Part shown: piece after piece, positions 1-38,766 of the stretch
How the letters are laid out: each line of letters opens with the position of its first letter
Numbering within the stretch: position 1 is the stretch's first letter
Assembly: GCA_947624225.1 (NCBI GenBank)
Contig: CANQJF010000019.1
Span: forward strand, 1 to 38,766
Direction of reading: 5' to 3'
Source: an uncultured Clostridia bacterium
GTDB taxonomy: Bacteria > Bacillota > Clostridia > Christensenellales > Borkfalkiaceae
DNA: 38,766 bases
Program-made: the position numbers and the translations under genes
Notes under the pieces: generated by a model
The model's database searches: none
The model's input: the letters and a program-made list of their open reading frames with translations, nothing else
Told to the model about the DNA's origin: nothing

Positions 1-86
1 TCCTTCTCTTCCAAACTCCACAACTTCTCTTTGAACAAAATCTCAAATCCTGTTGCACTTAGTTTGACAATTCACTGTCATGACTT
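1..86. other. Downstream flank of the left-edge operon
   Basis: Short AT-rich stretch after the stop of the Ig-like membrane protein. It contains a weak palindrome (GTCATGAC) but no hairpin with a T-tract on the minus strand, so no terminator can be called before the window ends. A lone TTGACA on the plus strand (64-69) has no acceptable -10 partner. Confidence 0.5.
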
Positions 87-3000
87 TTAAAATGCGGAGA
101 CGGCTTTCACGCCTTCGTATTTTTTTGTTGCGGGGTCCGTCTGGATATCGTAACTGTTCTTTTGGCTGTCGGCCCCGTACATATAGAAGCGGAAATCCTG
201 CGTCCCGGCCGCGCGCGGCAGGTAGTCCGCGAGCTCGTTCCCGATTGCACTGATGTTGATCAAATACTCGTGCAATCCCTCCTGTCTGTCCGCCGTGAGC
301 TCGGAGAAGTCGAGCTGGGCATAATTCTTTCCGCCGCCATAGACGGCAATGCCTCCGTGCACGAACTCCTTGTCTCCCCGTTTGAGAAGAATGTTCCCGA
401 AAGCCGGGTCGGAATCACAGGTATTCTTGATCATGGCCGCAAGGTCGAGCGTCAAGAGCTTTGCAAAGTCGGCATACTCCCCTGCGACGGATTCATTGAC
501 GGAGATGAGCGTGGTGCTGTCGATCAGCTTGGTATCTTTCCAGTCGTACAGCCGCACATCGCCGACCAAATGGATGACCGAGGCGAAAGAGGTGCCGCCC
601 GTTCCGTACCAGCTCTCGAAAAATTCCGCGTGATAATCGGAATTCTGATACAGGGCAATGCCCGAGAAATTGCACTCCATGCCTATCGTGAAGAGGCCGC
701 TCGTCTCCAACACGCTGTCTTTGAGCGTGACGTCGGTGAGCACATATCTGCTCATGAAGTATTCATCGTCGAGATAATCGTTGGTCTGCGGCAAATACTT
801 CTCGCTCTCCCCCTCCGCAACAAACTTCAAGAGATCGGGCTCCATGCGGGATAAGCTGTCCGTCCCCATGCTCTCGGAGGCGCGGAGCGCGCGGTTGGCA
901 CCCGTCTTTAAGATGAACTCTCTGCCCTGCGAGAGGATGCAGCCGTCGATGCGCACCTCGATGAGGTCATCGCTGCCGACCGAGCCTATCGTGTTTCTGT
1001 CGTCGATAAAGTATCCGTTGCCGTCGCGGTTGCCGCCGTAAGCCCGCACGACATTGCGGCCATTGCGGATACGGCAGTTGATCACGTTGACATCCGCATT
1101 GATTTCCAGCGTGGTGCCGCACTCGTTGAGGAGGGAGAGGTTGAGCTGTTGGTTCCCATCCGCATCCACGTCATAGAGCGAGCTGTCGTTGCAGCCGAGC
1201 AGCACTGCATTGAAGAGAGTGACATTGTCTGTGCGGCAGAGGAATACGACGTTGTCCTGCGCGGCAACGGTCGCGAGGTCGCCGATCCCGACAAAGTCGA
1301 GCGGCCCTCTGAAATATACGCCGCGGCCCGAGCTGCCGTCTTTCAAGTTGGTGAGATATTCGGCATTGATGCTGTATCCGTTGCCATAGAGGCTCGCCTT
1401 GAACTCCAACGCATAGAGAACATTCGCGGCATCGGGCGTTCCGAGATTTTTGTAATACTCGGTGTTGTAGGTGGAGCGCATGGTCTGCAACAGCTCTCCG
1501 CGGGCGGCCTGCGAGAGCACACGGCCCGCTTCGTCCGTCCCGAGCATGATGTCCGAGACGAGCACCACGGGAAGATTGCGGGAAGTTGCATCGTACAGTT
1601 GCGGCCCGGAACTTACCTGCACCGCGTCTTTCACCGCGTTGAAAGTGTACGTGTCGACCACTTCATACCCCAAGTTAAAGCTATCGTTGCCGTCCCATTC
1701 GACGACGATGGTCACCTCGCCCGAGCCCTTTAAGGTCACGAGCGCACGCTGGCCCGTTGCGGAGCCCTTGTCGTCGATGATGTTGGTGACGGTGATCTCC
1801 GCCACGGAGTTGGAACGCTCCTCCGCTTCGGGATGCTCGGGATCGTAAATATAATAGTTGAAATTGGATGCGCCGATGATCTTCTTGTCCGCGTCGTCCT
1901 CTCCTGTCCCGCGGGCATAGGCAATGATATCGATTGCATAGGCGGAATTCTCCACGAGTTCGAGCTTTCCGTCCGTCGTGTCATAGCGGTTGCCCGCGAC
2001 CGTGAGCTGTTTGCCGAGACTGTTGACCGCGCTGCTCTCGATGGCGAGCATCTTGCTGTCTGCCTGCGTGAGCTGGATGGAATCCATCTCCTGCGTGACG
2101 GGCACGGCGATGCGCACGGGCGCAACGTTTGCATAGGGGATCTTTTGCCCCGTCCTGCTGTCCACATAGCCCGCACGCACCCGGAGAACCAAGACATTGA
2201 CGCCGGTCGCCCGCACGCGGCAGACGCTTCCGTCGGTATTGGTCCCGCCATTGGTATCGTCGAGGATGAGCGTCCTCGTCTGCTCGTAATCGGGATTGGA
2301 GGGATCCTCCGTGGAGGGCGTGACGCCCGAGTGGTCTATGACGTCCCAGAGATAGATGACGCCGCTCATCTCCATGTCCGAGACCACGGAGAAAGTGAAG
2401 TCGCGGTTGAGCAGGAGCAGCTGTTCGCTGCCATCCTCCAAGCGACGGTTGTTGCTCTCCGTGCTGACATAGAAAGACATGTCCGCAAATTCAAAGGTGA
2501 CCGTCTGCACGGCGGTGTCGCCGTTGGGACCCGTTGCGGTGACAGAGCAGGTGATGGTCTGATAATTAAAGGTGTCGCGGAACGTGATGTTGCATGCAAA
2601 GCGGCCGTCCGAGATCTTGGTCACTTTTGAGGCGATGGAGGACTGCAACACATTGCGCACGGGATCGCCGTCCGCATCCGTCGCTCCCGTGACGAGCACG
2701 CCGTTCTCCCCGATCTCATACCCCTCCTTGGTCTGCACATACAGGGTGGTCTCGGGCGAGAGCTCCGTCTCCTCCCCCGTGCGGCCGATGGCATACCGCT
2801 GCTCCGCCGCACTTCCGTTGATGAGGATGTTCGCGTCGTCCGAGTTGACGACATCCACCGCGACATGCTTTTCGATGTTCTCGCCGTTGCCCTTGGGCAC
2901 GGTGACGGTGAATTTGGCCTGCCCGCCAAAGGGGAGCAGGATCGTCCCCGCGGACTCGTTGATGATGACTTCATCCTCGAAGCCCTCCTCGGCCGCCAGC

Positions 3001-3551
3001 CGCGGCGAGGCAAAGCCGGAGGGAAGAATGGTCGTGCTGTACCGGTAGAGCCCCGTGACGAGGGGCAGATCCCGCTGCACGATGACGCCCTCCTCATCCA
3101 CCTTGACGAGATTATTGGTCTGTTCCGCGTCCGATTCATGGTAGAGCGCGAAGCGGAAATCGTAAGGGAGGGAGGACGTGATGACGACGGTGATGCTGTC
3201 GCGGAAAGCACCGTCTCGGCTCTCCGCAACGATCCGCGCCGTTCCCACCGAACGGGGCACGATCTTGTTGCCGTCCATGACCGCGATGGCCCCATCCGAT
3301 TCGCTGAGCGGCTCCACATAGCAATCGTATTCGCGGTTGCTCGCATTGGCCGGTTTGACGGAGACATCCAATTCATAGGGGTCATCTTTGGACAGGTCGA
3401 GGCGCACGGTGTTGTTTTCGGGCTTGCCCATGATCTCGATCCCCGTTACGGAGATGAGCACGCCGAGGCTCGCCACTTTGCCCACGGTGAAGATGACGAA
3501 CACGAACAAGAGAGGAAGCACGAGCATCAGTGCAATGACATTTTTTCTCAC
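87..3551 (-). CDS. Membrane-anchored Ig-like / beta-helix surface protein of an ABC transporter operon
   Basis: A 1154-residue protein of unknown function. One hydrophobic segment at residues 5-27 after MRKN looks like a signal anchor. The rest is predicted extracellular: Ig-like (BIG2-type) beta-rich segments in roughly residues 30-650, then a region resembling a beta-helix (about 750-1080). The start is a GTG whose GTGA overlaps the TGA stop of the upstream permease gene, with a GGAGG ribosome binding site 7 nt before it, so translation is probably coupled. Third gene of the ATPase-permease unit, it may be a surface subunit or an exported partner of that transporter; this is inferred from position only. 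No catalytic motif or sortase signal is visible. Confidence 0.75.
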   Translation of the reverse strand: MRKNVIALMLVLPLLFVFVIFTVGKVASLGVLISVTGIEIMGKPENNTVRLDLSKDDPYELDVSVKPANASNREYDCYVEPLSESDGAIAVMDGNKIVPRSVGTARIVAESRDGAFRDSITVVITSSLPYDFRFALYHESDAEQTNNLVKVDEEGVIVQRDLPLVTGLYRYSTTILPSGFASPRLAAEEGFEDEVIINESAGTILLPFGGQAKFTVTVPKGNGENIEKHVAVDVVNSDDANILINGSAAEQRYAIGRTGEETELSPETTLYVQTKEGYEIGENGVLVTGATDADGDPVRNVLQSSIASKVTKISDGRFACNITFRDTFNYQTITCSVTATGPNGDTAVQTVTFEFADMSFYVSTESNNRRLEDGSEQLLLLNRDFTFSVVSDMEMSGVIYLWDVIDHSGVTPSTEDPSNPDYEQTRTLILDDTNGGTNTDGSVCRVRATGVNVLVLRVRAGYVDSRTGQKIPYANVAPVRIAVPVTQEMDSIQLTQADSKMLAIESSAVNSLGKQLTVAGNRYDTTDGKLELVENSAYAIDIIAYARGTGEDDADKKIIGASNFNYYIYDPEHPEAEERSNSVAEITVTNIIDDKGSATGQRALVTLKGSGEVTIVVEWDGNDSFNLGYEVVDTYTFNAVKDAVQVSSGPQLYDATSRNLPVVLVSDIMLGTDEAGRVLSQAARGELLQTMRSTYNTEYYKNLGTPDAANVLYALEFKASLYGNGYSINAEYLTNLKDGSSGRGVYFRGPLDFVGIGDLATVAAQDNVVFLCRTDNVTLFNAVLLGCNDSSLYDVDADGNQQLNLSLLNECGTTLEINADVNVINCRIRNGRNVVRAYGGNRDGNGYFIDDRNTIGSVGSDDLIEVRIDGCILSQGREFILKTGANRALRASESMGTDSLSRMEPDLLKFVAEGESEKYLPQTNDYLDDEYFMSRYVLTDVTLKDSVLETSGLFTIGMECNFSGIALYQNSDYHAEFFESWYGTGGTSFASVIHLVGDVRLYDWKDTKLIDSTTLISVNESVAGEYADFAKLLTLDLAAMIKNTCDSDPAFGNILLKRGDKEFVHGGIAVYGGGKNYAQLDFSELTADRQEGLHEYLINISAIGNELADYLPRAAGTQDFRFYMYGADSQKNSYDIQTDPATKKYEGVKAVSAF

Positions 3552-5314
3552 ATCAGACCTCCCCCGCTGAACTCATAATATTTTTGATTGAGTCGCGTGA
3601 TCAAATAGAGATAACTCAAAACGGCGACGACGACGGTTATCACACTCACCAGAACATAGCTGAGATAATCGAACGACTGCGCGACCTCGTTGAGACGGAG
3701 CGCGATCATCATGCGGACGATCAAAACAGCGCCGCCGATCAAAAAGGCCATAACCATGCCCAAGACTATGATGGTGGAAACGGTGTTGCCGGATTCCTTG
3801 ATCTCCCCGTCGTCCTCGGTGGAAAAGTGCGCGTGGTTGAAGTCGTAACGCGTGGCAAAGCAGATTTGCGCAAAGCTGAAAATCGAGCCGATCCCGAAGA
3901 TGAAGAGCGCCGTCGGCCACGCCACATAGGATGCGATACCGAGCACGAACGCGGAGATGAGCTGCGACGCCACCGAGACCAGCACACAGAACAAGATCTT
4001 CGTCATGAAAATTTGCTTGGGCGTGATGGGCTGCGCCTTGACGGAATAGAACATCATGCCCTCGCGGCTGATATTCGTCGAGCAGAACACATTCGTGAGC
4101 GCGGAGAAGAGGAGCGTCAAAAAGAGCGCAAGTTCGAGGTTGCAATTGATCCCGATGAGCTTCGTCAGCAGCGACGCCCCCACTTCCATGCAGAAATACA
4201 CCATGAGGGGCATCAACAGCGCGACGGAGAAATAGGAGAACATGTACGACGGGGTGCGGAAGATCTGCACGAACTCCTTTTTGAAGAGCGTCGCGAAGAT
4301 GGAGCTGCACGGTGCGACATCCTGCCGCGCATAGATGAAGTTCTCGTCGCCCGAGATGCGCGCTTGCAGGGCGCGCGTGAGAATGCTGCGGATGACGAGC
4401 ATGGAGACGGCCGTGCACACCGCGAGCACCAACACGATGCCGATGCTGCTGCGCACCATCTCATGGCGCAAGAGGAAGCAGGCCATCCAGTTTGCGGGAT
4501 ACAGCCACGTCACCGTGACGCGGATGGTCTCCATGACCTGCGCGTTGAAGAAATAGCGCAAGTCGTCCCCGAGGAGGAGCTCTTTCACCGCCGTCAGAAC
4601 GATGGAATACAGCCAAAACGCAACCGCGGCGAGCAGGGTCACCGCAATGAAGAGCAGCGCAAAGCGCGGCTGCAAAAATTGACGGATGACATAGAACGGC
4701 AGCGCCAGCAGGGAGCCTATCGCAATCGAGACGAGGGGCAGCACCAGGCACAGCAAAACCGTCATGATGTAAAACCAAACCCCTTGCGGCACCACGAGCG
4801 CCACCGAGATATTCACGGTAAGCACCGTCACGAGCGCAAACAGCAGCTGGCTGCGGTAAATGGAGACGACCTTTGCGACGAAGAGCGTCTTGGCCCCCAC
4901 CGGCATTGCCGAGAAGATCTTGATGTCGTCGGCAAGGAACAGCTCGCGCACCACCGCCGTCACGCTGTTCACCGTCATGAGCACGAGCACAAACATATAG
5001 GCAATGGCGAGCAGCTCATAGAGGCGTTGCGTCACGTCGGGCACGTTGTTGGTCTTGATGGTGGTGTAAATTGCCGCGAAGCGCCCGAAGAAGATGACAA
5101 AGACTGCAACAAACACGGCGACAAGGGCGAGCCGCAAGATGAAGCCCACGGCATCGAAGTTGCCCTTGGTGAAGCCAAACCGCCGCTCCACGCGCTGTTT
5201 GCGCAACAGCGCGCCCACGAGCGACCAATCCAGCCTGTCGCGCACGCCGCTCTTGTTGCGGGAGCCCTCCACCCTCTCAAAACGCTCTCTCAAAATTTTC
5301 GTATTAGTTTTCAT
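3548..5314 (-). CDS. ABC transporter permease (ABC-2-like, polytopic)
   Basis: A 588-residue integral membrane protein with a cytoplasmic basic N-terminus and about 12 hydrophobic segments, for example near residues 50-75, 95-120 and 150-200 and a final pair close to the C-terminus. It lacks an ATPase domain, so it should pair with the ATP-binding protein encoded just upstream. I chose ATG at 5314, which overlaps the end of the ATPase gene by 11 nt; a GAGGAG lies 13 nt before it, a long spacing. An in-frame TTG at 5335 has no ribosome binding site. Substrate unknown; the length and two-gene layout fit the exporter-type ABC-2 families. The stop codon overlaps the start of the next gene. Confidence 0.85.
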   Translation of the reverse strand: MKTNTKILRERFERVEGSRNKSGVRDRLDWSLVGALLRKQRVERRFGFTKGNFDAVGFILRLALVAVFVAVFVIFFGRFAAIYTTIKTNNVPDVTQRLYELLAIAYMFVLVLMTVNSVTAVVRELFLADDIKIFSAMPVGAKTLFVAKVVSIYRSQLLFALVTVLTVNISVALVVPQGVWFYIMTVLLCLVLPLVSIAIGSLLALPFYVIRQFLQPRFALLFIAVTLLAAVAFWLYSIVLTAVKELLLGDDLRYFFNAQVMETIRVTVTWLYPANWMACFLLRHEMVRSSIGIVLVLAVCTAVSMLVIRSILTRALQARISGDENFIYARQDVAPCSSIFATLFKKEFVQIFRTPSYMFSYFSVALLMPLMVYFCMEVGASLLTKLIGINCNLELALFLTLLFSALTNVFCSTNISREGMMFYSVKAQPITPKQIFMTKILFCVLVSVASQLISAFVLGIASYVAWPTALFIFGIGSIFSFAQICFATRYDFNHAHFSTEDDGEIKESGNTVSTIIVLGMVMAFLIGGAVLIVRMMIALRLNEVAQSFDYLSYVLVSVITVVVAVLSYLYLITRLNQKYYEFSGGGLM

Positions 5315-6134
5315 TGCGTAAGAAGTACTCCTCAAAGTCGAAATTGGGATTGGTCATCAGGATCTGTTTGACGTTGATGTCGTTGATCTGTTGGCCTTTC
5401 CGGATGAGTACGACGCGGTCGCACAGGTGCGCGACAGTGTTGAGCGCGTGCGAGGAGAAAATGATGGTGTTGCCCGCGGCGGCGTAACGATGCATAAATT
5501 CCTGCACCGCGTGCATGGTGCGGGGGTCGAGGCCCGTCATGGGCTCATCGAGGATCCACAGCTTGGGGTGATGGATGAGCGAGCCCATCATGCACACTTT
5601 CTGCCGCATGCCGTGAGAATAGGAGGAGACGAGATTATAGATGGCGTTGCCCAATTGAAAGACATTCTCCAACGATTGCAGGCGTTTGAGGCGCAACTCG
5701 GTGGGGACTTTGTAGACATCGGCCATAAAGTTGATATACTGCATGCCCGTCATTTTGAGGAACACGGCATGGTTGTCCGTCACGAAGCCCATGCTCGCCT
5801 TGGCGGCGATGGGTTCGCGCTTGATGTCGTGGCCGTTGATGAGGATCTCGCCGCGTTCATAGGGCAGCATGCCTTCGAGACATTTGAGCGTGGTAGATTT
5901 GCCCGCGCCGTTGTGGCCGATCAAGCCCACGATCTCGCCCGCATAGCAGCTGAACGAGACGTTCGTCACCGCCCAATTGGCTTTTTTGGAATACTTTTTA
6001 TAGAGGCCCTTGATGCGGACCACCTCGTTTTGGTCGCGGGCGAACTCGGCCTGCGTGCTCGTGCGGCGGCCGCAATACGGACAAAGCGACCTGTTATCTT
6101 GAAAGGATGCCTTACAGTGATTGCAATATGTCAT
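5304..6134 (-). CDS. ABC transporter ATP-binding protein with N-terminal zinc ribbon
   Basis: A 276-residue ABC ATPase. The first 25 residues carry two CxxC knuckles (Cys4/Cys7 and Cys18/Cys21), a zinc-ribbon-like module fused in front of the nucleotide-binding domain. The Walker A is GHNGAGKST (about 73-81), the signature is YSHGMRQ (about 172-178) in place of LSGGQ, Walker B is LWILDEP (about 192-198), and the H-loop histidine is in SSH (about 229). The Q-loop position reads FVTDN rather than a clear glutamine. The ATG start has GGAG 6 nt upstream. It would power the permease encoded directly downstream (overlap 11 nt). Probably an exporter of the ABC-2 group; substrate unknown. Confidence 0.92.
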   Translation of the reverse strand: MTYCNHCKASFQDNRSLCPYCGRRTSTQAEFARDQNEVVRIKGLYKKYSKKANWAVTNVSFSCYAGEIVGLIGHNGAGKSTTLKCLEGMLPYERGEILINGHDIKREPIAAKASMGFVTDNHAVFLKMTGMQYINFMADVYKVPTELRLKRLQSLENVFQLGNAIYNLVSSYSHGMRQKVCMMGSLIHHPKLWILDEPMTGLDPRTMHAVQEFMHRYAAAGNTIIFSSHALNTVAHLCDRVVLIRKGQQINDINVKQILMTNPNFDFEEYFLRNEN

Positions 6135-6409
6135 TTTATCTCCTTTTCCATTCTTTTGTTGCTACTAAGGGATCTGACTGCCCCCATTCCGAGGGGCAAA
6201 CCTCTCTTTTCGATGGTTAAGCCACTCTTTCGAGTGGAAGCCTCTCTTTCGAGGGGGGAAGCCTCTCTTTCGAGGGGGGAAGCCTCTCTTTCGAGGGGGG
6301 AAGCCCGCGTGGAGTTTTTTAATTGAAATGCGGACGCGCGTTGGATGGGAAGTTCCCCACCCCCATTGCCCCCTCCCCAAGGAGGGGGCATGTTGTGGAG
6401 CAATAGATT
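6135..6409. repeat. Intergenic spacer with 21-bp tandem repeats and a GC-rich palindrome
   Basis: Spacer between the giant surface gene and the ABC operon. Three perfect 21-bp units lie at 6238-6258, 6259-6279 and 6280-6300, with two decayed copies at about 6198-6237. Each unit contains a small inverted repeat (CCTC/GAGG around GAAAGA on the minus strand). At 6368-6389 there is a perfect 9-bp palindrome (GCCCCCTCC, loop TTGG) resembling the REP-like hairpins common in gut Firmicutes spacers. It lacks a T-tract, so it is not an obvious intrinsic terminator. I see no convincing promoter for the ABC operon here. Confidence 0.8.
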
Positions 6410-9400
6410 TTAACCGAGGTCAATTTGTCCTGTCGTGTAAATCCACTCGATGGTGTAGAGGATGTCGTCCCACGTCATCATGCCCTTGCCAACTGCGATC
6501 TTAAAGTACTTCCAAGGCAACGCATTGAAGAGATCTTCCGTCATGAGATCCTTGAAGTCCTCATAGGTATAGAGACCGTACTTCTCGATATCGGCCTGCA
6601 TTGCCTCTTCGTTATACTTCATGTCTTCATCGAAAGCGAAATAGTTCTCAAAGCCTTCGCTGTTCGTCGGCCATGCCGTCATGGAGAGCAAGCCGTTCGT
6701 GACGACATTCATATGGAACAGGGAGACAGGCGAGAACACCCGCACAAACTCTTCTCTGTTCTCAAAGCCGACAAGCGTCACTTCGCCACTCACATACTCG
6801 CCGTTCACATTCTCAACTTTGACGAACTTATGCCCGATATACTCCGCGGGATTCTCCGCGTTGAAGTAGACATAGCGGTTGAGCGTCTTATCGAACAACG
6901 CGTGCTCATAATAGATTCCGAGCTCTGTACCATCGGAGAATTTGAGATAGGTTATTGTGAACCATTCTGCCGCATTCCCCGCGTGGACATTCGACCACAG
7001 AGCACATGCTTCGTACTTGCCGGTCTCGTGATTGAACATAAGCACTTGATCGGTCGGAAGCAGATCTTCAACTTTCTTCTGCGTCCCGTCAGCAAGGGTT
7101 ATAAGCGTACCTTCAACGATACAAGAGCCTTGCACATTACAAATTATACTAACTGTCTTACCACCTCCAGGCATATAAAACGAACCATTAGAAGTACCAT
7201 ATCCCGATTCGGAAATGTCATCAGTCTTGTCTCTCGATCCGCTAATGCTTCGAGTGCCGGAATTAGCCGTCCCAACGTTGGAGAGCGTATACGTTATCTT
7301 TGTGTCCGGACGATACCAAAGAATCGTTGCTGTCGTATCCCCGCGACTTTTAATTGTAATTTTTTCTTCGTTGTCAGGTGTTAATTCGACATAAACTGTA
7401 GTAATGAAATTCCCAGAATTTTTGAATGCCACCACGCTGATCTTTGCTTTCTGCGACCATTTAGCATAGAGAACAAGGGCCTTGGAATCGTCCAAGAAGT
7501 CTTCGCCAATCACATAATCGGTTAGAGTACTCAGAAAGACGAAATCGCCTGTCTTTGTCTTTACTTGCCAACCTTCAAGGTAATACTGATGCTGATTATC
7601 ATCAATGCTATTTACCACTGACGTTGCTTCATCCACTAAAGCACTAATAGAACTGAAATTATCACGTATATCGGCAATCCCACCTGTGGGCACTCCTGTT
7701 ATCTCTTCCGTGTATTGATCGCCCAAGTCAAAGCGCACTGTAATTTGATTCATAAATCTAAATTTACCGTATATGACGATTTTTCCGTCCAAAATGGTTA
7801 ATAGATCGATATTATCATCTGTAATCTCTAAGATTTCTCCTGTGTAATCATTATAAATCCACCAACCGCTAAACACCAAATCGGGCGATGCCTCCGAATT
7901 CCATGTGGGTTGCGGTAATTGAACAGTCTGCTCTACAAACCATTGCTCAACTTCCGGCAATTGGATTTCTGCTTCCTCAAAATCGTTTGCATTTGTTTTA
8001 AATACAATGCCATATTTCACTATTTCCCAACCGGCAAAAACAGTAATCACGTCTCCAACTGTCGCTGACTTCGAGATCTGTCCGACTTTCTGCGTGCATT
8101 GTTGGTCGAAATACCAACCTGTGAAAGTATAATAATCACGGGTGGGATCAGATGTGGTGATCGTGTCCTCTCCAATCACACCGGGTGCATGCAGATCGGA
8201 TTCTTCGCCCTTTAATTCACCACCATTTGCGTTATAAATAATTTGATAATAATTTTCTCCTATCCACCGACTTCCATTGTATTCCCAATTGCCAGAACCA
8301 AGAGGGATAACCACTCCATCACTATTTATACCCGAACTCTTAAAATACACTCGATATGTTATGGGCTCGGACCCTGGCGTATCGTCCTCAAGAATATTAC
8401 AAGTTGTCGGCGTTGTTGTAATCTTGAGCTTTCCGTTCTTGTTACTATAGACTTCTACTCCAAAAATCTTCGAAAGCTTCAAAGTTCCATCTACTATTAT
8501 TTTGGCAGCAGTTGTATTGTTATATTGGAGCGTGGGAATTGTCTTATAGCATTCTTTTACACTTGAAGGGTATGTCCTATTCCCATCCTTAAACGATGAG
8601 TAGCCTTCAGAGAAAGAAACATTTTTCTGCCCATATGCGTATATCCCTCCCTGAACATCAACGGCAGCGCCCTCTGCAACATACATTTGCGCTCCAGGAA
8701 GAAGTTTAAGTTGTACACTGCTCGGAATTGTCAAAGTTCCAGATTGAATATCAAAATAGAAATGACCAGCAATCGGAATTTGACGATTCGCAGTTGAAAT
8801 ATTGATCGAACCCATCACGGGAACGGATTGATTTAATATCTCAAGATTATTTATGGTGGTATTTCCATTAAATATAAACCTAATCTCGCCCGTCTTAATG
8901 TTAATCAACTTCGTACATACGGCACTCGCTCCAAGTTGGATAAAGTAGCTCGAAGTATTACCAAGCAAATTTACTGTCTTAACGAAAGAGAAGCCGCTCG
9001 AGATGTTAATTTGGATATATGCACGACCCTTATAGGAGGCCCCTGAATTCAAGACCATCTCGCATCCTATATGCGCTAAAGTGAATTGATTCAAAGGGAA
9101 AGTCTCATTGCATACGGCCAAAGTGGGATTATGACCTTTAAAACCGCTTATATTCATCGGTTCATAAACATTGGCGCCACTTTCCGAAATTATCTTACCT
9201 GCCCCACTTGTATAACCCATGCAGTCAAAGGTCGCATTGCTTTGAATTGTAACTACCGCCTCTTCCTTTAAGACTAATTCCCCATAATATGCGCCATAAA
9301 TATAGGTCGAAGGCCCGTCAAGCATAGTGAGAACAGCATTGACAATTAAACTACCTTTAACGGTCAGATTAGTTTTATTGGGAAGAATTAGAGTTGAATA

Positions 9401-12400
9401 TCCAGCAGTGTGATTAGGCCAAGCGTTAGACTTTGTTGCTACATTTATACTTGCACGATTAGATGCGGTCGAAGTTGTAGCGGACCCATACATTCCCCCA
9501 TCTTTTACCTCCAAGAAATCGGAACCATTTGCCTGCTTTCCATAAGGCACGAGCAAAGTACCGCGGACATTGTAGGCGTTTGCCAACGAAGTATAGCCCG
9601 CACGGGTTGCAATCTCGGTAGAGGCAAAACTCGTGTTATACTCAACAACCACAATTTTGCCGCTCTCCGCCTCATTGAGCGCTTCCTCAATGGTATAGAG
9701 CTCCTCATTGTTATAAGCTCCAATCGTTCCGGAACCGATCCAAACCGATTTGATCTTGACTAAAATATCGTCCCATCCGGTCGTGCCGTCCAGCGTGAAA
9801 TAATTGTTCGACGCACTGAAATTCACTGTGGCCAAATAGGTGCTACCAATCATGTACTCAACACCGTCAATGGTTGCAGTGATCAAAGCCAACTCCTCTG
9901 CACTTAACTCTCTGCCGTCTTCACCCTTGATCGTAAACGACTTCTTCAAGAAATCATTGTTTACTTCGCCCAAATTACCTTCAATCGACTTCGCATTGTA
10001 TTCAATCGTTACCTTTTCCTTGCGAGTCGTAAAGGTAACCGTGGTCCCAAAATCTACATAATTATTGCGATTAGGATCCGGATTATAATATGCCGCATAA
10101 CTATGTGATTCAAGTGTTAAGGGCGTATTGGAATCTACCCAATAAAACCCTTTCGGCGGGGTGATATCTTTAAGCGTCTTATGATACCCATTGACTTGCT
10201 CATCAAGTTCGCCCTTAACTTCATCGGGCAACCTATCCAACGTCGCCTTGTTGATGATGAAGGTAACCTCGACCTCTTCGGCCCCACCTTCCGCCCACTC
10301 ATAATTGCCGGGCTCCGTAATCGCGAAAGTGATCGTATAGCTACCCGCATTCTCCAATTTCAACGAATTGCCGGTAATGGTATAGGAAATCTTGTTCTCG
10401 TTGCCCTCATATCCTGTGAGAATAACGTCATAGCCATCGGGCCGATAAGTGACCGTACTTCCCTCTGTAATTGACGCGGTGGGCTTTGTCAACAGGGCTT
10501 TATTGATCATGAACTCAAAGCGAACACTTTCCGTGGCTGTTGATCCATCTTTCCACCCAAGATTTATGCTATCTTTTAGGGTGACTGTTACTTCGTGTGT
10601 CCCCACAGTGCTTTGCTCATTCCCCGAGATATCCATCCATTTTGATTCGAAACCTTGCGGGGTATAAGTTAATGTTTCGCCATCAGCATAGCGGAATGTC
10701 TCTGTATTTTCCGTCGGCTTAGCAAGATAGAGCTTGGCAATCGTGACAGTGTAAGAATACTGACCGTCTGCCTCAGCAAAGCCATCGCCAAATGTGACTT
10801 CGTAATTCGGATTGGTTACGCTGACATAGATGGTGTAGCCGTCCTCGTTGGCATTCGTAACGGTGCAATATTCGCTGCCGGTAGTATAGGTGAAGAAGTC
10901 GACCTTATCGGCTTCGAAAACACCCTCGGGAACATCGAGCGAGAGATGGAATTCTTTGCCATCATAGGTGAGATCACGGTTTTCATTGTTCGCCTTGAAA
11001 TTCGGCAGCGTGACAGTGACCGCCTTCGGAGTGATGGTGATCGTAATCGTCGTCTGTGCGCTCGTATAGTTGTCGCTCTCGTCCACCGAAATCGTCACTT
11101 CCCCACTGTCGGCAACATCTTTGAATGTCTGCCTGGTGTAAGAAAGCGACTTTTCGCTGTGGTTCAGCACCGCATTGATTGTATGCGAATTCCCGTCATA
11201 CGGAAACGTTTTCTCGATGGCATCCGTTGTAATCACGGACTTCGCCTTGTTGACGGTGATGGTGAACGTCGCCTCGGCAGCATTATAATTCTGCGTTTGA
11301 GCGGCCGTAACTTTAACCTGCAATGCCTTGCCCTCTGCCACCGTCGTGAATTTGTTATCGGAATACGAGAGCGTCGTCTCGCTGTGATTCAGCGTGGCGC
11401 CCTTTTCTACTGTCTGCTCCTCGCCGGTGTAGGTGTAGGTTCTGTCCCCTTCGCCCGCAATGGAAATGACGGCCTCCGCCCGATTGATCGTGACGGTGAA
11501 GGTATCGGTCTTGTCAATGTAATTGTTGTTGCCCGTGATGGTGTAAGTGACGGTGTACTTATCCGCATTGATGAGGCCAAGCGCGGACATGGTATTGCCC
11601 GATTTGCTCTCATGGGAGTACTTGACGCTTGCGCCCGCGGGCTCTTTGTTGTTCTCCGTGCCGACGCCCGTGAACGTGATCCCGTTGCCTTGCGCACCGC
11701 CGTTGTAGGTGAAGGTATTCTCCTCCGATTTCGTCACGTTATACTCCGCCTTGGCAATCATGACGGTGTATGTGACGGTCTTTTCAACAAAGTTTGCGCC
11801 CGTAACCTTGAACTTGACCGTATACTCATTGGCGTTCGTATACTGCCATGCGGAAGTCTCGAAAAGCGCAACGGTCAGAGTGTCGGTCGCACTCGCAAGT
11901 GTTTCTTTGAGTTGCTGCTGAATAGCGGCCTTGACCTCTGCCTCCGTATAGCCTTGAAGCTCGGCATTATAGGTGTGCTCCGAAGTTGCGATTGTCCACG
12001 TGATATCAGCCTTGGTGATCTCGACGGTGTATGTCGTCCCGTCTTGATAGGTGATTTTGTAGTTTTTCGCAACGTCCTCAGCGCCGTTTTTGAGCTCGAC
12101 CGCAAAGGTGACCGTGTAGGTGGCAGCATTGATAAAGCTGAGCGAATCGGCATTGGCCACGCCGCTGTTGCCATACTTGAAAGCGGCGGTATCCGTACCC
12201 TGCAACCCCGTGATATTAGAAGAAGTCTCAATGCCTTGCCATTGATTGCCGCCGGTATAGGAGTGGCTCAATCCACCCGCATACGGATTTTTCACGGTGA
12301 GCGGCGCTTGCGTGATCTCAAACTTAGCCGTGTAATCTGTCTTGTTGCCCTCATCGGTATCGTTGCTCCAACGATAGTTGCTGCTATCTTTGAGTGTGAA

Positions 12401-15400
12401 TACGACATTATACTTACCAACGTCCTTTCCGCCGTTATTGGTCTTAACGGTATAGAGCGCATTTTTCGGGTCATCCGCCGTTTGCATCGCGGCATTATAC
12501 TGCTTGGATGCAAGCGTGGGAAGCTCCACTGCCTGTTTGGCAATATAGAAATCCAACGTGAAATCTTCGGTGCCGCCGCTTGCCCAAATATAGTTCTCCT
12601 TATCCTTCAAAGAGATGGTGACATTATGGTGTCCGGCGGTCGTTTGCTCCACATCGCTCGCGGACATGGTATCCTCGTCGAATCCCTTAGGCGCAAAAGT
12701 TTGCGGAGATGTATTGTAGGTGAACGACTTCTCATCCTGCGTGGGCCGCGCAAGGGGCTTCGGCGAGATCTTAACTTCAAATTCACCCAAGAAGGGGTCA
12801 AATTCTTGAGATTCTTCATTTGTAATCGTGAGACGATAGAAAATATTTTTGCTATCTTTTACATTTGTGAAAGAATATGCATCCACATATTCCCCATCGA
12901 CATCGTCTGCAAATTCAACTTTGAAATCGCTCTCTGCATATTGTTTCTCTTTTTCTCCCGTTACCGTAAATTGAACCTTATGCGCCGTCCCATCGTAAGT
13001 GAACTCATTCCCCGAAATTTCAATATCGAGTTGAAAGTTCGTGATGGTAATATTGAGTGCAAATGTAAGAGTAAAGTTGTTTGTAACGTCCTTATCGCCC
13101 TTTGTAATGCGGTAACTGCCTTCCTTCCATTTGAAGCGGTCACTTGCCAACGCGTTGCCGTTGTTCGTATATTGCCCTTCCTGTTGATTGAAAAGAACGA
13201 GCGTTCCCACAAAGGTGAAAGGCTCCTCAATTACGGGAGTAAATTCCCACGTACGGCCAAGTGTGCGCGATTCCGTCCTTCTGATGGTAAACGACTTCTT
13301 GGTGATCTCGAAAGTGCGCTTGAATTCGGCACTCTCGGCACCCGACGTATTCCATTTATAGTTGCGCGCATCGGTGAGCTTAAAGATGACGTCATACGTT
13401 CCTGCATCCTCGCCGCCCTCGTTTTTCTCGACGGTATAATGGGCCGCGCCGGAGACGTCGGCTGTCTGCTTTTCGCCGTTATAGACCTTGCTCGCGACCT
13501 CTGCGGGCAACTCGACGGTCGCTTTCGCAATCGTGATCGTAAAGGTCCTCCTGTCGGCCACCTTTTCAAGGTCGACGCCGTTCAAAGTGTAGTTGGAGCG
13601 CGCGTCCTGACTGCCATGCGTCACGGCAATGGCATACGTCACGGTGTATTTGCCCGCCTCTCTGATGCCGGAGAGAACGCTGCCGGTATCCGTGTAACCC
13701 TCAACCTTGTAGGAATAGGTGATCGTGATCACGTCCCCATTGACGCCCGTCGCGCTGAACCCCTGCCAATTGAAATTGTCGCCGTAAGTGCCGCTCTGCG
13801 CCGCGGGGTCGGTGACATCTTGCAGGGCCGCGCGGGTCACGTTGAGCGTGGCATTTTGATAGTCCACCGCATAGTTTGTTAAACTTTCGAGCCCGAGCAC
13901 CTTGGTTTGATAGCTGCCCACAAAGAGGCCCACGCCATCGCTCTGCGCCTCGCCATAGACGACGCGGATAGCCTTGGTGAGCTCGGCCTGCTCGTCGCCC
14001 ACAAACGCATCATAGGAGAGCGTGTAGCCGGGCTGCGTGCCGTAAACAATGGAGTCCTCGTTGAGCGTGACGGTCACCGTGAGCCCTTTCTTTTGCACTT
14101 GGAAAGAGGCTTGGATGGCGCCGAACGTATAGTCGTTGTGGCCGAGCCCGCTGACGGTCGCCTTGTGCTCGCCGACCTCATAGAAGCCGCCTTTGCTCAT
14201 CGAACCGTCGTACCGATACTGGGCCGTTCCGAGAAGGCTCATGTCATCGCCGGGTACCATGTCCGCAAAGGAGAGCTGCGGAACGGGTTGTTCGCCATAG
14301 GTGATATCGGCCACGGAGAACACGGGCGTGATCGTTTTGGGGCTGACCGTGAAGTCCGCGGTGATCTCGCTTGCGGCCTTGCCGTTTACCTGCACTTCAT
14401 AGTTGGCCGCATCCGCAAAGCCGGAAACGGTGAGCGTGTATACATCGGCATGGAAGAGCCCCTGCTTCGTTTGATAGTCGGTGGCATACTTCTTGCCCGA
14501 GATCGTGTAAGTGAGCTCGGTGAGATCGGCAAGGGTGTCGCCCTCCACGAGGTCCTCCGTGACGGGCGTGGGCTGCCGATAGGTGTCGCCATAGGTGAAA
14601 TCATCCACGGACACGGTGAGCGAAATTGCTTTCTTCGCAACCTCGAATTGGCAGGAAATGGGATCGAGCGCATAGTCCGCATGGCCGAGGCCGGAGACGG
14701 CCGCCGTGTGCGTGCCCGCCACATAATAGCCCTTGGAGTTGGTTGCGCCGTCATAGGTCACGGTTTCCTTGCCGAGCAGGGAGACATCGTCGCCATGCTC
14801 CATGCCCGTGATCACGAGGGTATATTTGGGCGTTTGCCCATAAACGATGTCCGCAACGTCAAACGAGACGGTGAGCTTCTTGGGTGCGACCGTAAAGGTC
14901 TGCTCCTCAACGGTGAGGTAGTAATTATCTGCCTCGCCCTCGACGGAGGCAATATAGCTACCGACGTGGAACACGTCATCTGCGGACATGGGCTTCCCCT
15001 CCGCCGTGCGATAGGTGATTTTCGCCGTGGAGAATACGTTGTTTGCGGTTTGGTTGTATGCAAATCCCGCAAATTGGATGCCGTTGTAGTAGGCGCTGTT
15101 TCTCGAACCCTGGGGCGCCTGGCCATAGGTGAGCTCCGTCAACGCGAGCTGCGGCTTGGCCTTGACTTCTTTCTTCGCCACGCTGAAAGCAGTCTCGGGG
15201 TAGATGAGCGTGTAGTTGTCGTTGCTCGATTTTCTGACCTGCGAGATGTAGCGCGCGCAAACGGTGTAATCGCCCACGCTGTAACGCCCGGTGTGCGTTT
15301 GCCCGTCTTTTTTATAGAGATACAGATTGCCGGCTTCCTTGGGAATGTTGAGGACCTCTTCGCCCTCGCCCTCCGCAAAGCCCTCGAATGCGAGCGACGG

Positions 15401-17479
15401 CGCGGGGGATTCGCCGTAAATGAAATCCTCCACGTTGACGGTCACCGTGAGATCCCGCGGGATGACGTTGAACGTCACCGTTTGGATCTCCTCTTCGAGC
15501 GCATAGTTTGCATTGGATTTGCTCACGTTCGCGGACACGGTATACTCCGCGACGGCGAAGTAGGTCTTGTCGTCGGTGAAAGTATACTTGTCGCGAAGCA
15601 GACGGTAGTTGACGTCGAAGTCCTCGGCGTCCTCATCGAGGACATTCACGAGGCGGAAGTGATAGTAGCCGTCCTCGGGGATCTCGCCGTATGTGATATT
15701 GTCGTGCACGACGAGCTCGATCTTGTAATTGCGCAAGGCGATGTTGAAAGTGTCTTTCCCGTCCCCTGCGTAAACGATGCGGTAGTTCTGCACCGCATAG
15801 CTTTCGTATTCGTTGTATCTCAGCGTTGCCGTCTGGTTGTCGCCGGCGGGAAGATGCTGCCCGCTGTAAACGGTCTCGCCCACGGTGTAAGTGGGAGCGC
15901 CGAGCACCTCGGCCCCCTCTTCGTATTCAAACCCCTCAAAGGCAGGCGCGGGCAGGAACGCCTCGCCGTATCCCATATCCGGTACGGTGAGGGAGACGGT
16001 GAGCTGCTTCTTCGTCACGTTGAATTGGTTGACGATCTGCGCGCCCTCCGCCGTGAGATAGCCCTTTTCGTCGCGGTTGGTGATGTTGTAGTTCGCGGGG
16101 TCGGCAACGATCACGCGCACTTCATAATCGCCCACGGGCGGCTTGTCGACGGGATATTCCGTGCCAAGCACCTTGCCGAGGGTCGTATTGGTGTATTCAT
16201 AGGTAAGATCGAGCACATCTGCGCTCTCTCCGTATTGGAATCCCGTGCCCGTCACGGAATTCTCGGGGGTACCCTGCCCATAGACGAGGCTATCCTGCCC
16301 GATGGCAGCCGAGAGCGTCAACGAAGCCTTGCTGACCTCGATGTTAGCGACCACGCCCTCCGCGTTGTTGCCGAACCAGCGGTAGGTCTTGCTCGTCGTG
16401 AGCAGGCCGTTGCCGTAAGAAGCGGTGAGAACGCACTCGACCGTGTAGACGCCGGCGTTTTTGAGATCGAAGCGGTTTTCGTTGTGCGCGTCGCCGCCGA
16501 AATCATACGTCTGTCCGTTGAATTGGACATTCCATTCATAAGTATAGACCAGCCCCTCCGGATAGGTGAGGTTGGGGATGTAGGCATAGCCGTTTCCGCC
16601 GTATGTCAACGTGCCGCCGAGGCGCAACTGCGGATGCTCGCCGCCGACGCTCAGGCCGTATTTTGCATAGACGAACACGCCCTTGCGGAGCTGACCGTCC
16701 ACCTCCCGCTCCGAGAGCGTGGAGATGCCGCTCGCCACTTCCGAGCCGTCCGTCACCGTAAAGGAGGTGATGGCAGTGGTATCATCCTTGCTCCAATACC
16801 AATTTTCAAAGGCGAATGCAGGGTCGATGCCCGCGACGCCCGTGTCGTTGAGCTTGTAGACTTCGCCATAGCGCGCCTGCCCGATCTCTTTCACCTTGTC
16901 GTCGAGATAAAACGCATAGATGGGGAAGATCGTGCGTTCATAGAGCGCAACGATCTCCGTACGCGCCGTGATGATGGAGCCGATGGGCTCGCTCCAATCG
17001 GAGAACGTCCAATACGTATCCGTGTGATCGGGCGCTTCGGGATATTTGGGAGTTCCGCCCTCCTCGATCTTCTGGTAGGGCTCGCCGTCTACGAGGATGG
17101 GAAGCCCGGTTTGGCTATCCCGGAAGGTAACGATATATACCTTTTTATCCCCTGTGGACAGCGCCGTCTTGGAATAGGCGGCATAAAACGTCACATCGGC
17201 TTCGACGATGTGCGCCGTGATATACTCCTTGGAATCTTCCTCCATCGTCCAACCGAGGAAAGAATATTCGTACTCTTCATCCGGCATGCGGACGGGATCC
17301 TCCGGGAACTCTACGGTCTCTCCCAACCCGTATTCTTTTGAGGACACAGTCTCTTCACCGTTCATGAAAGTGACGGTGTACTTTTCGGTCTCATAGACGT
17401 ATCCGTCGCAACCGAAGCCGAACGACATCACGAGCCCCACTATGAGCAACGTGATTGCGATCCACCATTTCTTCTTCAT
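6410..17479 (-). CDS. Giant secreted MBG-repeat surface protein with C-terminal Hint domain
   Basis: About 3689 residues. The start is the ATG at 17479, preceded by AAGGAG 9 nt upstream; an upstream in-frame ATG at 17497 lies before that site. The N-terminus is a signal peptide ending in a lipobox-like FGFGC. InlB/Flg_new-type units follow (to about residue 180). Then come about ten MBG-like units of the YGX type (roughly 390-1330), and units opening with TYNG/TYDG/TYTG (roughly 1330-2400). A repetitive beta-solenoid-like stretch covers about 2600-3050, with further InlB-like repeats at 3080-3330. The last 237 residues begin with CIVEGTLITLADG, a Hint (hedgehog/intein) N-block, with a YYEH motif about 70 residues on and FHMNVV about 135 on. 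Likely a cell-surface adhesin-like protein; ligand unknown. DNA at about 7100-9700 looks AT-richer than the rest. Confidence 0.85.
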   Translation of the reverse strand: MKKKWWIAITLLIVGLVMSFGFGCDGYVYETEKYTVTFMNGEETVSSKEYGLGETVEFPEDPVRMPDEEYEYSFLGWTMEEDSKEYITAHIVEADVTFYAAYSKTALSTGDKKVYIVTFRDSQTGLPILVDGEPYQKIEEGGTPKYPEAPDHTDTYWTFSDWSEPIGSIITARTEIVALYERTIFPIYAFYLDDKVKEIGQARYGEVYKLNDTGVAGIDPAFAFENWYWSKDDTTAITSFTVTDGSEVASGISTLSEREVDGQLRKGVFVYAKYGLSVGGEHPQLRLGGTLTYGGNGYAYIPNLTYPEGLVYTYEWNVQFNGQTYDFGGDAHNENRFDLKNAGVYTVECVLTASYGNGLLTTSKTYRWFGNNAEGVVANIEVSKASLTLSAAIGQDSLVYGQGTPENSVTGTGFQYGESADVLDLTYEYTNTTLGKVLGTEYPVDKPPVGDYEVRVIVADPANYNITNRDEKGYLTAEGAQIVNQFNVTKKQLTVSLTVPDMGYGEAFLPAPAFEGFEYEEGAEVLGAPTYTVGETVYSGQHLPAGDNQTATLRYNEYESYAVQNYRIVYAGDGKDTFNIALRNYKIELVVHDNITYGEIPEDGYYHFRLVNVLDEDAEDFDVNYRLLRDKYTFTDDKTYFAVAEYTVSANVSKSNANYALEEEIQTVTFNVIPRDLTVTVNVEDFIYGESPAPSLAFEGFAEGEGEEVLNIPKEAGNLYLYKKDGQTHTGRYSVGDYTVCARYISQVRKSSNDNYTLIYPETAFSVAKKEVKAKPQLALTELTYGQAPQGSRNSAYYNGIQFAGFAYNQTANNVFSTAKITYRTAEGKPMSADDVFHVGSYIASVEGEADNYYLTVEEQTFTVAPKKLTVSFDVADIVYGQTPKYTLVITGMEHGDDVSLLGKETVTYDGATNSKGYYVAGTHTAAVSGLGHADYALDPISCQFEVAKKAISLTVSVDDFTYGDTYRQPTPVTEDLVEGDTLADLTELTYTISGKKYATDYQTKQGLFHADVYTLTVSGFADAANYEVQVNGKAASEITADFTVSPKTITPVFSVADITYGEQPVPQLSFADMVPGDDMSLLGTAQYRYDGSMSKGGFYEVGEHKATVSGLGHNDYTFGAIQASFQVQKKGLTVTVTLNEDSIVYGTQPGYTLSYDAFVGDEQAELTKAIRVVYGEAQSDGVGLFVGSYQTKVLGLESLTNYAVDYQNATLNVTRAALQDVTDPAAQSGTYGDNFNWQGFSATGVNGDVITITYSYKVEGYTDTGSVLSGIREAGKYTVTYAIAVTHGSQDARSNYTLNGVDLEKVADRRTFTITIAKATVELPAEVASKVYNGEKQTADVSGAAHYTVEKNEGGEDAGTYDVIFKLTDARNYKWNTSGAESAEFKRTFEITKKSFTIRRTESRTLGRTWEFTPVIEEPFTFVGTLVLFNQQEGQYTNNGNALASDRFKWKEGSYRITKGDKDVTNNFTLTFALNITITNFQLDIEISGNEFTYDGTAHKVQFTVTGEKEKQYAESDFKVEFADDVDGEYVDAYSFTNVKDSKNIFYRLTITNEESQEFDPFLGEFEVKISPKPLARPTQDEKSFTYNTSPQTFAPKGFDEDTMSASDVEQTTAGHHNVTISLKDKENYIWASGGTEDFTLDFYIAKQAVELPTLASKQYNAAMQTADDPKNALYTVKTNNGGKDVGKYNVVFTLKDSSNYRWSNDTDEGNKTDYTAKFEITQAPLTVKNPYAGGLSHSYTGGNQWQGIETSSNITGLQGTDTAAFKYGNSGVANADSLSFINAATYTVTFAVELKNGAEDVAKNYKITYQDGTTYTVEITKADITWTIATSEHTYNAELQGYTEAEVKAAIQQQLKETLASATDTLTVALFETSAWQYTNANEYTVKFKVTGANFVEKTVTYTVMIAKAEYNVTKSEENTFTYNGGAQGNGITFTGVGTENNKEPAGASVKYSHESKSGNTMSALGLINADKYTVTYTITGNNNYIDKTDTFTVTINRAEAVISIAGEGDRTYTYTGEEQTVEKGATLNHSETTLSYSDNKFTTVAEGKALQVKVTAAQTQNYNAAEATFTITVNKAKSVITTDAIEKTFPYDGNSHTINAVLNHSEKSLSYTRQTFKDVADSGEVTISVDESDNYTSAQTTITITITPKAVTVTLPNFKANNENRDLTYDGKEFHLSLDVPEGVFEADKVDFFTYTTGSEYCTVTNANEDGYTIYVSVTNPNYEVTFGDGFAEADGQYSYTVTIAKLYLAKPTENTETFRYADGETLTYTPQGFESKWMDISGNEQSTVGTHEVTVTLKDSINLGWKDGSTATESVRFEFMINKALLTKPTASITEGSTVTYRPDGYDVILTGYEGNENKISYTITGNSLKLENAGSYTITFAITEPGNYEWAEGGAEEVEVTFIINKATLDRLPDEVKGELDEQVNGYHKTLKDITPPKGFYWVDSNTPLTLESHSYAAYYNPDPNRNNYVDFGTTVTFTTRKEKVTIEYNAKSIEGNLGEVNNDFLKKSFTIKGEDGRELSAEELALITATIDGVEYMIGSTYLATVNFSASNNYFTLDGTTGWDDILVKIKSVWIGSGTIGAYNNEELYTIEEALNEAESGKIVVVEYNTSFASTEIATRAGYTSLANAYNVRGTLLVPYGKQANGSDFLEVKDGGMYGSATTSTASNRASINVATKSNAWPNHTAGYSTLILPNKTNLTVKGSLIVNAVLTMLDGPSTYIYGAYYGELVLKEEAVVTIQSNATFDCMGYTSGAGKIISESGANVYEPMNISGFKGHNPTLAVCNETFPLNQFTLAHIGCEMVLNSGASYKGRAYIQINISSGFSFVKTVNLLGNTSSYFIQLGASAVCTKLINIKTGEIRFIFNGNTTINNLEILNQSVPVMGSINISTANRQIPIAGHFYFDIQSGTLTIPSSVQLKLLPGAQMYVAEGAAVDVQGGIYAYGQKNVSFSEGYSSFKDGNRTYPSSVKECYKTIPTLQYNNTTAAKIIVDGTLKLSKIFGVEVYSNKNGKLKITTTPTTCNILEDDTPGSEPITYRVYFKSSGINSDGVVIPLGSGNWEYNGSRWIGENYYQIIYNANGGELKGEESDLHAPGVIGEDTITTSDPTRDYYTFTGWYFDQQCTQKVGQISKSATVGDVITVFAGWEIVKYGIVFKTNANDFEEAEIQLPEVEQWFVEQTVQLPQPTWNSEASPDLVFSGWWIYNDYTGEILEITDDNIDLLTILDGKIVIYGKFRFMNQITVRFDLGDQYTEEITGVPTGGIADIRDNFSSISALVDEATSVVNSIDDNQHQYYLEGWQVKTKTGDFVFLSTLTDYVIGEDFLDDSKALVLYAKWSQKAKISVVAFKNSGNFITTVYVELTPDNEEKITIKSRGDTTATILWYRPDTKITYTLSNVGTANSGTRSISGSRDKTDDISESGYGTSNGSFYMPGGGKTVSIICNVQGSCIVEGTLITLADGTQKKVEDLLPTDQVLMFNHETGKYEACALWSNVHAGNAAEWFTITYLKFSDGTELGIYYEHALFDKTLNRYVYFNAENPAEYIGHKFVKVENVNGEYVSGEVTLVGFENREEFVRVFSPVSLFHMNVVTNGLLSMTAWPTNSEGFENYFAFDEDMKYNEEAMQADIEKYGLYTYEDFKDLMTEDLFNALPWKYFKIAVGKGMMTWDDILYTIEWIYTTGQIDLG
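6680..7123 (-). other. Hint (intein/hedgehog-type) domain at the C-terminus of the giant protein
   Basis: Part of the preceding gene, listed separately because of its likely chemistry. The domain opens with a cysteine (codon at 7121-7123) directly after QGS, followed by the Hint block A pattern (EGTLITLADG, then VEDLLPTDQVL). A block-B-like GIYYEH and a C-terminal block (SLFHMNVVTNG) follow. Hint domains rearrange the peptide bond before the first Cys/Ser and can self-cleave or pass the upstream part to a nucleophile. Here about 90 residues follow the domain, so splicing, cleavage or a ligation role are all possible. The canonical C-terminal His-Asn pair is not clearly present, which argues against simple splicing. 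Confidence 0.75.
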
Positions 17480-17597
17480 AACAGCATCTCCTTGCATTTA
17501 CGGCCAAAGCCGCTTTTTTTCCGTGCAAACGCATTTGCACAAATTGCATAAAAGTTGTCTGTACAACGCAATCCACCAATATTAGAATTGCACGCAC

Positions 17598-17626
17598 ATT
17601 ATAGCATTTTCCCCGATTTTTTGCAA
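17598..17626 (-). promoter_or_regulatory. Sigma70/SigA-type promoter of the giant surface gene
   Basis: On the minus strand, TTGCAA (17626-17621) and TATAAT (17603-17598) are separated by 17 bp. The predicted transcription start is near 17591, giving a leader of about 110 nt to the ATG at 17479. The tuf promoter has the same hexamers and spacing, suggesting substantial expression. Confidence 0.8.
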
Positions 17627-17852
17627 CTAAATCATCGTATTATTGGAAAAAAATCGACTTTGACCTCAGAAATGGTATGTAAAATGATAAATATATTATA
17701 ATTATTCAAAAATATTATGATGTTTTCAAACTTACATCTTGTTTATTTTGTGAACCGCATTTGACATTTCTTTATAAATTGTATTCACTTTTTATACATT
17801 TTTGGGCCACAAAAGCAATTCCCCCCTACCGTGTCCGCATTTGAATGTCGCT

Positions 17853-17973
17853 TTCGGACATGGAGTGGGGATACCTCCTCTCTCGGGCGGGAAAGAGTCT
17901 GCCTCGATTCTATTGTTTGGAGCGAAGAGGGTTTTTATGCCTTGCGGCAGAATTTCCCCCACCCATGTCCGAA
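17853..17973. repeat. Imperfect inverted repeat, 17-18 bp arms
   Basis: Arm TTCGGACATGGAGTGGGG at 17853-17870 is nearly the reverse complement of CCCCACCCATGTCCGAA at 17957-17973 (one extra base). The arms enclose about 86 bp with further GC-rich stretches. It could be a miniature mobile-element remnant or a folded RNA; no coding potential is convincing. Confidence 0.5.
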
Positions 17974-18040
17974 AAAAGCCGCACGAAAGCGGGCATGGTG
18001 CCATCATTCGGAATTTTTGGCAGTCAAAAATCGAGCAAAC

Positions 18041-18073
18041 AAAAAGGGGCGGCAAAGAGAACTCTGCCGCCCC
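18041..18073 (-). terminator. Intrinsic terminator of the hydrolase gene
   Basis: On the minus strand a 9-bp stem GGGGCGGCA/TGCCGCCCC (18073-18065 with 18054-18046) is followed by TTTTT (18045-18041). It lies 38 bp after the hydrolase stop codon. Confidence 0.9.
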
Positions 18074-18110
18074 AACGGGCTTGCTGCTTTTCGGCTAAAA
18101 TCCCAAAGGT

Positions 18111-19013
18111 CTATGATTCGTATGTATGTGCCTCGAAGAATTTGAGCACCTTTTCCACCGCCGTCGTGAGCGCCGATCCGCCGAATCCGTGCCCCGCGCC
18201 GGGGATGACGGTGAGGTCAACGCGCGCGCTGCCGTAAGCCGTCACCGCATTGTCGATATACTTGCGGGCGACGAGCGCATCCTGATCCCCCCAAACGATG
18301 CACACATCCTTTTTAAAGTCCCCGATCACGGCAAACGGATCCAGCTCCTGCACCGATTGGATGAACTTCGCGCCGATGGAATAGCCCATGAGCGGCGTAT
18401 CCTGCTCGGGCTTGCCCCGCCAATCGTCGGGGATGTTGAACGCGGGGAAGTACATGGCGATGGCCGCAATGCGATCTTTAAGCGCCTCGTCCGCCGCCGT
18501 GAGCGCCGTCACGAACCCGCCCTGACTTCCGCCGAAGAGGAAGATCTGCGAGCTGTCTACATTGGGAAGTTTGGAGACATTTTCGACCGCGGCGCAAAGG
18601 TCCTCTTTCATCGTAAACGGCGTATATTCGGCGGCCGTTCTGCCCTCGCTCATGCCGTTCGCCTGTGCGCCGCAAAAATCAAAGGTGTAGCACACATACC
18701 CGCGCGCGGCAAATGCCTCGCACTCGGTGGGAAAATCGCGATAATGGCCGTTGAAGCCGTGGCTCAGAATGATCGCGGGATACTTCCCCTCATCCTTGGG
18801 CGCCCAGAGCTGCCCATAAAGGGAGATGTCCTTGCCCTCGCTGTCCGTGTAGTCCACGGTGTGGGCGTCATAGTCCGTCTCATACTTGAAATCCTCGGGC
18901 AGTTCCCTCAAAACTTTCTCTTTCACGTTGTCCTCCCGATTGCATCCCGCACACACTCCCGCGAACGCAAACACGAGTGCTGCGCCCAAAACCCAAAATT
19001 GTTTCTTCATCAT
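18111..19013 (-). CDS. Exported alpha/beta hydrolase (lipoprotein-like)
   Basis: A 300-residue hydrolase with a signal peptide (residues 3-20 hydrophobic) ending in VCAGC, an atypical lipobox with Cys24 as possible lipid anchor. The alpha/beta-hydrolase pattern is clear: SHGFNGH (84-90) as the oxyanion region, nucleophile Ser163 in GGSQGG, Asp245 in WGDQDAL and His275 in GAGHGF. Overall it resembles the dienelactone hydrolase/S9-like esterases. The gene starts 51 bp after the GH51 arabinofuranosidase stop, with GAGGAG before the ATG, and ends at a terminator. It could be an esterase removing acyl or feruloyl groups from arabinose-containing polysaccharide; that substrate is inferred from the neighbour only. 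Confidence 0.82.
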   Translation of the reverse strand: MMKKQFWVLGAALVFAFAGVCAGCNREDNVKEKVLRELPEDFKYETDYDAHTVDYTDSEGKDISLYGQLWAPKDEGKYPAIILSHGFNGHYRDFPTECEAFAARGYVCYTFDFCGAQANGMSEGRTAAEYTPFTMKEDLCAAVENVSKLPNVDSSQIFLFGGSQGGFVTALTAADEALKDRIAAIAMYFPAFNIPDDWRGKPEQDTPLMGYSIGAKFIQSVQELDPFAVIGDFKKDVCIVWGDQDALVARKYIDNAVTAYGSARVDLTVIPGAGHGFGGSALTTAVEKVLKFFEAHTYES

Positions 19014-19064
19014 TCTCTCCTCTTTTTTCTTGTTACATTTTTATGATCACTCCGTCTCCGCCGC

Positions 19065-21026
19065 TCATTTCCGGAAAACCAACACGCTGAAACTGCGGGG
19101 AGAGAGCTGAACCGAACGGGGCGACGAGGGCGCGATCTCCTGCGGGGCGATCTTATCGGGCTCGTCGATGGTGTTGTAATCTCCCGGCTCGCCCTCCAAC
19201 CGGATGATGCGCGTGAGCGAACCGAAGTCATAGTCCGCCTCCACTTCCGCCTCCAAAGTTTCCTCCGACGCGTTGACGACCTTGACAAAGGTGAATCCGT
19301 CGCGCTCGGTTGCGGAGGCGTAAGTATGGGGCATGTCCGTGACTGCTTTCATCGCAAAGTCTCCCGTGTACAGGGAATACAGCTTCTGCACATGGTAATT
19401 TGCCGTGGCGTAAGCGCTCTTCCCGTCGAACCAGATGAGGTCCGGGCTCCACTGGGTGTAGCCGAGGCGGCCGAAGAGCGGGGCATACGACTTCATCACG
19501 ACGACATCGGAATTTCTCTCCATGCCCGTCATGAATGCGGCCTCCGCGAGTGCGCCCTCCCAGCAATTGGCCTGCGGCGCATTGAAGAGCGCGCATCCCG
19601 AGCCGGGCACGTGGGCGGCATATTCCCCCGCATAGACGAGCGGCCCGCGCGGGTAGCTGTCATAGACGTTCACATGGTCGTATAGCCACTGCGGCGAGAC
19701 GTAAAAGTGCTCGTCCGAACAATAGACGAAGTTGGGATCCTCCCCGAGCTTTTCCCGCGTCCACTTCCATGCGCTGAAATAGCTCTCCGTCTCGAAAGTC
19801 GGGCCCACCGTGCCCACGATCTTAATCGCGGGATACGTCTCATGGATGCGGCGCTCGAACAGCTCGAAGCGCTGATAGAATTGGTTGGGTGCGGGCTTGC
19901 CTGTGTCCTTTTGCATGGGCTCGGCCTCCCACTGTTCGTTGCCGACGCCCAAATATTCGAGGCCGAAGGGCTCCGGATGGCCGAGCTCGGCGCGAAGTTT
20001 GCCCCACATCGTCTCCGGTCCGCCGTTTGCAAATTCGATGAGATCGAGGGCGTCTTGAATGTATACCTCCAATGCCGGGTCGTCGAGGGGCACAAATTCG
20101 GTGGACATATATTGACATGCGATGCCGACGGAGACCACCGGAAGCGGCTTGGCGCCGAGATACTCGCACAGACGGAAATATTCAAAGTATCCCACGCCGA
20201 GCGTCTGGCCGTAATGGGAGAAGTCGGTGCGGAAGTTGTTCTCCGGGCAAGTCGCATGCACGGCCCAGCGGTTCCAATTGTGCCGTCGGCGCTCCGGCTG
20301 CCCCACCGATTCTTTCCAGAGATACCTGTTCGCAAGGCTGTTGCCCTCGACCACGCATCCGCCCGGGAAACGGAGGAAACCCGGTTTTATATCTTTCATC
20401 AGCTCGGCGAGATCTCTTCTGAAAATGCCCAGCACGGCATCCGAAGGCATCATCGAGAAGCAATCGAGGTGTACCATGCCCGCGCTCAGCAGTTCAAAAA
20501 CAAAATCGGCGCGGTCCACATCCGCCTTGCTTTTGAGGCGGCAGAAGTAGCGGTGCCACTTGCCGTCGGTGTTCACTTTGAACTTCTTTTGCAAAACGGG
20601 CGCGCCGTCTTTGAACACGCCGACGAGCACCTTGCCGCGGTAATCATACGAGCGCATCCAAAAGGAGATCTTATACTCGACGTCTTTCTTCAAATAAATG
20701 CCGTCGTAGGCCTTGTTCTTCATGCCCTCGCCCGCACCCGCCGTCAGACGCATGTAGTGGGGATTTTCCGGGAAAAGCGCCCGATCCGTCTTGATCTTCA
20801 TCTGTACGGAGGCACCCGCGGGGTAGACATCCCATGCGTATCCGCCGTCGTGATCCACAATGTAACGGTCCCATTCGCCATGCACGTCCTTGGCCTCGAA
20901 GTTGCGGTTTTCGAGAAGCTCGGCGTATAACCCTCCGTCAAGGTCGTAATTCAGGTCCTCGAAAAAAAGCCCGACGCCACCCGCCTTGACAGGCACTCTG
21001 TCTTGCTTTGTAAAGGTAATCTTCAT
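19065..21026 (-). CDS. Alpha-N-arabinofuranosidase, GH51 family
   Basis: A 653-residue glycoside hydrolase with no signal peptide, so probably cytoplasmic. The N-terminus (FFEDLNYDLDGGLYAEL) is typical of GH51. A carbohydrate-binding-like beta domain (about residues 45-195) precedes the barrel beginning near FLRFPGGC. The acid/base is Glu364 in GVGNEQWE and the nucleophile Glu468 in YAGEYAA; a beta-sandwich closes the protein. It releases arabinose from arabinan or arabinoxylan oligosaccharides. I chose the ATG at 21026 because of the GAGGGAG just upstream; the in-frame extension up to 21095 would overlap the promoter. It is probably co-transcribed with the hydrolase downstream. Confidence 0.93.
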   Translation of the reverse strand: MKITFTKQDRVPVKAGGVGLFFEDLNYDLDGGLYAELLENRNFEAKDVHGEWDRYIVDHDGGYAWDVYPAGASVQMKIKTDRALFPENPHYMRLTAGAGEGMKNKAYDGIYLKKDVEYKISFWMRSYDYRGKVLVGVFKDGAPVLQKKFKVNTDGKWHRYFCRLKSKADVDRADFVFELLSAGMVHLDCFSMMPSDAVLGIFRRDLAELMKDIKPGFLRFPGGCVVEGNSLANRYLWKESVGQPERRRHNWNRWAVHATCPENNFRTDFSHYGQTLGVGYFEYFRLCEYLGAKPLPVVSVGIACQYMSTEFVPLDDPALEVYIQDALDLIEFANGGPETMWGKLRAELGHPEPFGLEYLGVGNEQWEAEPMQKDTGKPAPNQFYQRFELFERRIHETYPAIKIVGTVGPTFETESYFSAWKWTREKLGEDPNFVYCSDEHFYVSPQWLYDHVNVYDSYPRGPLVYAGEYAAHVPGSGCALFNAPQANCWEGALAEAAFMTGMERNSDVVVMKSYAPLFGRLGYTQWSPDLIWFDGKSAYATANYHVQKLYSLYTGDFAMKAVTDMPHTYASATERDGFTFVKVVNASEETLEAEVEADYDFGSLTRIIRLEGEPGDYNTIDEPDKIAPQEIAPSSPRSVQLSPRSFSVLVFRK

Positions 21027-21065
21027 TCTCGTCTCCCTCGGCCGTTCGGGCCAAAGTTTTTCTCC

Positions 21066-21094
21066 ATTATAACATAAAAATCCCGAAACGTGCA
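21066..21094 (-). promoter_or_regulatory. Probable promoter of the GH51-hydrolase unit
   Basis: An extended -10 (TGTTATAAT; hexamer 21071-21066) lies 40 bp before the GH51 ATG on the minus strand. The -35 region (TGCACG at 21094-21089, 17-bp spacing) is poor, so the TG extension probably compensates. It is embedded in the terminator hairpin of the upstream transporter gene. Confidence 0.55.
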
Positions 21095-21106
21095 CTTTTT
21101 CGGAAT
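21076..21106 (-). terminator. Probable terminator of the Na/Pi cotransporter gene
   Basis: On the minus strand ATTCCGAAA (21106-21098) pairs with TTTCGGGAT (21088-21080), a 9-bp stem with one G-U pair, and runs into TTTTT (21080-21076). It lies directly after the transporter stop codon (21117-21119). Confidence 0.65.
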
Positions 21107-21116
21107 TTTTATCGGA

Positions 21117-22799
21117 TTATTCAATAGAATGTGCAATATAGGTGATGTGGTCGGCGGCACGTTCGAGATTTCCGACCAAATTGATGAACACGCCCGAGTT
21201 TTGCGGCTGGCACTTTCCCTCATTGAGCCGCTTGATGTGCCGGTCCACACAGGCGCGGCGGTCTTTGTCGATCTCGTCTTCGAGGGCGTCTACTTCCGCA
21301 AGTTTCGCCGGATCCTTGGAAAGAAAAGTGGCGAGCGCGAGGCCGTATAGGCGCTTGATCTTTTCGTACATCGCCCCGATCATCTGCAAGAATTCATCCG
21401 AAAAGATGAGCTCGTCGCTGACATAGTGGCGGGTATACTTGGTGACGTTATCGGCCAGCTCGCCGATACGCATGATGTCGTTCAACACATAGTGCAGCGT
21501 GGAGACGGTGCGCTCATCCTCCGTGACGAGGGAGGCCGTGGAGATCTTCACGAGGTAGGAGACGGCGAGCCTGTTTGCCTCCGCCAAATCGGCATTGTGC
21601 GTGGCGACGGTCTCGGCGACGTCCGTGTCCTTCTTCAAAAAGCCCCCGAAGGAGGTGTCCATGGTGTCCATGGCATAGGAGAACATCTTGCCCGTCTGCT
21701 GATAGAGGAAGTCGAGCGCGACGGAGGGGCTGCGCATGAGGCGGTCATCGAGCGGGTCGAAGATGGCGCTCCCGCCCGCTTTCTTTTTCCTGTCGGGCAC
21801 GATGTGCTCCGCGAGCCATACAAAGCCCTTGATGAAGGGCAAAAAGAGCAGCGTGTTGATGACGTTGAACAGCGTGTGGAAAGTGGCGATCTGCATCGTT
21901 GCGCCCAGCCCCTCTTTTCCGAACACGGTGATGTCCGTGGGGAAGATGCCAGCAAGCACGGTGTCGGCAAAGCCAGTCCAGCACACGAGCACGATCATAA
22001 AGATGACGGCGCCGAAGAGGTTGAAGAGAAAGTGGATGACGGCCGCGCGCTTGGCGTTGGGGTTGGCGCCCAGCGAGGAGATGAGCGCCGTGACACAGGT
22101 GCCGATGTTGGAACCGATGATGATGTAGAGCGGTGCGTTCCCTCCCCCGCCGATGACCATGCCGAGGCTGGCCATGGTGATGATGATGGCGTTCACCGCC
22201 GTGGAGCTCTGAACGAGCGCCGTAATCAAGATGCCGAGCAGCAAGAGGAGCATGGGGTCCTTGATGGCGGAGAGGATCTGAGAAACGGTGTTAAAAGCGT
22301 CTGAGCCGCGTTCGAAAGTAAGCGCGCTCGACATGAATTTGAGCCCGACAAAGATGAGGCCGAAAGCGGCGACCACATTGCCGAGCGACTTCATGCGTTC
22401 ACTCTTGGAGAACATCGTGATGAACACGCCCACGGCGGCGAGCGCCAGGAAAAATGCCGTGATATCCGACCCGGCGAGCGCGATGACCCACGCGTTGAGC
22501 GTGGTGCCGATGTTGGCGCCCATGATGACGGCCGTCGCCTGGAAGAGCGTCATGATGCCGGCATTGACGAGACCGACGACCATGACCGTCGCAAAGGCAG
22601 AACTCTGCCCGAGAATGGTCATCGCCGTGCCAATGCCGACGCCTGCAAAACGGCTCTTGGCTGTCTTATTGAGCATCTTTTGGAGCCTGCCATGCGCAAG
22701 GCGCGTCATATTGTCCGAGAGCATCTTCATGCCGATGAGAAAGGTTCCCATGCCGCCGAAGATCTGCATCACGATCTTTACGATATCCCATGCGTCCAT
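21117..22799 (-). CDS. Na/Pi cotransporter family protein with PhoU-like C-terminus
   Basis: 560 residues from the ATG at 22799 (AGGG 10 nt upstream). The N-terminal two thirds hold two inverted Na/Pi-cotransporter repeats, with the hallmark QSSAFATVM...GANIGTT and QSSTAVNAI...GSNIGTC motifs and about 8-10 membrane segments. The last 200 or so residues are helical and cytoplasmic, resembling PhoU. The family imports phosphate with sodium, and the PhoU-like part is thought to sense or gate. An in-frame start at 22862 would lie inside the promoter and is rejected. It is a single-gene unit with its own promoter and terminator. Bacterial members with this architecture have not all been shown to move phosphate. 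Confidence 0.9.
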   Translation of the reverse strand: MDAWDIVKIVMQIFGGMGTFLIGMKMLSDNMTRLAHGRLQKMLNKTAKSRFAGVGIGTAMTILGQSSAFATVMVVGLVNAGIMTLFQATAVIMGANIGTTLNAWVIALAGSDITAFFLALAAVGVFITMFSKSERMKSLGNVVAAFGLIFVGLKFMSSALTFERGSDAFNTVSQILSAIKDPMLLLLLGILITALVQSSTAVNAIIITMASLGMVIGGGGNAPLYIIIGSNIGTCVTALISSLGANPNAKRAAVIHFLFNLFGAVIFMIVLVCWTGFADTVLAGIFPTDITVFGKEGLGATMQIATFHTLFNVINTLLFLPFIKGFVWLAEHIVPDRKKKAGGSAIFDPLDDRLMRSPSVALDFLYQQTGKMFSYAMDTMDTSFGGFLKKDTDVAETVATHNADLAEANRLAVSYLVKISTASLVTEDERTVSTLHYVLNDIMRIGELADNVTKYTRHYVSDELIFSDEFLQMIGAMYEKIKRLYGLALATFLSKDPAKLAEVDALEDEIDKDRRACVDRHIKRLNEGKCQPQNSGVFINLVGNLERAADHITYIAHSIE

Positions 22800-22832
22800 A
22801 AAAAATACCCTGTCAAGTGTTCGTACGGTCCC

Positions 22833-22862
22833 ATTATAACAGGGAAGCCGCGCCTTTGTCAC
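22833..22862 (-). promoter_or_regulatory. Promoter of the Na/Pi cotransporter gene
   Basis: Minus strand: GTGACA (22862-22857), 18-bp spacer, TATAAT (22838-22833) with an upstream TG (extended -10). The predicted start is near 22826, about 27 nt before the ATG at 22799. Confidence 0.7.
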
Positions 22863-22945
22863 GTATTTTGCATGAATTTGTGCGAAAATAATTTATCGGC
22901 TTTATCGGCGGCCCTGTTTGCGCCCGTTCAGCGGCGTTTGAGCGT

Positions 22946-24139
22946 TTATCCAGCAGTCTTTCTCCTGCGGCGTAAGATGTCGCCCGGTCTCAGCTCGCGC
23001 GGACAGGCAAAGGAATACATCCCCTGCACAAGTTTGGCATCCGACGTCTTGACGCCATCGGGGCCTACCATGTCCGAAACAAGCACCTCTGTTTTGAAAT
23101 TTTCGTCGGGAGAGAGCACTTCGAGGACGTCCCCCTCGAAGAAGCGGCTGCGCATCTCCACAAGGGCGCGGCCGTCCGCATAGTCCGTGACAACGGCGAT
23201 GAAATCGCACGTGCCCGCCTTTTGCGAGCCGCTCTGGGAAGTGGCGCCGTTGGCGCCCGCATACGTCGTATACTCCCTGTGGGTGAGCGTCTCGAACTCC
23301 TCCGCGAGGGCATCCGAGGGGCCGCCGTCCAAGATGCGGCGGTAGGCGTTGACGACCGTGGCGAGGTAATATTCGCTCTTCATGCGCCCCTCGATCTTAA
23401 AGGAACACACCCCCGCCTCGGCGAGCTCTTTGAGGCCGGACGCCATGTTGAGGTCCTTGCTGTTGAGCAGATAGGTCCCCCGCGCGTCCGTCTCCACGGG
23501 CAGCCAGTCGCTCTTCCCCTCCCGTGCGCGGATCTCATAGGCATACCTGCACGCCTGCACGCATGCCCCGCGGTTGGAACTGCGGCCGTCGAGGAAGTCA
23601 GAGAGATAGCACCTGCCGCTATACGAGATGCACATTGCGCCGTGGATGAAGGCTTCGAGCTCCAATGCGGGCACCGCCGCGTGGATCTCGGCCATCTCGG
23701 GAGGCGTCACCTCGCGGGCCAGCACAATGCGGCGCGCACCCAGTTCATACCACATTGCCGCGCTCTCGGCATTCAGCGTGTTGGCCTGCGTGGAGATGTG
23801 GATGGGCACATCGGGCGCCACCCTCCGCGCGAGGCGAAAGACGCCCGGATCCGAGATGAGCACGCCGTCCGGCCCGAGCTCTTCGAGCAGGCGGAGCTGC
23901 CGCTCCAATGCGGGAAAATCGGAATTGCAGGCAAAGATGTTCACCGCGACATAGACCCTCTTCCCGCGGGCATGGGTATAGGCAATTGCCTCTGCGAGCT
24001 CCTCGTCGGTAAAATTATCGGCAAAACTCCTCAGAGAAAACGACCGAGCTCCGAGGTAGACGGCGTCGGCGCCAAAGTAAAATGCGAGCTTTAATTTTTT
24101 AAAATTGCCCGCGGGTGCGAGCAATTCGGGTTTCTTCAT
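22946..24139 (-). CDS. trhP: Peptidase U32 family tRNA hydroxylation protein TrhP
   Basis: 397 residues from the ATG at 24139, which has TGAGGT 6-7 nt upstream; the alternative ATG at 24151 overlaps the trmR stop as ATGA. The N-terminus (ELLAPAGN, then GADAVYLG) and the cysteine-rich segment GAMCISYSGRCYLSD...GACVQAC are diagnostic for the U32 family. In Escherichia coli and Bacillus subtilis the TrhP members, despite the peptidase name, are needed to make 5-hydroxyuridine at tRNA position 34 from prephenate-derived chemistry. The TrmR methyltransferase gene directly upstream, which uses that product, supports this role over RlhA-type 23S hydroxylation. Length is slightly below the usual 410-450, with a short C-terminus. 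Confidence 0.88.
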   Translation of the reverse strand: MKKPELLAPAGNFKKLKLAFYFGADAVYLGARSFSLRSFADNFTDEELAEAIAYTHARGKRVYVAVNIFACNSDFPALERQLRLLEELGPDGVLISDPGVFRLARRVAPDVPIHISTQANTLNAESAAMWYELGARRIVLAREVTPPEMAEIHAAVPALELEAFIHGAMCISYSGRCYLSDFLDGRSSNRGACVQACRYAYEIRAREGKSDWLPVETDARGTYLLNSKDLNMASGLKELAEAGVCSFKIEGRMKSEYYLATVVNAYRRILDGGPSDALAEEFETLTHREYTTYAGANGATSQSGSQKAGTCDFIAVVTDYADGRALVEMRSRFFEGDVLEVLSPDENFKTEVLVSDMVGPDGVKTSDAKLVQGMYSFACPRELRPGDILRRRRKTAG

Positions 24140-24147
24140 TTCTGACC

Positions 24148-24705
24148 TCATTTGATTTTTGTGCTGACGGCAAGCCCCTCGCCGTACTCAAAATACTCGG
24201 TGACAAAGTCGGGATCGTCCTCCAACATGCGAAGATACTCGCGGATGTGCTCCACGAGCATCCTGCGTTTTTTGGGCGGCTCGCCGCGCACCCAGCCATA
24301 GAGCAAGACGTCATCGGAAAATAACATCCCGCCCCGTTCCAACAGCCGTTTGCAGTCGGGCAAATACCGCCGATATTGCGCCTTGGGCCCATCGAGAAAT
24401 ATGAGCTGAAACTTGCCGCCCAGCAGGGGCAGGATCTCCCCCGCGTCTCCCTCCAAGAGGCTCCACTTTCCGCCCGTTTGAGAGAGCCGTTCGCGGGCAT
24501 GGGTGGCACGGACGGGGTCTTTTTCAATTGCAACGATCTCCGCGCCCGTCTGTTCCATGATGGCCGCCGCCGTATATCCCTCCCCCGCGCCGATTTCAAG
24601 ATAGCGCTTACAGTGCGAGGATTTGGCCGCCTCGATGAGTTTGTTCCGCGTTTCCGCGCAACAGGTGGGGTCCCTACCCTCACGCACCCGGTCCGGGATT
24701 TCCAT
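24148..24705 (-). CDS. trmR: tRNA 5-hydroxyuridine methyltransferase TrmR (YrrM-type)
   Basis: 185 residues from the ATG at 24705 (TGATG overlap with the upstream stop; GGAG 9 nt before). A TTG at 24711 is possible but too close to the GGAG. It is a class I SAM-dependent O-methyltransferase: EIGAGEGYTA (motif I), VAIEKDP (motif II) and IFLDGPKAQY (motif IV) are clear. The YrrM/TrmR subgroup methylates 5-hydroxyuridine-34 of tRNA to 5-methoxyuridine. Its start and stop overlap the neighbouring genes, and TrhP follows immediately, as in the yrrM-yrrN-yrrO cluster of B. subtilis, although only one U32 gene is present here. A generic catechol-type methyltransferase is less likely given this context. 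Confidence 0.88.
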   Translation of the reverse strand: MEIPDRVREGRDPTCCAETRNKLIEAAKSSHCKRYLEIGAGEGYTAAAIMEQTGAEIVAIEKDPVRATHARERLSQTGGKWSLLEGDAGEILPLLGGKFQLIFLDGPKAQYRRYLPDCKRLLERGGMLFSDDVLLYGWVRGEPPKKRRMLVEHIREYLRMLEDDPDFVTEYFEYGEGLAVSTKIK

Positions 24706-25325
24706 CAGCAATATCTCCGAACAATGCGGTGCAGAATGGGATAATCGGCATTCTTCACGCTATCGGGGAGCGCCCCGCCACGGCCGTCGATGTGTGCGAA
24801 GATGGCGGCAAGCACGTTGAGCTGATCTTTGTAGATCTCGGCATGCGCGCATGCCGCGCGGAAAGCCTCGTATTCGGTACGCGCCGCCACAACATCCTCC
24901 CAATCGAGGTTGAAGAGGGTAAACCAATAGGCCGTCTTATACTTCCAGCCGTCCCCGCCGAGACGGCGGAGAAGCTCGGCGCGACGAACGGCGGCAGGGA
25001 TGTCGTCAAGGCACAGATCGATGCGTAAATACATCTGATTGAGCGCAATGCGGAGGAAAGGATAAAGTACATGGTTGCGAGATGCGCGGTCCAAAATGCT
25101 CTTTGCGCCCGCGTAGTCGCGGACACGGTACCGTGCAATGAAGTGTTCGCGCATATTTTCACGGTAGACATACCCCGCGAACGCCCAGAGATCGACGAGC
25201 ATGGCGACAAATGACATGCACCCCGCGGCGTATACCTCAAAGACAAAACACACGATGCCCGCCGCGGCAAATATCAAAGCGCACAGCCCCAAAAGGACAC
25301 AGGCCAACACACAACTCTTCTTCAT
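24705..25325 (-). CDS. Small membrane protein of unknown function
   Basis: 206 residues; I do not recognise the family. Two hydrophobic helices (about residues 5-28 and 31-53) sit at the N-terminus, followed by a soluble, mostly helical part rich in Arg and Leu (residues 60-206) that may contain TPR-like helical pairs. The ATG has GGAGG upstream. It lies 18 bp after the RNase J stop and overlaps trmR, so it belongs to the same transcript as RNase J, trmR and trhP. Its position suggests a housekeeping link, but no motif allows a function. Confidence 0.75.
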   Translation of the reverse strand: MKKSCVLACVLLGLCALIFAAAGIVCFVFEVYAAGCMSFVAMLVDLWAFAGYVYRENMREHFIARYRVRDYAGAKSILDRASRNHVLYPFLRIALNQMYLRIDLCLDDIPAAVRRAELLRRLGGDGWKYKTAYWFTLFNLDWEDVVAARTEYEAFRAACAHAEIYKDQLNVLAAIFAHIDGRGGALPDSVKNADYPILHRIVRRYC

Positions 25326-25343
25326 ATGTCCTCCCTCTTTCTT

Positions 25344-27257
<1,914 letters not shown>

Positions 27258-27280
27258 TGATAATCCTCCGTTGGGTCACA

Positions 27281-27311
27281 ATTATGTAAGTCGGGTCGAT
27301 CTTGCTTTCAA
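27281..27311 (-). promoter_or_regulatory. Possible weak promoter before RNase J
   Basis: Minus strand TTGAAA (27311-27306) is followed by TACATA at 17 bp or CATAAT at 19 bp (27286-27281). It sits between the terminator of the coiled-coil gene and the RNase J start, where a promoter would be needed, but the match is poor. Confidence 0.35.
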
Positions 27312-27313
27312 AT

Positions 27314-27337
27314 AAAACGGGAGAGCCGAAGCTCTCC
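27314..27337 (-). terminator. Intrinsic terminator of the coiled-coil protein gene
   Basis: Minus strand GGAGAGC (27337-27331), UUCG tetraloop, GCTCTCC (27326-27320), then CGTTTT. The stable UUCG loop and T-tract make this convincing. It separates the coiled-coil gene from RNase J. Confidence 0.85.
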
Positions 27338-27362
27338 ACGTCTTTATCGAATGTGTTTCGGG

Positions 27363-30300
27363 TTAGAAGTCGAGATCGGACTTCTCGACGACTGCCGTCT
27401 TGATCAGGCCTTCGGCGAGGAGTTCTTCTTCGCTACGGAACGCATACTGTGCGGCATAATCAACGGTCTCAGCCTCTTCGTCTTTCACGGTGCCAAGACG
27501 CTCCATCAAGAGTTCCATGAGGCGAAGCGCGCGTTTGAGCCCGACCTTGCTCTTGACTTTCATCATGAGAGGTGTACGCTCATACATCTTCGTGTCGCCC
27601 GCGAACTTCTGGTGATAGACGCTGTCGGGGAACTCATCGGGATTGAGGGCGAGGTAGACGCACAACGTCTTGCCGCGGACCCCGATCTTCGCGATGGTCT
27701 CGTTGTTGTATGCAAAGCGGTCATTCGACCAGTTGATCTGGGATGTAATGTTGCTGTACGAGAGGAAGGTGTTTTTCAGCGTGCTGTAATATTCCTTGAT
27801 GACCTCTTCGCTCTCGATGATCTTCGCGGTGAAGCTCCTCTTGAAGCGCGTGGTCATTTCAGCTTCCGGAATGGGCTCCGCAACTGCTTCCGCGGCCGCA
27901 TCCGCAACTGCCAACTCCTCGGTGACTTCGGAGACGGGCGCCTCCTCTTCGGCAGGAGCGGGCTCCTCGGCGGCTACTTCCTCTTCAACGGGAGCGGGCT
28001 CTTCGGCAACCGCTTCCTCTTCAACAGGGGCGGGCTCTTCGGCAACCACTTCCTCTTCAACAGGGGCGGGCTCTTCGGCGGCCACTTCTTCCTCAACAGG
28101 GGCGGGCTCTTCGGCAACTACTTCCTCTTCAACAGGGGCGGGTTCCTCGGCAACCGTTTCTTCCTCAACGGGAGCGGGCTCTTCGGCGGCCACTTCTTCC
28201 TCAACAGGGGCGGGCTCCTCGGCGGCTACTTCTTCTTCGATGGGAGCGGGCTCCTCGGCAACTACTTCCTCTTCGGCGGGAGCGGGCTCTTCGGTAGCTA
28301 CTTCTTCCTCGGCAACCGCTTCGGCCTCCTTGGCGGCCTCTTCGGCGGCAAGACGCGCTTCCTCAACTGCTTTCACGGCTTCCTCGGCGGCTTTCAGAGC
28401 CTCATCGAGCTGCCTCTGAATCTCCTCCTCTTCGGCGGCTTTCTTCTGCTCTTCAAGGATGGCGTTCACGCGCTCCTCGACGAGGTTGTTCACTTTCTCT
28501 TCGAGCGCCGCGGCGGCTTCTTCTTCCTCGGCGGCCTTGCGAGCCTCCTCTTCTTCGGCAGCGATGCGGTCGGCCTCTTCCTGTGCAAGCCGTGCGGCTT
28601 CCTCTTCGGCGAGACGCGCGATCTCCTCTTCTGCTTTCTTGGCGGCCTCTTCCTCGGCGGCCTTTCTCTGCTCTTCAAGGATGGCGTTCACGCGCTCCTC
28701 GACGAGGTTGTTGACCTTCTCTTCGAGCGCTGCGGCTTCCTCTTCGGCAGCTTTCTTTGCAGCCTCTTCCTCGGCGATGCGGGCAGCCTCTTCCTCAGCG
28801 GCTTTCCTCGCGGCCTCTTCGGCGGCGAGACGGGCTTCCTCTTCTGCGAGACGGGCAGCCTCTTCCTCGGCGGCTTTCTTGGCGGCCTCCTCTTCGACGG
28901 CCTTTCTCTGCTCTTCAAGGATGGCGTTCACGCGCTCCTCGACGAGATTGTTGACTTTCTCTTCCAGCGCTGCGGCGGCCTCTTCCTCGGCAATGCGAGC
29001 GGCTTCTTCCTTGGCGGCTTCCTCCTCGGCGAGGCGGGCAGCCTCTTCCTCGGCGGCAAGACGGGCAGCTTCCTCTTCGGCAGCCTTTCTCGCGGCCTCT
29101 TCCTCGGCGGCAAGGCGCTTCTCCTCTACGAGTTGGGCGACTTTCTCCGCAAGGGCGTCGTAATCGGGCTCCTGCTCCTCTTGTTCGCATGCGGCACAGT
29201 GCTCATCGACGATGGCGATCACTTTCTCAGCAAGTTCGTCATAGTTGATGACGACGTCTACCGGCTTTGCCTCTGCCTCGCATTCTTCACAGCACTTGGC
29301 GAGCTTTTCCGCGACCTTCTCCGCAAGGAAGTCATAGTCCACTTCTTCTTTCTGGGGAACGGGATTTGCGGCGGCCTCTTCCGCGAGACGGATGGCCTGC
29401 TCCTCTTCGGAGAGCTTGCGCTTTTCTTCTACAAGGGCGGCGACTTTTTCGGCGAGTTCATCGTAATCAATGACGACCTCGGCGGTCACGGTTGCGGCCT
29501 GGGGCTCGACTTCCGCTTCGGCTGCCGCTTCTTCGGCGAGTTTCACGGCTGCCTCTTCCTCGGCGGCCTTGTTCTTCTCTTCCATGAGTTCGGCAACGCG
29601 GTTTGCAATGATCTCGCAAACGTCCTCGCCTTCCTCTTCTTCTTCGGCGACCTCGGAGGCCTCCTCTTCGTATTCCTCGTCCTCGGCGATCCACTTCTCT
29701 TCGAACTTGCCGACCACCTTCTCCGCGATGGCCTCGACGCCCTTCTCGTCGACCGTAAGATCGAACTCATGTTCAAGGGCATTGGCCACGCTCTCTGCAA
29801 CGAGATCATAGTCGATCACGGGCAATGTGGTGAGGACACGCTGTGCGATGACTTCTTCATCGGTAACGGGCACGGCCGCGGCAACCTTGTCGGCGATCAG
29901 ATCCGCATCGATGGAATCACCGAGGTAGGCAGCAACTTTCGACGCGATCTTCTCGGCCAACTCGTCGTAATCCATTCCATAGGGAACGGCGGCGACTGTC
30001 TCTTCCGTCTGTGCGGCAACTTCTTCCGCAACGGGCTCGGCCTGCACCGCTTCTTCCTGAGCCGCTTCCTCTGCGGGCTGCTCTTCGGCAACTGCCGCCA
30101 CGGGCTCTGCATTCTGCGCATCGAAGCGATCTTCGAGTGCAAGGAACCCGTCGTTGATGACGGCGAGGATCTCCTCGCGGAACTCGTTGAACTCCTCCCG
30201 CGTGATGACATCGGCAACTTCCTGCTGCTCCTCCGCGGGCTTCTCGCCGATCGTGTGGATCAGCTCTTCGCGGAATGCCGTGAATTTCTCCTCCATCTTG

Positions 30301-30767
30301 TCCGAGTTCTCGGCAATGCGGTCCTCGATGTCCTCCACGCTCTCCACCACGCGCTCCACTTGAAGCTGGGTGCGCTTGGCAATGCGGGCTTCCATCATCG
30401 TGGGATCGAATGCGGCCACGGCGGAAATGGATTTGAGAAGGTCTTTTTTGAGCGCGGCGACCTGTTCGGCGAGCTTGGCTTCGAGATAGCGGGCCATGTC
30501 GCTCGTGTAATGATTGATCGATTCGATCAATGCCCTGTTGTCACCGACGCCCTGTGCAGGCTTGGCCTCGGGCGCGGCGGGCTTTGCATCGCTCTGCTGT
30601 GAGAGATACTCATAGAGGAACTTGAATTCCCGCAGGACGGATTCTGTCCCGTCGCCGACGGACTTTTTGAGTTCTTCCGTACTCGCCTTCTGCTGTTTGC
30701 TCAACATGGCGAACCCGCCGGTGAGTAACTCGCGGTTCATTTCTTCGTTACTTTTGTTTTCGGACAT
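27363..30767 (-). CDS. Ala/Glu-rich coiled-coil repeat protein with conserved C-terminal domain
   Basis: 1134 residues, no signal peptide or membrane segment, so probably cytoplasmic. The N-terminal ~250 residues are helical. Next come about six related units around DYDELAEKVAALVEEK (roughly residues 255-560), two of which carry Cys clusters (CCEEC and CAAC). Three near-identical copies of EEKVNNLVEERVNAILEEQ alternate with long EEAARLAEEEA coiled coils (about 590-780). About ten 12-residue repeats of the type EEPAPVEEEVVA follow (about 820-945). The final ~170 residues form a compact basic domain beginning RFKRSFTAKIIESEEVIKEY. The ATG has an AGGTGA site and its own promoter. Function unknown; the layout suggests a scaffold or cytoskeleton-like protein. 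Confidence 0.85.
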   Translation of the reverse strand: MSENKSNEEMNRELLTGGFAMLSKQQKASTEELKKSVGDGTESVLREFKFLYEYLSQQSDAKPAAPEAKPAQGVGDNRALIESINHYTSDMARYLEAKLAEQVAALKKDLLKSISAVAAFDPTMMEARIAKRTQLQVERVVESVEDIEDRIAENSDKMEEKFTAFREELIHTIGEKPAEEQQEVADVITREEFNEFREEILAVINDGFLALEDRFDAQNAEPVAAVAEEQPAEEAAQEEAVQAEPVAEEVAAQTEETVAAVPYGMDYDELAEKIASKVAAYLGDSIDADLIADKVAAAVPVTDEEVIAQRVLTTLPVIDYDLVAESVANALEHEFDLTVDEKGVEAIAEKVVGKFEEKWIAEDEEYEEEASEVAEEEEEGEDVCEIIANRVAELMEEKNKAAEEEAAVKLAEEAAAEAEVEPQAATVTAEVVIDYDELAEKVAALVEEKRKLSEEEQAIRLAEEAAANPVPQKEEVDYDFLAEKVAEKLAKCCEECEAEAKPVDVVINYDELAEKVIAIVDEHCAACEQEEQEPDYDALAEKVAQLVEEKRLAAEEEAARKAAEEEAARLAAEEEAARLAEEEAAKEEAARIAEEEAAAALEEKVNNLVEERVNAILEEQRKAVEEEAAKKAAEEEAARLAEEEARLAAEEAARKAAEEEAARIAEEEAAKKAAEEEAAALEEKVNNLVEERVNAILEEQRKAAEEEAAKKAEEEIARLAEEEAARLAQEEADRIAAEEEEARKAAEEEEAAAALEEKVNNLVEERVNAILEEQKKAAEEEEIQRQLDEALKAAEEAVKAVEEARLAAEEAAKEAEAVAEEEVATEEPAPAEEEVVAEEPAPIEEEVAAEEPAPVEEEVAAEEPAPVEEETVAEEPAPVEEEVVAEEPAPVEEEVAAEEPAPVEEEVVAEEPAPVEEEAVAEEPAPVEEEVAAEEPAPAEEEAPVSEVTEELAVADAAAEAVAEPIPEAEMTTRFKRSFTAKIIESEEVIKEYYSTLKNTFLSYSNITSQINWSNDRFAYNNETIAKIGVRGKTLCVYLALNPDEFPDSVYHQKFAGDTKMYERTPLMMKVKSKVGLKRALRLMELLMERLGTVKDEEAETVDYAAQYAFRSEEELLAEGLIKTAVVEKSDLDF
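27935..28300 (-). repeat. 36-bp coding repeats (12-residue EEPAPVEEE units)
   Basis: About ten consecutive in-frame copies inside the coiled-coil protein gene, differing mainly in the V/A/T residue after EEE and in a few synonymous sites. The Pro-Ala-Glu composition predicts an extended, highly acidic linker. Confidence 0.85.
28451..28970 (-). repeat. Three long direct repeats in the coiled-coil gene
   Basis: The segment encoding LVEERVNAILEEQ recurs almost identically at about 28455, 28677 and 28917 (spacing about 222 and 240 bp), indicating recent internal duplication and likely copy-number variation. Confidence 0.8.
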
Positions 30768-30806
30768 TTTTCACCTCACAGCTTACGCTATTTTTTCTCA
30801 TTTCCT

Positions 30807-30835
30807 ATTCTACACCAAACGCGCGCAAAAGTAAA
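30807..30835 (-). promoter_or_regulatory. Promoter of the coiled-coil protein gene
   Basis: Minus strand TTTACT (30835-30830), 17-bp spacer, TAGAAT (30812-30807), about 40 bp before the ATG at 30767. Confidence 0.6.
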
Positions 30836-30962
30836 TATTTTTCCTGAAAATTTTTTGGGAAAATCGAAATTTTTTTTGTCAAGGCAGGATAATTTTCTTA
30901 AAATAAGCCAACCGTGTCCGAATCCCCCCGAAAAATAATAAAAAAAAATGAAGCATCGCGGG

Positions 30963-31763
30963 CTAAAATGTGCGAAAATCTCTTTTTTGCCTGCCGAGAC
31001 GGTGGCGGTTATATATGATTCCCGCGGTGAGGCATGTCATCATCCAATAGAGAAACAGGAGGGTGACGATGGCGACGGAGAGCGCGCCGTATAGCTTTTC
31101 GGCGGAGGAAAAGCGGAGGTAGACGGAGAACCCGACGGCGGCGACCAGCCACAGCGCCGCCGTGACGGCACTGCCGGGGGCCGTGTCCGAGGGGCGCACG
31201 CGATACGGGCAAACATAGGCATTGAGCAGCCACGCGGCAAAAAAGCCGAGCATGCCCAAGAGGAAAAAGAGCGCGGGATATCCGATCCACGCGGGGAGGA
31301 AGCGCACCCCGACCATGCCCGCAAAGACGAGCAGGCCCGACACGGCAAAGAAGAGCAGCACGGCGAACGTGAGAACGAGCGCGGAGAGGCGCACCCGCCA
31401 GCCGCGGTGACGGTCGCAGCCGTATAAGATCTCCCCGCTCCGCCTCAGATGGTAAAAAAATCCCGTGGACGACCACAGCGTCGTTGCGAGGAAAAAGATC
31501 CCCGCCCCGCGGGAGGCCGAGGCAGCGCTGTCGCGGAGGAAGAGGATGACATCCTTGGCCCAGCCGAACACTTCGAGCTCGGCGAGCTCGCCCCCCACCG
31601 TGGGCAGACTGCCGAAGAGGAGCGTCAGCCAAAAGAAGAATGGCACGACGGAGATGACGAGAAAAAAGACAAGCGTTCCCGCGACCGTCGTATACTTGTG
31701 GGCGACGAGGATGCGGTAACCGCGTTTGACCTTGTCCCATGCCGCCCTGATTTTTTTCCTCAT
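30963..31763 (-). CDS. YihY/BrkB family inner-membrane protein
   Basis: About 266 residues from the ATG at 31763, with six predicted membrane helices (around residues 25-50, 85-100, 120-145, 155-175, 190-210 and 225-250 of the protein). The YihY/BrkB pattern is visible in the N-terminal TTVAGTLVFFLVISVVPFF and in the small-residue-rich helices. Members were once called RNase BN by mistake; their transport or envelope role is not established. No good ribosome binding site precedes the ATG, and an in-frame TTG at 31790 is possible, so the start is uncertain. Terminators or spacers on both sides suggest a single-gene unit, and the leader carries unusual repeats. Confidence 0.85.
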   Translation of the reverse strand: MRKKIRAAWDKVKRGYRILVAHKYTTVAGTLVFFLVISVVPFFFWLTLLFGSLPTVGGELAELEVFGWAKDVILFLRDSAASASRGAGIFFLATTLWSSTGFFYHLRRSGEILYGCDRHRGWRVRLSALVLTFAVLLFFAVSGLLVFAGMVGVRFLPAWIGYPALFFLLGMLGFFAAWLLNAYVCPYRVRPSDTAPGSAVTAALWLVAAVGFSVYLRFSSAEKLYGALSVAIVTLLFLYWMMTCLTAGIIYNRHRLGRQKRDFRTF

Positions 31764-31770
31764 AAAAAAA

Positions 31771-31846
31771 GAATGCGCCACGGGGAACAAATTTACGCAT
31801 TCCCCACGGCCCGTTCCCTTACCTACACGGCCCGTTCCCTTACCTA
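31771..31846 (-). promoter_or_regulatory. Repeat-containing, foldable leader of the YihY gene
   Basis: Two perfect 21-bp direct repeats lie at 31805-31825 and 31826-31846, next to an AT-rich TATATATAA stretch that may hold the promoter. Directly downstream in the transcript, GGGGAA (31805-31800) can pair with TTCCCC (31787-31782), while the overlapping GAATGCG (31802-31796) can pair with CGCATTC (31777-31771). The two hairpins exclude each other. Either would lie just before or over the start region. Confidence 0.5.
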
Positions 31847-31885
31847 TTTATATATAATACCGCGCACAGGTTGCGGCGGGCATGC

Positions 31886-31924
31886 AAAAGGGCGCCGCGC
31901 GGCAAAGTTTGCCGCGCGGCGCCC
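31886..31924 (-). terminator. Strong intrinsic terminator of the slipin gene
   Basis: A 14-bp GC-only stem (minus strand 31924-31911 with 31903-31890), extendable by AAA/TTT, is followed by TTTT at 31889-31886. It lies about 55 bp after the slipin stop. Confidence 0.9.
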
Positions 31925-31979
31925 CCTCAGAGAAGGCGAACACGATTACGAGGACCATGTCCGCGATCCGAGGCTTTTT

Positions 31980-33116
31980 TTACGATCCTTTCCCCGTGAG
32001 GGCCGCCGTGAGCTGGGTGACGATGTCCCCGCTTCCGCCGATGGTCAAACTTTCGAGATGTTCGCAGATCCGCTCGATGTATTCGAGCTCTTTGAGCTTA
32101 TAGAGGGTGGCGTTCTCCTCCATGAGTTTGGCGGTATTGAGCAGAGAGCGCGTGGAGGCGACCTCCTCTCTCCGCGCGATCACGCTCGCCTGTGCACGCT
32201 TTTCGGCGAGGAGCACGGTATTCATGATCTCGCGGATCTCCCCGGGCAGAATGATATCCTTTACGGCGGCCGACTTCACCTCGATGGCCAAGTCGGGGGC
32301 GCGCTCGCGCAATTTTTCCAGCAAGAACGCGGAGACGCCCTCCCTGTCCGCGAGGATGTCGTCCAATTTGAGGCGGCCGATGTACTCTCTGAGCGCGAGC
32401 TGGGCGGCAAGGTGCAGGCCCTCCTCCAAATCGGAGACCTGTGTAGCGGCGCGCACGGGGTCGGAGACGACGTATTCGCACACGCAATTGATGCGCAGAG
32501 AGACCTTATCCGCGGTGAGGATCTCCTGCCCGACGAGGTTCTCCTCCGTGGGTACGGCGGGAAGCGTGCGGAACTCGATCCCGTGGTAGCCCCTCCAAAA
32601 GAAGTGCCGCCCCGCGGGGAGCAATTTTTCAAACTTTCCGTCGATGAAGAGCAACCCGTGCGAGCGCTCGTCCACGACAAACTCCTCATAGAGATCGTGC
32701 CTGAGTTCGAGGAACACTTCGCGGGGGAAATCCTCCGCAACGTACGGCGTCGTGATGTCCGCTTTGAGGAAAGAATTTTCGCCGTGCGTGTTCCAGAATG
32801 CGTACATGCCCGCGGTGTACACGCCCGCAACGGCCCCGTCGACAAAACGGATGCCGAGTTCGCCGCGCGAAACGGCGAGCTGCACCGTCTCGCGGCAGAA
32901 TGCCTCATCGGCGAGGAGCGCCTTGGTATCGGCCAGCGTGCTCGAAACGAGCCCCGTGCAATTGAGCACTTCCACCGTCTTTCCGAAAGGCCCTTCGTAG
33001 ACATGCCTCTTCTCGTTCTTGCGGAGCACAAAATATTTGCCCGGGCGAAGAAGCCCCGCAAAGCAGCCGTTCTTGAAGAGAAGCCCCCTCTGGTTTTCTT
33101 GAATCATGAGTTTCAT
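31980..33116 (-). CDS. Slipin-type SPFH/Band 7 protein with triplicated N-terminal motif
   Basis: 378 residues from the ATG at 33116, chosen because a perfect AGGAGG lies 7 nt upstream; an upstream in-frame ATG at 33194 lacks one. The C-terminal half is an SPFH/Band 7 domain (about 150-330) with the usual ILTADKVSLRINCVCEYVV and the AEKRAQASVIARREE helix. Unusually, there is no N-terminal membrane helix. Instead a motif of the type GLLFxxGxxxxLLxPGxxxF recurs at about residues 8-30, 85-108 and 150-174. SPFH proteins oligomerise into scaffolds or cages. The gene follows a Y RNA-like RNA apparently made from the same promoter. Slipins occur near Ro/RtcB RNA-repair genes in some bacteria (from memory), which suggests an RNA-stress role. 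Confidence 0.85.
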   Translation of the reverse strand: MKLMIQENQRGLLFKNGCFAGLLRPGKYFVLRKNEKRHVYEGPFGKTVEVLNCTGLVSSTLADTKALLADEAFCRETVQLAVSRGELGIRFVDGAVAGVYTAGMYAFWNTHGENSFLKADITTPYVAEDFPREVFLELRHDLYEEFVVDERSHGLLFIDGKFEKLLPAGRHFFWRGYHGIEFRTLPAVPTEENLVGQEILTADKVSLRINCVCEYVVSDPVRAATQVSDLEEGLHLAAQLALREYIGRLKLDDILADREGVSAFLLEKLRERAPDLAIEVKSAAVKDIILPGEIREIMNTVLLAEKRAQASVIARREEVASTRSLLNTAKLMEENATLYKLKELEYIERICEHLESLTIGGSGDIVTQLTAALTGKGS

Positions 33117-33300
33117 AACATCACCTCCTCTATGGTCCACGCTTGACGCGGTCGTTTGCCGTTGTGAATGCCCATGCGGACGGACGATGGTCATCGGTTG
33201 AGCGCACGCCCCCGCGGCCCGATGAGCCTCCGCGGTGCAACGTGTGCGGTATCCCCTCCGAACAGATCGGCCATCCGTGCCCTCCCGCCCAAAGAGGCGC

Positions 33301-33562
33301 GAGAGAGCGCGGGCATTCTGAGAATTCTCCTTCCGTAGGAAAGACTAAGTGCTCTTGCGAGCCTGTTATCCCTTTTCTGGGGCGCCTTTACCACTTGGCT
33401 ACCGAGAGTTCTCGGGTGGGATTCGAACCCACGAAAACATTTTTCGGCTCCCTATTCTAACGGCGCGGAGCCGCCGCCTGCAAGAGCGGTACACGCCTTG
33501 GGAAACCATTGCGCGCCGCGGGTGCACGGATCTCTCCGAATGTCCCCTGCCGCTGCTCCTGC
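33301..33562 (-). ncRNA. yrlA: Y RNA-like RNA (YrlA class) with permuted tRNA mimic
   Basis: A minus-strand RNA starting at a perfect promoter. The predicted 5' end (33559-33533) pairs with 33323-33302 in a long bulged stem: GGAG, bulged C, AGCG, then GGG, CATTC and GAGA, against TCTC, GAATG, CCC, CGCT and CTCT. Inside, small hairpins (33527-33461) precede a module closed by GAGCC/GGCTC (33450-33446 with 33363-33359). That module holds, in order, a canonical T-arm with loop TTCGAAT (33432-33416), an acceptor-like stem CCGAG/CTCGG closed by a tetraloop (33415-33402), the T8A9-like TA, and a D-arm GCC/GGC with loop AAGTGGTAAA (33399-33384). T-arm before D-arm with a capped acceptor and no CCA is the hallmark of YrlA RNAs, which bind the Ro protein. 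No Ro (TROVE) gene lies in the window. The 3' end is inferred from the stem. Confidence 0.72.
33384..33432 (-). other. tRNA-like module of the Y RNA: T-arm, capped acceptor stem, D-arm
   Basis: Consecutive elements on the minus strand: T-stem GTGGG/CCCAC with loop TTCGAAT; the 14-nt hairpin 33415-33402; TA; D-stem GCC/GGC with the invariant GG in its loop. The T-loop and D-loop would meet as a tRNA elbow. The loop sequences keep the sites normally modified by TruB (pseudouridine) and Dus enzymes (dihydrouridine), as reported for Salmonella YrlA. Confidence 0.8.
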
Positions 33563-33568
33563 ATGCTT

Positions 33569-33597
33569 ATTATATAACAGGAGCGCGAAGATGTCAA
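33569..33597 (-). promoter_or_regulatory. Perfect consensus promoter of the Y RNA-slipin unit
   Basis: Minus strand TTGACA (33597-33592), exactly 17 bp, TATAAT (33574-33569): 12 of 12 consensus bases, the best promoter in the window. The predicted start (33560-33562) coincides with the 5' edge of the long terminal stem, which independently supports an RNA gene here. Confidence 0.92.
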
Positions 33598-33715
33598 GAA
33601 GATTTTTCGGGGCGCGTTCGAGGCATCGCCCCCGGCATGAGACAGTGCCTATGAACACGACCGTGAACGGTGCATTGCGGACATACCCCCCTCCTCTCTC
33701 TTCTCTCGGCGCGCA

Positions 33716-34189
33716 TTACAGGTAGGTTTTCTGCAAAAGTCCCTCGCCGCGGATGCCGAGCGCATTGAGCGCCGCAACAAATTTTCCGTCGCGGAACATC
33801 GTCCCGTCGTCGAGCACGGAGAAGATGGGCTTTCCGTCGTGTCCGAGAAATTCCACTTTCATATAGCGGGTGGCGGCGCCCCGCGTCACACGCACGGCCC
33901 CGAGCTCCTCCACCCGCGCAGTGCAGGTGTGCTTGAAAGGTTTGCGGTAGGTAAAGACGCCATCCTTTAAGGTAAATTTCTCCCAAATTGCGACGTATGT
34001 CCCCAAGCCACTCGCCACGGCGAACATGACGAAGATCAGGGGGATCGCCCATGTATTGATGCCCGGGATGAGGTCGATCAAGACGAGCGGCGTCGTAACA
34101 ATGATGCCCGCAAGGCTCAGCGCGAGGGTCACATACATGAAGATCCTCTGCCACCGTTGGGTGCGGATCACAAATTCGATATCCTGCAT
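33716..34189 (-). CDS. Two-helix membrane protein with PH-like domain
   Basis: 157 residues. Two membrane helices (about 19-38 and 48-70) are followed by a beta-rich cytoplasmic part (about 73-157), with KFTLKDGVFTYRKPF and VRVTRGAATRYMKVEFLG, resembling bacterial PH domains fused to membrane anchors. Family function is unknown. The ATG has GAGGAGG/GGGAG upstream. The gene sits between the tuf terminator and the Y RNA promoter, with no clear promoter of its own, so read-through from tuf is possible. Confidence 0.75.
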   Translation of the reverse strand: MQDIEFVIRTQRWQRIFMYVTLALSLAGIIVTTPLVLIDLIPGINTWAIPLIFVMFAVASGLGTYVAIWEKFTLKDGVFTYRKPFKHTCTARVEELGAVRVTRGAATRYMKVEFLGHDGKPIFSVLDDGTMFRDGKFVAALNALGIRGEGLLQKTYL

Positions 34190-34224
34190 AAGCTCCCCTC
34201 CTCATTTTAAAAACGCTATATGCC

Positions 34225-34253
34225 AAAAAAGCGCGATATCTCTACCGCGCTTT
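34225..34253 (-). terminator. Intrinsic terminator of tuf / str operon
   Basis: Minus strand AAAGCGCG (34253-34246) pairs with CGCGCTTT (34235-34228), then T continues to 34225. It lies 15 bp after the tuf stop. Confidence 0.88.
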
Positions 34254-34268
34254 CGTGTGACTTTTGGC

Positions 34269-35489
34269 TTATTTGAGGATCTTGGAGACGGCGCCGGAGC
34301 CGACCGTTCTGCCGCCCTCGCGGATAGCGAAGCGGAGGCCTTCCTCGATGGCGACGGGCTTGATGAGCTCGACCTTCAAGGTGACGTGGTCGCCGGGCAT
34401 GACCATCTCAGTGCCCTCGGGGAGCTCGATGGAACCCGTAACGTCCGTCGTTCTGATGAAGAACTGGGGACGATAGTGGTTGAAGAACGCGGTGTGACGG
34501 CCGCCCTCGTCCTTGGTCAGGACGTAGACTTGCGCCTCAAATTTGGTTGCGGTGGGAACGGTGCCGGGCTTGGCAATGACCTGCCCTTTCTCGATATCCG
34601 TACGGTTGATGCCGCGAAGAAGCGCACCGACGTTGTCGCCGGCCATAGCTTCGTCGAGCTGCTTATGGAACATTTCGAGGCCGGTGATGACGGTCGTGCG
34701 GGGCTTTTCGATGAGGCCGACGATCTCGGCAGGATCACCGACGTGCGCAACGCCTCTCTCGACACGGCCCGTAGCAACGGTGCCACGGCCGGAGATGGTG
34801 AACACATCCTCGACGGGAAGCAGGAAAGGCTTCTGGTCGTCGCGGGCAGGGGTAGGGATATAGCTGTCGACTGCATCCATGAGTTCGAGAATGCACTGGC
34901 ATTCGGGAGCAGCAAGGATCTCGCTGTCGGGAGCGCCACTGGTGGCCTTTTCGAGTGCTTTGAGCGCGGAACCCTTGATGATCGGGATGTCGTCGCCGGG
35001 GAAGTCATACGAGGAAAGAAGCTCGCGGATCTCCATCTCGACGAGGTCGAGCAGTTCGGGATCGTCCATCTGATCGGTCTTGTTCAGGAACACGATGATA
35101 TAGGGCACGCCGACCTGACGGGCGAGCAGGATGTGCTCACGGGTCTGGGGCATGGGACCGTCGGTTGCAGCAACGACGAGGATCGCGCCGTCCATCTGGG
35201 CAGCGCCCGTGATCATGTTCTTGACATAGTCGGCATGGCCGGGGCAGTCGACGTGGGCATAGTGACGCTTGTCCGTCTCATACTCAACGTGTGCGGTGTT
35301 GATTGTGATACCGCGTGCCTTTTCTTCGGGCGCCTTGTCGATTTCATCATAGCGCATCTTCTTTGCCTGACCCTTGCAAGCCATAACCATGGTGATAGCT
35401 GCGGTGAGGGTCGTCTTACCATGGTCGACGTGACCGATGGTGCCGATGTTGACATGGGGTTTGGACCTGTCAAACTTCGCTTTTGCCAT
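34269..35489 (-). CDS. tuf: Elongation factor Tu
   Basis: 406 residues, full length. It delivers aminoacyl-tRNA to the ribosomal A site in the cytoplasm. The G domain has GHVDHGKTT (G1), RGITI (G2), DCPGHADY (G3), NKTDQ (G4) and GSALKAL (G5). Domains 2 and 3 are intact, ending in [15 protein letters not shown]. The ATG has GGAGG 10 nt upstream. It is the last gene of the str operon but has its own strong promoter and a structured leader in the fusA-tuf gap. Confidence 0.98.
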
Positions 35490-35527
35490 TGTTGTTTTCC
35501 TCCAAAATATATTTTTTGATAACTTTT

Positions 35528-35547
35528 TCCGCCGCTCGCGCGGCAGA
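35528..35547 (-). promoter_or_regulatory. GNRA-capped hairpin in the tuf leader
   Basis: In the tuf leader TCTGCCGC (35547-35540) pairs with GCGGCGGA (35535-35528) around a GCGA tetraloop, an 8-bp stem with one G-U pair. It is followed by AAAAAG, not T, so it is not a terminator. It may stabilise the 5' end of tuf mRNA. Confidence 0.6.
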
Positions 35548-35600
35548 AGCGCAGCTATCTATCAATTCAATGATATCAAGCTGGATCGCTTGTCCTCTCT

Positions 35601-35629
35601 ATTATAACCGATGTGCGTAAAATTTGCAA
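35601..35629 (-). promoter_or_regulatory. Strong internal promoter for tuf
   Basis: Minus strand TTGCAA (35629-35624), 17-bp spacer, TATAAT (35606-35601). The predicted start is near 35594, giving a leader of about 105 nt with one hairpin. It lets tuf be made in excess over rpsG and fusA. Confidence 0.85.
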
Positions 35630-35685
35630 TTACTTTACGAAACTTTTTACTAAAAATTTCCGCAAATCCCTGTTCTGGCCGCAAA

Positions 35686-37776
35686 TTATTTGTCGCCGTT
35701 GGGTCTCGCACGGTCTTTGACGATCTTTTCGGAGATGGAGCGAGGCACTTCAAAGTAGTGGTCGAACTGCATCGTGAACTGCCCTCTGCCCTGTGTGCGC
35801 GAACGGAGCTCCGTTGCGTAACCAAACATCTCCGAGAGCGGGATCTCGGCGTCGATGACCTTCGCCCCGTTGCGGTCATCCGTGTTTGTGATGCTGCCGC
35901 GGCGGGAAGAGATGTTGCCCATGAGATCTCCGAAGTAGTCCTCCGGCGTGATGATCTGCACTTTCATGATTGGTTCGAGGAGCACGGGCTTGGCCTTTTC
36001 CATTCCGTTTTTGAATGCCATGGAGCCCGCGATCTTGAATGCCATTTCCGAAGAGTCGACCTCGTGGAAAGAACCGTCATAGACCTCCACGCGGAAGTCC
36101 ACCACCTCGTATCCTGCAAGGAACCCGTTCTTGGCGGCCTCCTGGATGCCCTTGTCGATGGCGGGGATATATTCCTTGGGAATGGAGCCGCCCACCGTGA
36201 GGTCCTCGAACGCATAGCCTGCGCCGGGCTCCTGCGGGATCAGACGGATCTTGCAGTGGCCGTATTGGCCTTTCCCGCCCGACTGCCGCTTGTAGAGGCC
36301 CTCGGCTTCGACCGCGTTTCTGAACGTCTCGCGGTATGCGACCTGCGGTGCGCCGACGTTGGCTTCGACATGGAACTCGCGAAGAAGCCTGTCCACGATG
36401 ATGTCGAGGTGCAACTCGCCCATGCCCGCGATGATGGTCTGCCCCGTCTCCTTGTCGGTGTACGTCTTGAAAGTGGGATCTTCCTCCGCAAGTTTGACGA
36501 GGGCGAGCGTCATCTTCTCCTGTCCTGCCTTGGTCTTGGGTTCGAGAGAGAGCTGGATGACGGGCTCGGGGAACTCCATCTTTTCGAGCACGATGGGATG
36601 TTTCTCATCGCAAAGCGTGTCGCCCGTCGTCGTGTTTTTGAGGCCGACGATGGCGCAAATATCACCCGAGCAGATCTCCTCGATATCCTTGCGCTCGTTG
36701 GCGTGCATCTGGACAAGACGGCCCACGCGCTCTTTCTTCTCCTTGGTGGAGTTGTAGACATAGGAGCCCGCTTCGAGCACGCCCGAATAGCAACGGAAAT
36801 AGGCGAGCGAACCCACGAAAGGATCGGTCGCGATCTTGAATGCAAGGCCGGCAAACGGCTCGTCATCGGAGGTCTTTCTCTCCTCTTCCTCGCCCGTATT
36901 GGGGTTGGTCCCCTTGACATGGTCCACGTCTACGGGGCTGGGGAGGAAATGGATGACGGCATCGAGCAGGAACTGCACGCCCTTATTCTTATAGGAAGAA
37001 CCGCACAGCATGGGCACGGCCTCCATTTTGAGGCAGCGCGCACGGAGCCCTGCGATGATGTCCTCCTCGGACAGATCCCCCGCTTCGAAATACTTTTCCA
37101 TGAGTTCGTCGGAAGCGGATGCCGCCTCTTCGACCAACTTTGCACGGTATTCGTTGGCGAGGTCCATCATGTCCGCGGGAATGGGCTCCTTGCGGAAATC
37201 CTTTCCGAGGTCGTCATAATAGATCTCGGCCTCCATGCGGATGAGATCGATGATGCCCTTAAAGGTGGCTTCCTTGCCGATGGGCAGCTCGATGGGCACG
37301 GGATTGGCGCCGAGGCGCTGACGGATCATTGTCTCAACGCGGAAGAAATCTGCCCCGTTGATGTCCATCTTGTTGACATAGGCGATGCGGGGCACCTTGT
37401 AGGTGTCGGCCTGACGCCAAACTGTTTCGGATTGCGGCTCCACGCCTCCCTTTGCACAGAAAGTGGCGACGGCGCCGTCGAGCACGCGGAGCGAACGCTC
37501 CACTTCCACGGTAAAGTCGACGTGTCCGGGCGTATCGATGATGTTGAAGCGATAGCCTTTCCAAATACAGGTCGTGGCGGCCGACGTGATCGTGATGCCG
37601 CGCTCTTGCTCCTGTACCATCCAGTCCATGGTCGCCGCGCCCTCGTGGACTTCGCCGATCTTATGCGTCTTGCCCGTATAGAACAGGATGCGCTCGGTCG
37701 TCGTTGTCTTGCCGGCGTCGATGTGCGCCATAATGCCGAAATTTCTCGTGTGGTTTAAGTCGTATTGTCTTGCCAT
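35686..37776 (-). CDS. fusA: Elongation factor G
   Basis: 696 residues, normal length. This GTPase drives tRNA-mRNA translocation and, with RRF, ribosome recycling. [13 protein letters not shown] (G1), RGITI (G2), DTPGHVDF (G3) and [10 protein letters not shown] (G4) are present, and domains II-V follow intact, including the conserved [14 protein letters not shown] and the domain IV/V region ending in QFDHYFEVP. The ATG has GAGGGA upstream and lies 13 bp after rpsG, so the two are co-transcribed. No feature suggests the tetracycline-resistance paralogues (TetM type). Confidence 0.98.
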
Positions 37777-37789
37777 TTAGTCCCTCGAT

Positions 37790-38260
37790 TCAGAAGCGGA
37801 AGTGCGCGAACGCCTTGTTCGCTTCCGCCATTCTATGTGTATCTTCCTTCTTCTTTACGGAGCCGCCGGTGTTGTTGTAGGCGTCCATGAGCTCGCCCGC
37901 GAGCTTTTTATAGGTCTCGCGCTCGGAACGCTTTCTCGTGTTGAGCACGAGCCAGCGAATCGCAAGCGTCTGACGGCGCTCGGGCCTGATCTCGATGGGG
38001 ACCTGGTAGTTTGCACCGCCGACACGGCGCGCCTTGACTTCCACGGTGGGCGTGATGTTGGCGAGCGCCTGCTTGAAGATCTCCATGGGATCCATGTTCA
38101 TTTTCTCGCCCATCAGCGCGAATGCGTCGTACACGATCTTCTGTGCAACGCTCTTCTCGCCGTCGAGCATGATCTGGTTGATGAGTTTGGTGACGACCTT
38201 GCTTCCGTAAAGCGGATCGGGCAAGACGTCTCTCTTCGGGATTCTCCCTCTTCTCGGCAT
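37790..38260 (-). CDS. rpsG: 30S ribosomal protein S7
   Basis: 156 residues, the usual length. It begins [16 protein letters not shown] and ends [15 protein letters not shown], both diagnostic. S7 starts assembly of the 30S head by binding the 3' domain of 16S rRNA, and in Escherichia coli it represses its own operon by binding the rpsL-rpsG spacer. A strong AAGGAGG precedes the ATG. The spacer here is long and hairpin-rich. Confidence 0.98.
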
Positions 38261-38508
38261 GATTTTTGCCTCCTTTTAATAATCGTTTGGGTCCACAATG
38301 TGTGGGGTGGGGGCCGTTGTCCCCCGAGGGCTTTTGTAGCCGCCCTTCTTTTAAGCTATCGCTTGCTCAAAGAGTAGCGAATCTTCTCCCCCTTGCGGGG
38401 AATACTGCCTACCTTCATCGGGCTAAATGAATATTCCGAAAATAAGTAGGATCAATAGTGCAAATCCACATCGCGCTGCCGTTTGCGGCAGGCAAAACAA
38501 TATGGATT
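38261..38508 (-). promoter_or_regulatory. Long hairpin-rich rpsL-rpsG intercistronic region
   Basis: 248 nt without a gene. On the minus strand successive foldable elements are: AATCCATAT/ATGTGGATT enclosing CTGCCG/CGGCAG (38508-38463); CCCC-GCAA-GGGG, a GNRA hairpin (38400-38389); TCGCT/AGCGA (38380-38359); GGGC/GCCC (38345-38328); GGGGG/CCCCC (38325-38309); and CCACA/TGTGG (38305-38293). None has a T-tract, so they are not intrinsic terminators. No promoter is convincing. Confidence 0.6.
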
Positions 38509-38766
38509 TTACTTAGGGCGCTTTGCGCCGTACTTGCTGCGGGCCTGCTTCCGCTTTGCGACGCCTGCCGTATCGAGCGCGCCGCGGATGATGTGATAGC
38601 GGACGCCGGGCAGATCCTTGACTCTCCCGCCGCGGATGAGCACGGAGCTGTGCTCTTGCAGATTGTGGCCTTCGCCGGGAATGTACACCGTACCTTCCTG
38701 CTTGTTGGTCAATCTGACTCTCGCGATCTTCCGAAGCGCCGAGTTGGGCTTCTTGGGGGAAGTCGT
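38509..38766 (-). CDS. rpsL: 30S ribosomal protein S12 (C-terminal part, cut by window edge)
   Basis: 85 codons are visible; the 5' end lies beyond 38766. It reads [20 protein letters not shown], then [19 protein letters not shown] and [21 protein letters not shown], to a terminal YGAKRPK. S12 sits at the decoding centre. The lysines whose mutation gives streptomycin resistance (in PKKPNS and RVKDLPG) are both present, so wild-type sensitivity is expected. First visible gene of the str operon. Confidence 0.97.

What the first reader, a model, noticed from the sequence alone, without database searches (positions are those of the whole stretch)
33301..33597. YrlA-type Y RNA carrying a permuted tRNA mimic, driven by a perfect promoter
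A T-arm, a capped acceptor stem and a D-arm occur in reverse order to a tRNA, inside an RNA whose predicted 5' end pairs with its 3' part, downstream of a 12/12 consensus promoter. This matches the YrlA class of bacterial Y RNAs, which bind Ro and mimic tRNA. Standard tRNA finders would miss it or call a pseudogene. The predicted length (about 260 nt) exceeds typical YrlA RNAs, and the extra hairpins between the 5' strand and the tRNA-like module may be a new domain.
Basis: partly seen in the sequence, partly recalled or inferred. Interest (0 to 1): 0.9.

Follow-up and report, generated by a model that had tools for sequence, protein, structure and literature searches.

The report
Slipin-linked permuted tRNA-mimic leader RNA
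A gut bacterium's genome encodes a long folded RNA that carries a scrambled copy of part of a tRNA, placed in front of a gene for a slipin (a protein of a ring-forming family) and, in many relatives, beside RNA-repair genes; it resembles bacterial Y RNAs in style but no Ro protein, their usual partner, was found.

Summary
The tRNA parts are real. On the MINUS strand, 33569-33597 is a 12/12 sigma-70 promoter, and 33384-33432 holds a T-arm, a capped acceptor-like stem and a D-arm in permuted order. But this is not shown to be a Ro-binding YrlA. It is the middle of a ~440-nt, three-domain RNA (about 33562 to 33120) that ends just before the ribosome-binding site of a slipin/SPFH gene (31980-33116).

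At least one domain of this RNA lies upstream of 79 of 80 related slipin genes. In 61 genomes of the genus, RNA and slipin occur in exactly the same 6. All three domains covary. No TROVE (Ro) gene was found in this genome or in the 80 slipin genomes. Relatives carry WYL regulators (56 of 71 with flank), RtcB (42 of 68 with flank), RlaP or PNKP nearby: RNA repair. Some close relatives add an anticodon-arm-like hairpin, completing a permuted tRNA.

Best reading: a tRNA-mimic RNA partner of slipin in RNA repair, probably the 'tRNA-like molecule' that Burroughs and Aravind (2016, recalled, not readable here) linked to SPFH/Band-7 proteins. A cis-regulatory leader is the main rival.

The parts
33569..33597 (-). 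sigma-70 promoter TTGACA-17-TATAAT, 12 of 12
   Evidence: near-consensus promoters 153-186 nt before the T-arm in all six genus members G000, G060, G004, G051, G028, G013
33120..33562 (-). whole structured leader RNA (start inferred from the -10 box, end from the homology limit and the ribosome-binding site)
   Evidence: leader HMM match 33579-33141, E 1.6e-34; the window was among the 31 training rows; transcript ends not measured
33472..33562 (-). 5' domain: closing stem 33550-33562 with 33480-33489 and conserved hairpin 33488-33517
33462..33478 (-). G+C-rich hairpin between 5' domain and tRNA mimic
   Evidence: read from sequence; fold; conservation not tested
33416..33432 (-). T-arm GTGGG-TTCGAAT-CCCAC
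33402..33415 (-). capped acceptor-like stem CCGAG-AACT-CTCGG
33384..33399 (-). D-arm GCC-AAGTGGTAAA-GGC
33370..33382 (-). small hairpin after the D-arm; in some relatives an anticodon-arm-like hairpin at this place, in the window degenerate
   Evidence: helix 4
33170..33287 (-). 3' domain with GGATACCG (33247-33254) and GCTCAA (33196-33205) motifs
   Evidence: covariance model R1 at 33172-33285, 29.4 bits, E 0.0024 in the own genome, 1.4e-4 in a 10-locus search; the window was a training row; 37 of 42 pairs show double changes in the family
33114..33130 (-). ribosome-binding site and start codon of the slipin gene (GAGGAGGTGATGTTATG)
31980..33116 (-). slipin / SPFH (Band_7) protein gene, 378 aa
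   Evidence: Pfam Band_7 E 2.7e-26; SPFH part matches stomatin and HflK chains

Best explanation
The element is a ~440-nt structured RNA, read from a consensus promoter on the minus strand and continuous with the slipin gene. It has three domains: a 5' domain with a very conserved hairpin, a permuted tRNA mimic (T-arm, capped acceptor-like stem, D-arm), and a long branched 3' domain. Mechanism (inferred): the RNA is made together with slipin and acts as its RNA partner. Slipin, an SPFH protein of a family that forms rings and cages, serves as scaffold; the elbow-like T/D module attracts tRNA-handling proteins (ligase RtcB, RlaP, PNKP, tRNA-modifying enzymes) or tRNA-cutting nucleases, so that repair is concentrated or the cutters are decoyed. 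In most relatives WYL-type genes flank the locus and may switch it on through a TTTTTTTCCGTGA box; in the window's genus the six loci carry near-consensus promoters, which suggests steady expression. Shown here: structure and covariation, linkage to slipin and, in relatives, to repair genes, no TROVE found. Inferred: transcript, complex with slipin, function.
For: RNA (3' domain model) and slipin occur in exactly the same 6 of 61 genus genomes. A leader HMM matches upstream of 77 of 80 slipin genes at E<=2.9e-4, same strand in every case (31 training rows, recounted in 114); model R1 adds L138 and L140: 79 of 80 with at least one domain. Covariation: mimic 13 of 19 pairs with double changes, score 0.365 vs 0.197 shuffled (34 seqs); 5' hairpins 11 of 15, 0.254 vs 0.156 (57 seqs); 3' domain 37 of 42, 0.598 vs 0.206 (55 seqs); 0 of 500 shuffles reach the covariation score in each. 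Without selecting for pairing, a stem of >=5 bp follows the T-arm in 59 of 71 loci vs 26.5% of shuffles. Neighbours among 80 loci: WYL-type genes 56 of 71 with flank, RtcB 42 of 68 with flank, RlaP 6, PNKP 2, DUF2828/DUF7788 3; 65 of 80 have at least one. In 11 loci another gene (HYP11) lies directly upstream of slipin, and in 10 of them the RNA lies upstream of that gene, so the RNA is not simply bound to slipin's own ribosome-binding site. The own genome has RtcB on another contig.
Against: No expression or binding data. No evident terminator separates the RNA from slipin (median 48 nt from 3' domain to the slipin match; 10 of 60 gaps have a run of >=5 T), which equally suits a cis-acting leader. 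The window has no tblastn match to the WYL, RtcB, RlaP, DUF2828, PNKP or HYP11 representatives, and 15 of 80 relatives lack the five repair/WYL types. L132 lacks the RNA by my models; L115 and L096 match in the 3' domain only. L094 carries a normal-order tRNA element in the leader and L073 just reaches the ordinary tRNA cut-off (30.4 vs 29 bits), so the permuted form is not universal. In one search two weaker measures were reached by shuffles (further pair types 62 of 500, pairs with double changes 3 of 500). R3 also gave 5 matches outside leaders.
Confidence: 0.6

Rival explanations
1. Cis-acting leader: the RNA is a 5' UTR whose tRNA mimic senses tRNA-binding, tRNA-processing or tRNA-cutting factors and tunes expression of slipin and the genes behind it.
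For: Upstream on the same strand in the 77 HMM-positive loci, contiguous with the gene, no evident terminator; operon neighbours are often repair genes.
Against: No conserved helix that I found includes the ribosome-binding site or an attenuator; predicted pairing stops before it. In 10 loci a further gene lies between RNA and slipin. Size and three separate domains exceed a usual sensor (inference).
Confidence: 0.3
2. Authentic YrlA Y RNA that binds Ro60/Rsr.
For: Permuted T-arm/capped stem/D-arm; sub-threshold YrlA match 27.7 bits, E 6.7e-4; 35.1 and 33.0 bits in relatives L073 and L126. Three relatives encode DUF2828/DUF7788 proteins with a DxSGS vWA-like motif that could be Ro-like (inference).
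Against: TROVE not found in the own genome or in 80 slipin genomes; DUF2828 not found in the own genome either, though that search rang in no control; terminal stem unsupported; about four times the YrlA model length of 114.
Confidence: 0.04
3. Decayed or tandem tRNA genes giving a chance permuted look.
For: In the genus most YrlA-model hits that I inspected are junctions of neighbouring tRNA genes: 27 of 30 loci.
Against: ARAGORN finds no tRNA in the window; no CCA after the T-arm; the capped stem covaries across relatives; the module is embedded between two other covarying domains.
Confidence: 0.01

Closest known systems
YrlA bacterial Y RNAs (Rfam RF02553; Chen et al. 2014, recalled)
   Same: Permuted tRNA mimic: T-arm, capped acceptor stem, D-arm; Y RNAs are encoded with RtcB in some bacteria (PMC7790460, passages read).
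   Different: No TROVE gene found; linked to slipin; ~440 nt with 5' and 3' domains; 5' end pairs within the 5' domain; far below the YrlA gathering score; some relatives add an anticodon-arm-like hairpin.
SPFH/Band-7-associated 'novel tRNA-like molecule' of RNA-repair systems (Burroughs and Aravind 2016, NAR 44:8525; abstract recalled, paper not held; only its title seen in reference lists)
   Same: tRNA-like RNA beside an SPFH gene among RNA-repair genes: probably the same class.
   Different: Cannot be compared in detail. Whether the permuted order, the three-domain layout, the lack of Ro and the promoter/WYL-box split were described there is unknown to me.
Rsr-Y RNA platforms with RtcB/RtcA (PMC7790460; PMC7824862; passages read)
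   Same: A ring-type protein (recalled) plus a tRNA-like RNA encoded with RNA ligase.
   Different: Slipin replaces Ro as the constant gene partner; WYL rather than RtcR regulators flank it.
P. aeruginosa PaFlo8 SPFH gene in the rtc locus (PMC13086221, one passage read)
   Same: SPFH gene inside an RNA-repair locus.
   Different: No RNA is mentioned in that passage; the locus was not examined here.

Membership tests
YrlA Y RNA (RF02553) | permuted tRNA-like module | tested here: met
YrlA Y RNA (RF02553) | Rfam gathering score (69 bits) | tested here: not met
   27.7 bits; no YrlA match at gathering in the window or in 12 relatives
YrlA Y RNA (RF02553) | Ro/TROVE partner gene in the genome or beside the RNA | tested here: not met
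   0 of 1 own genome, 0 of 80 slipin genomes, completeness of the 80 not told; one control genome rang
YrlA Y RNA (RF02553) | stem formed by the RNA's 5' and 3' ends, used for Ro binding (recalled) | tested here: not met
   no support for leader start vs post-D-arm region (n=68), nor for strands flanking the module (n=73, n=71); only those intervals were tested
YrlA Y RNA (RF02553) | length near 114 nt | tested here: not met
   conserved RNA ~440 nt
YrlA Y RNA (RF02553) | tRNA-type base modifications, Ro binding | not testable with these tools
   needs wet work
SPFH/Band-7-linked tRNA-like RNA (Burroughs and Aravind 2016, recalled) | adjacent to an SPFH gene | tested here: met
SPFH/Band-7-linked tRNA-like RNA (Burroughs and Aravind 2016, recalled) | tRNA-like fold | tested here: met
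   (secondary structure only)
SPFH/Band-7-linked tRNA-like RNA (Burroughs and Aravind 2016, recalled) | RNA-repair gene neighbourhood | tested here: inconclusive
   not in the window itself; repair or WYL neighbours in 65 of 80 relatives
SPFH/Band-7-linked tRNA-like RNA (Burroughs and Aravind 2016, recalled) | same sequence and structure as published | not testable with these tools
   paper not held
tmRNA (permuted, two-piece) | is the genome's tmRNA | tested here: not met
   ordinary tmRNA match, 143 bits, on contig C53; no room for an intervening segment in the 4-nt cap
Known riboswitch/T-box leader | Rfam match | tested here: not met
   none at gathering in the window

The most novel reading that the evidence does not exclude
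A bacterial ribonucleoprotein in which an SPFH ring or cage (slipin) is built with, or filled by, an RNA that mimics a whole tRNA in permuted order (T-arm, acceptor, D-arm and, in some relatives, an anticodon arm), independent of Ro: a counterpart in design to Ro-Y RNA particles and, loosely, to vaults. The RNA would be cut from the leader of the slipin mRNA, and its anticodon-like loops could serve as decoy or sensor for anticodon nucleases while RtcB-type enzymes repair real tRNAs.
Probability: 0.3. Interest if true: 0.9.

Novelty: new variant of a known kind. Interest (0 to 1): 0.62.

Why it matters
As far as I know, tRNA mimicry by bacterial Y RNAs has been studied with Ro. A large covarying RNA, absent from Rfam at gathering thresholds, with the same permuted trick but constantly paired with slipin gives a second system in which to ask what the mimic does. 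It also gives a concrete RNA candidate for why SPFH genes sit in RNA-repair loci, and a testable WYL-type promoter box.

Tried and rejected
Rejected: canonical YrlA (no TROVE found, no terminal stem); permuted tmRNA (ordinary tmRNA elsewhere); tRNA-array artefact (true for 27 of 30 YrlA-model loci inspected in the genus, not for this one). An encoded peptide was not excluded: the window leader holds three short ORFs, one per frame, not tested for conservation. Uninformative: the phylum search with model R1 (0 of 299) missed even the own genome, as only 11 candidates per genome were scored. Of the 4 other slipin genomes in a 299-genome phylum sample, R1 and R3 found the RNA in L152 and L153, R3 alone in L154, neither in L151. 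No slipin relative confirmed in viral contigs, no match to the 5' hairpin pattern there, no similar phage DNA. The DUF2828 search of the own genome rang in no control, so absence is not shown. Structure prediction of slipin was asked for four times and the machine was busy. Literature: nine searches, of which I saw listings and, for some of the papers, an outline or passages, showed no text describing this RNA; the 2016 paper that I recall as doing so is not held. A first alignment against the wrong part of L002 and longest-ORF coordinates that picked antisense frames in some loci were discarded.

Full report
Observation. The element lies on the minus strand. The promoter TTGACA-17-TATAAT at 33597..33569 is perfect and is the only match in the window at one mismatch or fewer. 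The T-arm (33416-33432), a 5-bp capped stem (33402-33415) and a D-arm (33384-33399) follow in permuted order. ARAGORN reports no tRNA in the window. Rfam at gathering thresholds gives nothing for the whole window; at relaxed thresholds YrlA scores 27.7 bits, E 6.7e-4, against a gathering score of 69. The single-sequence fold of the leader has z -2.0, with 8 of 200 shuffles folding as well.

Relatives in the genus. A DNA search of 61 genus genomes found, besides the window, one full-length relative at 75% identity (G060) and short matches in G004 and G051. The YrlA model rang in 46 of 61 genus genomes at E<=0.1, none over the cut-off. I inspected the 30 loci that this search fetched: 27 lie at tRNA genes and 3 (L011, L018, L021) are permuted modules without a tRNA. 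Some further hits, read from fetched stretches, gave no other member. YrlA-model hits alone therefore mean little. The members found this way are G000, G060, G004, G051 and G028, with visible compensatory changes.

Linkage to slipin. Aligning these five loci showed conservation past the module, up to the start of one gene family in different upstream contexts. That gene (31980-33116, minus) is a Band_7/SPFH slipin. A protein search found it in 6 of 61 genus genomes: G000, G004, G013, G028, G051, G060. A covariance model of the 3' domain, searched in the same genomes, rang in exactly those 6. In G013 RNA and gene lie near the ends of two contigs. By arithmetic such an exact overlap has a chance of about 1 in 5.6e7 if genomes were independent, which they are not fully.

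Beyond the genus. A scan of species genomes with the slipin alignment (A2) kept the best 80 loci of 530 relatives, mostly titled as Clostridia-group bacteria, one as Lentisphaerae. My strict pattern rang in the 1500 nt upstream on the gene's strand in 61 of 80 loci, upstream on the opposite strand in 2 of 80, and in the rest of the locus (both strands) in 11 of 80. Many of the 19 misses still show a T-arm or the flanking motifs by eye. A leader HMM from 31 sequences matched 77 of 80 loci, best E 2.9e-4 or lower, all on the gene's strand. Model R1 adds L138 and L140, so 79 of 80 carry at least one domain; L132 has none. The T/cap/D model R3 rang in the leader of 70 of 80 loci at E<=0.01, two of them over the T-arm only (L065, L117), and 5 further matches lay outside leaders; 32 of the 70 were training rows or duplicates of them. 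Not detected by R3: L084, L092, L096, L105, L115, L124, L132, L136, L138, L140.

Structure. Counts were made on MAFFT alignments not fitted to a structure, but the structures were derived from the same alignments, and I gave each alignment a chosen part of the sequences available (34 of 78, 57 of 77 and 55 of 78). Mimic module: 87.1% of cells paired, 13 of 19 pairs with double changes, covariation 0.365 against 0.197 in shuffles and at most 0.144 when slid; two weaker measures were reached by shuffles (further pair types 62 of 500, pairs with double changes 3 of 500). The D-arm is the weakest helix (80.9% paired, one of four pairs with double changes). 5' hairpins: 93.3% paired, 11 of 15 pairs with double changes, 0.254 against 0.156. 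3' domain: 84.9% paired, 37 of 42 pairs with double changes (1 of 500 shuffles reached that count), 0.598 against 0.206. None of 500 shuffles reached the covariation score in any of the three. A test anchored on the T-loop, without selecting for pairing, found a stem of at least 5 bp next to it in 59 of 71 loci against 26.5% of dinucleotide shuffles; the T-stem is fully paired in 70 of 71 (four of 75 loci lacked the anchor).

Swap tests between species give it no support in the intervals tried: leader start with the region after the D-arm scores 14.28 for own against 14.37 for foreign partners (1282 of 2000 permutations as good, n=68). Strands flanking the module give no signal either (11.27 vs 11.46, n=73; 13.68 vs 14.03, n=71). 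The leader start pairs instead with the 3' side of the 5' domain (16.2 vs 13.9, 0 of 2000, n=70); the 3' domain stem is also supported (18.85 vs 13.86, 0 of 2000, n=74). A T-stem test in the same call had only 2 usable rows and says nothing.

An anticodon-arm-like hairpin. After the D-arm, several leaders carry a 5- or 6-bp stem with a 7-nt loop of the form YUGNNAA: L073 CUGCUAA, G051/L135 CUGAUAA, G028/L129 CUGUUAA, L126 CUGUCAA, G013/L145 UUGCUAA, L101 CUGUCAA. With a looser loop rule (YUNNNRN on at least 4 bp) 12 of 57 rows with a located D-arm have it, duplicate rows included, against 2.9% of shuffles; in 21 rows the D-arm was not located by my rule. Together with T-arm, capped acceptor and D-arm this makes a complete tRNA opened at the variable loop. 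In the window, G060 and L064 the hairpin is degenerate (CCCC-AGAAAA-GGG in the window), and in many other lineages it is a plain hairpin. That the loops could decoy anticodon nucleases is inference.

Neighbours. In the 80 loci, WYL-type genes are present in 56 of 71 with at least 1800 nt upstream, RtcB in 42 of 68 with enough downstream DNA (48 of 80 in all), RlaP in 6, PNKP in 2, and a DUF2828/DUF7788 protein with a vWA-like DxSGS motif in 3. One of the two WYL representatives passes Pfam WYL; the second matched no Pfam family and is called WYL-type from my clustering. 65 of 80 loci have at least one of these; the window does not, but the own genome encodes RtcB on another contig. A TTTTTTTCCGTGA-like box lies upstream of 61 of 72 leaders examined, 51 of them with WYL-type genes; a TTGAC-type promoter was found in 5 of 72, none with WYL-type genes. 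All six genus members carry near-consensus promoters 153-186 nt before the T-arm. I infer that the box is an activator site and that the window's lineage has replaced it by a strong promoter. Whether WYL genes exist elsewhere in the own genome was not searched.

Ro. TROVE (PF05731) was not found in the own genome (98% complete) or in the 80 genomes that carry the slipin loci; one of 14 control genomes, Deinobacterium, rang each time. The completeness of those 80 is not told.

Variation. L094 has a normal-order tRNA-like element (39.5 bits, above the tRNA cut-off of 29) in the leader, and L073, whose D-arm and anticodon-like hairpin stand in tRNA order, just reaches that cut-off (30.4 bits). 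ARAGORN called a tRNA-Asp inside the L120 leader. Ten of 69 leaders carry two T-arm-like hairpins. L115 and L096 match in the 3' domain only. So tRNA likeness, rather than one fixed permuted form, seems to be what is kept; this is inference.

Protein. The slipin profile matches solved stomatin, QmcA and HflK chains over its SPFH part; several of the entries hold many chains, in line with ring or cage assemblies. The N-terminal ~130 residues were not covered by those matches. Structure prediction could not be run.

How it works. The most likely reading is a tRNA-mimicking partner RNA for slipin within RNA repair, by analogy with TROVE proteins described as an RNP platform for RNA repair with a tRNA-like partner (PMC7824862, one passage) and with Rsr-Y RNA operons (PMC7790460, passages). 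Against this stands the simple option of a cis-acting leader, because no evident terminator separates RNA and gene. In 10 loci a further gene lies between the RNA and slipin, and no conserved helix that I found includes the ribosome-binding site; both favour a trans role mildly. No experiment supports either.

Novelty. I recall the abstract of Burroughs and Aravind 2016 (NAR 44:8525) as naming SPFH/Band-7 modules with a cognate 'novel tRNA-like molecule'. The paper is not held, its title was seen only in reference lists, and nine literature searches showed no other description (listed in Tried and rejected). The class is thus probably announced; the permuted order, the anticodon-like hairpin, the three-domain architecture, the covariation, the lack of Ro and the promoter/WYL split shown here may or may not be new. 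At gathering thresholds the window gave no Rfam match and 12 relatives gave only the L094 tRNA. I therefore file it as a new variant of a known kind.

Noticed in passing
L094:3666-3735: Leader carries a normal-order tRNA (39.5 bits; GTT in the anticodon place) where others carry the permuted mimic.
   Followed up: partly
L073, L126, L135, L129, L145, L101 leaders, just after the D-arm: Anticodon-arm-like hairpin with loop YUGNNAA, so that the mimic has all four arms of a tRNA in permuted order.
   Followed up: partly
L074, L081, L086, L097, L102, L067, L114, L128, L085, L065 leaders: Two T-arm-like hairpins in one leader (the first mostly GGGGTTCAACTCCCC) in 10 of 69 leaders.
   Followed up: partly
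80 slipin loci, about 40 nt before the leader: Conserved TTTTTTTCCGTGA-like box in 61 of 72 leaders, in several overlapping what looks like the upstream gene's terminator U-tract; candidate WYL operator.
   Followed up: partly
L097:570-2168, L099:1942-3396, L130:1116-2747: DUF2828/DUF7788-type proteins with a DxSGS vWA-like motif encoded upstream of the RNA; possibly Ro-like by domain layout (Pfam run on the first two only).
   Followed up: partly
L120:3095-3175 and 1534-1617 (minus): Two Gut-1 RNA matches (one above, one below the cut-off), one of them between the leader RNA and slipin.
   Followed up: no
window 27363-30767 (-): 1134-aa acidic repeat-rich protein with long EEA-type and EEPAPVEE repeats.
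   Followed up: no
genus genomes, RF02553 hits: Rfam's YrlA model rings on junctions of adjacent tRNA genes (27 of 30 loci inspected), giving false full-length hits below the cut-off.
   Followed up: yes
12 loci (L093, L095, L097, L103, L109, L110, L114, L123, L130, L132, L142, L143): An unknown ~210-aa protein (its representative has no Pfam or NCBIfam match) beside slipin; directly upstream of slipin in 11 of them.
   Followed up: partly
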